Part shown: piece after piece, positions 1 to 61,968 of the stretch
How the letters are laid out: the number at the start of each line of letters is the position of its first letter
Position numbering within the stretch: the first letter of the stretch is position 1
Assembly (NCBI GenBank): GCA_024226555.1
Contig: JAAELO010000714.1
Coordinates: 1-61,968 of the forward strand
Source: Desulfobacterales bacterium
GTDB taxonomy: Bacteria; Desulfobacterota; Desulfobacteria; Desulfobacterales; JAAELO01
Reading direction: 5' to 3'
Length of the DNA stretch: 61,968 nucleotides
Notes under the pieces: generated by a model
Told to the model about the DNA's origin: nothing
The model's input: only the letters and a program-made list of their open reading frames with translations
The model's database searches: none
Program-made: the position numbers and the translations under genes

Positions 1-10
1 GCGTGACATA

Positions 11-35
11 AAAATAACGAGTCGATTCTATTACA
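11..35 (+). repeat. Fragment of an older foldback element
   Basis: Positions 11-35 match the interior of the foldback element family (AAAATAACGAG..GATT..ATTACA). They are cut off by the left end of the complete copy that starts at 36. The older copy therefore appears to have been hit by a newer one. Its left part lies beyond the window edge or is lost. Confidence 0.6.
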
Positions 36-164
36 GGGAACCTCTAATAATTAGAATTTTTGATGAAAAACAAGGCATTACAAAAAACAACGAATTGATT
101 TTACTACAGTTTTTTTTGGAGATAGCGAAGAATTTCGCCAAAAGAGCAGTTATTAGAGATTCCC
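36..164 (+). mobile_element. Foldback MITE-like element, copy 1
   Basis: Complete 129-bp copy running from GGGAACCTCTAATAATTAG to TTATTAGAGATTCCC. It is flanked by the direct repeat TACA at 32-35 and 165-168. It lies 110 bp upstream of the kinase start at 274 and is inserted in a fragment of an older copy (11-35). Confidence 0.85.
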
Positions 165-273
165 TACACATAAAATATGATCTGTTTTCTATTTTTGTAC
201 ATAAGGTAAGTAAATTGAATTACATAAGACCATGGTCATGTAATAAAACACTTTAAATTACAAAAGGTATAGA

Positions 274-2568
274 TTGAATATTCATAGTATAACACCAGGT
301 TTTAAATATTATTTAAAAATACATCAATTAGTTGTTAATAGAGTTATATGGCCTCACTCAATAGAGGAAGATAACCTGCACAGATGGCGCGCCCATGTGC
401 TATCTTCTATTTTGATGGCATCAATGTTTTTCGGATTATTTACATATATCGCTATATTAGAATTCTTAATTTCAAAAGAAAAATATATCCTTATTGCTGT
501 GGATTCTATGGGGCTCATACTCTGTGCTTCACTGATTTTTGTAGATAAAATAAGGTATGAGGTAAGATCTTCAATACTGCTTTTAGCGTTTTATTTAATA
601 GGGGTTACTATTATATTATCAATGGGTCCTTTAAGTGGCGGGCCAGCATGGCTTTTTACATTCTCAATTTTAGCAGGAATACTGTTTGGTAATATTGCCG
701 CATTTGTAGCTATTCTTATGAATGCTGCTTTTATGGGGCTCATAGGTGTGTTGGTTATGACTGGAAACTATGGAGCGGATTTACCTTTTTTAAATTCTAT
801 TCCATTAATGTGTTCTGTTTTAATTAATTTTTTAGCACTTAATACGATTGCAATAGTATCAATTTCTGCGCTTGTAAAAGGTAGTTTTCGTCTTTATAAC
901 AACATGAAAAATTTGGCTAATAATCTACAGAATGAACGTTTATGTCTCATAAAAACCAAAAAGTCTCTTGAACATGAAATAACAGAACGAAAACTCGCTG
1001 AAAAAGAGGTCTGGAAACTTAACCAGTTCAGAAAATCAATTATTGAAAATGTTAATATTTGGTTAAGTGTTATAGATGAAAAAGGAAATGTTGTTGTCTG
1101 GAATAAGGCTGCTGAAAGTATAAGCGGATACACAAAAGATAAGGTTGTAAACAATAATAAAATATTGAAGTGGCTTTATCCAAACTTAGAATATCGGAAA
1201 AAAATCCTTAAGAAAGCCTATGATATAAATGAAAGAGATGATTTTGAGACTGTTATACATCGTAGTGATGGTGAAAAACGAATCATTTCATGGCATTCCA
1301 GAAATTTGATTAATGATGATAATCATTCCATAGGTATTATTGCTATTGGTCGTGATATCACAGAGAATGCTCTGGCTCAGGAAGAAAAAGAGAATGCTCA
1401 AAAAGTCGCTGCAGAACATAAAGAATTGGCACTGGTAGGACAAGTTGCAGGTAAAATGGCCCATGATTTCAATAATGTTCTGGCGATCATTATGGGGAAT
1501 GCAGAAATTGGTTTAATGCACTGTATTGATGCGAATACAAAACAGATTCTTGAGTTAATTTTTAAACAAACCTTAAGTGGAAGGAATCTAACTAAAAATC
1601 TGGTTGCCTTTGCTAAGAACCATGAACCGAAGCAGGAATTCCTTAAGATTACAGAGAATATTGACCTTGTTTTAAACCTTATGAAAAGAGATCTGGAAGG
1701 TATAGAAATTATACGAAAAGACCAACCAGAATTACCAGAATTGCTTGCTGATCCAGGAATGATTGAACATGTATTTGTGAATTTAATACAAAATTCAATC
1801 CATGCCACAGGAATGGAACAAGATCCAAGGATCTATATAAAATCTTATTCCGTTGATGATGTTATACTAATCGAGATAGAGGATAATGGATGTGGTATTC
1901 CCAAGGAGCATCTGGAAAACATTTATATTCCGTCTTTCACATTAAAGGGTAGCAATGATGAAACCAGATCATATGACATTAATATTAAGGGAACTGGTTA
2001 TGGAATGTCCAATGTCAGAAAGTACATAAAACAACACTGTGGGCTAATTACAGTGGAATCTGAATTCGGTAAATATACTAGATTTACGATAACTCTGCCA
2101 GTGATGAAGAAAAAATTAACAGAGATAGAAAGAACTGAAATTCAAAAGGAAAGAAAACATTTTAAAAAGCGAATTCTTTTGGTGGAGGATGAATTTGAAA
2201 TTTCACACTTCCAGCAACAATTTTTAACAAATGCCCCCCTCTACCACACAGTTGATGTTGCTCGAAATGGCCAAGTTGCCATGGATCTGTTTGAAAAAAA
2301 TAAATATGATTTTATAAGTTTGGATTATGTTCTTCCCGGAAAATTAAATGGAATGGATGTATATCATCATGTCAGGAAAAATTATAAAGACTTACCTATT
2401 CTTTTTCTTTCCGGGAATATAGAGTTTTTAGAGTCGATAAAAGAGTTGAAGCAAGAGGATCTGTTTCTTGACCATTTATCAAAGCCCAGCAAACATAAAG
2501 ATTATATTTCCAGCATCAACAAATTGTTGGAAAGAAGTCATATCACATCAGATAAAATAGTCCATTAA
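274..2568 (+). CDS. Membrane-bound PAS hybrid histidine kinase
   Basis: Hybrid sensor kinase of 764 aa. Residues about 40-200 hold about six hydrophobic membrane segments, followed by a coiled-coil linker (about 205-250) and a PAS domain (about 255-370). HisKA carries the phospho-acceptor H397 in the AHDFNN motif. HATPase has an N box (NLIQNSIHA), G1 (DNGCGIP) and G2 (GTGYGMS). A C-terminal receiver has the acidic VEDE patch, phospho-Asp D684, a Ser in LFLSGN and the conserved Lys. It should autophosphorylate on ATP and relay to its own receiver; the stimulus is unknown. Start is TTG, chosen because AAAGG lies just upstream at 263-267. No DNA-binding output is present, so a partner is expected, perhaps the kinase that follows. 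Confidence 0.9.
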   Translation: MNIHSITPGFKYYLKIHQLVVNRVIWPHSIEEDNLHRWRAHVLSSILMASMFFGLFTYIAILEFLISKEKYILIAVDSMGLILCASLIFVDKIRYEVRSSILLLAFYLIGVTIILSMGPLSGGPAWLFTFSILAGILFGNIAAFVAILMNAAFMGLIGVLVMTGNYGADLPFLNSIPLMCSVLINFLALNTIAIVSISALVKGSFRLYNNMKNLANNLQNERLCLIKTKKSLEHEITERKLAEKEVWKLNQFRKSIIENVNIWLSVIDEKGNVVVWNKAAESISGYTKDKVVNNNKILKWLYPNLEYRKKILKKAYDINERDDFETVIHRSDGEKRIISWHSRNLINDDNHSIGIIAIGRDITENALAQEEKENAQKVAAEHKELALVGQVAGKMAHDFNNVLAIIMGNAEIGLMHCIDANTKQILELIFKQTLSGRNLTKNLVAFAKNHEPKQEFLKITENIDLVLNLMKRDLEGIEIIRKDQPELPELLADPGMIEHVFVNLIQNSIHATGMEQDPRIYIKSYSVDDVILIEIEDNGCGIPKEHLENIYIPSFTLKGSNDETRSYDINIKGTGYGMSNVRKYIKQHCGLITVESEFGKYTRFTITLPVMKKKLTEIERTEIQKERKHFKKRILLVEDEFEISHFQQQFLTNAPLYHTVDVARNGQVAMDLFEKNKYDFISLDYVLPGKLNGMDVYHHVRKNYKDLPILFLSGNIEFLESIKELKQEDLFLDHLSKPSKHKDYISSINKLLERSHITSDKIVH

Positions 2569-2987
2569 TATCAAAAAAGCGCTGTTAAATCATTTGAAAA
2601 TAGTGGATACAGTTTCATTAAACTATTATTCAAATATAATTAATGATGGGTAAAATAATCTCTTTTAGTTTTAATCTATTTTTGATATCAGTTAATGATA
2701 AACACAAATAAAACTGGAGTTAGGTAAAATATATTATTATGTCTTTTAATTATAATGCACATAAAAACTGATCAATTAATTTTGATGTAATTGGTAAACG
2801 AATTATATAACTGCAAAGATAACGTAATTCGTGATTGTTAATATATTTACTATTGGGGTTTAAAATTATTTCAGACACGAAAGAAGGTTCATTATCCCGG
2901 AACAATAAATCAGCAGTTGCTACTGGAATAGATGCATTAATAGAACATGTTTTAAATATTAACAGGATTTCAGAGATATAGGATATT
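2569..2987. other. Spacer with possible small-ORF remnant
   Basis: This 419-bp gap holds no recognised gene. Its last part (about 2835-2981, plus strand) is an open frame of about 48 codons. It ends in a coding-looking run (SAVATGIDALIEHVLNI) and a TAG seven bases before the next start. It could be the tail of a decayed gene or a leader peptide; no homology is recognised. Confidence 0.3.
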
Positions 2988-4589
2988 ATGAAACAAAAAC
3001 CAAACAATCTAATGCTTGAAAATGATCCTTTAATGGATGCTGCAGATTGTAAACATTCAATTAAGGCACTTCAGGAAAGTGAAGAACGTTTTCGTACTTT
3101 GTTTGAGAGTCTCCCAATGGCTGTTCAGGGACACGATTCTGAAGGAATAATTAAATACTGGAATAAGGCTTGTGAACATATATATGGATATAAAAAAGAT
3201 GAGGCCATAGGAAAGAACATTATTGACCTTATCATCCCGCATGAGAATCGTAATTCAATGCGTAAGGTGCTAAAACAAAAAGCTGAAACAGAAAAAATGC
3301 CTGCTCCTGAAGAGCTATTATTGATGCGGAAAGATGGTTCCTCAGTTCCTATCTTCTCTACCCATTCATTTGTAAAGCTTGAAGATAAAGAACCTGAATT
3401 TTACAGTTTTGATGTTGATATAACAATACAAAATGAGCTACAGTCTCAACTCCGTCAGGCTCTTAAGCTGGAATCAATTGGGACACTTACAGGGGGAGTC
3501 GCCCATGATTTCAATAATTTGCTTTTCATGATTTTAGGGAACATTGAAATTGCAATTATTGATATTCCTGAAGGAAATCCGGTTCTATCTAATCTTAAAG
3601 AGGTAAAATCTGCAGGTCAAAGGGCTGTGAGAATTGTAAAACAGTTACTGAATTACAGCCGTAAGACTGATCAGGAGTTGATACCTATTGGTATCGTAAG
3701 CAATGTTAATGAAATACTGGATTTCTTAAGGTCTACTATTCCAAACACTGTAGAAATTAGAAAAAAATTACCAGATTTTGATGTTCCAATACTTGGTGAC
3801 CCGATTCAGATAAATCAATTCATGATGAATCTTTGTATAAATGCAGCCCAGGCTATGGAAGAGACTGGTATTCTGGAAATTGATATGAAAAATGTCACTC
3901 TCACAGATGAAGATGTGAGTAATTATGCAAATTTATCAACGGGTAACCATATCAAAATTACGGTAAGTGATTCAGGCCCAGGGATTTCAGATGACATCTG
4001 TCAAAGAATATTTGACCCCTATTTTACCACTAAGGGATCTGGAGAAGGTTCGGGAATGGGGTTAACAATAGTAAATAGTATTGTTGAAAACCATAATGGT
4101 GGTATTTCAGTGGAAAGCGAATATGGGAATGGAACTTGTTTCACCATTTTATTCCCGATTATTGATGGAACACCTGAGGAAATAATAAATACAAAAATTG
4201 AAATTCCCCATGGTACAGAAAAAATCCTTTTTGTTGATGATGAAGAACCCATTGTTGATATGATAGGGCAGATATTAATAAAACTGGGTTATAAGATAGA
4301 GACAAAGTTAGATCCTTTAGAAGCACTGGATCTATTCAAGAGAAAACCATATTCTTTTGATTTGGTTCTAACAGATATGACAATGTCACACATGACAGGT
4401 GTTGAACTGTCTCAGAAGGTTAAGGAGATCCGTCATGATATTCCAGTAATTATTTGTACGGGATACAACAAGCTGATTGATGAAGACCAGGTCAGGCAAC
4501 TTGATATTGATGGTTATCTGATGAAGCCTGTTTCACAGCTTGAAATGGCTAGAACAATCAGAAAAGTATTAGATGAAGGAAAACTCTAA
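2988..4589 (+). CDS. Cytoplasmic PAS hybrid histidine kinase
   Basis: 533-aa soluble hybrid kinase with no membrane segment. It has a PAS domain (about 25-145), HisKA with H173 in GGVAHDFNN, HATPase with N box (NLCINAAQA), G1 (DSGPGIS) and G2 (GSGMGL), and a C-terminal receiver with phospho-Asp D463 in VLTDMTMSHMTG. It follows the membrane kinase in the same direction and could form a relay with it (inference). The last codons and stop (CTC TAA) fall inside a solo left end of the foldback element family, so the present C-terminus was probably set by that sequence. Confidence 0.9.
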   Translation: MKQKPNNLMLENDPLMDAADCKHSIKALQESEERFRTLFESLPMAVQGHDSEGIIKYWNKACEHIYGYKKDEAIGKNIIDLIIPHENRNSMRKVLKQKAETEKMPAPEELLLMRKDGSSVPIFSTHSFVKLEDKEPEFYSFDVDITIQNELQSQLRQALKLESIGTLTGGVAHDFNNLLFMILGNIEIAIIDIPEGNPVLSNLKEVKSAGQRAVRIVKQLLNYSRKTDQELIPIGIVSNVNEILDFLRSTIPNTVEIRKKLPDFDVPILGDPIQINQFMMNLCINAAQAMEETGILEIDMKNVTLTDEDVSNYANLSTGNHIKITVSDSGPGISDDICQRIFDPYFTTKGSGEGSGMGLTIVNSIVENHNGGISVESEYGNGTCFTILFPIIDGTPEEIINTKIEIPHGTEKILFVDDEEPIVDMIGQILIKLGYKIETKLDPLEALDLFKRKPYSFDLVLTDMTMSHMTGVELSQKVKEIRHDIPVIICTGYNKLIDEDQVRQLDIDGYLMKPVSQLEMARTIRKVLDEGKL

Positions 4590-4604
4590 TAATTAGAATT
4601 TTCT
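4580..4604 (+). repeat. Solo left end of foldback element
   Basis: About 22 of 25 positions match the element's left end (CTCTAATAATTAGAATTTT is intact). No right half follows. The TAA stop of the kinase gene at 4587-4589 lies inside it. Confidence 0.65.
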
Positions 4605-4724
4605 CAGCCGATATTCCCATACTTGTTTACCTGTTTCAGATATTAAATTTATATGTTCTTCAAGTTCATTAAAATGTGAACACACCTGTTAAATTTTCAG
4701 TGCTTATTCCTATAGTATTAACTA

Positions 4725-4913
4725 TTACGTACATAACCTATATTCAATTGTGATATATTGTAGCAGGGCGTTTACTGCATTATAAATATCTGTATTTTCT
4801 GTTTTTAAATCTGTCTCATTTAGATTATCGAGCAGAACAGAAGCTCTATATAAAATTGTTTCGAGCTCTTCTTTTGATTTGAAATGTTCTTTTGTTAATT
4901 TAGAATTTTTCAA
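4725..4913 (-). CDS. Small hypothetical protein
   Basis: 62-aa frame on the minus strand with TTG start. The product is acidic and likely alpha-helical (SKEELETILYRASVLLDNL), with coherent composition and no low-complexity runs. It fills the 417-bp gap between two plus-strand genes. The ribosome-binding site is weak (AAAAAGA upstream). No family is recognised; it may be spurious. Confidence 0.35.
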   Translation of the reverse strand: MKNSKLTKEHFKSKEELETILYRASVLLDNLNETDLKTENTDIYNAVNALLQYITIEYRLCT

Positions 4914-5006
4914 ATCAAATATCTTTTTTAAAAAACAAAAAACTTGTCATATGCATTGATGTGCATTATTGTATTCTTATGAAAAAAACTTAAAAGGAAA
5001 AGCGAT

Positions 5007-5507
5007 ATGAATTTTAAAATAATAGTTGAATCATTTTTAAATACGATAGATATTGGAGTGATTTATGAATCCTTAAAACATTTTAAGAACAGAACATGGG
5101 AAACAAGTACTAAAGATATTCTCAGATATCTGATCTTTGGAAAGGGCTACAAAAGCTTAACTCCACCGGAATATAATCAATTTATAAAAGATAATAGAAC
5201 TGTAGAGATAATTGATCTTCGCGAACCTGCGAGATTCAAAAAAAGTCATATAGAAAATTCCAGGTCCATACCATTGGATGATTTCTTAAAAGATGTTTTG
5301 AATGGAACCTATAAAAAAAATACTGATCTGAAAACACTGCTTGTTTGTGATACTGGAAGCTTGAGTAAAGTAGCCGCTTCTGTACTTGTAGAAGCTGGTT
5401 TTAAGGAAAATTATAATCTGAAAGGTGGGATCAGGCGTTTCAAAAGATGGGTTAAACTTGCTAAAAACATACAAATGATTTCATGTTGCATTCACTCCTC
5501 ACTATAA
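5007..5507 (+). CDS. Rhodanese-like domain protein
   Basis: 166 aa. Residues about 50-150 form a rhodanese fold: the DLREPARFKKSHIENSRSIPLDDF segment is the CH2A-like region, and LLVCDTGSLSKVAA carries the loop Cys C114 that would hold a persulfide. The N-terminal 45 residues are not recognised. There is no signal peptide, so it is probably cytoplasmic. AAAAGGA precedes the ATG. A sulfur-transfer or redox-sensing role is family-level knowledge; the substrate cannot be told. It stands alone between two signalling blocks. Confidence 0.8.
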   Translation: MNFKIIVESFLNTIDIGVIYESLKHFKNRTWETSTKDILRYLIFGKGYKSLTPPEYNQFIKDNRTVEIIDLREPARFKKSHIENSRSIPLDDFLKDVLNGTYKKNTDLKTLLVCDTGSLSKVAASVLVEAGFKENYNLKGGIRRFKRWVKLAKNIQMISCCIHSSL

Positions 5508-5587
5508 ATTATTGTTACACATGCTAAAGCCCTTCATTAATTTCTCCTGAGGCTTTACATTTACATAAAATTTGATCATTATATCAA

Positions 5588-5643
5588 GGGAACTTCTAAT
5601 AATTAGAATTTTGATTGAAACTCTTATAACATTTTCAATTTTA
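5588..5643 (+). repeat. Left part of an older foldback element
   Basis: GGGAACTTCTAATAATTAG and about 35 bp of interior sequence, interrupted at 5643 by a complete copy in the opposite orientation. A possible right end (AGGTCCCT) lies near 5803. Confidence 0.6.
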
Positions 5644-5771
5644 GGGAATCTCTAATAACTCCTCTTTTGGCGTAATACTTTGTTATTTCCAAAAAAAAAC
5701 TGTAATAAAATCGGCTCGTTACTTTTGGAAATGCCTTGCATTTCATCCAGAATATTAATTATTAGGTTCCC
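5644..5771 (-). mobile_element. Foldback MITE-like element, inverted copy
   Basis: The only copy in the window whose interior reads on the minus strand (128 bp). It is flanked by the direct repeat TTTA at 5640-5643 and 5772-5775. It is inserted into an older plus-strand copy, so the spacer 5508-6070 contains nested elements and no gene. Confidence 0.85.
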
Positions 5772-6070
5772 TTTAATAAGATACAAAGTTGAGAAAAAAA
5801 CAGGTCCCTCAAATAATAAAAGAAAATGAATTGCTTATTTATAATACTAAGATTTTTCTACTACCAAAATAAAAATGTAAGTAGAATAGTATTTGGTAAC
5901 TCTAATACTAAAATTTTCAATTTTATTAAATACAAGGAGGAGAAAAAATAAGGCGTTATTTTTACAACGATTTTTTTCGATAAATCAAATTTCATATAAA
6001 TAAATATAGCATTATAAAGCTTTTTATCATAAAGTATTTATATCTTAAATTTCATCGGGGTTTTTAAAAA

Positions 6071-8641
6071 ATGCGTTTTGGAATTCTTAGAAAGATCTTA
6101 ATTATTTTTCTTATTATATCATTGATTCCCTCAGTTCTTCTGAGCATTTATGCACTAAAGAAGCTAAGTGAATCAGGTCAAGAGATTGTAGAAACAAGTA
6201 GAGAAACTATTATTTTGAACTCAACTCCACTTATAGAATCCCGGGCTAAATCAATTGCATCCAAAATTGAATTACTGCTGGAAAAATGCCTTGACGATAT
6301 TAACCTTTTATCAACACTACCTCAAAGTCGTTACTATCACAAAAAGTTTTACAAAATTAAAAAAGGTAGGATTTGGATTCGTGAAGGTAAAAAAGATGAC
6401 TATGTGGAAATATCAAAAAAAATACCTCTTTACAGTGAAATGACTTTTATAAATAAAGAAGGATTGATGCTTTTTCATACAGGAATGAAAAGAAGAAAAA
6501 GCAAAATATTACTCAAACCATTTATTACTAATTATGGTCAGGAGAACTACTTTCAGGAGGCTCTTAAACTTAAAGGAAAGGTTTTTGTAGGAAGGGTAAC
6601 TGGATTACATATAAGAAAAGAGGATCAACTTAATGGCGCAAAATCTGTTGAAAAAGCAATTGGTGGTACTGAATATTCCGGTATCATCAGGTTTGCAAAA
6701 GCTATATTCAGAAAAGGTGAATTAGCAGGTGTTGTGTCCCTTGCTCTTGACCATCGTCACCTAATGGAATTTACCCAGCATATTGTACCTCTGGAAAAGG
6801 AAGAGATAGTCTTTCCAAGATACAATGAAGGTAATTATGCTTTTGCTTTTGATGATCAAGGCTGGGTGATTACACATCCAAGATTCTGGTATATAAGAGG
6901 TTTTGATGACAAGACAGGAATGCTTTTCAATTCAGATGCGGGAACCTTTAATGAAGAAAAACTTCATAAGGGGTTAATTCCTTTTAATCTGACCCATACG
7001 CTTACTGACTACTCTTCAATTGTTAAAAAAATATTAAATGGTCATTCCGGAATTATTCAAATAAAAAATGAAAAAAATCAAAGAACGATATCTTTTGCAC
7101 CAATCAAATTTAATTCAGGTATTTTTGGAGGAGTTGTCTTAGAAATAAAAAATGATGTTTATAATCATGCTGTAAGTTCAATTAATAATGAGTTTAGAAA
7201 CTTCAAAGGTGAATTAACCAATATATTTCTAATTCTTATATCTATAACAGGTATAATAGTTTCTCTGTTTAGTTTTATTCTTTCAAAAAAAATTAACAAA
7301 ATAATTTTTCGTATATCGAAAAAAGCAAATGATATTAAAAATGGAGATTATAGTACAACATTAAATATAAATTCTGGTGATGAATTTGAGTCATTGGCAG
7401 ATAGCATCTCAAAAATGGGTTACGAAATGCTTCAAAATGAAGAAAAGTTACTCAAATCTTCAAAAAATATTGAAAAAGACAGGGATGGGATAAGAAAGGA
7501 ATTTGATCAACTTCAAAAACATATTGATATTTTAAAAAATATACATTCAGAAAGAGACTTTTTTAATAATTCACAATCTTTCGATACTGAATATGTTTAT
7601 GAGACCATTTTACGAAACAGTGTGGATATAATTGGTTTTGAAAGAGCTGAACTCTATCTCTTAGATAATAGTAAAGAAAATCTTTCATGTGTAAAAGAAT
7701 ATGGTTCAATTAAAGATGAATTAACAGGAACAAAATTTTCTTTGGATGACAATAGTCTTCAAACTAATGTAATCAAATCAGGGGATTCTCTTTTTGTAAG
7801 AGACATAAATCTTATAAATATAGAAGAGAAGATAATTGTAAAAAGTAAAAGAGAAAACTCATACTCATTTGCAATGATTCCACTGTTTATATCTGGCGAG
7901 AACACAGGCCTTCTCGTGATTGATCATATTACTACCAAAAGAAGTATATCATTAACTGAAGAAAAACTTATTAAAATTTTAGCAAGAGAATCTGCTATAG
8001 CTATTGAAAAAGCTAATTTGATCGATAAACATTTTAAAAGGTCATATCGATATGGATCTTTAGGTTTATTGGCTGAAGGTGTTGCCCATGAGATTAGAAA
8101 ACCATTAAAAGATATAACGCTAATCTTAAACGATCTTCATAATAATTTCGGAGAGAGTAGTTTAATACAGAACGCTCTTGGAGAAATTGATTTTATGGCA
8201 AATATCGTAAGTAACCTGGTAGATTTTGCTAAAAGAAAAGATGCTGATCTGATTGAAAAAGAAGTTAATGATATTGTTGAGCAGGCACTGGATATATTCA
8301 AATCTCAATCTATAGAAGATATTATTATTGTTAGTTTTAATTTAATGCCAGAAAAAATAATGGTTTTAGTAGACTCCATAATTTTTGTCCAGGGTCTTGC
8401 TGAAATTATTGTAGGATCTATGGGAAACTCGAGTAGTTCAGAATTAAATATTAAAACTGCATATCAAACATTATCTGATAGTCATAAAAATATTATAATC
8501 TCTGTTAATGATAGTAATAGTAATCTCAAGGGAGGTAATTTCACATACAATCCTTTCTTTTCAAATAATTTAAATGGGTTTTATAAAACAGAAGATGTTG
8601 AAGGGGAAATTAAGATAAGTTTATCTGTTATAGATTTTTAA
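6071..8641 (+). CDS. Cache/HAMP/GAF histidine kinase-like protein with degenerate ATPase
   Basis: 856 aa. A transmembrane segment near the N-terminus (about 8-27) precedes a large extracytoplasmic sensor region (about 30-370, Cache-like). A second membrane helix (about 385-410), HAMP, coiled coil, a GAF domain (about 505-660) and a HisKA-like helix with H673 in GVAHEIRKPLKD follow. The C-terminal region should be HATPase, but the expected Asn box is replaced by GLAEIIVGSMGNSS and no DxGxG or GxGxG boxes are visible; it is also shorter than usual. It may not bind ATP and could serve as a phospho-acceptor or scaffold for another kinase (inference). Start ATG follows ATCGGGG. Confidence 0.8.
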   Translation: MRFGILRKILIIFLIISLIPSVLLSIYALKKLSESGQEIVETSRETIILNSTPLIESRAKSIASKIELLLEKCLDDINLLSTLPQSRYYHKKFYKIKKGRIWIREGKKDDYVEISKKIPLYSEMTFINKEGLMLFHTGMKRRKSKILLKPFITNYGQENYFQEALKLKGKVFVGRVTGLHIRKEDQLNGAKSVEKAIGGTEYSGIIRFAKAIFRKGELAGVVSLALDHRHLMEFTQHIVPLEKEEIVFPRYNEGNYAFAFDDQGWVITHPRFWYIRGFDDKTGMLFNSDAGTFNEEKLHKGLIPFNLTHTLTDYSSIVKKILNGHSGIIQIKNEKNQRTISFAPIKFNSGIFGGVVLEIKNDVYNHAVSSINNEFRNFKGELTNIFLILISITGIIVSLFSFILSKKINKIIFRISKKANDIKNGDYSTTLNINSGDEFESLADSISKMGYEMLQNEEKLLKSSKNIEKDRDGIRKEFDQLQKHIDILKNIHSERDFFNNSQSFDTEYVYETILRNSVDIIGFERAELYLLDNSKENLSCVKEYGSIKDELTGTKFSLDDNSLQTNVIKSGDSLFVRDINLINIEEKIIVKSKRENSYSFAMIPLFISGENTGLLVIDHITTKRSISLTEEKLIKILARESAIAIEKANLIDKHFKRSYRYGSLGLLAEGVAHEIRKPLKDITLILNDLHNNFGESSLIQNALGEIDFMANIVSNLVDFAKRKDADLIEKEVNDIVEQALDIFKSQSIEDIIIVSFNLMPEKIMVLVDSIIFVQGLAEIIVGSMGNSSSSELNIKTAYQTLSDSHKNIIISVNDSNSNLKGGNFTYNPFFSNNLNGFYKTEDVEGEIKISLSVIDF

Positions 8642-8644
8642 ATT

Positions 8645-8675
8645 GAGGAAACCTCCAGAAGTAAAGCTTCTTTAT
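8645..8675. terminator. Weak hairpins between convergent genes
   Basis: GAGG-AAA-CCTC and AGAAG-TAAAG-CTTCT followed by TTTATT lie in the 52-bp gap between two converging kinase genes. The position is right for a terminator, but the stems are short. Confidence 0.3.
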
Positions 8676-8693
8676 TAAAGGGCCTGTTTAATT

Positions 8694-11444
8694 TCAAATA
8701 CTATTATCAATTCTATGCTTATCTTTTCTACTAAGAATATTGTTTATATGGCTCTTTAATGAACTAAACTTACATGGTTTTCTTTCAATAAAATCTACTC
8801 CTACAATTTTCAAAGATACTACTTTGGGATCGTCATCAGGAAGAGATGTGAGAATTATTACCCCCGTATTTGCATACCTTCGCTTGGATTTTAAGTATTT
8901 AATAAGATTTAATCCATCCATATTTGGCATCGAAATATCTGTTATAATAAGGTCAGGTTTAAAACTGCCTATTAAAACTGAAGCCTCCATTCCATCTTCT
9001 GCCGTTTTTATTGTAAAAGCAGGAAAAGCTTTATTAATATTAGCAACCAATGCTCTTCTGATAATTTTTTCATCTTCAACAATCAATATTTTATAACTTT
9101 CTGTTACACTATGTGCATTATGTACATCACAAAAATCCTTAATCACATTTCTTATATTATCTCTTATAACTGGTTTGGCTATAAATGAGTTCATACCAGC
9201 TTCAAAGCAGGCATCTTTATCTGACTGAAAAACATTTGCCGTCATAGCAATAATTGGAATGTCTGTGTCAAAACTCCTTATTTTCCTTGTTGCTTCAAGG
9301 CCATCCATTACAGGCATTTGCATATCCATCAATATCATATCAAATTTTTCATTTTTTACTTTATCAACAGCTATTTTTCCATTCTCAGCTATAACAGGAG
9401 AGTGTCCCATTTTAGAAAGCATCTTCATGGCCAACATTTGATTAACTTTATTATCCTCTACAACAAGAATATTATAGCATAGTGTTTCTTGCAGAGAGAC
9501 TTGCTGGTCTGTAATAATCTGCTTTTGATCCCTTTTGAAAAAGACCCTTTGAATCATATTGATGACAGCAACTCTTCTAACAGGTTTGAGAATATAACCA
9601 CTAAATCCTTTTTTCTTCATTTTTTTATAGTTCCCAAGAATCTCTGAAACAACAGCTATTACAAATGGATTAAAACTCTTCTCTTTAAGTTCTTCGAAGA
9701 AAAATTCCCAGTTCTCTTTGTTTACCGAAAAATCAGCAATGATTAACTTATCATCTCTATTAATATTTTCAAGGGCTTCTTCATGGGAAGTACAAACAAG
9801 TGGTTCCAAACCTAGTTTATTAACAATATTTGCAAGAATATTTGAGGATATTGACGTGTCATCAATAATAATGCATCGTTCACCTATAAGACTTTTTGAT
9901 ATTTCAAATTTACTTTGTTTAACAGATTTTTCAAATATAATACTGAAAAAGAAAACAGTTCCCTTACCCGCAGAACTGACAACCTCCAAATTACCTCCCA
10001 TTAAATCAACAAGGCGTCTTGATATAGCGAGTCCTAATCCAGTACCTCCATATTTTCTTGTTGTTGACCCATCAGCCTGTGTAAAAGGTTTAAATATATT
10101 TTTAAGTTGTTTGTCATCCATCCCTATCCCAGTATCAAAAACAGAGAATTTAAGCTGGATATTTTTTTCATCCTCATATACCAATTTTATTTTTATTATT
10201 ATATTACCCTCTTCAGTAAATTTAACGGCATTACTCAATTGATTCATTAAAACCTGCCTGAGTCTTGTTGGGTCACCTTTAATGAATGAATGGATATCGT
10301 GATCAAAATCAACTAATAAACTCGTTTTATCATTTATTTTAGTTTTTACCATATCGCAAACATTATACACCAAATCTTCAACATCAAATTCTATTCTTTC
10401 AAGATCAACTTTGTCGGATTCAATTTTTGTAATATCAAGAATATCATTTATCAGGGACAATAAAGTTTCAGAACAACTCTTTACTGTTTTTAGAAATTCC
10501 CTTTGCTCATCATCAAGGGAAGTTTCAAGAACCATTGTTGTAAAACCAACAATTCCATTAATAGGTGTTCTTATTTCATGGCTCATATTGGCTAAAAATT
10601 CACTTTTAGCCCTACCGGTTATTTCAGCCCGCTCCTTCTCTCTTAAAAGCCTTTTGGTTCTTAACTTTACAATATCATTAAGATTTTTGTTAACAATTCT
10701 GCTTTCAAGGTGAACTAAAACCCTGGAGATGAAAAGTTTTTCTGAAAATGGTTTAGCTATAAAGTCAGATGCTCCGGCACCAAAGATTTTTAGTTCGGTC
10801 TCCTTTCCAGACAGGGAAGTAAGGAAAATAACAGGAACATGAGTAAGTTTGCTATTGGATTTGATTTTCTTACATAATTCTTTACCATCCATTTCTGGCA
10901 TATTGAGATCTGTCACAACAAGATCAACAGATTCAATCAACGTAGTTGTTAGTAGTTCATATGCTATAGCGCCATTACTTGCTGAATAAACTTTAACATC
11001 AAATTTTTGAAGAGCTTCAGCTACTATTTTTAATATTAATTTGGAGTCATCTACAACGAGAACAGTAGAATCACTGTAGTCTGTTTTAGGGTCAATAATC
11101 TGATGAATTTTTTCAACCAGATCATATGTTGATGGAAAGAGAAAAATATTTGATGAACCTGCTCTTTTTGCATCTGAATAGGCTTTAGGATTATTTTCAT
11201 CAACAATAGAAACAATAATAACAGATCTTGCTGATTTATGTACAAGAATATCATACTTCATTATTCTATGAACAATATCGTACATATCATTCATTGCAAT
11301 AACTATAACATCGGGTTTCTCTTTTTTTATTTCAGTTAAATAATTATCTTTTTCTGAAAAATAGAAATCTACAAATTTCTTTTGAAACTCTTTTTTTAAA
11401 TATTTTGAAATTTTATAGTTATCACTTAGAACAAAAATTTTCAT
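8694..11444 (-). CDS. Multi-receiver hybrid histidine kinase
   Basis: 916 aa. Domains in order: a receiver-like N-terminal domain without a clear phospho-Asp; a PleD-type receiver (VVDDSK, LVVTDLNMPEMDG); HisKA with H289 in NMSHEIRTP; HATPase (FDTGIGM, GGTGLGL); a degenerate receiver (IIDDTSIS, ILKPV); a standard receiver (VVEDNKVNQ, LMDMQMPVMDG); and a final receiver (IVEDEK, IITDISMPNMDG). It is a cytoplasmic BarA-like phosphorelay protein without an Hpt domain, so an external Hpt protein is expected. I chose ATG at 11444 because AGGA precedes it at proper spacing; a longer frame to 11609 adds 55 residues with no RBS. Confidence 0.88.
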   Translation of the reverse strand: MKIFVLSDNYKISKYLKKEFQKKFVDFYFSEKDNYLTEIKKEKPDVIVIAMNDMYDIVHRIMKYDILVHKSARSVIIVSIVDENNPKAYSDAKRAGSSNIFLFPSTYDLVEKIHQIIDPKTDYSDSTVLVVDDSKLILKIVAEALQKFDVKVYSASNGAIAYELLTTTLIESVDLVVTDLNMPEMDGKELCKKIKSNSKLTHVPVIFLTSLSGKETELKIFGAGASDFIAKPFSEKLFISRVLVHLESRIVNKNLNDIVKLRTKRLLREKERAEITGRAKSEFLANMSHEIRTPINGIVGFTTMVLETSLDDEQREFLKTVKSCSETLLSLINDILDITKIESDKVDLERIEFDVEDLVYNVCDMVKTKINDKTSLLVDFDHDIHSFIKGDPTRLRQVLMNQLSNAVKFTEEGNIIIKIKLVYEDEKNIQLKFSVFDTGIGMDDKQLKNIFKPFTQADGSTTRKYGGTGLGLAISRRLVDLMGGNLEVVSSAGKGTVFFFSIIFEKSVKQSKFEISKSLIGERCIIIDDTSISSNILANIVNKLGLEPLVCTSHEEALENINRDDKLIIADFSVNKENWEFFFEELKEKSFNPFVIAVVSEILGNYKKMKKKGFSGYILKPVRRVAVINMIQRVFFKRDQKQIITDQQVSLQETLCYNILVVEDNKVNQMLAMKMLSKMGHSPVIAENGKIAVDKVKNEKFDMILMDMQMPVMDGLEATRKIRSFDTDIPIIAMTANVFQSDKDACFEAGMNSFIAKPVIRDNIRNVIKDFCDVHNAHSVTESYKILIVEDEKIIRRALVANINKAFPAFTIKTAEDGMEASVLIGSFKPDLIITDISMPNMDGLNLIKYLKSKRRYANTGVIILTSLPDDDPKVVSLKIVGVDFIERKPCKFSSLKSHINNILSRKDKHRIDNSI

Positions 11445-11671
11445 TAACGTTTTCCTATTGTTCAAAGGCGAATAATCAATCAGATTTAAAACACAGAGCT
11501 TAGGAAAGTATAAAATCATATAATATTTGTTATCAAAGGTTAATTTATTGATTTGAGATTTAGTATTTATACACAGGCTAAATTTAAAAGAAACTGAAAT
11601 AAAAGTCAATTGATTAAGCGTTTTATGGTTATTTTATAAGCGAATTAAAGTTTTTTACGTTTTTTATTATA

Positions 11672-11746
11672 GGGAATCCCTAATAATTACAGTTTTTTTT
11701 GGAAATAACAAAGTATTTCGCCAAAAGAGAGGTTATTAGAGATCCC
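11672..11746 (+). mobile_element. Internally deleted foldback element
   Basis: 75-bp copy that keeps both terminal arms and the right half of the interior but lacks the left half. The junction is at a TTA shared by the two halves (TAATAATTACAG), as expected for a replication-slippage deletion. No exact 4-bp flanking repeat (TATA versus TTAC). It sits at the 5' edge of the yqaA remnant. Confidence 0.75.
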
Positions 11747-11747
11747 T

Positions 11748-12163
11748 TACATATATCTTTTTATTTTAAGTTTTCTTGCTTCAACTGTGATTCCACTTGG
11801 TTCTGAATGGTTACTGGTCAAAATGCTTTTAGAAAATTCAGAACCTTTTATATCTGTTTTTATTGCCTCAACCGGCAACTATCTTGGTGCTTTAACTACT
11901 TATTACATAGGTTTTTATGGGAGCTCCATCTTAATCAACAAAGTCCTAAGAATAAGTGATAATAGTATTGAAAAAGCTAAAAATGGGTATAAAAAATATG
12001 GGTTATGGTCTCTTTTGTTTTCATGGGTACCTGTTATTGGTGATCCACTTTGTCTTGTGGGAGGACTTTTTGGCATTGATGTAGGTTCTTTTTCAGTTCT
12101 TGTTTTAACAGGAAAATTATAAGATATAGTGTTATTGCATACATTACATTAGTGATATCATAG
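11748..12163 (+). pseudogene. yqaA-like membrane protein, 5'-truncated and frameshifted
   Basis: The frame reads FLASTVIPLGSEW, then membrane segments and GLFGIDVGSFSVLVLTGK, typical of YqaA/DedA-like (SNARE-associated family) proteins. No normal start exists: GTG at 11787 is the internal Val of STVIPLGSE, and upstream the frame runs straight into the deleted foldback element. Near 12113-12116 one base is missing in an A-run. Restoring it continues as IIRYSVIAYITLVIS and ends at 12163, where YqaA proteins have GK..RY. Both ends are therefore damaged. It was a small inner-membrane protein of unknown role. Confidence 0.65.
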
Positions 12164-12255
12164 TTCTATTAACTTGATTTTAGTATTTAAATCCTATAGA
12201 TTTAAATAATCCATACCTTTTTATTAAAATCTTAATCGAAAGTTACACAAATAAT

Positions 12256-13869
12256 ATGGATAAAAAGATTAACATAATGATCGTTGACAGTTTGAGGGAG
12301 AATGATAGTGCTTTTAATGTACTTTTTCAAAACCCTGAACTTGAAATTATAAAATGTGAGTCTGGTCATGATGCTTTAAAAGCTTTTAGCAATCATGAAT
12401 TTGCTCTTATTTTACTTGATGTAGGTGTGCCTCCAGCCAGAAATGGTTTTAAGATAGCTGAACTTATCAGACAACGTAAAAAAAGCTATGAAATCCCAAT
12501 AATACTTATCAGTGATGATGAAGCTCTTGTTTTTAAAGGATATGAAGCTGGTGCTGTGGACTATCTGTTTAAACCTATTAATCCTGTTATCATTGAAAAG
12601 AAAGTTGAGTTTTTTGTTAATATATATAGGCAGAAAAAAGAAAATGAAAGAACAAAGGCTGAACTCAAAGCAAACCTTACCAGAGTTGAGAACTCGAAGA
12701 GAGAGATTGAAAAAAATAATATTGAGCTGAAACATATCTCTAAGCATGATAATCTTACCGGCTTATATAACCAGAGGCATATGGTTGAAATAAACAAGAT
12801 TGAATTTGAAAGGGCCAGGAGATATGAAAGAGACATATCATGTTTAATGATAGACCTGGATTATTTTAAAGAAGTAAATGATTCATGTGGACATCAGTTT
12901 GGTGACTTTGTTTTACAGGATTTATCAGAAAGTATAAAAGAACATTTAAGAGAATCTGACTTTGCATTCAGATATGGGGGGGAAGAGTTTATGGTACTTC
13001 TCCCGCAAACAGATATTGATGGTGCATATGCAACAGCTGAAAAATTGAGACTTTTTTGCAGAGATCATATTTATGACAATGGTACACATATTACCATGGT
13101 TACAATTAGTATAGGAGTCTCATCTCTTCTCGCAAACAAACCCAAGAACCCTGAAGAGTTAATACTTTTTGCAGATAAAGCACTATATAAAGCTAAATCT
13201 GAAGGTCGTAATCTCGTAGAACGTTACAAGTCAACAAATGATGATCCCTTTGCTGGCGATATTATTGGTCTGAAAAACAGGATTGAATCAATATTGGACA
13301 GAACCAAACAATCTGCCATATCATCCATTGAAATACTGGTTAAAGAAACAGGGGGCGAGATAGAATCCCATAACAAAAGAGTTCTTGAGTATATTGAAAA
13401 AGCCGGTAAAAAAATGAGAATGCCAAAAACCATAGTAGACCCTTTTAAAAGGGCTGCGATTCTACATGATTGTTTTAAACATCTTATGGGACAATCTGTT
13501 AATACCAGTAATGTTCTCTCACCTGAGGACAGAGCGATCCTTGAGAGTTATCCATATATGCTGGGTGAGTTAACTGAACTTTTTGATTTTTTTGCCAATG
13601 AACGTTCTGTTTTACTGTTTCATCATGAAAATTATGATGGTTCAGGATACCCAGAAGGTTTGAAAGGGGCCGAGATTCCACTTGGAGCAAGAATTTTTTC
13701 AATAGCAGATTCCGTTGTTGCAATGCTTTCAGACAGACCTCACAGATCAAAAAAAAATATCGAGGATGTTATTTCCGAACTAAAAACAAATGCAGGAAAA
13801 CAGTTTGACCCAAATATAGTAGAGATATTTTTGTCAATTCTTAATGAACAGAAAACGGATCAAACATGA
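12256..13869 (+). CDS. Response regulator with GGDEF and HD-GYP-like domains
   Basis: 537 aa. Receiver (1-125) with D55 in LILLDVGVPP; coiled coil; GGDEF domain with an intact GGEEF signature at 241-245 and an RESD inhibitory site (RxxD) five residues before it, so an active, product-inhibited diguanylate cyclase is likely. A C-terminal HD-GYP-like domain has H404-D405 (AAILHDCFK) and HHENYDGSGYPEGL, so c-di-GMP hydrolysis is also plausible. A synthase-hydrolase pair under one receiver is a known architecture. The start of the HDOD gene overlaps its stop (ATGA), indicating translational coupling. Confidence 0.85.
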   Translation: MDKKINIMIVDSLRENDSAFNVLFQNPELEIIKCESGHDALKAFSNHEFALILLDVGVPPARNGFKIAELIRQRKKSYEIPIILISDDEALVFKGYEAGAVDYLFKPINPVIIEKKVEFFVNIYRQKKENERTKAELKANLTRVENSKREIEKNNIELKHISKHDNLTGLYNQRHMVEINKIEFERARRYERDISCLMIDLDYFKEVNDSCGHQFGDFVLQDLSESIKEHLRESDFAFRYGGEEFMVLLPQTDIDGAYATAEKLRLFCRDHIYDNGTHITMVTISIGVSSLLANKPKNPEELILFADKALYKAKSEGRNLVERYKSTNDDPFAGDIIGLKNRIESILDRTKQSAISSIEILVKETGGEIESHNKRVLEYIEKAGKKMRMPKTIVDPFKRAAILHDCFKHLMGQSVNTSNVLSPEDRAILESYPYMLGELTELFDFFANERSVLLFHHENYDGSGYPEGLKGAEIPLGARIFSIADSVVAMLSDRPHRSKKNIEDVISELKTNAGKQFDPNIVEIFLSILNEQKTDQT

Positions 13870-14762
13870 ATAATGAAGGAAAAAAATTAAGAACAAACTC
13901 AATTCTCACTACTGTAAATTCATTTCCCACACTTCCTGCGGTTGTAACAAGAGTAATTGAAATTACAGCAGATCCTGATAGTGAAATAGAAGACCTTATG
14001 AAGGTAATAAGTATGGATCAATCCCTTACTGCCTCAGTTCTTAAAATAGCAAACTCTGCTCTATATGGATTAACAGGGAATGTTAGTTCATTAAAACAGG
14101 CTTTAACGGTTCTTGGTTTTGCAGAAATCCAAAAAATAGTTCTTTCGAAAGCAGTTTTTGAAAGTTTCAAACATATATCAGATGACAAAAGATTTGAGTT
14201 TAAGAAATTCTGGGAACATTCATTTTATTGCGGACTCACAGCAAAAATAATTGCCCGTGAAGTAGGAACAATGTACAATGATATGTTCGTTGCAGGAATT
14301 ATTCATGATATTGGAAAACTGATTCTTTTCATAGCACTTGAGGATGAGTATCTAAAAATAATAAACTACTCTATTGAAAAAGATATTGATATCAACATTG
14401 TTGAGAATAAAACGCTTGGTACTACACATAGTCAGGTTGGCATGGACCTTTTAAGGCGATGGCTGTTTCCTGAAACACTGCTTATGGCTGTTGGTTTCCA
14501 CCATTCTCCAATGGAAACAACAAAAGATAAAACGTTTCCAATAATAATACATATTTCGGATCTTTTAACATACTTTTTCACAAAAAAAGCCGATGGATTT
14601 CCGGTTGAAGCCATTGACAAAAAACTCTCTTCTCCAGAAATATCTGATTTAGCATCTAAAATAAATCTTGATTGGAGTAGTTCCAAAAAAGAAGAGTTGT
14701 TAGAAAAAATTGAAATTCAACGGGAAAAAGAGATGGATATACTTAATCTGTTTCTCTCGTAA
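13866..14762 (+). CDS. HDOD domain protein
   Basis: 298 aa with an HDOD domain over about residues 15-215: FPTLPAVVTRVIEI, MDQSLTASVLKIANSALYG, SLKQALTVLGFAEIQ, and an HD-like AGIIHDIGK. HDOD proteins are regulatory and generally not proven hydrolases; many act in c-di-GMP or chemotaxis-linked signalling. It overlaps the GGDEF/HD-GYP regulator by four bases, which points to a shared pathway (inference). Confidence 0.88.
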   Translation: MNNEGKKLRTNSILTTVNSFPTLPAVVTRVIEITADPDSEIEDLMKVISMDQSLTASVLKIANSALYGLTGNVSSLKQALTVLGFAEIQKIVLSKAVFESFKHISDDKRFEFKKFWEHSFYCGLTAKIIAREVGTMYNDMFVAGIIHDIGKLILFIALEDEYLKIINYSIEKDIDINIVENKTLGTTHSQVGMDLLRRWLFPETLLMAVGFHHSPMETTKDKTFPIIIHISDLLTYFFTKKADGFPVEAIDKKLSSPEISDLASKINLDWSSSKKEELLEKIEIQREKEMDILNLFLS

Positions 14763-14829
14763 CAATATTTATTAAAACTCCAGAGTTTTATTGTGATCTG
14801 CAGTTTTTTTTTGTTTTTAAGGAGTAAAA

Positions 14830-15825
14830 TTGTTTAATAAATTTAAGGGTATGGTTAACCCAAGTAAATTTAAACCTTTAATAAAAGAAATTTTAGAGAG
14901 ATATAAAAACAGATCTATCGATTTTGAAGATGCAAGAGATGAAATACATTTGTTAGGCCCGGTAGCAACTTCTGATGTTCTGCTTATGGCTGAGTCTGGC
15001 AGATATGAATATGGATTGGATGTGCTTGCAATGGTTCTTGCAGATTACGATTATCCTGCAATATCATTTTTTCTTAAATGCCTTGAAAATGATGATGTTG
15101 AAGGTGTTGCATTGCCTGCAGCTTTTTATTTTGATAAACTTTATAACAAGAAGTTTAAAGTTGATGACATATTAAATCATGCCAGGGGTTTATCTGGAAT
15201 GGCTTCAGCTTTTAAAGAGATAAAAGAGTATTGTATTAAAAATATGCCTAAAACCATATCTGTTAATGAATGGTTAACAATCAAAATGAAAGAGTTTAAC
15301 TTAAAACATGAAGCTCATATACCTGAACAACCTCTAAACAGTTATGATGAAAATGAATCTATATATGATTTGGAAGTAGAATTAGCTCAAAAATTATCAA
15401 AACTCTCTTTTGATGATCATGTTAAATTTGATATAGAATGTTCAAAAAGAATTACTCATTTGTGTCTTCAGGATAAAGAATATAAAGATATACCGTATAA
15501 AGCTCTTGAAACAGCGGAATCAATAATTAATACAGAAAAGCACCATGAAGATATTGATAAGCTAAGAGAGAAAATTAAAGAATCTCTTAATGAAGCAAAT
15601 AACAGAGCTAAGTGGAACAATATTAAAAATGGCTATGAGAACCCTAAAGCATATTCTGCAGTTTGTGCGGCACAAACAATACTATATGCAATAAGTGATT
15701 CAAAAAACAGAGGTGCTGCAGCACAAGGATTTGCAAGAGATTCTATAGAATATGCAGGGTTAGGTTTTACAAGTGTAAAAGAAGAGCTTACGTGGCAGCT
15801 AAGCTTCCTGAATACTTTACTATAG
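14830..15825 (+). CDS. Hypothetical protein, unrecognised
   Basis: 331 aa, soluble, no signal peptide or membrane helix. The TTG start is set by AAGGAG eight bases upstream. The N-terminal 140 residues look all-helical (LLGPVATSDVLLMAESGRY, DVLAMVLADYDYPAISFF), possibly HEAT-like. The middle is acidic and coiled. The C-terminal 60 residues (SAVCAAQTILYAISDSKNRG) are Ala-rich. No family recognised. The stop is formed at the junction with a foldback element: TA of the target plus G of the element. Without the element the gene would end in TAA at the same place. Confidence 0.7.
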   Translation: MFNKFKGMVNPSKFKPLIKEILERYKNRSIDFEDARDEIHLLGPVATSDVLLMAESGRYEYGLDVLAMVLADYDYPAISFFLKCLENDDVEGVALPAAFYFDKLYNKKFKVDDILNHARGLSGMASAFKEIKEYCIKNMPKTISVNEWLTIKMKEFNLKHEAHIPEQPLNSYDENESIYDLEVELAQKLSKLSFDDHVKFDIECSKRITHLCLQDKEYKDIPYKALETAESIINTEKHHEDIDKLREKIKESLNEANNRAKWNNIKNGYENPKAYSAVCAAQTILYAISDSKNRGAAAQGFARDSIEYAGLGFTSVKEELTWQLSFLNTLL

Positions 15826-15950
15826 GGAACCTCTAATAATTAGAATTTTGTTTGAAATACATGAGAAAAAAATAACGAGCCGATTTTACAACAGTTATTT
15901 TTTGTGAACAACGCTGTAGTTCGATCAAAAGGCGGTTATTAGAGATTCCC
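15825..15950 (+). mobile_element. Foldback MITE-like element at a stop codon
   Basis: 126-bp copy flanked by TATA at 15821-15824 and 15951-15954. Its first G completes the TAG stop of the upstream gene. The downstream gene starts 31 bp after it. Confidence 0.88.
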
Positions 15951-15981
15951 TATAAAAATTAAGTTTTGTGAAGTTATTAAA

Positions 15982-16827
15982 TTGATTAAAGAGATTACAG
16001 GAGCAATAATAGGGCATTTTAATAATGGGATAGTTTTGTCTGAAGAAGTTATGGACTATCTTGAATCTGTCTCAGAAGGACGCTCTCTTTTATATTTAAA
16101 CAAGATTGATGAGTCTGATAAGGACTCATTTCACTCACTTCTTTTCTCTCCGGATAGAAAATTTCAGGAAAAGATTGAAGCAATTATTGGTTGTGAAGTG
16201 ATCGATAATGAGGGAATTGTTAATTTACTTAGCTCTATCGGCAAGATAAAAACAGAATTTTCATATAAAAATGATGAAATTACAGTTCCGTATGAAAGTT
16301 ACTTCTTTGAACTTTTTATCAAAAGATTAAAACTAACAAATACAATAATAAAAGATCTTAATATTAAAGATATATCTCCAAAAGAAGCCGTGCTTATAAG
16401 AAATTCAACTCTTAAGAGCAGCAAAAAAAGTATCGCTTTTTTTAGTAAATTGTTTGAAAACAGGTTATTCTTTTCAAATGATTTCTACGAAACTCTTAAG
16501 CTTTCTCTTAAAGTCCTGACAGAGAACTATAAAGATAATGACCTAAAAAAATCTTTTATTGAAAAAAAACTGTTCTATTCAGGTTCTATTCAAAAGGAGT
16601 TGAATTTCAGAGAACTATTAAAGAAAAATAATATGGAAACACTTATGATGCAAGGGATATCAACACCTTGTGTGGATATAAACGAGGCTTTTAACAATAT
16701 TAAAATTATTAATCAAATAAACTCTGTCATATTTAATCACCGCAATACATCAGATCATGAACTTAATCATATGGATATAAATTTCTCTGGAGATATTTCA
16801 GATATTTTTGACCTTTTTAAAATTTAA
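15982..16827 (+). CDS. Hypothetical protein, unrecognised
   Basis: 281 aa, TTG start with only a weak GTGAAG upstream. Soluble and Lys/Ile/Asn-rich, with helical stretches (SLLYLNKIDESDKDSFHSLL, FSKLFENRLFFSNDFYETL). No motif or family recognised. It lies between the 331-aa unknown and the ASKHA protein, all in one direction, so the three may act together (inference). A degenerate element-like end (TAATAGTTCCC) overlaps its stop. Confidence 0.6.
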   Translation: MIKEITGAIIGHFNNGIVLSEEVMDYLESVSEGRSLLYLNKIDESDKDSFHSLLFSPDRKFQEKIEAIIGCEVIDNEGIVNLLSSIGKIKTEFSYKNDEITVPYESYFFELFIKRLKLTNTIIKDLNIKDISPKEAVLIRNSTLKSSKKSIAFFSKLFENRLFFSNDFYETLKLSLKVLTENYKDNDLKKSFIEKKLFYSGSIQKELNFRELLKKNNMETLMMQGISTPCVDINEAFNNIKIINQINSVIFNHRNTSDHELNHMDINFSGDISDIFDLFKI

Positions 16828-16958
16828 TAGTTCCCTTGCATATTAAATTCCATTCTACTATAAAGATATGAGAATTTGTCAGAATATTCAGTTATTGTTA
16901 TCTGTTGAAATGATTGATTCTATTGAATATTTTATATAAACAGTTAATTGAGATAAAT

Positions 16959-18509
16959 ATGGAAAAAGTAAATCTAACAAACTGGGTTGTAAGTGCAAAA
17001 CTTCCAGAACCTGGTCTTCATGATAACACTGCTGATAGTGATAGAATCATTAATTTCTTTAGAAAAAAATATAAAATCAGACTTAACATAAATCTTCAAT
17101 TACTTAAGATAATCCCTTCAAAAATACGTGAGCTTAGTTACCATATTAAATGTGTAATTCTCAAAGATAATGAGTCATACATATTGACTGACATAAGAGA
17201 CCCGAATGACCAGGCTTTTGGAGTTGCTACAGATTTAGGAACAACAAGAGTTGTTTTCAGACTTATCAACCTTGAAACCCACGATGAACTAAATGAAATA
17301 TCCTTTGATAATCCCCAAATACAAATAGGACCTGATATTCTTGAAAGAATTCATTATGCAAATAATAATGAAGGTTTATCAAAAATAAATAAACTTATTA
17401 TTGATGGGTTCAATGAGAACTTAGAGATACTCATAAACCCTTTCGATGATATTAAAATGGAAGATATTTTATTTATGACGGTTGCAGGTAACACTGCTAT
17501 GACTCACCTTTTCTTAAGCATTGATCCCTCAAATATTATCAGAGAACCTTATATTCCAGTTGTAAACACCCCTGGGCTTTTTAGTTCGGAAGAGCTTTCC
17601 ATAGATATAAATAAAAATGGAAGAATCTATGTTTTTCCTAATATCGGAAGTTACTTTGGCGGAGACCTTATTTCCGGCATTATATATTCACAAATGAACA
17701 AAAAAGATAATCCTTCAATTCTGGTTGATGTGGGTACTAACGCAGAGGTAGTTCTTGGAAATAAAGACTGGCTAATAGCATGTGCCGGAGCCGCAGGGCC
17801 TGCACTTGAAGGCGGCGTTTCAAAAATGGGTATGATGGCTGGTCCCGGTGTAATCGATTCTGTTAAAATCGATCCATCTAACTTAGAGTTCCATATTCAT
17901 ACCATCGAGGAGAAAACACCAAAAGGGATTTGCGGTTCAGGATTAATCGATCTTGCGGCACAGCTTTTTTTGTCGGGACTTGTTGATATTCGTGGGAAAT
18001 TTGTGATTGAAAAATCCCCTGAAAAATTTAAACAGAATAATGGAATCACAGCTCTTGTTCTTGTTCCCAAAAGTGATTCAGCAATCGGGGAAGACCTTGT
18101 AATTACCCAGATTGATTTAGATAGTCTTATTAGATCCAAAGCTGCTATGTATACAATTTTAGTAACAATATCATCATCTGTTGCTTTGGATCTGAATGAC
18201 TTTGAGAATTTTTTCATAGCTGGTACATTTGGTTCTTTTATAAGAGCAGAATCTGCGATATCCATAGGTATGATTCCAGACATATCAATTGAAAAATACA
18301 AATCACTTGGAAATAGTTCATTAGGAGGGGCTACCCTTGTTTTAAAATCCCCTATTTTGTTTGACGAAATAAACGAAATAAGAAACAGTATTACTTATAT
18401 TGAACTGAATGTGAATCAGGAGTTTATGAACTCTTTTAGTGGTGCAAAATTTCTACCACATACAAACCCTGATCTGTTTCCCTCAGTTAAGAAAAAACTT
18501 GGTTTATAG
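16959..18509 (+). CDS. RACo-like ASKHA-domain protein lacking ferredoxin domain
   Basis: 516 aa from ATG 16959; a longer TTG frame from 16914 is less likely. It resembles the linker, middle and C-terminal ASKHA ATPase parts of reductive activators of corrinoid proteins (DUF4445 type): GVATDLGTTRVVFRLINLE as phosphate-1 loop, TVAGNTAMTHLFL, ILVDVGTNAEVVLG, CAGAAGPALEGG, GICGSGLIDLAAQL, FIAGTFGSFI. RACo proteins normally carry an N-terminal [2Fe-2S] ferredoxin with four Cys; here the first 90 residues have no such cluster. It may bind ATP yet need another electron donor, or act as a regulator. No corrinoid protein is present in the window. Confidence 0.8.
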   Translation: MEKVNLTNWVVSAKLPEPGLHDNTADSDRIINFFRKKYKIRLNINLQLLKIIPSKIRELSYHIKCVILKDNESYILTDIRDPNDQAFGVATDLGTTRVVFRLINLETHDELNEISFDNPQIQIGPDILERIHYANNNEGLSKINKLIIDGFNENLEILINPFDDIKMEDILFMTVAGNTAMTHLFLSIDPSNIIREPYIPVVNTPGLFSSEELSIDINKNGRIYVFPNIGSYFGGDLISGIIYSQMNKKDNPSILVDVGTNAEVVLGNKDWLIACAGAAGPALEGGVSKMGMMAGPGVIDSVKIDPSNLEFHIHTIEEKTPKGICGSGLIDLAAQLFLSGLVDIRGKFVIEKSPEKFKQNNGITALVLVPKSDSAIGEDLVITQIDLDSLIRSKAAMYTILVTISSSVALDLNDFENFFIAGTFGSFIRAESAISIGMIPDISIEKYKSLGNSSLGGATLVLKSPILFDEINEIRNSITYIELNVNQEFMNSFSGAKFLPHTNPDLFPSVKKKLGL

Positions 18510-18524
18510 AAAAGGAGAATGGAC

Positions 18525-19436
18525 TTGAGAAACAAAATAATTAAATTAGCTATTTTGAACTTATTTATCTGCATTTTATTTTCTGCAAATATTTTGATAG
18601 CAGAAGAGCTGATAATATCTGTTGAGGAATCGGTATATAATAACTTTAAAAAATGGACATTTAACACTTCCCCCTATGAAATAACTAAATTTAATACAAT
18701 TTACAGTGATAAAGGTACTGTTGAATTGATTTTGTTACACCAGGCTCTGAAAGCTTCTGAAATTGATTTTGAAATAAAGTTAATACCTACGAAAAACAAT
18801 AGAAAAGAGAGATATCTTGTTTCCCAGGGAATTGCACATATTGCAGCACAATGTCTCTGGGAGAAAAACATAAATAAAAACGATTTTTCAGTTTCAACAC
18901 CTGTTTTATCAAAAGGGGAGTATGAAAAAGGGGTTTATGCATACTACAAAAATAGACCTGTATTTAAAGCGAAAACCGTTGAGGAGCTTCGAAAATTCAA
19001 AGCTATTGTTTTAAAATCTGATAATCCTGATCTGAAGACTTTGAAAGCTATGGATATTAAAAGTATTGAAGTGGTTTCAGATTTGAAAAAAATATACAGA
19101 TCTCTTTTTAATAAAAAAACGGATTTTGTACTTTTGGATTTCTCTGAAAACAATAAATTTAACCGGTCTATGAAGATTAAAGTTAACAAAAAATATAAAA
19201 GGAGAACGGTAAAAATAACAAGAAATGTTAAATTGTATCCGGTAAAAAACATTAAAATAGGTTTACAGGGGCAACTCCATTATATTACAACAAAAAAAGG
19301 AACAGATTCTGAAAAGATATTTGATGCCCTTGAGAAAGGAATAAAAGCTCTTAAGGAAAAGAAAATATTCAAAAAAGCTTTTGTTCAATCAGGCTGCATT
19401 AACTATAGAGTTGTTGATTGGAAACAGATTTTCTAA
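18525..19436 (+). CDS. Periplasmic solute-binding-like protein
   Basis: 303 aa from TTG 18525. AAAGGAG ends only two bases before the in-frame ATG at 18519 but lies at ideal spacing from the TTG, which decides the start. A signal peptide (KLAILNLFICILFSANILIA) precedes a family-3-type binding fold: TVELILLHQALKASEIDFEI and later lobes with ARGHIA-like GIAHIAAQ. It follows the ASKHA gene by 15 bp and precedes a kinase pair, so it may deliver a periplasmic signal to a sensor rather than to a transporter; no permease genes are nearby. Confidence 0.72.
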   Translation: MRNKIIKLAILNLFICILFSANILIAEELIISVEESVYNNFKKWTFNTSPYEITKFNTIYSDKGTVELILLHQALKASEIDFEIKLIPTKNNRKERYLVSQGIAHIAAQCLWEKNINKNDFSVSTPVLSKGEYEKGVYAYYKNRPVFKAKTVEELRKFKAIVLKSDNPDLKTLKAMDIKSIEVVSDLKKIYRSLFNKKTDFVLLDFSENNKFNRSMKIKVNKKYKRRTVKITRNVKLYPVKNIKIGLQGQLHYITTKKGTDSEKIFDALEKGIKALKEKKIFKKAFVQSGCINYRVVDWKQIF

Positions 19437-19505
19437 AATAATATACAAGAGTGTAACATCTTTTAACTCAAGGGAAGTATTACAGATTCCTCACTATAAA
19501 TTAAA

Positions 19506-20975
19506 ATGAGGTGCGACATTCGTAATAAATCTGAAGAGAAACACTTATTAAATGCTCTAGATTCTTATAAAAGAAATCTTATAGTAATCTCAAAAGACCT
19601 GAAGATTTTGGCTGCCAGCCAGGTCTCAATGGAGAAAGAGAACCGGAATATTATTGGGCGATATTGCTATGAAGCCTTATATAAAAGAGGATCAACCTGT
19701 GTTGGATGTGTTGTCAATGATGTTCTGAAATCTGGAAAACCTGTTCTTAGATATGGCAAGGATGATCCACTGATACTTGATTCAGAACCTTGTCTTTACT
19801 GTTACCCTATCATCGAAGATGGAAAAATAGAGACCCTTGCAATACTTGAGTACGATATTCCCTCAATAGAGAACATAGAATTAAGATTAAACAGAACAAG
19901 CGCATTCCTTAAAAACCTAATCAATAGTGCCGTAGATGGAATAATCTCCTGCGATAAATCAGGTAAAATTCTAATTTTCAATGAAGCGGCCTCAAAAATG
20001 AGTAACTATTCCACAGGGTATGCCCTCAAATATCTCAATATCAGAGATCTGTACCCTAAGGGTGTTGCCTATGATATTATGGAAAAATTGAGGTGTGAAG
20101 ATCACGGTGGTGTTGGTAAATTAGATTCTTACAGGATAGATACAAAAACAGATGATAATAAAAAGGTTCCAATCAGATTAAGTGCTTCCGTTATTTATGA
20201 TAGCAAAGGTGATGAGATTGCAACCATTGGGATTTTTCACGACTTAAGAAATTCTCTCAGTATGGAAGCGGATCTCGAGAAAACACAGAGTCAGTTGCAT
20301 CAGGCAGAAAAGATGGCTTCAATAGGAAAACTTACTGCAGGAGTAGCTCATCAGCTTAACAATCCACTTGGTAGCATCATTTTATTTTCAAAATTAATGA
20401 TGGAGGATTATGACCTTCCGGAAAAAGCTATTGAAGATCTAAAAAGAGTTTTAAGTGATGCCCAAAGATGCAGTGATATGGTGAAAGAGTTATTAGAGTT
20501 TTCCAGACAGACAAAACATGAGATGAACTTTATTGATATTAATACAATAATTGACAAAGCTGTATTCTTAATTGAGACCCAATCAATTTTCCAGAATATT
20601 GTTATCGAAAAAGAGATGAAAATTAACCTTCCCAATGTAAGAGGAGATCAGCAACAGTTAAGCCATGTATTCATGAATATAATTTTAAATGCTGCAGATG
20701 CTATGGATGGTTCCGGAAAGCTTTTTATTCGTTCCTGTTTAGATGAAAATAGTAAAAATGTTATTGTTGAAATTGAGGATACTGGTCCCGGTATAGATGA
20801 TAGTATTGCAAAAATGATATTTGAACCATTCTTTACCACAAAGGAGGAAGGGAAAGGGACAGGGCTTGGCTTGAGTATGGTTCAGAGCATTATTGATACC
20901 CATGGCGGTAAAATCTCTGTTGAGAAGGGTAAAGGTGGTGGTGCAAAGTTTTTACTTGAATTTTCAACAAATTAA
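19506..20975 (+). CDS. Histidine kinase with Cys-rich N-terminal domain
   Basis: 489 aa, soluble. The N-terminal PAS-like domain has five cysteines: C54, a CVGC pair (C65, C68) and a CLYC pair (C96, C99). This layout could bind a metal or Fe-S centre. A second PAS (about 135-255), HisKA with H282 in GVAHQLNNPLGS, and HATPase (N box ILNAADA, EDTGPGIDD, GKGTGLGLS) follow. It probably phosphorylates the receiver of the next gene, 17 bp downstream. A redox or metal signal is inferred from the cysteines only. Confidence 0.85.
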   Translation: MRCDIRNKSEEKHLLNALDSYKRNLIVISKDLKILAASQVSMEKENRNIIGRYCYEALYKRGSTCVGCVVNDVLKSGKPVLRYGKDDPLILDSEPCLYCYPIIEDGKIETLAILEYDIPSIENIELRLNRTSAFLKNLINSAVDGIISCDKSGKILIFNEAASKMSNYSTGYALKYLNIRDLYPKGVAYDIMEKLRCEDHGGVGKLDSYRIDTKTDDNKKVPIRLSASVIYDSKGDEIATIGIFHDLRNSLSMEADLEKTQSQLHQAEKMASIGKLTAGVAHQLNNPLGSIILFSKLMMEDYDLPEKAIEDLKRVLSDAQRCSDMVKELLEFSRQTKHEMNFIDINTIIDKAVFLIETQSIFQNIVIEKEMKINLPNVRGDQQQLSHVFMNIILNAADAMDGSGKLFIRSCLDENSKNVIVEIEDTGPGIDDSIAKMIFEPFFTTKEEGKGTGLGLSMVQSIIDTHGGKISVEKGKGGGAKFLLEFSTN

Positions 20976-20992
20976 TCGGAGAAATTTATATT

Positions 20993-22462
20993 TTGAGTAA
21001 TGAAATCTTTAAGGTTCTGGTTGTTGATGATGAAGAAGGTATAAGAGATGGCTGTAAAAGAGTTATTGAAAGAATGGATTTTCCTGTTGAAACAGCAGAA
21101 AATGGTGAAATAGCTATAGAGAAATTCAAGAAGGACAAATATTCAATTATACTTTTAGATCTTAAAATGCCTGGTATGGATGGAATTTCAGTATTAAAAG
21201 TTATAAAGGAGATAGATCCTGCCGTTATAATCATAATCATTACAGGATATGCAACAATAGACACAGCTATTGAGGCTATGAAGCAGGGTGCCTACGATTT
21301 CATATCAAAGCCTTTTGAACCTGAACATTTAAGAATAGTTTTTAATAAAGCCAGTGAGAAACTTTTTTTAGAGTTGGAACGAACAAGACTTCAGGCAGAA
21401 AAGCAAAGTATGCTTCTAGACCTTGCAGAAGAAAAAAGTAGAATAAGAAGCATAATTGACTTTCTACCTAATGGATTGTTTGTAACAAACGCTGAAAACA
21501 AAGTTGTTTTTATGAACACAGTTTTCAGGTCAGATTTTGATATTACTGTTGATGAAGGCTTATCAATCGATTCATACACAGATAACAAAACATATATTAA
21601 ACATATTGAATCCTTTTTAGATCTGACACCAGACGATGATGAGATCCCACATTTTGAACTGAAATTACCTAATGGGAAGTTTCTTCTTTCCCAGGGAAAA
21701 CCAATTTTTAGAGGAGATATTTCTGTAGGTTCCGTATTTATATTTTTAGACATCACAGAGATCAAAGCCCTTGAAAGCTTAAAGGCTGACTTTGTTGCAA
21801 AAGTTACACATGAATTAAGATCTCCTCTTGCAACTATTCATGAGCAATTAGCCGTGGTTATGAAAAATATGCCTGACACTTCAGAAAAAGATGATAAGTA
21901 TATTTTATCAAGAGCAAAAGAGAAAACAAAAGGCTTAATTTCTCTTATAAGCGATCTCCTTGATATGTCCAGAATTGAAGAGGGAGTCCACCATTATGAT
22001 ACAAGGAAAGTAAATATTCCATATGTTCTTGAAAATATCGTGGATTTTTTAAGGTCAAGGGCTGATAGTAAAAAACAGAGCCTTACATATGAATGTCATG
22101 GAAATGTTCCTGAAATAACAGGTAATCAACCTTCCATAGAAAGCATTTTTGGTAACCTTATTACCAATGCTATTATCTATACACCGGAAGAAGGTAGTAT
22201 ATTTGTAAAGGTTTCATTAAAAGACAAGTATATTAGCGTTGAAGTAATAGATACTGGTTATGGAATGGATAAAAAACATATAGATAAAATATTTGATAAA
22301 TTCTACAGGGTAAAAGATGACAATACCAGATTTATAACTGGTACCGGACTTGGTTTGCCAATTGTAAAAGCACTGGTTGAAGCTCTTTCAGGTAAGATAG
22401 TTGTTGAAAGTAGTCCCGGTAAAGGAAGTACTTTCACAGTTTTACTACCTTTTGATAATTAA
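20993..22462 (+). CDS. Receiver-PAS-histidine kinase
   Basis: 489 aa, TTG start after CGGAG. An N-terminal receiver has D56 in IILLDLKMPGMDG; a PAS (about 155-265), HisKA with H273 in VTHELRSPL, and HATPase (N box NLITNAIIY, DTGYGM, GTGLGLP) follow. It likely receives phosphate from the Cys-rich kinase just upstream and has its own kinase core, a chained relay. No DNA-binding domain, so the final output gene is not in this block. Confidence 0.87.
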   Translation: MSNEIFKVLVVDDEEGIRDGCKRVIERMDFPVETAENGEIAIEKFKKDKYSIILLDLKMPGMDGISVLKVIKEIDPAVIIIIITGYATIDTAIEAMKQGAYDFISKPFEPEHLRIVFNKASEKLFLELERTRLQAEKQSMLLDLAEEKSRIRSIIDFLPNGLFVTNAENKVVFMNTVFRSDFDITVDEGLSIDSYTDNKTYIKHIESFLDLTPDDDEIPHFELKLPNGKFLLSQGKPIFRGDISVGSVFIFLDITEIKALESLKADFVAKVTHELRSPLATIHEQLAVVMKNMPDTSEKDDKYILSRAKEKTKGLISLISDLLDMSRIEEGVHHYDTRKVNIPYVLENIVDFLRSRADSKKQSLTYECHGNVPEITGNQPSIESIFGNLITNAIIYTPEEGSIFVKVSLKDKYISVEVIDTGYGMDKKHIDKIFDKFYRVKDDNTRFITGTGLGLPIVKALVEALSGKIVVESSPGKGSTFTVLLPFDN

Positions 22463-22463
22463 C

Positions 22464-22490
22464 AGGTAACCTCTAATATTCAATTGTTTC
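22464..22490 (+). repeat. Degenerate solo left end
   Basis: GGTAACCTCTAATATTCAATT starts two bases after the kinase stop and resembles the element's left end. No right half follows. Confidence 0.5.
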
Positions 22491-22527
22491 CTTTTATTTT
22501 TGTATAAAGGTTCACTATATATAACTA

Positions 22528-22875
22528 TTATCGGTTCATTATCAGAGATATAATCAAGGTCATTATTATTCTTGCACCCAACAGATGTAAGTAGTTTTTT
22601 ATTTCAAAGGCAACACTATTTGTACAGTTATCCGTAAAAACCATGCCCTGATCAGCCATATCATCTCTGTGAATAATAGGAAACGCTAACTTACCATTCT
22701 GTTGGATCATCTCCACGTAACCTAATGTAATGTATAATTCCTTAACAGTTGTTATGTATTTGAATTTATATTTCGAAATGGCCTTTATGTACCTATATAT
22801 ATTAGTATATTTCTGTTTTTTATATGAATATTCTAAAAAAAAGTGTATAATTACATAATTGTCAAAATATCTATT
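22528..22875 (-). pseudogene. Gene remnant truncated at a foldback element
   Basis: On the minus strand the frame is open from just inside the foldback element down to 22528, about 115 codons. It reads YRYIKAISKYKFKYITTVKE, LYITLGYVEMIQQNGKLAFP, IIHRDDMADQGMVFTDN. It looks coding, but the only start is an internal GTG at 22716 (62 aa). Its true 5' end has been replaced by the element. The LYxTLGYVE piece recalls GNAT C-termini, but the family is not recognised. Confidence 0.45.
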
Positions 22876-23004
22876 GGGAACCCTCTAATAATTAGATTTT
22901 TTGATGAAATACAAGGCATGATCAAAAATAACGAGCTGACTTTACAACATTTTTTCTGGTAACAACGAAGTATTTCTCAAAAAGAGCAGTTATTAAAGAT
23001 CCCC
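22876..23004 (+). mobile_element. Foldback MITE-like element
   Basis: 129-bp copy, GGGAACCCTCTAATAATTAG to TTATTAAAGATCCCC, flanked by TATT at 22872-22875 and 23005-23008. It lies between a truncated minus-strand frame and the chemoreceptor gene. Confidence 0.85.
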
Positions 23005-23067
23005 TATTATTAATAATAAAATTTGTCCTAAAAAAATTTTTTAAACCACTTTTATAAGAGGTATGAA

Positions 23068-25068
23068 ATGGGAAAAATTAAATCTATTAAATATAAACTA
23101 TTGATAGGGGGAATGATTGTATTATTGGTTCCCATTATTATTTTAAGTGTCATTTCAATTACTAAATCTTCAAATGAATTAAAAAAACTCTCTACAGGAC
23201 AGCTTAAAAATATCGCAGTTGATTTGAACAGTGCAGTAGACAATCTTATGAAAGTTGAAGTTATACTTGCAAACTCCATAGCTGCAGATAAAAACATAAG
23301 GGAATCTATTAACAAAGTCAACAATTCCGGGCATGAAGAGCATGGAGATGTTGTTAATAATGTTCAGGAAAGCCTGAAAGAAAAATTTCAAAAAATGGGA
23401 GATACCTATCAGGGAATTTTCGTAACTGATAAAGAAGGTTTCCTTTTTACAGGAATTTTAAATAGTGGAAAAGAATACAGAGGATCAAATATAAAAACCC
23501 GGGGTTATTTCCAAAAAGCAAAAAGTACTGGAAAAACTGTAATAAGTGATTTTGTAAGGTCAAAGAGTACAAAGAAACTTATATGTGTTGTGTGTGTTCC
23601 GGTTTTTTCTGATTCTAATGAGTTTATAGGATCTGTGGGCCTTGTTATAAAAGTAGATTTTCTTGATGAACTAATATCCACCAAAACTATTGGTAAAACC
23701 GGGTACTCGTTTATGATTAATAGTAAAGGTGTAGTTCTTGCACACCCAAACAAAAAATTCATTCTAAGCCTTGATATTACAAAACTTGAAGAATTAAAAG
23801 GTCCTGCGAAGAAAATGATGTCAGGAACAGAAGGTTTTGTTGGTTACACTTTCAAAGGTACAGAAAAAACATCAGGATATGGGAAAGTTAATATTGTTAA
23901 ATGGTTTGTTGTAACCACACAAGACAATGATGAATTTTTCGCCGCATCAAGATCGATACGTAACAATAGCTTTATTGTTGCCTTTATAGCCATAATTATA
24001 GTTATTGTTTTTATTTTCTTTGGTTCTAAAAAAATTGTTGATCCAATCAATGCTGCAGTTAGTGGATTAAAAGATATAGCTGAAGGTGAGGGAGATCTCA
24101 CCATGAGGCTAAGTGTTCAAACTCAGGATGAAGTTGGAGAGCTCGCATCATGGTTTAACAATTTTATAACAAAGCTTCAAGCTATAATGAAACAAATTGC
24201 CGATAACTCTGGAATGGTTCGTACATCTGCAGATGACTTGTCAAACATATCCACAGATATGACAAAAAAAACTGATGAGACATCTCAAAGGTCAAACAAT
24301 GTTGCTGCTTCAACTGAGGAGATGAATGTAAATATTAACAGTGTTGCTGCGGCAATGGAGGAATCTTCTGCAAATCTTGATATTGTTGCATCTGCAGCTG
24401 AAGAAATGACTTCAACTATTGCTGAGATCTCAAATAATACTGAAAATGCAAGATCAATATCGAACAAAGCTGTGGACCATGCAAACGAAGTTTCAAAAAA
24501 AGTAAAAATTCTTGAAGCTGCTTCTGAACAAATTAATGATGTGACTGAGTCTATTAGTGATATATCTGAGCAAACTAACCTTCTGGCTTTAAATGCTACA
24601 ATCGAAGCTGCAAGAGCAGGAGAAGCTGGTAAAGGATTTGCTGTTGTTGCAAACGAAATTAAAGAACTCGCTCAACAAACAGCCCAGGCAACACAAAATA
24701 TAAAAAGCCAGATAACGGATATACAGCAAACAACAAACTCGGCTGTTGGTGATATAAACCAGATATCAAGCATCATAAAAGATATGAACGAAATTATTGT
24801 TACTATTGCTACAGCAATTGAAGAACAATCAATAGCAACAAAGGAAATTTCTGATAATATCTCCCATGCAAGTACTGGAATTCAGGAAGTAAATGAAAAT
24901 ATTAATCAGAGTTCAGTTGTCTCAAATGAAATATCAAGTGATATCTCAGCTGTAACAGGTGCAGTATCTGATATATCTTCAAGTAGCGGGAATGTGAAGA
25001 AAAGTTCTGATGACCTTTTAAATATGGCTGAAGAACTTAACAAGATAGTTGGTAGTTTTAAAGTATAA
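23068..25068 (+). CDS. Methyl-accepting chemotaxis protein
   Basis: 666 aa. N-terminal membrane helix (about 12-32), a periplasmic dCache-type sensor (about 35-290, including [16 protein letters not shown]), a second helix (about 297-317), HAMP, and a long coiled signalling domain whose hairpin tip reads [21 protein letters not shown]. It should control a CheA kinase and flagellar motors; the ligand is unknown. AGAGG precedes the ATG. A strong terminator follows, so it is monocistronic. No che genes in the window. Confidence 0.93.
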
Positions 25069-25086
25069 TTTTTTATTTCAAATAAC

Positions 25087-25117
25087 AGGGATAGCATATT
25101 TGCTATCCCTTATTTTG
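25087..25117 (+). terminator. Rho-independent terminator of the chemoreceptor gene
   Basis: Perfect 10-bp stem AGGGATAGCA / TGCTATCCCT with a TATT loop, followed by TATTTTGG. It starts 18 bp after the stop. The reverse strand is less U-rich. Confidence 0.85.
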
Positions 25118-25154
25118 GTGATTTTGTAAAATTTCGAAAAACAAGATAATGATG

Positions 25155-25439
25155 TTAAACAGACGATACTTCTTCAAGATATTTTATACCGATTCCATAT
25201 TTTGCCCCTGATACATCTGCAACTTTGACACATCGCACCACTTTAGCATTAAAAACGGATCTGTATCCTATCATCTTGACACAAAGATCAGTTCCGGTAA
25301 CAACTTCATAATCTGAGTTGAAAAACATTCCTCCCATACTGCAATTTCCCATACTGGCGTTATTATATGAGTCTTTTCCAATTTCAGTGTAAACAATATC
25401 ACTAAGATCTTCATACCTCTCATGTTTTCTTTTATCCAT
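25155..25439 (-). CDS. PilZ domain protein
   Basis: 94 aa from ATG 25439. AAGGAGGG lies nine bases upstream and fixes this start rather than the Met 13 codons earlier. The c-di-GMP signature is present: an RxxxR-like N-terminal arm (KRKHERYEDLS) and an NxSxxG motif (NCSMGGMFF). A single-domain cytoplasmic c-di-GMP receptor, plausibly acting on motility with the chemoreceptor and flagellin of this window, and fed by the GGDEF regulator at 12.3 kb (inference). Confidence 0.85.
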   Translation of the reverse strand: MDKRKHERYEDLSDIVYTEIGKDSYNNASMGNCSMGGMFFNSDYEVVTGTDLCVKMIGYRSVFNAKVVRCVKVADVSGAKYGIGIKYLEEVSSV

Positions 25440-25500
25440 GGATGATAACCCTCCTTCTTCTTGTTTACTATTATGCAAATAACAAAATAAATGTTGTTTA

Positions 25501-25517
25501 GGGAACCTCTAATAACT
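25501..25517 (+). repeat. Solo left end of foldback element
   Basis: GGGAACCTCTAATAACT only. It lies just upstream of the PilZ gene start on the opposite strand; no right half follows. Confidence 0.6.
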
Positions 25518-25670
25518 GTATTTCAATCAAAGTACTAATTATTCGAGTTCACATTACTTAATTCGTAGTTGAAAAATTCAGGATCAGAATACATTATGTT
25601 TACCAGTAATTACATTTTACTGGAGTCAGATCTACTTTGTCAAATTTGTTAGCTTCAATATTTGGAAAAA

Positions 25671-25853
25671 ATGGAGAAGATAAAAAGTATCAACGAGTTT
25701 GAGAATATGCTAAAAAAATCTGACAGTTAATGAAATGTCCATCTGGGGAAAAAAGATCTTAAACCATGCAAACATATGATTGAGTACTGGCATACAGAAT
25801 TTGTAAATTCAGGAAACCCTGATTGGAAACATGTTCAGAATGAAGCTGTTTAA
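25671..25853 (+). pseudogene. Small gene relic with two in-frame stops
   Basis: The ATG frame reads MEKIKSINEFENMLKKSDS, meets TAA TGA at 25728-25733, then continues in the same frame with coding-like sequence (HLGKKDLKPCKHMIEYWHTE, NSGNPDWKHVQNEAV) to a final TAA at 25851. About 60 codons in all. No family recognised. It may be a decayed small gene or two tiny genes. Confidence 0.35.
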
Positions 25854-25977
25854 AGTCAGTCCTGTGGAAAAAGACTTATTTCACGAGGGTAAATGTAAAA
25901 GGGTGGAGAAAAAAGACCATTTATACCTATTTATTTATCCTGATAATTTTCAGATGCTTTTTCCAAAGCAACTTTAA
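25840..25977 (+). CDS. Possible 45-aa protein
   Basis: ATG frame overlapping the end of the preceding relic by 14 bases. It encodes MKLFKVSPVEKDLFHEGKCK and then KKDHLYLFIYPDNFQMLFPK. The composition is protein-like, but there is no clear RBS and no recognised family. It may be the frameshifted remainder of the same decayed gene. Confidence 0.3.
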   Translation: MKLFKVSPVEKDLFHEGKCKRVEKKDHLYLFIYPDNFQMLFPKQL

Positions 25978-26053
25978 ATTTTAATAGATATGAAAAAGAA
26001 AACTAAAACTAAAGGTTAATAGTTAAATCTTCTTTAATGGAAAATAAAAAAAC

Positions 26054-27541
26054 ATGAAATATGATAAATCTAAAAATACAGCAGGTTCGAGTGATGAAGC
26101 TCATAAACTCCGTGAGAAAATCCTCTCACTTGAGGAGGATATTGGCAACCTCCGGAAAGTAAATGCAGCTTTGATCGAATCCGAAGATAAATACCGAACG
26201 ATATTTGAGACAACAGGAACTGCAACCATTGTCATTGAAAATGATAAGATCATTTCCATGGTGAATACCGAGTTTGAGAATCTTTCGGGGTATACCAGGG
26301 ATGAAATTGAAGGAAAACAGGTCTGGACAGATTTTATTGATGAAAGCGACATTAAAAGGATGAAGGAGTATCATAAAAAACGTAGGAATACTCCTGATCT
26401 AGTACCAAGAAACTATGAATGCCTATTGAAGGATAAATATGGTGATTATAAGACTGCAATATTGACAGTGGCTTTGATTCCTGGAACACGCCAGAGTGTC
26501 GCTTCAGTAAGAGATATTACAGAACGGCGAAAGGCAGAAGAAGCGCTGAAGTCTTCTGAGGAAAAATTTTCTAAGGCTTTTAAATCAAGTCCTCAGGCGA
26601 TGATGATCTCAACACTGGATGAGGGGCGTGTGGTTGATGTAAACGATACACTTCTTGATATTACGGGTTATAATAAAAAGACAATTGTCGGCCTGACTCA
26701 GGAAGAGTTCCATTTATACGAGGGGATGGGGTATAAAGATTTCGTTAAAGATATAAGTTGCTCTGGCCGGATTAAAAATAAGGATGTTATATTTAGAACC
26801 ACTGAAGGAGAAATACGTTACGGATATTTATCAGCCGAAATTATTAACCTTCAGGGTACTCCGTGCATGCTAACATCAATCAGTGATATCTCAGAACAAC
26901 GAAGGCTTGAAGCAGAGATCCTGAAAATCAGTGAAGCGGAACGTCGCAAAATCGGACATGACCTCCATGATGACCTTGGGCAGCATCTGGTAGGGGTTGA
27001 AGCCTTGAGCATCCTTTTGAAACAACGGTTAGAAAATGAAGAACATCCGGAAACCTATCGGGCTGAAGAAATTTTCTTACTGATCAGAGAAGCGACAAAA
27101 AAAACGAGGAATCTTGCAAAAGGACTTTGTCCGGTGAATATGGACGAAGGAGGGCTTGTCTCTTCAATTATTGAATTCTCAAAACATATTGAAAATGTTT
27201 TTAGTGTCTCCTGCCAGTTTAAATGTGATCAGCCGCTTAAAATCGGGAATAATAGAATTGCCACAAATTTATATCATATTGTACAGGAAGCAGTAAATAA
27301 CGCTTTACGCCATGGTAAAGCTAATCGCTTGTGCATCGTCTTGACTTTGGAAGAGGAAACTGTGATGCTTACAATTACGGATAATGGTTGCGGTATTGGT
27401 GAAATTGAAAACAAATCCGGTCTTGGATTGAGGATTATGGAATACAGAGCTAAAAGTATTGGAGCACATTTGGAAATTACAGCTAACAAAGAAAAAGGGA
27501 CAAGGGTGACATGCACCATAAATCAAGAATTTTTATTGTAG
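26054..27541 (+). CDS. PAS-PAS histidine kinase, NarX/DegS (HisKA_3) type
   Basis: 495 aa, soluble. Coiled N-terminus, two PAS domains (about 40-160 and 165-285), then a HisKA_3 dimerisation helix (ERRKIGHDLHDDLGQHLVGV) with likely phospho-acceptor H305. A short HATPase follows (N box VQEAVNNALRHG, DNGCGIG, GLGLRIM). It is the cognate kinase of the NarL-type regulator whose ATG lies 31 bases before its stop. Base composition is more GC-rich than the flanking genes, hinting at a different origin for this pair and the next gene (visual impression). Confidence 0.9.
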   Translation: MKYDKSKNTAGSSDEAHKLREKILSLEEDIGNLRKVNAALIESEDKYRTIFETTGTATIVIENDKIISMVNTEFENLSGYTRDEIEGKQVWTDFIDESDIKRMKEYHKKRRNTPDLVPRNYECLLKDKYGDYKTAILTVALIPGTRQSVASVRDITERRKAEEALKSSEEKFSKAFKSSPQAMMISTLDEGRVVDVNDTLLDITGYNKKTIVGLTQEEFHLYEGMGYKDFVKDISCSGRIKNKDVIFRTTEGEIRYGYLSAEIINLQGTPCMLTSISDISEQRRLEAEILKISEAERRKIGHDLHDDLGQHLVGVEALSILLKQRLENEEHPETYRAEEIFLLIREATKKTRNLAKGLCPVNMDEGGLVSSIIEFSKHIENVFSVSCQFKCDQPLKIGNNRIATNLYHIVQEAVNNALRHGKANRLCIVLTLEEETVMLTITDNGCGIGEIENKSGLGLRIMEYRAKSIGAHLEITANKEKGTRVTCTINQEFLL

Positions 27542-28164
27542 ACGATCATCCCATTTTCAGAAAAGGTTTGGGTCAGCTGATTAATGAGGAAAGTGATATG
27601 ATCGTTTGTGGTGAAGCGGAAGAGGTTAATGAAGCAAGACGTGCGATTGAACAAACCGAACCTGATATGGTTATTGTCGATATTACCCTGAAAGACAAAA
27701 GCGGTCTTGAGCTTATTAAATATCTTCACGATGAATATGAAGATATCCCGGCACTTGTCATTTCCATGCATAACGAATCCCTTTACGCCGAACGTGCCCT
27801 CAAGTCAGGTGCCCGCGGGTATATAATGAAGGAGGAAATGACCACAAATGTAATACACGCAATACGTCATGTTCTTCAGGGGAAAATCTATGCAAGTGAC
27901 AATGTTATTAATACACTTCTCGGCAAACTGGGCAGTAAATCCGAGCTTTCTTCAAATCCTGTGGAGTCACTATCAGATCGCGAACTTGAAGTTTTCCAGC
28001 TTATTGGAAAAGGTTTTGGGAGAAAAGAAATTGCCGATATACTTGGTGTCAGTGTAAAAACAATTGGTAGTTATCGTGAGATAATCAAGCGAAAACTTAA
28101 TCTAAAAAACGCCCCTGAGCTTATGAAACGAGCCATTGAGTGGCGTAACACCAGTGGGCGCTGA
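27511..28164 (+). CDS. NarL/LuxR-type response regulator
   Basis: 217 aa. Receiver with VDDHP and D57 in MVIVDITLKDKSG, then a LuxR-type helix-turn-helix (LSDRELEVFQLIGKGFGRKE, IADILGVSVKTIGSYREII). The start is supported by AAGGGTGAC just before the ATG, inside the kinase gene, so translation is coupled. A DNA-binding transcription factor; the following CoA-transferase gene is a plausible target by position. Confidence 0.92.
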   Translation: MHHKSRIFIVDDHPIFRKGLGQLINEESDMIVCGEAEEVNEARRAIEQTEPDMVIVDITLKDKSGLELIKYLHDEYEDIPALVISMHNESLYAERALKSGARGYIMKEEMTTNVIHAIRHVLQGKIYASDNVINTLLGKLGSKSELSSNPVESLSDRELEVFQLIGKGFGRKEIADILGVSVKTIGSYREIIKRKLNLKNAPELMKRAIEWRNTSGR

Positions 28165-28175
28165 TAGTCTCTGCT

Positions 28176-28195
28176 TGGGAAACTTCTAATATCAG
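28176..28195 (+). repeat. Degenerate solo left end
   Basis: GGGAAACTTCTAATATC, 12 bases after the regulator stop, resembles the element's left end. No right half. Confidence 0.45.
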
Positions 28196-28234
28196 CCCCT
28201 CATCCATGTTATATGAGTTTGATACTAATATTAA

Positions 28235-28257
28235 AACATAGGTCTTTTGCCTATGTT
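28235..28257 (+). terminator. Hairpin after the two-component pair
   Basis: AACATAGG-TCTTTTG-CCTATGTT stem. The following sequence is only moderately T-rich (CAATCCATTCTTTT), so termination is uncertain. Confidence 0.4.
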
Positions 28258-28356
28258 CAATCCATTCTTTTACCTATTCTTAAAACAGCTATCTGAGGAT
28301 TCTTTATTTATATTTGATTCGATATGAATATTGGAACACTGTTTTCCAACTGAAAC

Positions 28357-28383
28357 AAACTTCTAAACCAGAAGTTTCTTTTT
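28357..28383 (+). terminator. Terminator or attenuator upstream of CoA-transferase gene
   Basis: 8-bp stem AAACTTCT / AGAAGTTT with loop AAACC, followed by CTTTTT, about 100 bp before the start at 28480. It may end transcripts from the regulator operon or act as a leader terminator. Confidence 0.55.
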
Positions 28384-28479
28384 AGCTAAGCGTATGAATT
28401 GATACCAAATTCTTAAAAAGATGTAGATCAACTCATATTCGAATATCTATGGTTTTACTTAAAATAAGGATCGGAAAAA

Positions 28480-30633
28480 ATGAATCAATCACAACCGGTT
28501 ATGTCCAATGATGTTGAAAAATGTGTCGATGAAATTATTAAACGTGTTGGTAAAACCATTGTATTTGGTATGCCCCTTGCGCTTGGTAAATCATATCATA
28601 TCGTTAATGAACTTTACAGACGTGCCAAGGAAGATCCCGAAATAAACCTGACGATTATGACCGCCCTTGCCCTGGAAAAACCGGGCTGGTCAAGTGATTT
28701 GGAACGACGAATGTTGGCACCCATTGTAGAACGCATTTGGAAAGGGGTTCCGGATTTTGATTATATGGCTGATTTAAGGGCTGGTATACTTCCGAAAAAC
28801 GTTACTGTGCGGGAATTTTTTTGCAAAGCCGGTGGTTATATTAACGTTGCTCATGCACAACAGGAATATGTCAGTTCAAACTATACCCATGCTGTTCGTG
28901 ACATTGTACTTAATGGTATCAATGTATATTGTCATGCAGTTGCAAAAAAAACAATCGACGGAAAGGTGTTCTATAGCGATAGCTGTAATTCAGATATGGC
29001 AGAGTTGGTTGATTACTGTAATGAGAACAATATCCTTCACGTTGGTCATGTTAATAATGAACTGCCCTTTATGTTTGGTGATGCAGTTAACATCTCTGAT
29101 CGATATGATATGATTTTAGAAGGTGAACAATACCATTTTCCATTATTCAGCATTCCAAAGGCTTCTATTACCACACAGGATTATATGATCGGTTTATATG
29201 TGAGCACTCTGATCAAAGATGGTGGAACCCTTCAGATCGGTATAGGTTCCCTTGGGGACGCTATTGCCTGTGGATTAATCCTGAGACATACACATAATGA
29301 TATCTACAAACAGATTCTTGCAGAATCAGGTATAGATAAGAAATATGGAAACCTGATAAATGAAGTAGGTGGCAGAGACACATTTGAAGAAGGCCTTTAT
29401 GGTGCCACTGAAATGTTTGTGGAGGTTTTTGTCAAACTGTACAAGGCCGGCATCGTGAAACGAAAAGTTTTTGGAAATGTGGCGATTCAAAAACTTCTCA
29501 ATGAAGGAACCCTAAAAGAAAAAATTACACCTGAAGCTGTAGATTCTTTGTTGCAGGAAGACTTTTTTAGTCCTGTCATGACCGAAGAAGGGTTTGATAT
29601 TTTACAAAAATACGGAATTCTTCGTGAAAATCTGTCATTCAAAGATTATCGCATTGTAAACGGTTCATCTTCCTGGTCTGTTGATTTTAGAGATCCGGAA
29701 AACAGAAAGCTTCTTGTTGAAAATTGTCTGGGAGATAATCTGAAAAACGGCGTACTTCTCCATGGTAGCTTTTTTATAGGCTCCAATGGATTTTATAATG
29801 AGCTTAGGGAAATGGATGACGAAGAACGCAGCATGTTTGAGATGACTGGCGTAGACACAGTTAACCAGCTCTACGGAAATGAAAGATTAAGAGCTCTTCA
29901 GAGGAAAGAAGCCAGATTTGTAAATGCTGGTATGAAACTTTCCATTTTAGGTAACGTCTGCTCTGACGGGCTTGAAAACGGAACAGTTATTTCCGGTGTT
30001 GGAGGGCAATATAATTTTGTTTCCATGGCCCATGCTCTTCCTGATGGTAGATTGATTATGATGATACGAAGCACCAAACAAAAAGGAGCTGATACTCTTT
30101 CAAACATTGTATTCAATTACGGGCATACTACAGTTCCGCGTCATCTAAGGGATATAATTGTTACAGAATACGGTATAGCAGATCTTTTAGGGAAATCTGA
30201 CAAGGATGTAATTGCTTCTATTTTGAATATTACTGACTCAAGATTTCAAGATGATCTTCTTGCAAAAGCCAAGAAATCAGGGAAAATCCCCCAAGAATAC
30301 AAAATTCCGGAAATCTACAGAAACAACACACCTGAGCGTTTGGAATCCAAATTAGAATCATATCGGAATAATTATTTCAGTCCGTTCCCTTTTGGAACTG
30401 ATTTTACAGACCAGGAAATTGTTATTGGTAAAGCTCTGAGAGGATTAAAAACATCCCTTAATACCAATAAGGTTGGAACAATAAAAGGGTTGATAAAACA
30501 ATTGATCGGTAAAGTTCCTGAATCATCAAACGTGTATCTTGAAAGAATGGATCTTGATATCACCAGATCGCTTAAGGAGAAAATGATGCAAAAAGTTGTT
30601 GTCTATGCATTGAAATCCTCTGGTGGAATTTAA
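28480..30633 (+). CDS. Long-form acetyl-CoA hydrolase/transferase
   Basis: 717 aa, longer than the usual 430-aa 4-hydroxybutyrate/acetate CoA-transferases, matching the extended bacterial subfamily. Early segments: ALGKSYHIVNELY and LQIGIGSLGDAIACGL; an ATEMFVEVF stretch resembles the family's catalytic-Glu region. The C-terminal domain is typical (NGTVISGVGGQYNFVSMAHA, RHLRDIIVTEYGIADLLG). It would move or hydrolyse CoA on short-chain acyl-CoA in the cytoplasm; substrate not deducible. GGATCGG precedes the ATG and a strong terminator follows, so it is a single-gene unit. Confidence 0.85.
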   Translation: MNQSQPVMSNDVEKCVDEIIKRVGKTIVFGMPLALGKSYHIVNELYRRAKEDPEINLTIMTALALEKPGWSSDLERRMLAPIVERIWKGVPDFDYMADLRAGILPKNVTVREFFCKAGGYINVAHAQQEYVSSNYTHAVRDIVLNGINVYCHAVAKKTIDGKVFYSDSCNSDMAELVDYCNENNILHVGHVNNELPFMFGDAVNISDRYDMILEGEQYHFPLFSIPKASITTQDYMIGLYVSTLIKDGGTLQIGIGSLGDAIACGLILRHTHNDIYKQILAESGIDKKYGNLINEVGGRDTFEEGLYGATEMFVEVFVKLYKAGIVKRKVFGNVAIQKLLNEGTLKEKITPEAVDSLLQEDFFSPVMTEEGFDILQKYGILRENLSFKDYRIVNGSSSWSVDFRDPENRKLLVENCLGDNLKNGVLLHGSFFIGSNGFYNELREMDDEERSMFEMTGVDTVNQLYGNERLRALQRKEARFVNAGMKLSILGNVCSDGLENGTVISGVGGQYNFVSMAHALPDGRLIMMIRSTKQKGADTLSNIVFNYGHTTVPRHLRDIIVTEYGIADLLGKSDKDVIASILNITDSRFQDDLLAKAKKSGKIPQEYKIPEIYRNNTPERLESKLESYRNNYFSPFPFGTDFTDQEIVIGKALRGLKTSLNTNKVGTIKGLIKQLIGKVPESSNVYLERMDLDITRSLKEKMMQKVVVYALKSSGGI

Positions 30634-30667
30634 TACTTACGCAAAATTCATTATTTACAGGAACAAG

Positions 30668-30733
30668 AAAACTCCAACTCGTTTGTTTCTTGCTTTTTAG
30701 AAACAAACTGATCGTATCAGTTGGAGTTTTTTA
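30668..30733 (+). terminator. Two-tier rho-independent terminator
   Basis: Outer stem AACTCCAACT / AGTTGGAGTT encloses an inner stem GTTTGTTTC / GAAACAAAC, ending in a T-run (GTTTTTTAATT). It closes the CoA-transferase transcription unit and is also usable from the other strand. Confidence 0.8.
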
Positions 30734-30876
30734 ATTATGGTTGTAATATCGTATTTTACATCCACTCATAATTTTTTAATAATATCTGTTGCAAAGCCGA
30801 TTACCTTATTATTTTGGACATAGTTATAAGGAGGAAAAGGTTCCATGATTATTTGAATAAAGAATTATTTATTAAT

Positions 30877-31005
30877 GGGAACCTCTAATAATTAAAATTT
30901 TGGATGAAATACAGGCATTTCAAAAAATAACGAGCCGATTTTATTACAGTTTTTTTTGGAAATAACAATGTATTTCGCCAAAAGAGAGGGTTATTAGAGA
31001 TTCCC
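30877..31005 (+). mobile_element. Foldback MITE-like element
   Basis: 129-bp copy flanked by TAAT at 30873-30876 and 31006-31009. The rest of the 616-bp gap 30634-31249 holds the terminator above and a short gene relic directly to the right. Confidence 0.88.
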
Positions 31006-31114
31006 TAATAATAATTTGAAATATTTCATGAATTTCCGTGGTGAGGCCAAAGATCTCAAGTATCAGGTAAAAGTATTAAAAAACTTATATGATGGGTTCG
31101 CAAAACGCGCTTAA
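31006..31114 (+). pseudogene. Short C-terminal gene relic abutting an element
   Basis: From the element's right edge an open frame reads NNNLKYFMNFRGEAKDLKYQ and VKVLKNLYDGFAKRA, then stops. It is coding-like, with an internal ATG at 31028 but no RBS. It looks like the tail of a gene whose upstream part was lost at or near the element. Confidence 0.3.
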
Positions 31115-31249
31115 CCTTTTCAGTTTAGAAAAGCAAACCTTAGAAAAAGCATCAGCAGCATTAATGGTGGTTGTCTTTGTTTGACATCATCTTACATTAG
31201 ATGTAAATAGGATAGTTTCCAAACAATAAAGGAAAAATTAAATAAAAAA

Positions 31250-31894
31250 ATGGTTCAAAGAAACTTAAATATAATATATTTTCTAATTGCACTTTTACTG
31301 TTCACATTCTGTATTCCAGGCAGCTATGCTGGTGATAGAAAAGTTTACTTAACAACAATTAAGACCGTTGCACATCTTAAAACAGGAGAAGAGGTTAGGC
31401 CTATTGTCCATACTCAATATACAAGAGATAATAAATATTCTGAGGCGTATATCAAGTCAACCTTCGGAGAAATAATTATTGAAGTTCTTAAACAATACTC
31501 TTTAAAACAGATACTTTTTTCTAAAAGAAAAATTGAACGTCAGCTTTTTCGTTCACTGAATTCAAAATATCCTGAAAACATTTATTTGAAGCAGATTAAT
31601 ATTACAAGTTTTAATTTGTCAAAAAAGTTACAAAATGATCTTGATAAAATAAGCCTTTTAATACAGGAGCTCAAAAGAGTAGACAAGAAAATGATTCGTG
31701 ACAAACAGGAACTGAAATATTTAAAGTTGAATCTGAAAGCAATTAAAAAGAGTGGTAAAAAAATTAATGAAAAAATGAATATAAGACTTAATCAATTAGC
31801 ACATAATATTGATAATTACCCCCTGAAGGCAAAAGCTTTAAAAGAAGAAAAGCTAACCATACAAAAAAGAATTGGTTTATTGGACTCGTTTTAG
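31250..31894 (+). CDS. Secreted coiled-coil hypothetical protein
   Basis: 214 aa. A clear signal peptide (IIYFLIALLLFTFCIPGSYA) is followed by a short globular part and a Lys-rich coiled-coil C-terminal half (about 115-214). AAAGGA lies rather far (about 17 bases) before the ATG, so the exact start is uncertain. Probably periplasmic; no family recognised. It faces the helicase gene tail to tail. Confidence 0.7.
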   Translation: MVQRNLNIIYFLIALLLFTFCIPGSYAGDRKVYLTTIKTVAHLKTGEEVRPIVHTQYTRDNKYSEAYIKSTFGEIIIEVLKQYSLKQILFSKRKIERQLFRSLNSKYPENIYLKQINITSFNLSKKLQNDLDKISLLIQELKRVDKKMIRDKQELKYLKLNLKAIKKSGKKINEKMNIRLNQLAHNIDNYPLKAKALKEEKLTIQKRIGLLDSF

Positions 31895-31989
31895 TTTTTA
31901 TGGAAGTGGTATTAAACATTAAAATCCTGCAAAGAAGTTCACGCTATGCTTCAATACCATTTGAATTCTCCCAATTAATTATTTATTCA

Positions 31990-33132
31990 TTAGATTCCAG
32001 CAAGATCCAGATCACTACAATCTATTTTAGGGATACGTTTTTTCATTTTCTTTTCAATAACTTTAAAGTGATGCTCCTCTTCAGGAGATATAAGAGAGAT
32101 TGCTTCACCAGTTGATTCTGCACGACCTGTTCTTCCAATGCGGTGTACAAATACTTTTGGTGAACGAGGCAATTCATAATTGATAACATATGGCAAAAAT
32201 TCAATGTCGATCCCTCTGGACAGTAAATCTGTTGCAACCAAAACCCTAAGCTTATCATGTTTAAATTTAGTTAAAAGATCTGTTCTTGCTCCCTGCTTTT
32301 TCCTTCTGTGGATTGATTGAGCATCAATCCCACTTTTTCTTAACTTGTCTGCTACTCTATCAGCCCTTGCAACGGAGGATGTGAAAATTAATACCTGAGA
32401 CATCCCTTTACTCTTTATCAAATAACGAAGAAGTGGTCCTTTTTTTTCCTCAGCAATGAAATATGCTGATTGAGTTATCAGATCGATATTCTCTTCCTGA
32501 GACTCAATTTTTATAACAATGGGGTCATGTAGAATAATTTGATTTATATTAGAGATATCGTCATTTAGAGTCGCTGAAAACAAAAGGTTTTGACGCCTTT
32601 CAGGCAGAAAATCTATTATCTGGTTAACCTCTTTTTTAAAGCCTTTATTAAGTATTTTATCAGCTTCATCCAGCACCAGAGTTTTTACTTCAGATAGATG
32701 TACTGCATTAACATCAACTAATTCGAGCAGACGCCCAGGTGTTGCAACTAAAACATTCACATTCTGCAAAGCTTTCATTTGTGGGTTTATTGAAGCACCT
32801 CCAAAAACAGCCTGAGATTTTATCTTTTGAGACATTGCTCTGGCAAACAATGTGAATACATCATTTACCTGCACTGCAAGTTCTCTTGTTGGCACTAATA
32901 CTAATGTTGTGACATGTCTGCTTTTTAAAACGATGTCTTTCTGTAAATTCATAAGAACAGGCAAAACGTAACTGGCTGTTTTTCCCGAACCAGTTTTTGC
33001 AATACCCAAAACATCATTTTTATTAAGAATAGCAGGTATTGCTTCTTCTTGGATGGGGTAAGGTCTTATGTAATTTTGAGCCTCTAATATTTTTAAAAAT
33101 GATGGAGACAACCCCATATTATTGAATGTCAT
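31990..33132 (-). CDS. DEAD-box RNA helicase, RhlE-like
   Basis: 380 aa with all core motifs: Q motif (PIQEEAIP), AKTGSGKT (motif I), PTRELAVQ (Ia), TPGRLLEL (Ib), DEAD (II), SAT (III), and C-terminal LIFTSSVARADRVA, TDLLSRGIDI and HRIGRTGR (VI). Short C-terminal tail. An ATP-dependent RNA unwinding enzyme of ribosome assembly, RNA decay or cold adaptation. ATG preceded by AGGGAAC. Compact size fits RhlE/RhlB-type enzymes; no specific tail domain to narrow it. Confidence 0.93.
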   Translation of the reverse strand: MTFNNMGLSPSFLKILEAQNYIRPYPIQEEAIPAILNKNDVLGIAKTGSGKTASYVLPVLMNLQKDIVLKSRHVTTLVLVPTRELAVQVNDVFTLFARAMSQKIKSQAVFGGASINPQMKALQNVNVLVATPGRLLELVDVNAVHLSEVKTLVLDEADKILNKGFKKEVNQIIDFLPERRQNLLFSATLNDDISNINQIILHDPIVIKIESQEENIDLITQSAYFIAEEKKGPLLRYLIKSKGMSQVLIFTSSVARADRVADKLRKSGIDAQSIHRRKKQGARTDLLTKFKHDKLRVLVATDLLSRGIDIEFLPYVINYELPRSPKVFVHRIGRTGRAESTGEAISLISPEEEHHFKVIEKKMKKRIPKIDCSDLDLAGI

Positions 33133-33225
33133 AATTGTTTGTTCCCTATACTTTGTAAAAAAATCTTATATCTGTAATACAGGGTTCCGTCCCGAAAACA
33201 ACCTGTACCCCAGAGTTTTTAAATC

Positions 33226-34377
33226 TTATCTGTTTTTCATATAAACTCTAAATCTATCTTTTTTTGAGTTAATGAAAAGTGTAAAAAGCTGGAGTATATT
33301 CATTTTCTTTCGTTTAAACAACATTTTTAAAGAAGCAGTAACAATTGTTCCCGGAACCTTAGAAATGCTATTCCGCTTTTTCCGATGAAGGGTCAGACAT
33401 TTTTTAGGACAGGTTGAAACACACAGCCCACATCCAATACAACGTTTTTTGTCAATTCTAAGAATCTCACTATCCAAACAAATTGCATTTGTCTGGCAGC
33501 GTTTGATGCAAACACCACAATTGTTGCATCCATCTTCATCTTTTTTTACAATAAAAGGAGTTGATACAAGATCTGCAGGTTCAGGGTAATTGTTCAATGT
33601 TCTCAATACACCGCAGCAACACCCACAACACAGGCAAATCCAGGTTATATCTTTTCCATTGCTTGGTTGAATTACAAGGCCTGATTTATCTGCCTGTCTT
33701 AAAATCCTTATTATCTCTTGTTTTGCAACACTCTTCCCAAGTCCGTTTCTAACATAATAGTCATTTTGATCTCCAAAAGAGATACAGGATTCAATGGGTT
33801 TTTCACAACCTTTACCGGATTTTTTCTGCTCCAGTCTGCAAATACAGGGAGTAACAACAAAATTTTCCTTTTTGTTCAGCAATTTTTCTGCCTGCTCATA
33901 GGACATTATTCTTTGCCGGGTATCTATGCTTTTTTTTACAGGAACAATCCTCATTTGTGGAGCCTTTTTCCAATCCTCCGGTTTAAAAAGGTGGGGAATG
34001 TATTCATCCATCATCCGAACCAGCTCCTGATCCAGAGAACCAACCTGATATTCCCAAATACCAACTACGAACTGAGCAGCCATATAAACATCAGGTTTTT
34101 CGCGCTCTTTTGTACTGAATATCAAACCTTTATCTGCCATTTTATCAAGCATTACGGCTGTTTTGCCTAAATGCATACCACTTCGAAGGGATATAACTTC
34201 TGCTGTTTCAGAAATTAAAGCCAAAGAGCAGGCAAGATACGCTTCATCTCTTGAAAAAAGCTTCTTCAATATTCGTATTTCAACACCGGAGGAGGTTTCA
34301 GGATATCCCCCCGGAAGTTTATCAAGATGGATGGCAAGTTTTTTGTACAAATCAGTCTTGTTTGGTAAAGAGGTCAT
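33226..34377 (-). CDS. 4Fe-4S ferredoxin-domain protein
   Basis: 383 aa. The N-terminal 200 residues have no recognised domain except a winged-helix-like stretch (VISLRSGMHLGKTAVMLDKM). Two Cys-rich motifs follow (CICRLEQ..GC..C and CLCCGCCCG). A C-terminal two-cluster ferredoxin domain has CNNCGVCIKRC and CIGCGLCVSTCP. An electron-transfer or redox-sensing role is likely; partner unknown. Such modular proteins are common in sulfate reducers (general knowledge). The ATG is 405 bp from the divergent flagellin gene. Confidence 0.8.
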   Translation of the reverse strand: MTSLPNKTDLYKKLAIHLDKLPGGYPETSSGVEIRILKKLFSRDEAYLACSLALISETAEVISLRSGMHLGKTAVMLDKMADKGLIFSTKEREKPDVYMAAQFVVGIWEYQVGSLDQELVRMMDEYIPHLFKPEDWKKAPQMRIVPVKKSIDTRQRIMSYEQAEKLLNKKENFVVTPCICRLEQKKSGKGCEKPIESCISFGDQNDYYVRNGLGKSVAKQEIIRILRQADKSGLVIQPSNGKDITWICLCCGCCCGVLRTLNNYPEPADLVSTPFIVKKDEDGCNNCGVCIKRCQTNAICLDSEILRIDKKRCIGCGLCVSTCPKKCLTLHRKKRNSISKVPGTIVTASLKMLFKRKKMNILQLFTLFINSKKDRFRVYMKNR

Positions 34378-34542
34378 AATAAATTCTTAAATCCCGGTCA
34401 AAAAGCTTATGTATAAAAATTATCAATTTTATTCAAACTATTATTATTAACATTATAACAACTCTTCTTATAAATACAGATAAAGATACTATCTTAAAAA
34501 TCAGAAATCATTTTTGTATAATTCAATCTTAATTTATACGAG

Positions 34543-34560
34543 GGAACCTCTGATAATTAT
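34543..34560 (+). repeat. Degenerate solo left end
   Basis: GGGAACCTCTGATAATTA resembles the element's left end; no right half follows. It lies 53 bp upstream of the sigma-28 promoter. Confidence 0.5.
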
Positions 34561-34612
34561 CCTCTTCATTATTTTTTAATTTTTCAAAGTTGAGTAACAA
34601 ATATAGAATACC

Positions 34613-34640
34613 TAAAGTTTTATGAAATAAATGTCGATAA
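34613..34640 (+). promoter_or_regulatory. Sigma-28 (FliA) promoter of the flagellin gene
   Basis: TAAAGTTT (34613-34620), 12 bases, then GTCGATAA (34633-34640). This is almost exactly the flagellar sigma-28 consensus TAAAGTTT-N11-GCCGATAA (one substitution, one extra spacer base). It is 142 bp upstream of the flagellin ATG. Confidence 0.85.
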
Positions 34641-34782
34641 ATGAACGGGATAGTGCCGTCTTTGAATATGTCTATCTGTACTGATGCGTTAAATAGATGT
34701 TTAGATAAATTTTCCCTTTTGTTTCATAGTAAAAAGGGATAATAAGCATATAATTTTAAATTATGATTTTTGAAAGTTATAA

Positions 34783-36393
34783 ATGAGTCTTGTTATAAAC
34801 ACAAATATAGTTTCTGAAAGAGCTATAAACCAGCTCTCTCGTACTGGTGAAGCTATTTCCAAATCTGTTGGTAAGGCATCTTCAGGAAAAAGAATAGTTA
34901 CATCAGGAGATGATGCTGCGGGGTTAGCAATTGCTGATAGAATGGAATCCCAACACAGAGGGTATTCACAGGCAATCAGAAATGCATCGGATGGAATTTC
35001 AATCGTGCAAACTGCTGATGGGGCCCTGTCTGAATATGTAAACATAATAAACACAATAAGAACGAAAGCCATTCAGGCTGCAAATGCTGTTAATTCGTCT
35101 CAGGATAGAATGTCCATTCAGGATGAGATAAACCAGCTTCTACAGGAATCAGAAAGAATATCAAATGACACAATGTTTAATGAATCCAAACTTCTTACGG
35201 GAGAATTTTCAAATAAAAAACTTCATGTGGGAGCAGAGGGTAATGAGAACATAGTACTTTCAATTCCAAGTGTTGCTCCTTGTGATATTGGCCATACGGA
35301 ATCAATGAATTTGAAGATAGGAGATGGTTGTTCATCTATTAAGGTAGATTATGAGAATTTTCTTCCACAGGCAAAGGAAGCTTTTGAATATGCAAAATCC
35401 ATATGGGAAACAATCTTAGGGTCATCCGTTGAAATTAAAATTAACGCAGAAATGAAAAATATGGATTCAGGTTCAATTTTAGGCGGATCAATTAATAAAA
35501 CACCTGTTATACTTGGAAAAACCGCCTTTGTTCCAGCTCTTTCAAATGCTATTACAGGATCGGACAACAATGGAAGTGAAGAAGAGATTTCGATGGTGTT
35601 TAACACAGATCCATCTGTTGACTGGTATTTTGGAACTAAAGGAAAGCCTGGTGAAAATCAATATGACTTTGCAACTGTTGTAATGCATGAGATTGGTCAT
35701 GGATTAGGTATCTCAAGCCAATGGTGGGATAGCTTTACTTCAGTTTATGATAGTTTCCTTCTACATGGAGAATCTGGCAAAACCATTGAAGAGATGGATG
35801 AGATTATCGAAAGATATTTTGCTGTTCAAAGTAATGATATTACATGGAAAGGTGAGAAAGGTATTGAAGCTGATGGTGGTCTTAAACCTGTGATTTATGC
35901 TCCTTACAATTATAGATTTGGTTCAAGTATCTCTCATCTTGATGAATACATTTATAATAAAGAGAGTGGAAATGCCTTAATGACACCTGCTACTGAACAG
36001 GGAAATGCTATACACACTCCAGGCCCTGTTGTACTTGGTATGTTACAGGATATGGGCTGGACAGGAACGACTAATAAGGAAGGACTAAAAGGTGTTAATG
36101 TTCTTAATTACCGTGAAGCAATGAATACAATTAAATCATGCGACAAAGCAATCCTTGAGATTGATCAGACCAGAAGTAAAATGGGTGCTCTTCAGAATCG
36201 TCTAACTTCAACAGTTTCTAATCTTTCAAATGCACATATAAATATCTCATCTGCAAAATCGGTTATTAGTGATTTGGATTACGCCTCTGAAACCAGTAAC
36301 CTTGCGAGACTTCATGTATTAAATGAAGCAGGCCTTGCTGCTGTTGCAGGTGCAAACAAAACTCCCGGTGTAATCCTTTCATTGTTAGCCTGA
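34783..36393 (+). CDS. Flagellin with inserted zinc-metalloprotease domain
   Basis: 536 aa. Residues 1-160 are a normal flagellin D0/D1 N-terminus (SLVINTNIVSERAINQLSRT, SSGKRIVTSGDDAAGLAIAD). The last about 90 residues are the matching C-terminus (NLSNAHINISSAKSVISDLD, ARLHVLNEAGLAAVAG). In place of the variable D2/D3 domain, about residues 165-435 hold a metalloprotease-like domain: H302-E-x-x-H306 in MHEIGHGLGI, a conserved SHLDE (H385) and an ALMTP Met-turn-like segment (M400). Preceding WYFGTKGKPGENQYDF is typical of secreted zinc proteases of this type. Expected to be assembled on the filament surface as a proteolytic flagellin. Transcribed from a sigma-28 promoter. No other flagellar genes here. 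Confidence 0.88.
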   Translation: MSLVINTNIVSERAINQLSRTGEAISKSVGKASSGKRIVTSGDDAAGLAIADRMESQHRGYSQAIRNASDGISIVQTADGALSEYVNIINTIRTKAIQAANAVNSSQDRMSIQDEINQLLQESERISNDTMFNESKLLTGEFSNKKLHVGAEGNENIVLSIPSVAPCDIGHTESMNLKIGDGCSSIKVDYENFLPQAKEAFEYAKSIWETILGSSVEIKINAEMKNMDSGSILGGSINKTPVILGKTAFVPALSNAITGSDNNGSEEEISMVFNTDPSVDWYFGTKGKPGENQYDFATVVMHEIGHGLGISSQWWDSFTSVYDSFLLHGESGKTIEEMDEIIERYFAVQSNDITWKGEKGIEADGGLKPVIYAPYNYRFGSSISHLDEYIYNKESGNALMTPATEQGNAIHTPGPVVLGMLQDMGWTGTTNKEGLKGVNVLNYREAMNTIKSCDKAILEIDQTRSKMGALQNRLTSTVSNLSNAHINISSAKSVISDLDYASETSNLARLHVLNEAGLAAVAGANKTPGVILSLLA

Positions 36394-36401
36394 TAACTTA
36401 T

Positions 36402-36561
36402 GAGAACCTCTAATAATGAGAATTTTTGATGAAAAATAGCGTTTATAAAAGCTTTTAGTTTTATAAAATCTCTGCATAACAAAAACAACGGGTTGATTTT
36501 ACTACAGTTTTATTTTTGTTATATCTGTGTTTCGCAAAAAGATCAGTTATTAGATGTTCCC
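36402..36561 (+). mobile_element. Long-form foldback element
   Basis: 160-bp copy starting GAGAACCTCTAATAATGAG, nine bases after the flagellin stop. It has the extra hairpin TTTATAAAAGC..AGTTTTATAAA seen in the copies at 38464 and 61766. No exact flanking repeat. Confidence 0.82.
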
Positions 36562-36579
36562 AATAAGGTATCTGACCTG

Positions 36580-37041
36580 TCAAATTATCCCGTCCACCAA
36601 GCTATATTTTTCCATAATATAAGCCTTGTTTTTTTTAATGGATGGCCTGAGCTCATTCTTTACCCATGTTTGTAGATCATCATAGCTTGCATAAAATGAA
36701 GATAGTGAAGCATCAAGACCAAATTTCTACATGGCTGAATTCCCGCTATATTCATTTTTTAGAAAATCTCTGTAAGTAAACTCCCCTAGATCAAATTTAA
36801 CAGATGTAACATCCCCTTTGGCTGAGGTTTGTTCAACAAGTTCTCCAAAAGCATTATTCTTATATTTCCAGAATCCCATATCCGGATCTGTCATTGTGGT
36901 TTTAAATCCTGTTGTACCATCAAAGCCTTTTGTTTCATCCCTTACTTTTCTCTGCATGGAATCGTAATAAGATGTCACTGGAGATAATCCGTCTGATGTT
37001 TCGGTAACTCTGTACTTTCCATAGTCAGACCAGGCGTACAA
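36580..37041 (-). pseudogene. RHS/YD-repeat protein relic with in-frame stop
   Basis: The minus-strand frame 37041-36730 encodes YD-repeat sequence (DPDMGFWKYKNNAFGELVEQ, SAKGDVTSVKFD). It then changes to unrelated-looking sequence (EFTYRDFLKNEYSGNSAM), hits TAG at 36727-36729 and continues in the same frame for 48 more codons (KFGLDASLSSFYASYDDLQT, ENELRPSIKKNK-like) to TGA at 36580. No start or signal sequence. It is a short leftover of a large RHS protein joined to another coding tail. The rest of 36562-37614 holds only a hairpin. Confidence 0.6.
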
Positions 37042-37123
37042 CCAGATAGTTTTAAAGACTCTACAAATTTCTTTAATATTAACAGAATTTAATTTACGCT
37101 GTGATATAGCTTTTTATGGTACT

Positions 37124-37164
37124 CTAAAAACAAGAAAGGCGATTCAACAATTGAATCGCCCTCT
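37124..37164 (-). terminator. Rho-independent terminator (minus strand)
   Basis: Perfect 10-bp stem GGCGATTCAA / TTGAATCGCC with a 3-base loop at 37138-37160. On the minus strand it is followed by TTTCTTGTTTTT. It would stop transcription heading into the RHS relic. From 37165 to 37614 I see nothing besides a small ATTTCT/AGAAAT hairpin at about 37196. Confidence 0.65.
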
Positions 37165-37617
37165 TGAGTTAAATACTAAACTATAGACTACTTGCAGATT
37201 TCTCTGCAGAAATACAATTCTCTACCTATTAAATTTTCATTATCTTTTCAATAATATTTTCATTATTTTCCATTATTATTATAGCAGGCTCTCAATTCAG
37301 AGCTATTTTTAAATGTAAAATCCATATGTACAGATCTTTATCAAAACCTGATCCGGTAAGCCTATACTCACAATCAACAGAAGACAAATTTCGATAGAAA
37401 TGGCCAATTAGTAAATGAACCATATTTTGTTAATGAAATGTGTGTTTACAACAAATAATATTAAAAATTCACTTATTACAAAAAAGAAAAGTATAAAATA
37501 CAGAATTTATGTAATATTGATTCAGTTTCCTTATACTCGATTGACGACTCGAATCTCTTTGTGGTAGATTTATTAAATAACACGCCTTAGAAATACATAA
37601 AGCCCGGAGTAAAATTG

Positions 37618-38463
37618 ATGATTGCAAAGAAAATGGTGAAAAAATTTCTTCAGATCAAAACATTGCCTCATATTGCATTTCAGCTCACACAGATGATATC
37701 TGAGGACAATAGCACAATGCAGGAATTTGAGTCAGTTATCAAACTGGACCCAACACTTGTTCTTAAAACACTTAAGCTCGTAAACAGTCCCTATTATGCA
37801 CTGAGAAAAAAAGTTACAAGTATATCAGAGGCTGTTGTTTATATAGGTATGGAAAACCTGAGAAATATTATTGTGGTTTCAGCCATTAAAGATATTTATT
37901 CAAAAGAGTGTAAATCAGATTCATTTTCACGGGCGAAATTATGGTTACATTGTGCAGCAGTTGGTTTGTGCAACCAGATGGTATCAGAAAGAATAATGGG
38001 AGAAAAAGGTGAAGATCCATTTCTTTGCGGTATATTGCATGATATTGGGATGATTATTGAGGATCAGGTAGTTCCTGATGACTTTCTTGAAATATGTGAT
38101 GAATTTAAAAAGAGTAAAACTTTAATTACTGATATTGAAAAAGAACATCTTGGAAGTAACCATTGTGAAATAGGTTCAATTCTTGCTGAGCACTGGAAAC
38201 TTTCTGAAGATATACAAAATGGTATTAAGAATCATCACGAAATTGAAAATACCTTAGCACCAAACAATATTACAAGCATAACACAAATTGGAGAATATCT
38301 TGTTTCAAGAATGGGTTATTCATCATTGAACGGTATGAAGGGGACGCTACCGGCCCCACTATCTGAACATATGAAACAATATATTGGAGAATACAAGATG
38401 ATAGCAATGGATCTGCCTGATGAATTGAATAAAGCAAAAGAGATATACAAAATTAATATATAA
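37618..38463 (+). CDS. HDOD domain protein
   Basis: 281 aa from ATG 37618, placed eight bases after GGAG; an in-frame TTG three bases earlier is possible. HDOD domain over most of the length (LPHIAFQLTQMISEDNSTMQ, LDPTLVLKTLKLVNSPYYAL, ILHDIGMIIEDQV). A signalling adaptor like the HDOD gene at 13.9 kb but only distantly similar. A long-form foldback element begins immediately after its stop, and the next gene is a hybrid kinase, a likely partner by position. Confidence 0.87.
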   Translation: MIAKKMVKKFLQIKTLPHIAFQLTQMISEDNSTMQEFESVIKLDPTLVLKTLKLVNSPYYALRKKVTSISEAVVYIGMENLRNIIVVSAIKDIYSKECKSDSFSRAKLWLHCAAVGLCNQMVSERIMGEKGEDPFLCGILHDIGMIIEDQVVPDDFLEICDEFKKSKTLITDIEKEHLGSNHCEIGSILAEHWKLSEDIQNGIKNHHEIENTLAPNNITSITQIGEYLVSRMGYSSLNGMKGTLPAPLSEHMKQYIGEYKMIAMDLPDELNKAKEIYKINI

Positions 38464-38625
38464 GGGGAACCTCTAATAATTAGAATTTTTGATGAAAAAT
38501 AGCGTTTATAAAAGCTTTTAGTTTTATAAAATCTCTGCATAACAAAAAACAACGGGTTGATTTTACTACAGTTTTTTTTGTTATGACGCTGTGTTTCGCA
38601 AAAAGATCAGTTATTAGAGATTCCC
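38464..38625 (+). mobile_element. Long-form foldback element
   Basis: 162-bp copy flanked by ATAA at 38460-38463 and 38626-38629. Its first base directly follows the TAA of the HDOD gene. Nearly identical to the copies at 36402 and 61766, so these three spread recently or are under constraint. The next gene starts 17 bp after it. Confidence 0.9.
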
Positions 38626-38641
38626 ATAAGTCTGGAGCTTA

Positions 38642-40342
38642 ATGGATTTTCTAAACGACATATTTGAAGAGATTGAAGATGGTAACATCATATATGATGA
38701 ACTAATTTTGTTTCTTCAAAGTGAGATTAGCGGGGTTGATTTTGTAATAGCAAAAAAGGGCTCTGAGATATCATCTGAAATCTTTGAAAAAGACTCAACC
38801 AGAAAACTTATTAAACTCGCAGAAGAAAAGCAGGATTTAGTTCATAGTTCAAACTGTATTTTTGCACGTTATATTAATAATTTTAAATGTGTTCTTATTT
38901 ATAATGATCTAAATAAATACAAAAATCTTAATCATTCTGTTGATATTTGTTTGAGTCTTTTTTTCAAAAGTAAAGAACTTGAAAATGAGAGGATGCTATT
39001 AGGTATTCAGAAAAAACAGTTGAAAAGACAAATCGAGGTACTCAACAAGAAAAATCAGGAAATTCTTGAAGATAATCATAAAATTCATAAAATGAATCAG
39101 GAGCAGCAAGCTCTTTATACCAATAAACTTAACAGGGAACTGGAAAAAAGAACAAGAGAGTTGAAGGTTGCAAAAGATAAGGCTGAGGATTCTAACAGAG
39201 CTAAGAGTTCTTTTCTTGCTAATATGAGCCATGAAATAAGAACACCCATGAATGGTATTATTGGTATGACAGATCTCCTTTTAGACACTATATTGACAAC
39301 TGAACAGGAAGATTATGTTAATTCAATTTACTCAAGTGCAGATGTTTTAACTTTTCTGATCAATGAAATTTTAGATTATTCAAAAATTGAAGCTGGAAAA
39401 TTGGAGATTGAACACATCACATTTGATCTGTTTAAACTACTCCACGAAGTTCAAAACCTTATGGCACTTGCAGCGAAAAAAAACAGAGTTACTCTTAATC
39501 TTTCAGTTGAACCTTCAATTCCACAATATCTTATTAGTGACCCTGTGAGAATAAGACAGATTTTGATCAATCTTGTTGGTAATTCTGTTAAATTTACAAA
39601 AGATGGTGAGATTACAATAATCGTCGAACCTTTATATAAATTGAAAGGATCTGAAGTTACGTTAACATTCTCTGTAAAAGATACTGGAATTGGTATTCCT
39701 GATGACAGGTTAAAAAATCTTTTTGATGAATTTTCCCAGGTTGATATTTCAACAACAAGGAAATATGGCGGTACTGGCTTGGGGCTTACAATTTCCAAAC
39801 AACTCACAGAACTTTTAGGTGGAACCATGTCTGTTAACAGTATAGTCGGCCAAGGTTCGATATTCTCTTTCACTGTTATCTTTAAAAAATCAAAAGAGGA
39901 AGATATTATTTCCGAAGAGGTTGAGGAGATAGTAACTAAAAATGAATCAAAAAAGGATCTGGATGTTCTTCTTGTGGAGGATAACAAGATGAATCAAAAA
40001 GTTGCAATGAAGATGCTCTCAAAATTAGGACACAGAGTGGATTTGGCAGAAGATGGTGAAAAAGGAATAACTGCTTTTAAAGAGAAGAAGTATGACATTA
40101 TATTGATGGATGGACAAATGCCGGTTCTGGATGGATTCAAAGCCATTAAAATAATTCGTTCAATCGAAGAGGAATCTGTAAAAAAAGGAAAATTCATTGA
40201 AAGAACCCCGGTAATAGCAGTCTCTGCAAGTGCTATGAAAGGTGATAAAGACCTATTCATTGAAGCAGGTATGGATGATTATCTATCGAAACCCATCAAA
40301 AAAAATAGCCTTGATAAAGTCATACAAAAGAATGTTAAATAA
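38642..40342 (+). CDS. Soluble hybrid histidine kinase
   Basis: 566 aa. The N-terminal 110 residues are unrecognised. A coiled coil (about 110-180), HisKA with H197 in [12 protein letters not shown], HATPase (N box [24 protein letters not shown]) and a receiver (VEDNKMNQ, D490 in [12 protein letters not shown]) follow. No membrane helix and no PAS visible. RBS GGAG at proper spacing lies between the foldback element and the ATG, so any read-through transcript carries the element in its leader. Confidence 0.9.
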
Positions 40343-40396
40343 TCTTTTTCATATATATACTAACTCCCTTGTTTGGTTCAAATTTCTCTGATATAA

Positions 40397-40613
40397 GGAA
40401 ACTTCTAATATCTGGAATTTTGTTTGAAATACAGATTATAAAAGCTTTAGTTTTATAAAATCTCTGGTGAGAAAAAAATAACGAGCTGGTTTTATAACAG
40501 TTATTTTTTTGAAACAATTCTGTTGTTTTGCTTTTTAAAAACAACTTAAATAGTTCGATCAAAACAAACAAAACTAAAGCCTTTTGTGTTACAGGCAGTT
40601 ATTGGAAATTTCC
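40397..40613 (+). mobile_element. Extended foldback element (largest copy)
   Basis: 217-bp copy, GGAAACTTCTAATATC to TTATTGGAAATTTCC, flanked by ATAA at 40393-40396 and 40614-40617. Extra internal arms pair with each other: GCTTTAGTTTT (left) with AAAACTAAAGC (right), and GTTGTTTT with AAAACAAC. Confidence 0.85.
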
Positions 40614-40654
40614 ATAATCAAAAAACTAACCTGCATTATTTTAGTGGAGATAAA

Positions 40655-41569
40655 ATGAAAGATAAAATGAATTTAGAAAACAAAGTTGTTGTGATCACTG
40701 GAGCTGGAGCAGGACTGGGTAGAATTTATGCCCTTGAATTTGCCAAAAGAGGTGCGAAAATTGTTGTAAATGACCTTGGTGGTCAACGGGATGGTCTTGG
40801 AGAGTCAAAAACCCCCTCTGAAAGTGTAGTTGCCGAAATTAAAGCTCTTGGAGCTGAGGCTATTTCAAATTATGATAACGTTGCCACAAAAGAGGGCGGC
40901 GAAAATATAATAAAAACTGCTGTTGACACCTTTGGTCGAATAGACATCCTAATCAATAATGCTGGAATCTTAAGGGATAAAAGCTTTACTAAAATGGAAA
41001 AAGATAATTGGGATGCTGTTTTGGATGTACATCTAAACGGTGCTTATAATGTTACAAAACCAGCCTTTGAGATTATGAAGGAAAATGATTTTGGAAGAAT
41101 AATAATGACAACATCGGCTGCCGGGCTTTATGGGAATTTTGGTCAAACAAATTACTCTTCAGCAAAACTTGGATTAGTTGGCTTTATGAATACCCTAAAA
41201 ATAGAGGGTTTAAAATATAATATAAATGTAAATACAATTGCTCCAATTGCAGCCTCAAGACTTACTGAGGATATTCTTCCACAGGAGATGCTTGACAAAA
41301 TGAAACCGGATTTCATAGCTCCTCTTGTACTTTATCTGGCAAGTGAAAACTGTAAGGAAACAGGTCAGATTTTTAACGCCGGAATGGGTTTTTACAATAG
41401 AGCTGCAGTTGTTACAGGTCCATCAATACAAATAGGAGAAGATGGAAATCCACCGTCTGCAGAAGAAATTATGGGAAATATGGATAAAATAAGTGATATA
41501 GAAGGTGGTAAGGAATTTATAGATCTGAATGCTGCTATTTTTGATCTTCTATCTCCGAAAACAGATTAG
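40655..41569 (+). CDS. SDR family oxidoreductase (MFE2/hydroxyacyl-CoA dehydrogenase-like)
   Basis: 304 aa from ATG 40655, six bases after GGAG; a longer frame starting inside the foldback element is unlikely. Rossmann motif TGAGAGLGR, NNAG, and catalytic S154-Y167-K171 (YSSAK). The sequence (NKVVVITGAGAGLGRIYALE, AKRGAKIVVNDLGG) is typical of the (3R)-hydroxyacyl-CoA dehydrogenase unit of multifunctional enzyme 2. About 55 C-terminal residues exceed the core fold. Probable NAD(P)-dependent step in acyl-CoA oxidation. Monocistronic, with a strong terminator. Confidence 0.9.
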   Translation: MKDKMNLENKVVVITGAGAGLGRIYALEFAKRGAKIVVNDLGGQRDGLGESKTPSESVVAEIKALGAEAISNYDNVATKEGGENIIKTAVDTFGRIDILINNAGILRDKSFTKMEKDNWDAVLDVHLNGAYNVTKPAFEIMKENDFGRIIMTTSAAGLYGNFGQTNYSSAKLGLVGFMNTLKIEGLKYNINVNTIAPIAASRLTEDILPQEMLDKMKPDFIAPLVLYLASENCKETGQIFNAGMGFYNRAAVVTGPSIQIGEDGNPPSAEEIMGNMDKISDIEGGKEFIDLNAAIFDLLSPKTD

Positions 41570-41590
41570 ATATACAAACTAAATATTTTG

Positions 41591-41620
41591 CATTTAGGTG
41601 CTTAAAAAAGCACCTAAATG
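41591..41620. terminator. Bidirectional terminator
   Basis: 13-bp perfect stem CATTTAGGTGCTT / AAGCACCTAAATG with an AAAA loop between the converging SDR and two-CW genes. Confidence 0.88.
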
Positions 41621-41623
41621 TTG

Positions 41624-41836
41624 TTATCTTTGGTAATGTTCGCTCGTATAAAAATCACAATCCATACAATTTGCTAATTTTGTGGCAAAAACCCCCTGTA
41701 CTGTCCCTCCACATAAAGTTCCTGCAACCCGGGCACAACTGGTTCCACAATCAGGGTAAGCCGGACAAACTCCTTTGGTAGCAGCATTTTTACCATCTTC
41801 TTCTAATCCACACTTTTTGAATTCCCAACAATTCAT
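41624..41836 (-). CDS. Small two-CW domain protein
   Basis: 70 aa with ten Cys. It opens MNCWEFKKCG and later has CPAYPDCGTSCARVAGTLCG and CMDCDFY, typical of the two-CW domain found in delta-proteobacterial proteins, often fused to sensors. Here it stands alone. Likely metal binding; function unknown. GGAGG precedes the ATG. Confidence 0.85.
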   Translation of the reverse strand: MNCWEFKKCGLEEDGKNAATKGVCPAYPDCGTSCARVAGTLCGGTVQGVFATKLANCMDCDFYTSEHYQR

Positions 41837-41918
41837 AGGTTATCCTCCAAGAATTTGAAATGAATATTATTCAGGCAATATACAATACTAAATTATATTT
41901 TTCAATAGGATACATTTT

Positions 41919-41974
41919 GAGAATCTCTACAATACCGGTTTTAAAGTATACTGTTGCTTTTATAAGAGATTCTC
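41919..41974. repeat. Miniature inverted repeat related to the element ends
   Basis: GAGAATCTCT and its exact complement AGAGATTCTC bound a 56-bp segment. The arms match the element tips, but the interior is different and no flanking repeat is seen. Lies between the two-CW and MFS genes; nothing else in 41837-42071. Confidence 0.5.
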
Positions 41975-42071
41975 TATATCTTTTTCATAATTATTTTTAA
42001 AGAAGGACTTATAAAAATCTAAAAAACATGATTTTTTATTTAAAATTTACTTTTGCAAAGAGATTTTTTAT

Positions 42072-43358
42072 ATGAACATTCTAAAGACTAAATATATGAT
42101 TACTGTAATTATAACAGTTTGTGCTGGTATAATGCCCCAGCTTTTTTTTAAAAATGGTTTTCTTCTATCCTATTTTTCAAAACTGGGTTTACAAAGTTCA
42201 ACTATTCTTATTATGCTTTCTATACCTTCAGCTGTCATGTTCATTCTTTCTGTCCCTCTCGCATATTATGCTGATATTTATGGAAAAAAAAAGATAGGTT
42301 TAATAGGAATTATTTTTACTGTTCTTGGTTTTCTATTGATTATTTGTTCAGGTTTTTTCAAAGAAGAAGCTTTTTTCTATATTATTACAGGTTTACTTAT
42401 TTTCAGTATAGGTTTTACAGCATTGATATCTGGCTGGTTTGCTCTGTTGAGCCCTCTTGTTCCTGAAAATATCAGAGGATCTTTTTTTGGGAATTTGCGT
42501 TTGTCCTGGCAAATATTTGCTATTGCATGCTCCTTTATAATCACCTATATTCTCGATCTAAATTCATCCATTAGTACTTACCAGCTTATTCTTGCTTTCT
42601 TTACATCACTACTTGTTTTGCAGATTTTTATTTACATGAAAATACCCGAATTTGAAAAAGCAGAATTTACAAAACAATCCATAAAAAATATTCTTACATA
42701 TATTGTGGATAAACCAGGATATATGCCCTTTTGTGCATATTGTTTTCTACTACTACTCGCCACCGGATCATGGCCCGTTACACTTGGACTCCTTGAAAAG
42801 GATGTATTGAAATTCTCTGATGAGCTCATTGTCCATATGGGAACTATGCTTTTTGTCGGATCTATGCTTGGATTCTACATTGGTGGAAAAATGGTGGACA
42901 GGTTTGGAACAAAGATAGTTTTTTTAGTGGTCCATTTCTCATATTTTTTTATTCTGTTTATTGTACTATTAAGAGATTTTATTCCTGTTCCTTACGGGTA
43001 TTATTTCAGTTTTATAACATTTACCCTTGGCCTTATTCAAGCATCTTCAAGTATTGCTCTTACTTCTGAAATGATGGCCCTTGCACCTCAAAAATACAAG
43101 TCTGTGACAATCTCTTTTTGCTCCTCTCTTCAGGTTGGAGGAGCTGCAATTTCCGGTTTGGTAAGTGGTAAGATTATTGAATATGGTATTTTAAGTGAAA
43201 CCTGGGTTTTTAAATCTCTTACTCTCAGTAATTACGATACACTTATACTTTTTAATGCAGTAATGGTTTTTGTTTTTATCATCACACTTGGATTAATACC
43301 ATCTGTTGTTAAAACAAAAAAAGTTCAATGGGTTCCACATTCATCAAAAACGCTATAG
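42072..43358 (+). CDS. MFS transporter
   Basis: 428 aa with about 12 hydrophobic helices and the MFS loop motif between helices 2 and 3 (YYADIYGKKKIGLIG). A second half-motif follows helix 8 (GGKMVDRFGTK). Cytoplasmic-membrane secondary transporter; substrate unknown. It heads a three-gene set: the GNAT gene starts 12 bp after its stop. Confidence 0.88.
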   Translation: MNILKTKYMITVIITVCAGIMPQLFFKNGFLLSYFSKLGLQSSTILIMLSIPSAVMFILSVPLAYYADIYGKKKIGLIGIIFTVLGFLLIICSGFFKEEAFFYIITGLLIFSIGFTALISGWFALLSPLVPENIRGSFFGNLRLSWQIFAIACSFIITYILDLNSSISTYQLILAFFTSLLVLQIFIYMKIPEFEKAEFTKQSIKNILTYIVDKPGYMPFCAYCFLLLLATGSWPVTLGLLEKDVLKFSDELIVHMGTMLFVGSMLGFYIGGKMVDRFGTKIVFLVVHFSYFFILFIVLLRDFIPVPYGYYFSFITFTLGLIQASSSIALTSEMMALAPQKYKSVTISFCSSLQVGGAAISGLVSGKIIEYGILSETWVFKSLTLSNYDTLILFNAVMVFVFIITLGLIPSVVKTKKVQWVPHSSKTL

Positions 43359-43370
43359 GATAGAAAATTA

Positions 43371-43877
43371 ATGCAATTAAAACACCTTTCAAAAAACAAT
43401 AGTTCAAAAGATTATTATAAAAAATATCTTGAAGATATATGTTTTGAATCTGAATTTATAGACAATGTTACTGAAATTAGCGAAAAAATTGATAAAGAAA
43501 CTCCAGATTCAATTCCTTTTGGAGCATTAGTTAATGGTCAGATAGTCGGTTTTTTTACTATTGAACTCTCAAACCCTACTGTTAATTTTAAAGAAGAAGA
43601 TTTCTCTTGCTGGATGGATTCATTCCATATTGCAGAAATACATCATGGGAAAGGATATGCCAAAGATATTTTAAAAATGCTACCAAAGATTTTAAGAAAG
43701 GAATATAAATATCTGAAATTACTTAATCTTACAGTTAATTTAAGAAATAAAGCTGCAATATCACTATATCTAAAATGTGGTTTTTCTGATACCGGTGAAA
43801 TTTATAAAGGTGGACCTGCAGGTCCTCAACATATATTTACAAAAAATATTAATAAAGGGAACTATGAAAGAGATTGA
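43371..43877 (+). CDS. GNAT N-acetyltransferase
   Basis: 168 aa. GNAT fold with the acetyl-CoA loop region HHGKGYAKDILKML and the C-terminal NKAAISLYLKCGFSDTGEIY. AGGATAG precedes the ATG. The cupin gene's ATG lies 14 bases before its stop. Substrate unknown. Confidence 0.85.
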   Translation: MQLKHLSKNNSSKDYYKKYLEDICFESEFIDNVTEISEKIDKETPDSIPFGALVNGQIVGFFTIELSNPTVNFKEEDFSCWMDSFHIAEIHHGKGYAKDILKMLPKILRKEYKYLKLLNLTVNLRNKAAISLYLKCGFSDTGEIYKGGPAGPQHIFTKNINKGNYERD

Positions 43878-44349
43878 TAAAAAGGTTATAGATCAACTTA
43901 ATAAGGATTGTCTTGAAAGCCCAAGAAATAGGGCTCATTACAATATCCATCCTACTTTAGATGATCCGATACAGAGATTATGCATAAGTGCTGGTAAAGG
44001 TACATACATAAGGCCACACAGGCATATTGAAGAAGGCAAATTTGAATTATTCATAATTCTTCAAGGAACAGCAACAATAATAATTTTTGATAAAGATGGT
44101 ACAATTATTTCACGATCAGAATTAAGTGAAGATAAAACAAGAGCTGTAGAAATACCACCTCACAAATGGCATACTCTCGTTGTGCACTCTCAATCAGTTC
44201 TTATGGAATTTAAACCAGGTCCATATGCCCCTCTTTCTGAAAAAGATTTTGCTAAATGGGCCCCGGAAGAGAAGGCTCCAAATGCTAAAGAGTTTGAAAA
44301 GAGAATCAGAAATGCAAAGGTTGGGGATAATGTATGTAATTTGAAGTAA
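43864..44349 (+). CDS. WbuC-type cupin protein
   Basis: 161 aa from ATG 43864 (AAAGGGA upstream); a longer frame reading back into the GNAT gene is out of place. Cupin signature GTYIRPHRHIEEGKFELF..LQGTA and second motif PHKWHTLV, plus NRAHYNIHPTLDDPIQRL, match WbuC-family cupin metalloproteins often found in polysaccharide clusters. The His residues likely bind a metal. Confidence 0.85.
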   Translation: MKEIDKKVIDQLNKDCLESPRNRAHYNIHPTLDDPIQRLCISAGKGTYIRPHRHIEEGKFELFIILQGTATIIIFDKDGTIISRSELSEDKTRAVEIPPHKWHTLVVHSQSVLMEFKPGPYAPLSEKDFAKWAPEEKAPNAKEFEKRIRNAKVGDNVCNLK

Positions 44350-44385
44350 AGAAATCTATCATTTTTAAAATTTAAAAACATTTAA

Positions 44386-44514
44386 GGGAACCTCTAATAA
44401 TTAATATTTTGGATGAAATGCAAGGCATTTCCAAAAGTAACGAACCGATTTTATTACAGTTTTTTTTGGAAATAACAAAGTATTACGCCAAAAGAGGAGT
44501 TATTAGAGATTCCC
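44386..44514 (+). mobile_element. Foldback MITE-like element upstream of nif operon
   Basis: 129-bp copy flanked by TTAA at 44382-44385 and 44515-44518. The core arms are ATTTCCAAAA (44427-44436) and TTTTGGAAAT (44464-44473). It separates the cupin gene from the nif control region. Confidence 0.9.
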
Positions 44515-44704
44515 TTAAGATTTATTTTGTTCAAGTAATATATGAAAAATACATTTTAATAGTGATTTTTTATATTCATGACACAACCAAGATAACAACA
44601 GTTAGTTTCAGTTAAAATGCAGCTATTCGAAGTTCCTAATATCTGCATTAATCCCTTCTTTAATAATTTGCTACCATTTCTATAATACTACCCTAATTAT
44701 ATAT

Positions 44705-44746
44705 TACATATATGTAGATTCACTCCGTTTTAAATACATATATGTA
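44705..44746. promoter_or_regulatory. Twin palindromes upstream of nifH
   Basis: TACATATATGTA occurs at 44705-44716 and again at 44735-44746, exactly 30 bp apart. The second is part of the 20-bp perfect palindrome TAAATACATATATGTATTTA (44731-44750). They lie about 110-150 bp before the sigma-54 promoter, where an enhancer-binding activator or a repressor would sit. No TGT-N10-ACA NifA site was found. Confidence 0.55.
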
Positions 44747-44787
44747 TTTATATATATATTAAAATAATTAAAGTTTACAATTAATGA

Positions 44788-45738
<951 letters not shown>

Positions 45739-45802
45739 AAACCAGCCAATTAAATGAAACTTATAAGACAACTTTGAATAATGGAACATGGAGATATTTA
45801 AA

Positions 45803-46150
45803 ATGATAATGATTCGTTCAATAATAAGACCAGAAAAGGTTGATAGCGTTTTAACTTCACTTATGGAAGCTGGATTTCCTGCAGTTACAAAATATCCTGT
45901 GGCTGGGCGTGGTAAACAGCGCGGTATAAAGATAGGGGAAATCACATATGATGAAATTCCAAAAGAGATGTTGATGGTAGTAGTTAAAAAATCAGATAAA
46001 GACTATGTGCTTGAAATAATAATGAAGGCTGCAAAAAGCAGTAATACTGGAGCTTTTGGAGATGGTAAAATATTTATTAGTGAAGTTTCAGAAGTATACA
46101 CAATTAGCTCTGGTGTAAAAGAAACGGAAGCTGAAGAGGTTCCGGTATGA
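45803..46150 (+). CDS. nifI1: PII-like nitrogenase regulator NifI1
   Basis: 115 aa from ATG 45803. GGAG at 45790-45793 is correctly spaced for it, and MIMIRSIIRPEKVDSVL matches family N-termini; an upstream in-frame ATG at 45788 overlaps that RBS. PII fold with T-loop PVAGRGKQRGI and C-terminal TGAFGDGKIFI. With NifI2 it forms a complex that inhibits nitrogenase when ammonium is present and is released by 2-oxoglutarate (established in methanogens). Overlaps nifI2 by four bases. Confidence 0.94.
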   Translation: MIMIRSIIRPEKVDSVLTSLMEAGFPAVTKYPVAGRGKQRGIKIGEITYDEIPKEMLMVVVKKSDKDYVLEIIMKAAKSSNTGAFGDGKIFISEVSEVYTISSGVKETEAEEVPV

Positions 46151-46521
46151 AGGAAGTAATTGCTGTCTTAAGAATGGATATGATGACAAAGACAAAAAAA
46201 GCCCTTTCAGAAATAGATATCCCATCACTTCATGCCAGTGCTTGTCTTGGAAGAGGTAAAGGTCTTGTTGATATGATGGTTCTTAAAGGTGCTGAAAAAG
46301 GATATGAAGAAGCTATTGAGCAGCTTGGTAGTGGTGGAAGACTTATTCCCAAGAGATTACTTAGTATAGTTCTTCCTGACAAAAAGGTGGATCAGGTTAT
46401 AAAATTGATAATTAAAGTAAATAAAACAGGTAAATCCGGGGATGGAAAAATATTTGTGATGCCAATAATTAACGCACATAGAGTAAGAACCGGAGAATCC
46501 GGAGAAGAAATTCTGGATTAA
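46147..46521 (+). CDS. nifI2: PII-like nitrogenase regulator NifI2
   Basis: 124 aa, ATGA overlap with nifI1. PII-like with KEVIAVLRMDMMTKTKKALS, CLGRGKGLVD, LIPKRLLSIVLPD and KTGKSGDGKIFVMP. Partner of NifI1 in post-translational switch-off of the nitrogenase encoded next door. Whether it is nucleotidylylated is unknown; NifI proteins generally are not. Confidence 0.94.
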   Translation: MKEVIAVLRMDMMTKTKKALSEIDIPSLHASACLGRGKGLVDMMVLKGAEKGYEEAIEQLGSGGRLIPKRLLSIVLPDKKVDQVIKLIIKVNKTGKSGDGKIFVMPIINAHRVRTGESGEEILD

Positions 46522-46569
46522 AAATTTATAGGAAACGATACGTAAAGAGAAACTATTGAGGTGAATACA

Positions 46570-48216
46570 ATGTCTGAGTTAGTTATTGAAAAATATAAAG
46601 AAAAAACCGACCCTGAATTTATTAAAAAAGAATTAATAAAAAAATATCCAACCAAGGTAGCACGTAAGAGGTCCAAACAAATTGTCGTTAATAAAGTTGA
46701 TGGTGATAAGAATGTTCCTGAAGTGTTTGCAAATACAAGAACCATTCCGGGTATTATAACTCAGAGGGGTTGTACATATGCAGGTTGTAAAGGTGTTATT
46801 TTAGGGCCAACACGTGACCTTGTAAATATAGTACATGGACCAATTGGATGTAGTTTTTACGCATGGCTAACCAGAAGAAATCAAACCAGATTAACGTCTG
46901 AAGATGATGAGAACTACATGACCTACTGTTTTTCAACAGATATGCAGGAATCAGATATTGTGTTTGGTGGAGAGAAGAAATTAAAAGATGCTATTCAGGA
47001 AGCTTATGATCTTTTTCATCCCAAGGCTATAAGTATTTTTTCGACATGTCCGGTAGGTCTTATTGGGGATGATGTCCATGCTGTGTCACGAGAGATGAAG
47101 GAAAAGCTTGGTATAAATGTTTTTGGATTTTCATGTGAAGGTTACAAAGGTGTTAGTCAATCAGCTGGACACCATATTGCAAATAATGGTGTCTTTAAAC
47201 ATATCATTGGTGAAGATGACTCTATAGGTGATGGTGAGTACAGGATAAATCTTTTAGGTGAGTATAATATTGGTGGAGATGGTTTTGAAATAGACAGGAT
47301 TCTTGCAGATTGTGGAATTTCAGTTGTTTCAACATTTAGTGGAAATTCGACTTATGATCAGTTTGCAAACTCTCATACCGCAGATCTTAATACAATAATG
47401 TGTCACAGATCTATAAACTATGTTGCAGAGATGATGGAGAAGAAATTTGGAATTCCGTGGATAAAAATAAATTTTATTGGTGCAAAAGCAACGGCAAAAT
47501 CTTTAAGAAAAATAGCTGAATATTTTGGAGAAGAAAAATTAATTAAAAAAGTTGAAGAAGTAATTAAAAAAGAAATGCCTTATGTTGATGATGTAATGAG
47601 TGCTGCAAGGAAAAAATGTGAAGGTAAGAAGGCAATGCTTTTTGTAGGTGGCTCACGGGCACACCATTATCAGGAACTTTTTAAAGAATTAGGAATGGAA
47701 ACTGTTTCAGCAGGTTATGAATTTGGGCATAGGGATGATTATGAAGGAAGGAAAGTACTTCCTTCCATAAAAATTGATGCTGATAGTCGTAATATTGAGG
47801 AACTCGAAGTTTCTAAAGATCCAAAGAGATATAAACCAAGAAAAACTAAAGAAGAGTTAAAAGCACTTACAGATCAGGGTTTCACATTTGAAGCGTATGA
47901 CGGAATGATGTCTGAAATGGAGCAGGATTCCATAATAATTGATGATTTAAACCATCATGAAACTGAAGTGTTAATAAATCTTTGTAAACCGGATATAATT
48001 TGTGCAGGCATAAAGGAGAAGTATGTTGTACAGAAAAGTGGGGTACCTTTGAAACAGTTACATAGTTATGATTCTGGTGGTCCATATGCAGGATTCAAGG
48101 GTGCGATTAATTTTTATAAAGATATCGACAGAATGGTTAATTCCAAAGTGTGGGGCTACATTAAACCTCCATGGGAGTCGGATCCGGAGCTATCAGCAAA
48201 ATACGCATGGGAATAG
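46570..48216 (+). CDS. nifD: Nitrogenase MoFe protein alpha subunit NifD
   Basis: 548 aa from ATG 46570. GAGGTG at 46558-46563 acts as its RBS, so the GTG inside it is not the start. P-cluster ligands C68 (RGCTYAGC), C94 (PIGCSFYAW) and C160 (STCPVGLIGDD). FeMo-co ligands C278 (MCHRSINY) and H498 (LHSYDSGGPYAGF). The roughly 50-residue insertion around 395-450 (RKVLPSIKIDADSRNIEELE) is the one known from clostridial-type NifD. A molybdenum enzyme rather than Vnf/Anf is likely, since no nifD-nifG-nifK order is seen. Confidence 0.95.
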   Translation: MSELVIEKYKEKTDPEFIKKELIKKYPTKVARKRSKQIVVNKVDGDKNVPEVFANTRTIPGIITQRGCTYAGCKGVILGPTRDLVNIVHGPIGCSFYAWLTRRNQTRLTSEDDENYMTYCFSTDMQESDIVFGGEKKLKDAIQEAYDLFHPKAISIFSTCPVGLIGDDVHAVSREMKEKLGINVFGFSCEGYKGVSQSAGHHIANNGVFKHIIGEDDSIGDGEYRINLLGEYNIGGDGFEIDRILADCGISVVSTFSGNSTYDQFANSHTADLNTIMCHRSINYVAEMMEKKFGIPWIKINFIGAKATAKSLRKIAEYFGEEKLIKKVEEVIKKEMPYVDDVMSAARKKCEGKKAMLFVGGSRAHHYQELFKELGMETVSAGYEFGHRDDYEGRKVLPSIKIDADSRNIEELEVSKDPKRYKPRKTKEELKALTDQGFTFEAYDGMMSEMEQDSIIIDDLNHHETEVLINLCKPDIICAGIKEKYVVQKSGVPLKQLHSYDSGGPYAGFKGAINFYKDIDRMVNSKVWGYIKPPWESDPELSAKYAWE

Positions 48217-48327
48217 CTAATAATCAGCTTTTGAGCGAATTACTGCGTGACTCGAAAAATTATTAACCTCGAAATATAAAACATGATAAGGGCAAAGATA
48301 ACTAAATAGCAGGCTTGTAAAATTCCT

Positions 48328-48430
48328 CCATTTACAGCGTTAAATTATACAATTCAAACCCTCGATGTATAATTTATACGCCTCGGGTTTGAATCGATAA
48401 TTACGCCTTGTAAATGAAGTTTTTTACTTC
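48328..48430 (+). promoter_or_regulatory. Nested hairpin in the nifD-nifK spacer
   Basis: The 331-bp spacer folds: outer arms CATTTACA (48329-48336) and TGTAAATG (48409-48416), inner arms ATTCAAACCC (48352-48361) and GGGTTTGAAT (48385-48394), and a central GTATAA/TTATAC. A T-run (GTTTTTTAC) follows. nifD and nifK are usually tightly linked, so this may be a partial terminator or RNA-processing site setting subunit ratio. It is not a member of the foldback element family. Confidence 0.65.
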
Positions 48431-48547
48431 GCCATATTAAAGATTATTTATTAAGGACATATAAGTTTAAAAATCGTTATAAAGAATAAAATATGTTGTT
48501 GAAACCCCGAACAATTTAAACAATGTATCCAGAGAGGAGAATTTAAA

Positions 48548-49924
48548 GTGTTACTAAAACATACACCGGAAAAAATAAATGAGCGGAAAGCACTTGTTAT
48601 AAATCCCGCCAAGACATGCCAGCCCATTGGTGCAATGTATGCGGCACTTGGCATTAATAGTTGTCTGCCCCATAGCCATGGGTCGCAAGGATGCTGTTCA
48701 TATCACAGGAGTACTTTAACAAGACATTATAAAGAGCCGGTTATGGCTGCGACAAGTTCTTTTACAGAGGGATCTTCAGTTTTTGGAGGTCAGTCCAACC
48801 TTATTCAGGCATTTAATAATATTTTTACTGTCTATGAGCCTGAAGTAATAGCAGTTCATACTACCTGTTTATCAGAAACAATAGGTGACGATGTTACACA
48901 GATCTCTAAAAAGGCTCTTGATGATGGGAAAATCCCTGATGGTAAATATGTGATCCATGCAAGTACTCCAAGTTATGTGGGTTCACATGTTACAGGTTTT
49001 GCAAACATGTGTAATGGTATGGTGAATTGCCTTGCTGAAAAATCAAATGTAAAATGCGATTTTCTTAATATTATACCAGGATATGTTGAACCATCAGATA
49101 TGGAGGAGATCAAAAAAATTATTGAGGCTTTAGGTGTTAAATATATCATGTTTCCTGATACATCAGGAATACTTAATGGTCCTCAGACCGGTAAATATAG
49201 TATGTATCCAAAGGGTGGTGCAACTGTAGCTGATATAAAACGAACAGGTGATGCTATTGGAACATTAGCACTTGGAAAAACAGCTTCATCACTTGCAGCA
49301 AAGACACTTGATACAAAATTTAAGGTACCTTGTGAAATTATTGATCTACCAATAGGGTTAAGTTCAACAGATACTTTTATAGATACTTTAAGAAAAATTG
49401 CAGGAACATCAGTACCTGATTCAATAACCAGAGAAAGAGGACAGCTCGTGGATATCATAACAGATATGCATCAGTACTTCTTTGAAAAGAAAGTTGCTGT
49501 CTTTGGAGACCCTGATCAGGTTATTGCGTTAACAGGTTTTCTTGTAGATCTGGATATGTGTCCAATCCATATAGTAACAGGAACACCTGATAAAAAGTTT
49601 GAAGAGAAGATAAAAAAGATTACAGAGAGTGTTCCATATGAAGTAAATGTAAAGGCAAAAGGAGATACATTTCTTCTTCACCAGTGGATTAAAAATGAAC
49701 CTGTTGATCTTTTAATAGGTAATACATACGGAAAATATATTGCAAGGGATGAAGACATACCATTTCTTAGGTTTGGTTTTCCAATTATTGATAGAATCGG
49801 GCACTCATATTTTCCTACAGTTGGTTATAAAGGAGCGATGCATTTGTTAGTTAACATTTTGGATCTTCTTCTAACAAGGGTTGATAGAGATGCTCCTGAA
49901 GAAAGCTTTGAGTTAGTATTGTAA
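48548..49924 (+). CDS. nifK: Nitrogenase MoFe protein beta subunit NifK
   Basis: 458 aa, GTG start after GAGGAG. P-cluster ligands C24 (KTCQPIG), C49 (GSQGCCSYHR) and C107 (HTTCLSETIGDD) are present, as is SFTEGSSVFGG. It lacks the about 50-residue N-terminal extension of Azotobacter NifK, as in clostridial and archaeal-type enzymes. Forms the alpha2-beta2 MoFe protein with NifD. Confidence 0.95.
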   Translation: MLLKHTPEKINERKALVINPAKTCQPIGAMYAALGINSCLPHSHGSQGCCSYHRSTLTRHYKEPVMAATSSFTEGSSVFGGQSNLIQAFNNIFTVYEPEVIAVHTTCLSETIGDDVTQISKKALDDGKIPDGKYVIHASTPSYVGSHVTGFANMCNGMVNCLAEKSNVKCDFLNIIPGYVEPSDMEEIKKIIEALGVKYIMFPDTSGILNGPQTGKYSMYPKGGATVADIKRTGDAIGTLALGKTASSLAAKTLDTKFKVPCEIIDLPIGLSSTDTFIDTLRKIAGTSVPDSITRERGQLVDIITDMHQYFFEKKVAVFGDPDQVIALTGFLVDLDMCPIHIVTGTPDKKFEEKIKKITESVPYEVNVKAKGDTFLLHQWIKNEPVDLLIGNTYGKYIARDEDIPFLRFGFPIIDRIGHSYFPTVGYKGAMHLLVNILDLLLTRVDRDAPEESFELVL

Positions 49925-50017
49925 TACTAATACTTTGAGATGGAAGTATAAATAAAACAATACATTTATAAATACTTACAGGTTTTATAAAAAATAGTTT
50001 TATGAATTTTATACCAG

Positions 50018-50090
50018 TTTAGCCCGGGTTTTTTTATAAAATCCAATTATCCATCTCTGATATTTCATGGTGAAAAAGCCCGGGCTTAAA
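50018..50090 (+). promoter_or_regulatory. Hairpin in the nifK-nifE spacer
   Basis: AGCCCGGGTTTTT (from 50021) pairs with AAAAAGCCCGGGCT (50073-50086) across a roughly 45-base loop. It is a GC-rich stem in an AT-rich spacer of 198 bp. It could limit read-through into nifENB, whose products are needed in lower amounts than NifDK (inference). Confidence 0.55.
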
Positions 50091-50122
50091 TTTTGTATAT
50101 TACAGGATAGGATATTAGGAAA

Positions 50123-51511
50123 ATGATTACTGATTTAAAAATACTCAAAGAGAGAGAAAGACAAGTCTATTTAAAAGGTGAAGAGCCTTTTGATATGAAG
50201 TGTGATGTCAAGAGTACTGCCGGATCAGTAAGTCAACGAGCATGTGTTTTTTGTGGTTCAAGGGTTGTTTTATATCCTGTTGCTGATGCATTGCATCTGG
50301 TCCATGGACCAATAGGATGTGCAGCCTATACCTGGGATATTAGGGGGGCTCTGTCATCTGGTCCTGAACTTCACAGAAAAAGTTTTTCCACTGATCTGAC
50401 AGAAAAGGAAGTAATTTTTGGTGGAGAGAAGAAACTCTATCAAGCTCTAAATGAGTTAATAGAAAAGCACTCTCCAAAAGCTGCTTTCGTATATTCAACA
50501 TGTATTGTCGGAATAATAGGTGACGATGTGGGTGCTGTGGCAAAAAGAGTTGCAAAGGAAAAAGATATTCCTGTTATCCCTGTTCATTCAGAAGGATTTA
50601 AGGGAACCAAAAAAGATGGTTATCAGGCAGCTTGTACTGCTTTACTTAAGCTCGTTGGTAAAGGTGACATTAAAGGCATAAGTAAAACAAGTATTAACAT
50701 ACTTGGTGAATTTAATATTGGTGGTGAAGCCTGGATGATAACTGAGTACTATAAAAAAATGGGTGTTGAAGTTGTTTCAGTTTTGACAGGGGATAGTAGA
50801 ATTGAAAATATCAAAAAGGCTCATGGTGCATCTTTAAATGTCGTTCAGTGTTCAGGTTCAATGCTTTATCTCGCAAAGAAAATGGAGGAAGAGTACGGCA
50901 TTCCATTTATCAGGGTTTCATATTTTGGATTAGAGGATACCTCAAAGGCTCTATATGATGTTGCTTCCATCTTCAAAGATAATACTGATGTAATGGAAAA
51001 AACAAAAATTCTTGTGAAGGAGGAGGTTTTAAAAATATATGAAGATCTCTTATTCTATAAGAAACATCTCACAGGAAAGAGAGCCGCAATATATGTAGGC
51101 GGAGCTTTTAAAGCTTTTTCTTTAATAAAAGCTTTGAAATTTCTTGGAATGAAAACTGTGCTTGTGGGTTCGCAAACAGGAAATGATGAAGATTATGAGA
51201 TTTTAAGGGATATGTGTGATGATGGAACAGTCATACTGGATGATTCAAATCCCATTGAACTATCTAAATATATAGTTGAGAAAAAAGCCGATCTTTTCAT
51301 TGGAGGAGTAAAGGAGCGTCCAATAGCTTATAAAATGGGAATTGGGTTTTGTGACCATAATCACGAAAGAAAGACACCTCTTGCTGGTTTTAAAGGGATG
51401 TATAATTTTGCAGATGAAGTTTATTCAACTGTGATGAGCCCTGTATGGAAGTTTTGTCCAATAAGGCCGGAACTTTATGATAATCCCTTTTTAAAGAGGG
51501 GAATCCTCTAA
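50123..51511 (+). CDS. nifE: FeMo-cofactor scaffold subunit NifE
   Basis: 462 aa. NifD-like scaffold with cluster-binding Cys in RACVFCGSR, GPIGCAAYTW and STCIVGIIGDD, and LNVVQCSGSMLYLA where NifD has its FeMo-co Cys. H in CDHNHERKTPLAGFKGM. With NifN it matures the NifB-cofactor. The last codons and the TAA (GGG GAA TCC TCT AA region) come from the left end of a foldback element, so the extreme C-terminus (about GIL) is element-derived. Confidence 0.95.
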   Translation: MITDLKILKERERQVYLKGEEPFDMKCDVKSTAGSVSQRACVFCGSRVVLYPVADALHLVHGPIGCAAYTWDIRGALSSGPELHRKSFSTDLTEKEVIFGGEKKLYQALNELIEKHSPKAAFVYSTCIVGIIGDDVGAVAKRVAKEKDIPVIPVHSEGFKGTKKDGYQAACTALLKLVGKGDIKGISKTSINILGEFNIGGEAWMITEYYKKMGVEVVSVLTGDSRIENIKKAHGASLNVVQCSGSMLYLAKKMEEEYGIPFIRVSYFGLEDTSKALYDVASIFKDNTDVMEKTKILVKEEVLKIYEDLLFYKKHLTGKRAAIYVGGAFKAFSLIKALKFLGMKTVLVGSQTGNDEDYEILRDMCDDGTVILDDSNPIELSKYIVEKKADLFIGGVKERPIAYKMGIGFCDHNHERKTPLAGFKGMYNFADEVYSTVMSPVWKFCPIRPELYDNPFLKRGIL

Positions 51512-51626
51512 AAATTAGAAGTTTGGCTTAATTACAAGGCTTGAATAAATGTAACGAGCTGATTTTATGACAGTTATATTTTTTCGTAACGCAGTAATTT
51601 AGACAAAAAGAAATTATTAGAGATTC
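51498..51626 (+). mobile_element. Foldback element overlapping the nifE stop
   Basis: Divergent copy (GGGGAATCCTCTAAAAATTAG to TTATTAGAGATTC) covering the whole nifE-nifN spacer. Its left end encodes the nifE stop at 51509-51511, and nifN starts 16 bases after it, with AAAGGAG immediately after the right end. No flanking repeat is preserved. Confidence 0.78.
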
Positions 51627-51641
51627 ACAAAGGAGTTAAAT

Positions 51642-53009
51642 GTGATTGAGGATACTGTCGTAAAAAAAGATTCATATACTTCTACAACTAATGCATGCAA
51701 ACTTTGTACTCCACTGGGAGCCTGTATTGCATTTAAGGGAATTAAAGGGGCTATCTCTTTAATGCATGGTTCTCAGGGTTGTGCAACATACATAAGAAGG
51801 TACCTTATAAGTCACTTTAAGGAACCTATAGATATTGCTTCATCAAACTTTTCAGAGGATACTGCAATATTTGGTGGAGGAGCGAACTTAAAACAAGCTG
51901 TTCTTAACGTTTCAAATCAATATAAACCGGAACTTATTGGTATCTCTACTACCTGCTTAAGTGAAACCATAGGTGATGACGTTGGTTTAATCATTAAGAG
52001 TATGGCAACTGAAATTGATCATGATTATAAAGTAGTACATGTTTCAACACCTTCTTACACTGGAACACATGAAAGTGGATATCGGGGAACTCTAAGAGCT
52101 ATTGTTGAACAAATAGCAACAGAAGAAAAAAGTAGTGACAGATCAGTAAATTTCATATCCGCAATGCTTTCTCCTGCGGATATGAGGTATTTTAAAGAAA
52201 TTCTGGAAGATTTCCAAATTAGATACAGATTTCTTCCGGATTACTCTGAGACACTGGATGGTGCTTTATGGGATGAGTATAAAAAAATCCCCTCAGGTGG
52301 GACAACAATAGATGAAATAGCAAATATGTCAAAAGCCATTGGTACTATTGAACTTGGATATATAGGTAGCGAAAGTGAAAGCGTATCAAAACTACTCAAA
52401 GAAAAATTTAATATTAAAGATTACAGAGTTGGGATTCCTGTTGGTGTTGAAGCAACTGATAATTTGTTAAAAATTATTTCTGAGATTTCAGGAAATAATG
52501 TTCCGGCAAAATTCCTTAATGAGAGAGGACGACTTTTGGATTCCTATGTTGACGGACATAAATATGTTTTTGGTAAAAGATGTGTTCTATATGGAGAGGA
52601 AGATTTTGTAGTCGCAATTGCATGTTTCTTATCCGAAATAGGAATTATTCCGGTTTTATGTGGATCAGGTGGCAAGAGTGGAAAACTTAAAAAGGTGATT
52701 TCAAGTCGAATAGATGGGTTTGATGAGAAGCAAATTAAAGTGATGGACGGGGTAGATTTTTCTGAAATAGAAGAGATATCGAAACAATTAAAACCTGATT
52801 TTTTTATAGGAAATTCTAAGGGCTACTCCATTTCAAGAGAAATGAATATTCCCTTAATAAGAATTGGATTTCCTGTTCATGACAGATTTGGTGGCAGTAG
52901 AATTCTTCATACAGGATATAGAGGAACCCAGGCTCTTTTTGATTTAATAGTTAATACTCTTCTAAAGGAGAAGCAGGATAGATCCAGCACAGGTTACAGT
53001 TACTTATAG
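51642..53009 (+). CDS. nifN: FeMo-cofactor scaffold subunit NifN
   Basis: 455 aa, GTG start seven bases after AAAGGAG. NifK-like: NACKLCTPLGACIAFKGI, GSQGCATYIRRY, STTCLSETIGDD, SNFSEDTAIFGG. Pairs with NifE. Its TAG stop (53007-53009) is made at the junction with a solo left end of the foldback element. Confidence 0.94.
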   Translation: MIEDTVVKKDSYTSTTNACKLCTPLGACIAFKGIKGAISLMHGSQGCATYIRRYLISHFKEPIDIASSNFSEDTAIFGGGANLKQAVLNVSNQYKPELIGISTTCLSETIGDDVGLIIKSMATEIDHDYKVVHVSTPSYTGTHESGYRGTLRAIVEQIATEEKSSDRSVNFISAMLSPADMRYFKEILEDFQIRYRFLPDYSETLDGALWDEYKKIPSGGTTIDEIANMSKAIGTIELGYIGSESESVSKLLKEKFNIKDYRVGIPVGVEATDNLLKIISEISGNNVPAKFLNERGRLLDSYVDGHKYVFGKRCVLYGEEDFVVAIACFLSEIGIIPVLCGSGGKSGKLKKVISSRIDGFDEKQIKVMDGVDFSEIEEISKQLKPDFFIGNSKGYSISREMNIPLIRIGFPVHDRFGGSRILHTGYRGTQALFDLIVNTLLKEKQDRSSTGYSYL

Positions 53010-53033
53010 GGAACCTTTAATAATTAATTAATT
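53009..53033 (+). repeat. Solo left end at the nifN stop
   Basis: GGGAACCTTTAATAATTAATT begins at the last base of the nifN stop codon. No right half; nifB starts 35 bp later. Confidence 0.65.
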
Positions 53034-53067
53034 TTTTTAGTAATTATAAAAAAAGGAGGGAAGGAAG

Positions 53068-54354
53068 ATGAACCCCCACATAGATATAGAAAAGCATCCT
53101 TGCTTTAATAAAGATGCAAGACATAAATCAGCAAGAGTCCATCTGCCAGTTGCACCTGGTTGCAACATACAGTGCAAATTCTGTAACAGGAAATTTGATT
53201 GTGTGAATGAAACAAGACCAGGTGTAACAAGCGGAACACTTACTCCTTATCAGGCTATTGTATATTTAAGTCATGTGATGGAGGAATTAAAGAATGTGTC
53301 TGTATTTGGAATAGCAGGCCCTGGAGATCCTTTTGCTAACCCTGTAGAAACTATGGAAACTCTTAGGTATGTTAGGTCAACTTATCCTGAAATAATTTTA
53401 TGCCTGGCTTCAAATGGTCTAAACATTCTTCCTTATATTGATGAATTGAAAGAACTCAATATAAGTCATGTAACCATAACAGTTAATGCTCTTGAAACTG
53501 ATATTGCCGAGAAAATTTACTCCTGGGTTAGATATGGAAAGAAGGTTTTAAGGCCAAAAGAGGGTGTTAAAATACTTCTTTCAAATCAGATGCAAGCTAT
53601 AAGGAAACTCAAAGAGAAAGATATAGTAGTCAAAGTAAACTCTATCGTAATTCCAGGAGTTAATGATTTTCATATTGCTGATATAGCTGAAGAGATGTCA
53701 AAATTAGGAGTGGATATCTTTAACACCATGCCCTACTACCCAAATAAAGGTTCGGAATTTGCAGATATTGAGCAACCTTCAAAGAAGCTTATTAAAAATA
53801 TAAGAGATGAAGCAGGTAAGCATATTCCCCAGATGATGCATTGCTCGAGATGCAGAGCAGATGCAGTTGGATTGATTGGTGAAAAAACAAATTCAAACCT
53901 AATGGAAAAACTTAAAGTATGTGAAAGTATGCCTGATCAGCCAGATAATGTTTTTAATACTGAAAGTAAGAAAGAACATCAATACATTGCAGTTGCAACA
54001 CTTGAGGGGGTTTTAATCAATCTTCATTTGGGTGAAGCCCACTCTTTTAATATTTATGAATATATGGAAGGCAAATCAGAACTAATCGATTGCAGAGATG
54101 CTCCTGAACCAGGAAATGAAAAAAGATGGGATGAGTTGTCTAAAATTCTCCATGATTGCCATACTCTTGTAGTCAGTGATTCAGGTTTAAAGCCTGAAAA
54201 AGTTCTTAATGAAAACAATATCAATGTATTGAGGGTTGAGGGTCTCATTGAGGATACTCTTACAAATATTTTTGAAGGAAGAAGTATTCAACATCTTGTT
54301 AAAAGAGAGATTAAGCAGTGTGGTATGATGGGTAATGGTGGAGGTTGCATGTAA
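53068..54354 (+). CDS. nifB: NifB radical SAM protein with NifX-like domain
   Basis: 428 aa, ATG after AAAGGAGGGAAGG. Radical-SAM cluster C32-x3-C36-x2-C39 (CNIQCKFC), then HKSARVHLPVAPGC and GIAGPGDPFANP typical of NifB. It fuses [Fe-S] units with a SAM-derived carbide into NifB-co. The C-terminal about 110 residues (EHQYIAVATLEGVLINLHLG) are a NifX/NafY-like cofactor-binding domain, as in many bacterial NifB fusions. The tail ends in CGMMGNGGGCM. Confidence 0.96.
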   Translation: MNPHIDIEKHPCFNKDARHKSARVHLPVAPGCNIQCKFCNRKFDCVNETRPGVTSGTLTPYQAIVYLSHVMEELKNVSVFGIAGPGDPFANPVETMETLRYVRSTYPEIILCLASNGLNILPYIDELKELNISHVTITVNALETDIAEKIYSWVRYGKKVLRPKEGVKILLSNQMQAIRKLKEKDIVVKVNSIVIPGVNDFHIADIAEEMSKLGVDIFNTMPYYPNKGSEFADIEQPSKKLIKNIRDEAGKHIPQMMHCSRCRADAVGLIGEKTNSNLMEKLKVCESMPDQPDNVFNTESKKEHQYIAVATLEGVLINLHLGEAHSFNIYEYMEGKSELIDCRDAPEPGNEKRWDELSKILHDCHTLVVSDSGLKPEKVLNENNINVLRVEGLIEDTLTNIFEGRSIQHLVKREIKQCGMMGNGGGCM

Positions 54355-54367
54355 TTCAATCGCTTAA

Positions 54368-54498
54368 GGGAACCTCTAATAACTATAATTTTGATTAAAA
54401 CACAAGGCCTTTGAAAAAAATAACGAGGCGATTTTACACAGTTTTATTTTTTCAAATAACGCAGTAGTTCGGTCAAAGGGAAGTTATTAGGGATTCCC
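54368..54498 (+). mobile_element. Foldback element in the nifB-ferredoxin spacer
   Basis: 131-bp copy 13 bases after nifB. Core arms TTTGAAAAAA (54410-54419) and TTTTTTCAAA (54447-54456) differ from other copies but still pair. Flanks TTAA / TGAA (one mismatch). Confidence 0.82.
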
Positions 54499-54545
54499 TG
54501 AACAAGACAAACTTCATAATCTTAAAAAAAGAAAGGAAGTAAAAA

Positions 54546-54851
54546 ATGAATAAGCCGGATCATCATATATTTTTATGCGCCAGTTACAGAGTTTCAGGAG
54601 AGCCAAAGGGAATTTGTCATAAAAAAGGATCAGTCAATCTTCTTCAATATATTGAAGAGGAGATTGTGGACAGGGGTATTACAAACGTTCTTGTGTCATC
54701 AACAGGTTGCTTAAAGCAATGTGACCATGGTCCTGTAATGGTTATCTACCCTGATAACATCTGGATTAAAGGTGTTGTGTCGGAAGATGCTATTGACGAT
54801 GTTCTAGATGCAATAGAAGATAATAATTTTGATCAATTTATAGCAGCTTAA
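54546..54851 (+). CDS. Thioredoxin-like [2Fe-2S] ferredoxin
   Basis: 101 aa. Cys pattern C11, C24, C55, C59 (FLCASYRVSGEPKGIC..STGCLKQC) is that of thioredoxin-fold 2Fe-2S ferredoxins, the class known from nif regions of Azotobacter and Clostridium. RBS AAGGAAG. Probably an electron carrier for NifH or cofactor synthesis. The GlnD-like gene follows 19 bp later. Confidence 0.9.
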   Translation: MNKPDHHIFLCASYRVSGEPKGICHKKGSVNLLQYIEEEIVDRGITNVLVSSTGCLKQCDHGPVMVIYPDNIWIKGVVSEDAIDDVLDAIEDNNFDQFIAA

Positions 54852-54870
54852 TATAAGGGTGGGTCTTGTC

Positions 54871-56679
54871 ATGAATACAAAACCAATAGAAAATATATCA
54901 TGTTTTCAAAAGAAATCCTTTGAACTTGCTGGAAAAATTAAGGTTCTGAGTAATAATTACAGCAGGTCAATAGACTGGGAAACAGAAGGGTCTATATCAG
55001 ATTTTTTAGATGATTACTTTCAATATTGTTTTAGCGCAAGCATGGCAGGCCCTGAACTTGGTTTAATAAAAAACCCCTATGCATTACTTGCAATTGGAGA
55101 TTACGCATATGAAAGAAATTGCTTTTTCCCAAATATAAAAATTCTGTTTCTCTTTAAGGAGTTTATACCAGATAAGGCAGTGGATCTGATAAGAGAAGTA
55201 CTTTATCCTCTTTGGGATTTGGGTTTAAAAGTTCATTCATACACCAGAACAGTGAAAGACTGTTGTAAACTTGCGATGAAAGATAGCAGAAGTTTTTTTT
55301 CCGTATATAATTCCCGTCTGATATGCGGAGTTTCACTTGTATATTCAGACCTTCATGAACTTTTAAGGAAGCGGATAATAACTTATAAAAAGAGTGAGTT
55401 TATAAATGGTAAGTATTTGAATGATCTTAAAAGACATAAGCTGTATAAAGGATATAAATCTATTTTAGAACCTGATCCTGTAATGACCATAGGTGGATTA
55501 AGTGATTACCATTCTTTTTTTGTAATGGCTAAATTAAGATTTGGAATACAAAATAAAGCAGACCTGAAATTTAAAGGCCTTATATCCCATAAAGATTATG
55601 AAAATTTATGTGAGTCCCTGGAATTTATAAGAGATATAATCTTTCGTATTAAGATTCAATTCAGGGAAAAAAGTATAAAAATAGATACATATAGTAAACT
55701 CTCAAAGAAGATGAGATTAGAAAACAAAAGTTTTTGCAGTACTTCAGAGTGGTTCTTGAGGGAGATAACAAATCGTTTCAACGTTATTAAAGATATTTAT
55801 GCAGATATTATTATGCATATAAATCCTAAGGAGATCCAAAAAGAAAAAAAGAATAATTTAAAGAAAGAAACGAAAACCTGTGGCTTAAAGATAAGAGGGG
55901 GAATGCTTGATTTTGTAACTGTTAATGAGATTACTAAATTTCCGGAGCTTATGATCACAATTTTTAGGGAATCTTTGAAAGATGATATTTTTATCAACCC
56001 TGATGCAAAAAGATTGATTAAGGAATTCAGTTTTCTTTTGAATAGTGATGATATTAAAAGATACTTATACTTCATGAATGAAATTCTTTTCCTATCAGAT
56101 AATAAAGACTCAATTTTAATTGAGATGATTAGGTGCAAGGTTATAAGCAATATAATTCCTGGATTCAGGAATATAGAAACACTATTTAAAATAGACAGCT
56201 ATCACGAAATTCCAATTGATCTCCATTTAACAGAAACTGTATCTAATCTTGTTTCCATTGATAGAAAAGATTTTAGTGGAGAAAATTTTTTTCTAAAAGA
56301 ATTATATGAAGAAGTAAAAGACAAAAAAGTTCTTTTATGGTCTTCATTTCTTCATCATTTCGGGAATACAAAATCAATGGATTTTGAAGATGAGTTATTT
56401 GAAACTTTAGATTTGGTTTTTAACGAAGAGTCGAGAGCCAAAAAAGCACTTTTTATCATTAATAACCATGATATTTTAGATAAATTTACAATAGCAAAAG
56501 ATAATAAAACTTCAGAATTAATCAACCTTACAAAGAAATTAAAAGATTTGGAAACTTTAAATATATTATTCCTGTTAACAGTTGCAGATATAAAATCACG
56601 TGGAGCATTTGGCCTTTGTGAAAAAAAGTATAATGAATTAGAATTAATATATATAAAACTCAGAGATCGTATGAAATAG
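54871..56679 (+). CDS. GlnD-like pseudoenzyme in the nif operon
   Basis: 602 aa from ATG 54871 (AAGGGTGGG upstream). Collinear with PII uridylyltransferase GlnD: NTase region LLAIGDYAYERN..IKILFLF; LYPLWDLGLKVHSYTRTVKD; GGLSDYHSFFVMAKLRFGIQ; an HD region WSSFLHHFG; and LNILFLLTVADIKSRGAF. Key residues are changed. The GlnD catalytic DxD (as in SDIDL) reads N88-I-K90, the Gly-Gly-Tyr-Gly loop reads GDYAYE, and the HD pair of the uridylyl-removing domain is H495-H496. C-terminal ACT domains are absent (GlnD is usually 850-900 aa). It cannot be a normal GlnD. Position between ferredoxin and nifV suggests a regulatory binding partner of NifI or PII (inference). Confidence 0.82.
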   Translation: MNTKPIENISCFQKKSFELAGKIKVLSNNYSRSIDWETEGSISDFLDDYFQYCFSASMAGPELGLIKNPYALLAIGDYAYERNCFFPNIKILFLFKEFIPDKAVDLIREVLYPLWDLGLKVHSYTRTVKDCCKLAMKDSRSFFSVYNSRLICGVSLVYSDLHELLRKRIITYKKSEFINGKYLNDLKRHKLYKGYKSILEPDPVMTIGGLSDYHSFFVMAKLRFGIQNKADLKFKGLISHKDYENLCESLEFIRDIIFRIKIQFREKSIKIDTYSKLSKKMRLENKSFCSTSEWFLREITNRFNVIKDIYADIIMHINPKEIQKEKKNNLKKETKTCGLKIRGGMLDFVTVNEITKFPELMITIFRESLKDDIFINPDAKRLIKEFSFLLNSDDIKRYLYFMNEILFLSDNKDSILIEMIRCKVISNIIPGFRNIETLFKIDSYHEIPIDLHLTETVSNLVSIDRKDFSGENFFLKELYEEVKDKKVLLWSSFLHHFGNTKSMDFEDELFETLDLVFNEESRAKKALFIINNHDILDKFTIAKDNKTSELINLTKKLKDLETLNILFLLTVADIKSRGAFGLCEKKYNELELIYIKLRDRMK

Positions 56680-56688
56680 GTAAGTAAA

Positions 56689-57834
56689 ATGGATGATTTA
56701 AATGAGAGAACTTTAAAAATTATAGATACAACCCTTCGTGATGGAGAACAAACTCCGTACGTTTCTTTCAATAGAGAAAATAAGATTCAAATTGCAGAAA
56801 TGCTTGAAGAAGCTGGCGTTGATGAAATTGAAGCGGGTATTCCTGTAATGGGTTCTATTGAGCAAAAAACAATATCTGATATAACAAAAAGAATTAAAAA
56901 CTCACAAATCATAAGTTGGTGCAGAGCCAGCAGATTGGATTTAGAGTGCGCTGAAAAGTGTAATACAGGAAGGGTTCACATTAGCTTTCCAGTTTCAGAG
57001 ATCCAACTTGATCTTATGGGGAAAGATCACAAGTGGCTTTTTGATATTGCCGAAGATATTATTTCCGAAGCTGTAAAAAGATTTGATTTTGTTTCAGTTG
57101 GTGCCCTGGATGCAACAAGGTGTGAGATAAATATTCTTAAAGATTTCTCTAAATTTACACTTTTACTTGGAGCAAAAAGATTAAGGATTGCAGATACTGT
57201 TGGAATAGGAACTCCTTTAAATATATATAATATATTCAAAGAGCTTCTAGAAAATGAAAGTGGATTAAAGTATGAGTTCCACGGTCATAATGATCTTGCT
57301 ATGGCTGTGGCAAATTCAATATCAGCATTTGAAGCAGGAGCAGATGCGATTAGTACAACGATTAATGGTATTGGTGAAAGAGCAGGTAACGCTGCAACAG
57401 AAGAAGTTATTGCAGCTTTAAAATATGGATCTTTGAAAAAAACCAATATTAACCTTAAAAATCTTATAGCAGTTTGTAAATTAATTGAAAAACTAAGTGG
57501 AATTAAAACAAACAAACTTAAACCTGTCACAGGTAAAAATATAAATGTCCATGAATCCGGTATACACTGCAATGGCATGCTTAAAAATCCATTAAGTTTT
57601 CAACCTTTCAATCCTGAAGAATTTGGATTGGAACAAGCAATATTTGTTGCTGGAAAACATTCAGGATTAAATGGCTTAAAACATATTCTGGAAAAGAAAG
57701 GTATAATTCCCAGTGAGAATTATGTAAGAAAGCTTATAAAAAAAATTAAATTTGATTTAGAATCAAATTCCGGTTTTAAAGTGGAAGAACTGGTTGATAT
57801 GGATAAAATCTACGAGGAGATAGAGTTGTCATGA
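56689..57834 (+). CDS. nifV: Homocitrate synthase NifV
   Basis: 381 aa. DRE-TIM metallolyase: IIDTTLRDGEQTPYVSF, metal-binding HGHNDLAMA and GIGERAGNAATEEV. Condenses acetyl-CoA with 2-oxoglutarate to homocitrate, the organic ligand of FeMo-co. Ten bases after the GlnD-like gene; overlaps the following GNAT by four bases (ATGA). Nif context favours NifV over leucine or methanogen-type homologues. Confidence 0.93.
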   Translation: MDDLNERTLKIIDTTLRDGEQTPYVSFNRENKIQIAEMLEEAGVDEIEAGIPVMGSIEQKTISDITKRIKNSQIISWCRASRLDLECAEKCNTGRVHISFPVSEIQLDLMGKDHKWLFDIAEDIISEAVKRFDFVSVGALDATRCEINILKDFSKFTLLLGAKRLRIADTVGIGTPLNIYNIFKELLENESGLKYEFHGHNDLAMAVANSISAFEAGADAISTTINGIGERAGNAATEEVIAALKYGSLKKTNINLKNLIAVCKLIEKLSGIKTNKLKPVTGKNINVHESGIHCNGMLKNPLSFQPFNPEEFGLEQAIFVAGKHSGLNGLKHILEKKGIIPSENYVRKLIKKIKFDLESNSGFKVEELVDMDKIYEEIELS

Positions 57835-58274
57835 TCAGGGTAGCTGAACAGAAAGATATAGATGATATGGTTTTATTACTTAAAGAGCTTTTTGAAATAG
57901 AAAAGGATTTTACTTTTAACAAAAAAAAGCATGAAACAGGTTTGAAGAAGGTCATTGATGAAAAAGACAGAAGCCACCTTTTTGTTTATGAGAAAAATAA
58001 TGATGTAATTGGTATGTGCTCAGTACAACTTTTGATATCTTCTGTTGAAGGTTCCTTTTCAGCTGTAATTGAAGATGTTGTAGTAAGCAAAAACCATATT
58101 GGTAATGGTATTGGCAAAGAGTTGATATCTGCCTCAGAAAAATGGGCTTTAAAAAAAGGAGCAACGAGAATAACTCTACTTGCAGATAAAAATAATGTTA
58201 AAGCTCTTGGATTTTATGAAAGACTTGATTTTGAACAAACAGATATGTTTTGTTTACGTAAGTATCTTAAATAG
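57831..58274 (+). CDS. GNAT acetyltransferase at end of nif operon
   Basis: 147 aa. GNAT core EDVVVSKNHIGNGIGKELIS (acetyl-CoA loop) and NVKALGFYERLDFEQTDMF. Translationally coupled to nifV. GNAT genes next to nifV occur in other nitrogen fixers, but the substrate is not known. It seems to be the last gene of the operon. Confidence 0.87.
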   Translation: MIRVAEQKDIDDMVLLLKELFEIEKDFTFNKKKHETGLKKVIDEKDRSHLFVYEKNNDVIGMCSVQLLISSVEGSFSAVIEDVVVSKNHIGNGIGKELISASEKWALKKGATRITLLADKNNVKALGFYERLDFEQTDMFCLRKYLK

Positions 58275-58289
58275 ATCAGATCTGATTTA

Positions 58290-58462
58290 ATTCCCTTTTT
58301 CAGGACTCCGTCGGTAAACTTTATGGTTTTGAAAAAGAAGAAAATAACGAGTTTTTAGAAATTTTTTAACATTATGTTTATCAAACTTTTCAAAAGTTTC
58401 GATTAAAATAAAAGCAAAGCATTTTATTTCAGCATCGGCAGAGGGTTTGTCCTTTTTTGTTT
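58290..58462 (+). repeat. Divergent foldback-like sequence
   Basis: Contains AAAATAACGAG, a TTTCGAT block and several self-pairing runs (AAACTTTT-C-AAAAGTTT; AAATAAAA..TTTTATTT) reminiscent of the extended element at 40397, but without the usual ends. The remaining gap to 58593 shows nothing else. It may act as the 3' end of the nif transcript. Confidence 0.35.
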
Positions 58463-58593
58463 CTTACCGGGTAAAAAATAATTTAAACGTTTTAAGATTT
58501 TATGTATGACTTGATTTTATCTTCACAAATATGTTTTTCTACTTAAGTTTCTATAACAATAATTTGATACATTATTGAAAGAGTTTTTAATTA

Positions 58594-59346
58594 GTGGATA
58601 CACAAACAATCATACTGGCTTTCAGCGCTTTTTTAATCGCATCTTTTTTAAAAGGATTAACAGGTCTTGGTTTTTCCACACTTTGCTTAGGTTTTCTATC
58701 TATTTTCATGGATCTGAAAGTTGCAATCCCCCTCGTTTTTTTACCATCCCTTTCAAGTAATATTATGGTTATGATTGAAGCAGGAAGATTTTTTGAAGCC
58801 TTTAAAAGGTTCTGGCCCCTTTATTTAGGTGCACTACCGGGTCTTCTATTAGGAATATGGATATTAGGAACAACTCAAAATCAGTCACCTAAAGTAATTT
58901 TGGGTACTGTTATGCTAATTTATGGAATATGGGCTTTAAAAAACAAGCTTTTACAGTTATCAAAAAGCAAAGAGAGAAGACTTATGGCCCCTATAGGATT
59001 GTTATCCGGTCTGGTAAATGGTGTTACAGGTTCTCAGATTATGCCTATTATGCCATATCTTTTATCTGTTAAGATGGATCGTGACCTTTTTGTACAAACT
59101 ATAAACTCTTCTTTTACCTTTAGCACGATCATCATGATTATAGGTCTTGGAAAACTTGGGCTGGTTACAACTTCTATAATTTCTATTTCAGCTATGGGGA
59201 TTTTACCTGTGGCTGTGGGGATCTTTTTTGGTGGACAATTAAGAAAAAGAGTTGCAGATGAAACTTACAGAAAAATGGTGTTAATTTTGTTGGTAGTATT
59301 AGGATGTACACTGATTATAAAGCCATTTGTTTATAAATTCTTTTAA
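58594..59346 (+). CDS. TauE/SafE-type anion permease
   Basis: 250 aa, GTG start. About seven to eight membrane helices; FLKGLTGLGFSTLCLGFLSI and the repeat-related second half GLVNGVTGSQIMPIMPYLL fit the sulfite exporter TauE/SafE family. Probably exports or imports a sulfur-containing or organic anion; not determinable. Stands alone 320 bp after the nif operon. Confidence 0.87.
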   Translation: MDTQTIILAFSAFLIASFLKGLTGLGFSTLCLGFLSIFMDLKVAIPLVFLPSLSSNIMVMIEAGRFFEAFKRFWPLYLGALPGLLLGIWILGTTQNQSPKVILGTVMLIYGIWALKNKLLQLSKSKERRLMAPIGLLSGLVNGVTGSQIMPIMPYLLSVKMDRDLFVQTINSSFTFSTIIMIIGLGKLGLVTTSIISISAMGILPVAVGIFFGGQLRKRVADETYRKMVLILLVVLGCTLIIKPFVYKFF

Positions 59347-59492
59347 CCCGTAAATAAAACGACCTTACAATTTATTTTTGGAAATGATAAAGAAGCAGTT
59401 AAATCAGTTCTTAAATAGATTAGAAGCTCTTTTAGCAAAGCACTGACTCGAATTTAAGATTTTAAGAAAATAGATGTATGCTTTTTTCAATC

Positions 59493-61475
59493 TTAGGTAA
59501 GCTCCAATTTGATCCCCTTATTTAATACTTTGTTTAACAATTCAATTAATTGATCCTTAGTATATGGCTTTGGCACTACTCCACAAAAACCATAATCCTG
59601 ATAATTTGCCATGATGGGATCATTTGAATACCCACTGGAAACAACGGCTTTTACTTTTGGATCGATTCTTAATAATTTCGGTATCGTGTTTGTTCCTCCC
59701 ATTCCACCAGGGACTGTCAAATCAAGAATAACCATATCAAATGGTTTTTCTGATTCAAAAGCATTCTTATACATTTCAATTGCTTGTTCTCCATCACTGG
59801 CAAAAAAAGTGTCATAACCAATTCGATTAAGCATTCTACTGGCCATTTTAAATATTGATTCCTTATCATCCATAATAAGAATACTGCCAAAGCCATAATG
59901 TTGACCTTTTTTCTTATCTTCTATTTTCTCGAAATCTTTGAAAGTGGCTGGAAGGTAAATATGAAAAACAGCGCTTTCATCGGTATCAGAAAAAACTGCA
60001 ATATGACCGATATGTTTTTTTATTATCGAATATGTTGTCGCAAGTCCAAGCCCACTACCTTTTTGCTTTGTTGAAAAGTAAGGTTCAAATATTTTTGAAT
60101 GATATTTTTCCGGGATTCCTATTCCTTGATCTTCAATGATTATTTTTATGTATTTTCCATTTGGTACAGGCAGGTTACTTTTGAAATCTATTTCTGTATT
60201 TTCTGTTCTTATTTTTATGATTCCACCATCAGGCATAGCTTGATTTGCATTAATTACCAGATTACTAATTGCTTGATTAAGTTGGCCAGCATCAACCTCA
60301 ACTGTCCATAAATCCTCCTTAAGATTAAATTCACATCTTGATTTTGTCCCACTAATAACAAATTCTGCAGACTCTTCTATAACCTGGTTAAGGTTAGCCA
60401 ACTTTTTTATTGGCTCACCTCCCTTTGAAAAGGTTAATAATTGGTTAGTCAGACTCTGAGCTTGCTTTGCTCCTTGTTGTACATCTGACAGAACTTCAAA
60501 AAGCTCATCCTCAGTATTTAAAATGGAAAGAGCGTATGAGATGTTGCCTGTGATAACACTAAGCATATTATTAAAATCATGTGCAATACCACCTGCCAAA
60601 GTTCCAACGGCTTCAATTTTTTGGGCTTGTTGAAAACGTTTCTGAATCTGCTTGCGTTCAGTAACGTCTTGAAAAATACAAGCGAACTGGTTAGGGGCAG
60701 GTTGAAAAGCAGTTATCTCGAAATGTTTATTTAACTCTTTAGAGTAGTTTTCGAAATATGTTGGTTCACCTGTTAGCGCAACATGGCCATAGGTTTCTAT
60801 CCAGTAAAGTTCAGTTTCAGGTAGAATCTCCAAAACAGTTTTCCCTTCAATATCCTGACTCATTAAACCAGTTATATCCTCAAAAGCAGGATTTACTGCA
60901 AGAAATTTATAGTTTACCGGTTTACCTTCAGTGTTGCAGATAATTTCATGCAGAGCATAGCCATTTAGCATCTCTTTAAAAAGTATCTGGTATTTCTGTT
61001 CGCTTAAACGTTTTTCGGTTATGTCTGAAATAATGCCAAAAATTTGATGTGGTTTACCATCATCCTGTCGCAAAAAAATTGATTCCTTTGAAAGGAGCCA
61101 ACGCCACTGACCTTTTCTATGCTTCATGCGATATTCATGTTCGATAAATTCACCATCTTGAGCCGATTGATATCTGGGAAGAGTATCTTTTAAATAAATT
61201 TGGAAATCATCCTGATGCATTAGTTTTTCAACTAAGAACTCTCCCATCTCTTTCATTTCCTCAGCTGAATAACCGAGAACCCTCATTATTCCATCGTTGC
61301 TATAAACATTGCGTTTTTCAATGAGATCATACACATAAATCACATCAGGACTTGAATTTAATATAATTTCACTGAACTGTTGATTTTTGTTGAATTTTTT
61401 CTGAAGTTGTAAAAATTTCTTTTCTGAATCCTTAACATTTTTTTCCAATTCCTCGTATGTTGGATTGTTTGACAT
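59493..61475 (-). CDS. PAS-PAS hybrid histidine kinase
   Basis: 660 aa, soluble. Short coiled N-terminus, two PAS domains with a PAC-like stretch (about 35-155 and 160-280), HisKA with H299 in GGIAHDFNNMLS, HATPase (N box NLVINANQA, EDQGIGIP, GSGLGLA), and a receiver (IMDDKE, D585 in VILDLTVPGGMGG, K in PKPY). ATG preceded by GGAG at 11 bases. Same architecture class as the kinase at 2988, without obvious recent duplication. Output partner unknown. Confidence 0.92.
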   Translation of the reverse strand: MSNNPTYEELEKNVKDSEKKFLQLQKKFNKNQQFSEIILNSSPDVIYVYDLIEKRNVYSNDGIMRVLGYSAEEMKEMGEFLVEKLMHQDDFQIYLKDTLPRYQSAQDGEFIEHEYRMKHRKGQWRWLLSKESIFLRQDDGKPHQIFGIISDITEKRLSEQKYQILFKEMLNGYALHEIICNTEGKPVNYKFLAVNPAFEDITGLMSQDIEGKTVLEILPETELYWIETYGHVALTGEPTYFENYSKELNKHFEITAFQPAPNQFACIFQDVTERKQIQKRFQQAQKIEAVGTLAGGIAHDFNNMLSVITGNISYALSILNTEDELFEVLSDVQQGAKQAQSLTNQLLTFSKGGEPIKKLANLNQVIEESAEFVISGTKSRCEFNLKEDLWTVEVDAGQLNQAISNLVINANQAMPDGGIIKIRTENTEIDFKSNLPVPNGKYIKIIIEDQGIGIPEKYHSKIFEPYFSTKQKGSGLGLATTYSIIKKHIGHIAVFSDTDESAVFHIYLPATFKDFEKIEDKKKGQHYGFGSILIMDDKESIFKMASRMLNRIGYDTFFASDGEQAIEMYKNAFESEKPFDMVILDLTVPGGMGGTNTIPKLLRIDPKVKAVVSSGYSNDPIMANYQDYGFCGVVPKPYTKDQLIELLNKVLNKGIKLELT

Positions 61476-61765
61476 GGCAGAATCTCCAGGAATTTTAATT
61501 AGCTTTTAATAACTAATATTGTGATAAATTAATATTCACAAGCTAAGATCTTAATATATAGCTTTATACCATTTTTTATTAGTAACCTCAAGATACTTGT
61601 AATTTAACATATAAGGTATTTATTTACATTTTTACATTATCCTAAGACTCAGGAAAATTTAACAGATTCCTTTTAAATTGATTCTAAGATTCTATATAAT
61701 GAGATAGATTTTTGGGATCTGTTTTGAGAAGCCTTGTAGTAAAATTTACGCACTTTCACAATAAT

Positions 61766-61929
61766 GGGAACCTCTAATAATTAGAATTTTTGATGAAAAA
61801 TAGCGTTTATAAAAGCTTTTAGTTTTATAAAATCTCTGCATAACAAAAAATAACGGGTTGATTTTACTACAGTTTTATTTTTGTTATAACGATGTGTTTT
61901 GCAAAAAGATCAGTTATTAGCGACTCCTC
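61766..61929 (+). mobile_element. Long-form foldback element
   Basis: About 164 bp. The left 120 bp are almost identical to the copies at 36402 and 38464; the right tip is degraded (TTATTAGCGACTCC). Spacer 61476-61968 holds this and the palindrome next to it; no gene seen. Confidence 0.82.
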
Positions 61930-61946
61930 CAGAATAGATATTCTGG
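61929..61946. repeat. Short perfect hairpin
   Basis: CCAGAATA-GA-TATTCTGG, immediately right of the degraded element tip. May be a terminator stem for a gene beyond the window, but no T-run is seen. Confidence 0.45.
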
Positions 61947-61968
61947 AACCTAACTGCCTAATAACACA

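Follow-up and report, generated by a model that had tools for sequence, protein, structure and literature searches.

A leishmanolysin-like metallopeptidase module within a Desulfobacterales flagellin suggests a second kind of proteolytic flagellum

The DNA analysed here, referred to as the window, is a stretch of 61,968 nucleotides (contig JAAELO010000714.1) from a Desulfobacterales genome. On its forward strand, positions 34783-36393 form an open reading frame with zero internal stops, which encodes a protease-bearing flagellin of 536 residues. The N-terminal D0/D1 part (residues 1-162; 34783-35268) is 47-51% identical to the genome's other flagellins and matches Pfam Flagellin_N over residues 5-141 (E 8.4e-37; profile positions 1-137 of 139), and the C-terminal D1/D0 part (residues 437-536; 36091-36390) matches Flagellin_C over residues 451-535 (E 6.2e-21; profile positions 2-86 of 86), both far above the cut-offs. 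These matches bear out the intact flagellin ends that the initial annotation had described around a protease domain; the complete N- and C-terminal D0/D1 regions by which a bacterial flagellin is recognised are present, and the start (MSLVINTNI) and end (GVILSLLA) of the protein resemble those of normal flagellins. Between the two ends lie a linker (residues 163-190; 35269-35352), which falls outside Flagellin_N, and a predicted metallopeptidase module (residues 191-428; 35353-36066), with homology to secreted proteases beginning at about insert residue 31-35. The outer domains of flagellins are hypervariable and often adhesive; in this protein, residues 163-436 gave no match to a family model above its curated cut-off. 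Elsewhere in the window, a short reverse-strand open reading frame directly downstream of the flagellin gene (36727-37041) resembles a fragment of an RHS-repeat protein, and positions 44866-54354 appear, from reading translations only, to hold a nitrogenase-like cluster: a gene like nifH, two gene pairs of the nitrogenase-subunit or NifE/NifN-like type, and a radical SAM protein resembling NifB.

A sigma-28-like box, TAAAGTTT-N12-GTCGATAA (34613-34640, forward strand), is situated 142 bp before the ATG and agrees with the consensus at 15 of 16 positions, its spacer being one base over the usual N11. The near-consensus promoter initially read at 34613 is upheld by this score and by the shuffling of the upstream region, in which none of 500 shuffles equalled the box; it also scores highest across both strands of the 62 kb window, and the region before the gene shows no conspicuous sigma-54 site. 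The accompanying claim of expression with the late flagellar genes stands in part: such expression is plausible given the box and a FliA homologue in the genome (G000:C154; 260.6 bits, above the cut-off), but co-expression with the genome's ordinary flagellins is unsupported, as none of them has a comparable sigma-28 box within 300 bp (9-13 of 16 positions). These other flagellins, for which a search had been proposed, number five (four on contig C11 and one on C537); the four lie in one region (L017; G000:C11:82000-100000) and are ordinary flagellins of about 600 residues, with Flagellin_IN motifs in both of those tested. The window gene and a giant flagellin gene of another genome, G714, have weak Shine-Dalgarno pairing (0.4 and -3.1 kcal/mol, respectively), in contrast to seven ordinary flagellins, whose pairing is strong (-6.6 to -13.6 kcal/mol); the weak ribosome-binding site suggests that the protease flagellin would be a minor filament subunit. 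The gene is not adjacent to flagellar genes, and the G+C content of its contig is 30-36%, compared with 34-35% for the flagellin contigs.

The sole clear relative of the insert is the NCBIfam model NF038122 ('metallo_LGF' metalloprotease), which it matches at 58.1-58.5 bits (E about 1e-15; 1.4e-15 for the 58.1-bit match); as the curated cut-off is 80 bits, the insert is related to the family and lies outside it as curated. The same model is matched by 21 of the 21 domains of alignment A4 (best E 1.2e-19). A scan of genome contigs yielded three relatives, namely two Balneolaceae proteins and one of a Sulfuricurvum assembly, that align with the insert over about 235 residues (insert residues ~31-265) at 29-36% identity (E 1e-31 to 4e-33). 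All three look secreted, judged by their N-terminal leaders; the Balneolaceae proteins bear type IX secretion (T9SS) tails and fibronectin-like repeats, and the Sulfuricurvum protein bears a trypsin domain. Profile searches within the phylum and the order added further homologues, most of them with a leader at the N-terminus, and a search of viral contigs for more homologues gave no close relative. Homology to these NF038122-related secreted proteases (L014-L016, L052-L054, L066, and others) spans the whole insert, whereas the complete homologues have a leader-like N-terminal extension, and some have the tails, repeats or trypsin domain mentioned above. The homology identifies the insert as the catalytic module of an NF038122-related family of secreted bacterial metallopeptidases with HEIGHGLG/SHLD/LMxP motifs.

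Three forward-strand motifs make up the candidate zinc site: HEIGHGLG (35686-35709) with the predicted ligands H302 and H306 and general base E303, SHLDE (35932-35946) with the predicted third ligand H385, and ALMTP (35974-35988) with the predicted Met-turn residue M400, all at the positions originally assigned to them. In an alignment of 25 distinct homologues, H302, E303, H306, H385, M400, and D423 are invariant and W426 is nearly so; because of these invariant residues and the ~235-residue alignment to independent secreted proteases, the three motifs are not a chance occurrence. Position +10 is Ser312, and the usual third His of metzincins (ten after the first) is absent. When searched against all PDB chains, the A2 profile found leishmanolysin (1lml) as its best match (E 1.3e-4), in two pieces that correspond to both zinc-site blocks (HEMAHALGF and GSAGSHIKMRNAQDELMAPA...FQDLGF), and 1lml was again the top match of the A4 profile (E 6e-4). 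HEIGHGLG aligns with HEMAHALGF of 1lml, SHLDE with GSAGSH, the block with its third zinc ligand, and ALMTP with ELMAP; in leishmanolysin (gp63), the zinc ligands are H264, H268, and H334 and the Met-turn residue is M345. What is shared with gp63 (PF01457, MEROPS M8) is HExxHxLGF, a long loop, and then GSxxSH and ELMxP, whereas the alignment is limited to these active-site blocks and the remainder of gp63 does not align. The Pfam M8 model likewise matched 7 of 21 A4 members weakly (best 3.7e-4) and did not match the window insert alone at E up to 10. A leishmanolysin-type arrangement of the zinc site is supported at residue level, the pattern HExxHxxGF, long loop, third His, and Met-turn being present with Ile for Phe in the window; AlphaFold models (mean pLDDT 36 for the insert alone and 39 for the full-length protein with three homologues) are too poor to judge the fold. 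Peptidase M10/matrixin (PF00413) was rejected at 16.5-18 bits against a cut-off of 24, the contiguous HExxHxxGxxH being broken by Ser312 at +10, and membership of M12B and M26 was rejected on weak or no Pfam matches.

Enzymatic flagella have been known as a kind since 2017. In flagellinolysin, the protease is a gluzincin of the collagenase-like type whose third zinc ligand is a distal Glu (PMC5595980), and flagellinolysins constitute MEROPS family M101 (PMC7643111); flagellin variable regions with Peptidase_M26 (17 cases) and sialidase (10 cases) inserts have also been tabulated (PMC5595980, Table 1). The latter resemble the window protein in having an enzyme domain within the flagellin variable region, and neither M26 nor sialidase gave a Pfam match in the insert at E up to 10. 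Flagellinolysin (NF033876, M101; Clostridium haemolyticum, Hylemonella gracilis) resembles the window protein in that flagellin D0/D1 ends flank a zinc metallopeptidase placed in the hypervariable region, and also in the predicted outcome, a proteolytic filament. That the window encodes an ordinary flagellinolysin is nevertheless exceedingly improbable despite the common plan of flagellin ends around an HExxH domain (PMC5595980), since NF033876 matches flagellin residues 112-145 only (37 bits against a cut-off of 205) and L043, a genuine flagellinolysin of the same phylum (G126:C8:114681-115913; 408.5 bits), aligns in BLASTP with the D0/D1 ends only (45% over residues 3-146 and 39% over 450-536), with no significant alignment to the insert between them and an hhalign probability of 0.2. 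The gluzincin site (HExxH and distal Glu) is likewise lacking: M101 has a distal Glu as third ligand, whereas the invariant distal candidate in the insert is His385, in a metzincin-type setting with a Met-turn and no detectable similarity to flagellinolysin. The view that a different protease family was recruited to the same flagellin site is supported by the NF033876, BLASTP, and hhalign results as well as by those for NF038122 and 1lml, and no end-to-end match of the insert to flagellinolysins was seen. The same phylum holds both kinds of proteolytic flagellin, that of L043 and the insert type. A metzincin flagellin is described nowhere in the papers examined, the supplement of PMC5595980 (all 61 flagellin domains) being outside this set; an uncommented earlier listing may exist there.

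The fusion is present in three genomes, representing three genera, among the few hundred genomes of the order that were sampled. G714, of another family in the order, encodes a flagellin of about 1220 residues (Flagellin_N 1.8e-40; Flagellin_C 2.2e-17) that carries the protease module at residues ~798-1058 and has a long spacer containing Flagellin_IN and hexapeptide-like repeats. In G762, from a third genus, a protein with this architecture (Flagellin_C 5.4e-23) has its C-terminal flagellin end alone visible, the contig starting inside the gene. As a separate observation, the hexapeptide-like (beta-helix type) repeats of the G714 giant (L069:6251-9910) lie between D1 and the protease and are perhaps a stalk distancing the enzyme from the filament. 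Maximum-likelihood analysis places the three flagellin inserts in one clade (ultrafast bootstrap 96), whose sister group comprises the secreted proteases of G533, G510, G462, Sulfuricurvum, and Balneolaceae; this favours a single origin for the flagellin-borne module. Of all branches in the tree, that of the window insert is the longest (1.02 substitutions per site), so the insert evolves fast. The scaffolds give a less clear picture: the D0/D1 scaffold of the window protein groups with G714 and G762 flagellins (support 0.999), apart from the five of its own genome. As small ordinary flagellins of G714 and G762 fall within this scaffold group, the module would have been either lost in them or transferred between flagellins. 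Identity between the window and G714 proteins is 45% in the insert, 33% in the C-terminal scaffold, and 47.5% in the N-terminal scaffold. Between G714 and G762, the insert has a pN of 0.29 against a pS of 0.81 (synonymous sites being saturated), and 33% of non-synonymous sites differ in the C-terminal scaffold, so that the insert is at least as constrained; by this comparison, the insert is under purifying selection. Judged from its sequence, 34783-36393 is a real, intact, and recurring protease-flagellin other than flagellinolysin.

The favoured reading, to which a probability of roughly 0.68 is assigned, is that the gene encodes a sixth, probably minor, flagellin in which the ordinary outer domains are replaced by a leishmanolysin-like, NF038122-related metzincin module that would be active on the filament. 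Sequence-level support for this reading comes from the intact assembly ends, the complete predicted catalytic set, purifying selection in two relatives, and the occurrence of the fusion in three genera; from these, we infer enzyme activity and incorporation into the filament. The alignments with secreted proteases, NF038122, and 1lml, the sigma-28 box together with FliA, and the weak Shine-Dalgarno pairing of two protease flagellins also speak for it. Counting against it are the poor AlphaFold models, the long branch of the window insert, the lower-scoring sigma-28 boxes of the genome's ordinary flagellins, and the location of the gene apart from flagellar genes. The chain would be exported unfolded via the flagellar type III channel and added at the filament tip through its D0/D1 ends, and the protease module would fold outside the cell, after export; H302, H306, and H385 would then hold zinc, E303 would act as the general base, and M400 would sit in the Met-turn. 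Sparse active protease sites would then occur along a filament composed mostly of other flagellins, the likely use being the cutting of environmental protein, or path clearing, at the surface of the swimming cell. In several secreted relatives, some tens of residues separate the leader from the catalytic module; given that the flagellin linker comprises only ~28 residues, an ordinary prodomain is unlikely in the protease flagellin, and none would be needed if the module folds only once exported. Post-export folding may thereby substitute for the propeptide that keeps secreted metzincins inactive in the cell.

Three further explanations of the locus warrant consideration. The insert may have kept a protease fold while functioning as an outer domain for binding or adhesion, its catalysis lost or irrelevant; the hypervariable and often adhesive nature of flagellin outer domains (PMC5595980) and the long branch of the window insert are in keeping with this, but all predicted catalytic residues are kept in the three flagellins while much else changes, and E303, H385, and M400 would be needless for a pure binding domain, which makes the reading unlikely. 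It is likewise doubtful that the protein is made and works off the filament, either as a monomer exported via the flagellar channel and released or by trimming itself or other flagellins: both terminal assembly regions are complete and would be needless for a merely exported enzyme, although the weak ribosome-binding site and the position of the locus apart from flagellar genes point that way, as does the testing of the Hylemonella proteolytic flagellin with flagellins as substrates (PMC7643111).

A silent gene, a decaying relic, or a contig foreign to the genome might also account for the weak ribosome-binding site and for a scaffold that does not group with the genome's other flagellins. This explanation is quite improbable in view of the intact frame and near-perfect sigma-28 box, a contig G+C content that fits that of the flagellin contigs, and the purifying selection on the homologous insert in G714 and G762. 

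In the literature examined, a single peptidase family accounts for all characterised flagella that bear a protease. It is rather likely that enzymatic flagella have a second origin, separate from that of flagellinolysin, in a secreted leishmanolysin-like metzincin that was inserted into flagellin, spread, and was kept under selection in at least three genera; if the favoured reading is true, evolution seems to have made the propeller into an enzyme at least twice. A second protease family at the same flagellin site, belonging to another protease group and with secreted relatives still found in the order, would demonstrate repeated use of the filament surface as an enzyme scaffold, and would allow the steps of the fusion to be traced from secreted protease through insertion and spread to a conserved active site. 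The 536-residue protein would, in addition, offer a small natural template for the display of enzymes on filaments. Other fusions of the protease family were also observed: in the Sulfuricurvum assembly (L015:3698-5755), the module is fused to a trypsin-like domain, which places two unrelated proteases in one secreted-type protein, and two distant family members of G770 (L071 and L073) are joined to a long repeat region resembling an autotransporter, possibly another mode of cell-surface enzyme display.

Follow-up and report, generated by a model that had tools for sequence, protein, structure and literature searches.

A predicted GlnD-derived pseudoenzyme encoded between the ferredoxin gene and nifV in a Desulfobacterales nif operon

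GlnD enzymes tag PII proteins, which are their substrate, and the presence of a GlnD-like gene with replaced catalytic residues inside a nif operon raises the question of what such a protein is kept for. We report the analysis of a gene of this kind, here given the convenience name glnX, which lies at 54871..56679 on the forward strand of the window, by which we mean the whole stretch of 61,968 nucleotides that was analysed. Its product is a descendant of GlnD and we argue, with our confidence evenly divided for and against, that glnX encodes a nif-resident pseudoenzyme that has lost catalysis stepwise and serves as a non-catalytic binder, with a PII-family protein as its likeliest partner. 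No description of a gene of this kind was found in the open-access literature searched, outside which most subscription papers fall.

The glnX gene and its neighbourhood

The source genome (7.7 Mb in 904 contigs) carries dsrA and, because of this and of its membership of the order, the organism is likely to be a sulfate reducer of the Desulfobacterota. Its nif cluster reads, in order and on the forward strand, nifH, nifI1, nifI2, nifD, nifK, nifE, nifN, nifB, a 2Fe-2S ferredoxin gene, glnX, nifV and a GNAT acetyltransferase gene. The series from nifH to nifN occupies 44911..53009, with the nifH start taken as 44911, and includes the genes for two PII-like proteins, nifI1 (45788..46150) and nifI2 (46147..46521), the T-loops of which lack the RGAEY uridylylation site. 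These are followed by nifB (53068..54354) and by the nif-type ferredoxin gene (54546..54851), which lies directly upstream of glnX across a gap of 19 bp. On the other side, 9 bp separate glnX from nifV (56689..57834), whose end is overlapped by the GNAT acetyltransferase gene (57831..58274).

A first-pass annotation of this DNA, made from the letters alone, had described an intact open reading frame of 602 codons between a ferredoxin gene and nifV, in a cluster that also holds nifI1 and nifI2, and the coordinates, length and position of the gene all hold. The same annotation had credited the gene with a good ribosome-binding site; a site is present, but AAGGGTGGG is of only fair quality. An alternative GTG start is possible at 54859, 12 bp upstream.

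Across the order, many nif clusters have a GNAT acetyltransferase gene next to their ferredoxin gene or nifV (57831-58274 in the window and many of the loci L064-L113). A MITE-like element of about 130-160 bp, with inverted ends of 18-21 bp (AGGGAAYCYCTAATAACT), lies at 54364-54502, between nifB and the ferredoxin gene, and further copies are found in the window at 44385-44515, 30876-31006, 15824-15951, 38464-38626 and elsewhere; one copy thus lies among the nif genes and another shortly before nifH. Sites resembling the ends of this element number 27 in the window, where 0.28 are expected, and there are 1198 such sites with at most one mismatch across the 7.7-Mb genome, against 0 in the control. 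Rfam gave no match within the window.

Descent from GlnD and the replaced catalytic residues

The glnX protein is homologous to GlnD across the NTase, PF08335 and HD regions. It matches the Pfam family GlnD_UR_UTase (PF08335) with an E-value of 1.6e-12, the helical region concerned spanning residues 177-313 (55399..55809), and it matches the NCBIfam model UTase_glnD (TIGR01693) collinearly over residues 68-577 with an E-value of 1.3e-50, yet with a score of 172.6 bits that is below the cut-off of 519.4. Together with an alignment to E. coli GlnD, these matches bear out the collinearity through NTase, helical and HD regions that had been proposed for the protein. The HD-like region, residues 326-602 (55846..56676), has a fold like that of the HD relatives among the CCA-adding and poly(A) polymerases and stops where the ACT domains would start. 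The sensor domains are absent, as the first-pass annotation had it: no ACT match was obtained in the glnX protein, whereas the GlnD of the same genome does give ACT-like matches.

An AlphaFold2 model of the protein, built on an alignment of 49 sequences, has a mean pLDDT of 87.1 and a pTM of 0.87. In this model, residues 4-315 correspond structurally to both adenylyltransferase domains of GlnE (Z 22.8, at 3.7 A over 303 residues, and Z 21.5), and for residues 326-602 the matches are HD-type CCA/poly(A) polymerases (Z 21.0); a sequence search of the PDB matched only HD-type poly(A) polymerases. GlnE, the glutamine synthetase adenylyltransferase, contains a pair of NTase units and lacks an HD region, and although it is the best solved structural match for the N-terminal 315 residues, its sequence identity to the glnX protein is only about 8-11%. 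Identity to the GlnDs of the order is about 31-34%, over the same collinear arrangement of regions. The protein differs from GlnD in its lack of the NTase acids, of many basic residues, of the HD aspartate and of the ACT domains, as well as in its nif location and in the existence of a separate, intact GlnD.

The catalytic residues were compared in an alignment of 46 GlnDs of the order with GlnD of E. coli K-12. The canonical NTase signature, GGYGRxE...SDxD, is degenerate at residues 76-90 of the glnX protein (GDYAYERNCFFPNIK, 55096..55140), where the motif G-G-Y-G-R has become G-D-Y-A-Y and the DxD stretch reads PNIK, with N88 and K90 (N88 to K90 at 55132-55140) standing in place of D105 and D107 of E. 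coli. The third acidic site, E164 in E. coli and an aspartate in 44 of the 46 GlnDs, is replaced by N147 (55309..55311), and H495-H496 (56353..56358) replaces the HD dyad, H514-D515. All 46 GlnDs have D105, H514 and D515, and 44 of them have D107, the two exceptions being paralogs with alanine at this position in the genomes G081 and G017. The replacement of both catalytic sites, by N88-I-K90 and H495-H496, is therefore confirmed by the alignment with E. coli GlnD, to which the loss of the third acidic residue is added.

For the GlnD of R. rubrum, PMC3480911 assigns the UTase activity to the NTase domain and the UR activity to the HD domain; by this rule, and given the residues lost, both activities should be absent from the glnX protein, which, judged by its sequence, is catalytically dead. 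A second, intact glnD was sought in the source genome and found: one further GlnD of 863 amino acids (G000:C520) has every catalytic residue present. The residue losses and this intact copy elsewhere in the genome uphold the earlier description of glnX as a putatively dead GlnD derivative in the nif operon. An origin of glnX by recent duplication of this intact GlnD is rejected (p-AU 0.0066).

Homologues in the same slot and the maintenance of the gene

The nif clusters of 389 genomes of the order were located via the ferredoxin, and direct inspection covered 60 regions, each no longer than 20 kb. The slot between ferredoxin and nifV carries a GlnD-like gene in two further genomes, G081 (locus L071, 850 amino acids) and G017 (L073, 804 amino acids). 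With the window included, 3 of 61 nif regions have this arrangement, which is a lower bound because some regions end at contig ends soon after the ferredoxin gene. A search of 389 and 395 genomes with a profile of the three proteins gave no strong match to a fourth member. Absence by profile is weak evidence, since in a leave-one-out search the window protein came last among 67 GlnDs when scored with a profile of its two relatives, and a copy as divergent as this one would be missed; hence the direct inspection of the nif regions. The three proteins do not stand out by profile score, because they are the training set of the profile. A protein search of the genome contigs with the window protein found no match, its peptides being too divergent, and in plasmid records only ordinary GlnDs were found.

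The DxD position, D-V-D in GlnD, reads D-V-S in L071, E-V-R in L073 and N-I-K in the window, such that the residue equivalent to E. coli D107 is non-acidic in all three (S, R and K, respectively); the residue before it is P in the three nif copies and S in 46 of 46 GlnDs. At the HD dyad the same proteins read H-D, H-G and H-H. The G081 copy retains the dyad together with the first and third acidic sites, while in the G017 copy the dyad and most of the NTase acids are changed. Both have degenerate C-termini of ACT length, in neither of which an ACT match was obtained. Because of these C-termini, and of the HD dyad in G081, the absent ACT domains and broken HD site are recent features of the window copy and not of the lineage. 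The losses common to the three proteins extend to 23 sites that are 95-100% conserved in the 46 GlnDs, including D107 of E. coli and, in window numbering, K204, R211, R257, R266, K499 and R542/R543. The first-pass annotation had looked to homologues with the same substitutions in nif clusters with nifI, and this expectation stands in part: the D107 aspartate is lost and nifI is present in both genomes, but G081 keeps the HD dyad and two of the acids. No close homologue with the full catalytic residues was found in the order, nor was the gene found mostly outside nif clusters or in genomes without nifI.

A different catalytic activity with replaced ligands, for instance NTP binding or a phosphohydrolase acting on another substrate, might be read from the H-D of G081 and from the HD-set residues H452, H495, H533 and D573, which the window protein retains. 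We consider this most improbable, given that the aspartate of the dyad is H in the window and G in G017, that all three NTase acids are lost in the window protein, and that the retained residues differ among the three proteins, unlike those of a conserved new active site.

A maximum-likelihood tree places the trio in one clade with a support of 99/100, on very long branches. The window protein is 30% identical to the L071 and L073 proteins and 31-34% identical to ordinary GlnDs; since identity within the trio is no higher than to canonical GlnD, the clade rests on shared residues, gene position and this long-branched tree. The window protein has seven derived residues in common with G081 and as many with G017; five of these, P87, S148, G194, D202 and R577, occur in the whole trio. 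With the GlnDs tested, the window protein shares none to three. Furthermore, the closest counterparts of the window's nifN and nifB are those in L071 or L073, and its nifD, nifK and nifE are closest or near closest to the same two loci (L073 in the case of nifK). Common descent of the three nif-borne genes is likely, not certain.

glnX is the fastest-changing gene of the nif cluster, its protein being 30% identical to a syntenic homologue where nifD is 80% identical in the same comparison. The fast evolution of the window copy also fits relaxed constraint and, taken with the step-by-step disappearance of motifs, the missing C-terminal third and the rarity of glnX in the order, could mark a decaying duplicate with no present function, en route to a pseudogene. 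Several lines of evidence make such decay improbable. At fourfold-degenerate sites the neighbouring genes differ by 43-88%, and the comparison of window and L071 is saturated, at 69-81%. Between L071 and L073, fourfold differences amount to 43-62% in the nif genes and 58% in the GlnD-like genes, in which codon positions 1, 2 and 3 differ by 49, 38 and 64%, the second position least. In simulations of neutral change, 0 of 500 copies stayed open at 0.1 changes per site and about 27-35 stops accumulated at 0.5-1.0; that three lineages nevertheless hold open frames (602, 850 and 804 codons) indicates that selection kept the gene, and its occurrence in the same slot in two related genomes indicates that it was kept for a purpose. 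The window protein also retains 64 of the 111 columns that are at least 95% conserved in the 46 GlnDs, and its predicted model is well folded.

Where other genomes of the order have a second GlnD, this copy is catalytically ordinary. G081 (L150:6296-8920, reverse strand) and G017 (L151:7120-9759, forward strand) each carry the D107-to-Ala paralog mentioned above (SDIA/SDLA), and that of G081 lies directly upstream of glnA. These paralogs resemble glnX in the loss of the second NTase aspartate and differ from it in being full length and outside nif, with HD dyad and ACT domains intact; from their residues, they are possibly uridylyl-removing-only enzymes. The AU test does not reject a single clade made up of these paralogs and the nif trio (p-AU 0.228). 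G017 (L167:5430-8069, reverse strand) and G081 (L168:1142-3820, reverse strand) also have a GlnD each that is ordinary except for a serine at the third acidic site of the NTase. In G040 (L120:12977-15658, forward strand) an ordinary glnD lies with a PII gene a few genes downstream of nifV, from which it follows that GlnD near nif arose more than once in the order.

Candidate partners and a possible control of nitrogenase

The ancestry of glnX, PII being the substrate of GlnD, and its operon, which encodes NifI1 and NifI2, together make a PII-family protein the likeliest partner. That the partner belongs to this family in general, be it NifI1/NifI2 or GlnK/GlnB, is a guess, based on descent and on the neighbouring genes, that we think about as likely to be right as wrong. 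In addition to NifI1 and NifI2, the source genome encodes three PII proteins of the ordinary kind, which have the RGAEY site (the alignment shows two of them). To our knowledge, control by NifI operates through ligand binding without uridylylation, the NifI proteins are not known to undergo covalent modification or to have a GlnD-type partner. nifI is present in all three clusters that carry the GlnD-like gene and in nearly all nif clusters of the order with a complete nifH-nifD; being nearly universal, its co-occurrence with glnX does not discriminate and carries little weight. No signal of co-evolution between NifI and glnX was obtained, the trio-specific columns in NifI1 and NifI2 being one each (0.8%, against 0-0.4% elsewhere), with no excess over expectation for such short proteins.

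The absence of this signal would suit another reading, in which the pseudoenzyme binds or replaces GlnD, as a mixed dimer or decoy, or has a partner outside the PII family, for example NifB, the ferredoxin or nitrogenase assembly factors, and the link to PII is ancestral only. The genes next to glnX, for the ferredoxin and nifV, are not PII genes, and none of the three proteins keeps the conserved basic residues K204, R211, R257 and R266, through which GlnD may contact PII or NTP. We regard this reading as unlikely, though it deserves serious attention, for the whole HD-NTase scaffold is retained and a glnK-amtB pair lies just downstream of nifV in G081.

The preferred reading, that of a non-catalytic binder of a PII-family protein, may be set out as follows. 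A GlnD paralog would have settled between the nif ferredoxin gene and nifV in the ancestor of three related lineages, where the second metal-binding aspartate and basic residues of the NTase and helical part would have been lost first, followed in the window genome by the remaining NTase acids, the HD dyad and the ACT sensor domains. What remains would be a protein-binding module, free of catalysis and made together with nitrogenase, the partner of which would be a PII-family trimer: NifI1/NifI2 of the same operon, or GlnK/GlnB. The glnX protein would hold this trimer, or keep it away from the genuine GlnD or from the trimer's targets, and the outcome would be a changed ammonium response of nitrogenase or of nif transcription.

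Control of nitrogenase by the glnX protein is plausible in these terms. A more specific version, in which the protein docks on NifI1/NifI2 or unmodified GlnK and, by sequestering its partner with no modification, sets the threshold at which nitrogenase is switched off, is one that we advance tentatively and with more doubt than belief. The switch-off by NifI1 and NifI2 is related to it insofar as both proteins are encoded in the glnX operon; that control is not known to use a GlnD-like partner, unlike the scheme proposed here.

A GlnD pseudoenzyme kept in the nif operon of several lineages would offer a concrete candidate for a NifI partner. The series from G081, with its HD dyad and degenerate C-terminus, through G017, in which the dyad and most NTase acids are changed, to the window, where the C-terminus is gone, may portray a sensor enzyme turning into a catalysis-free regulator. 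If this is true, it would represent a layer of nitrogen control that uses the fold of a modifying enzyme without the modification.
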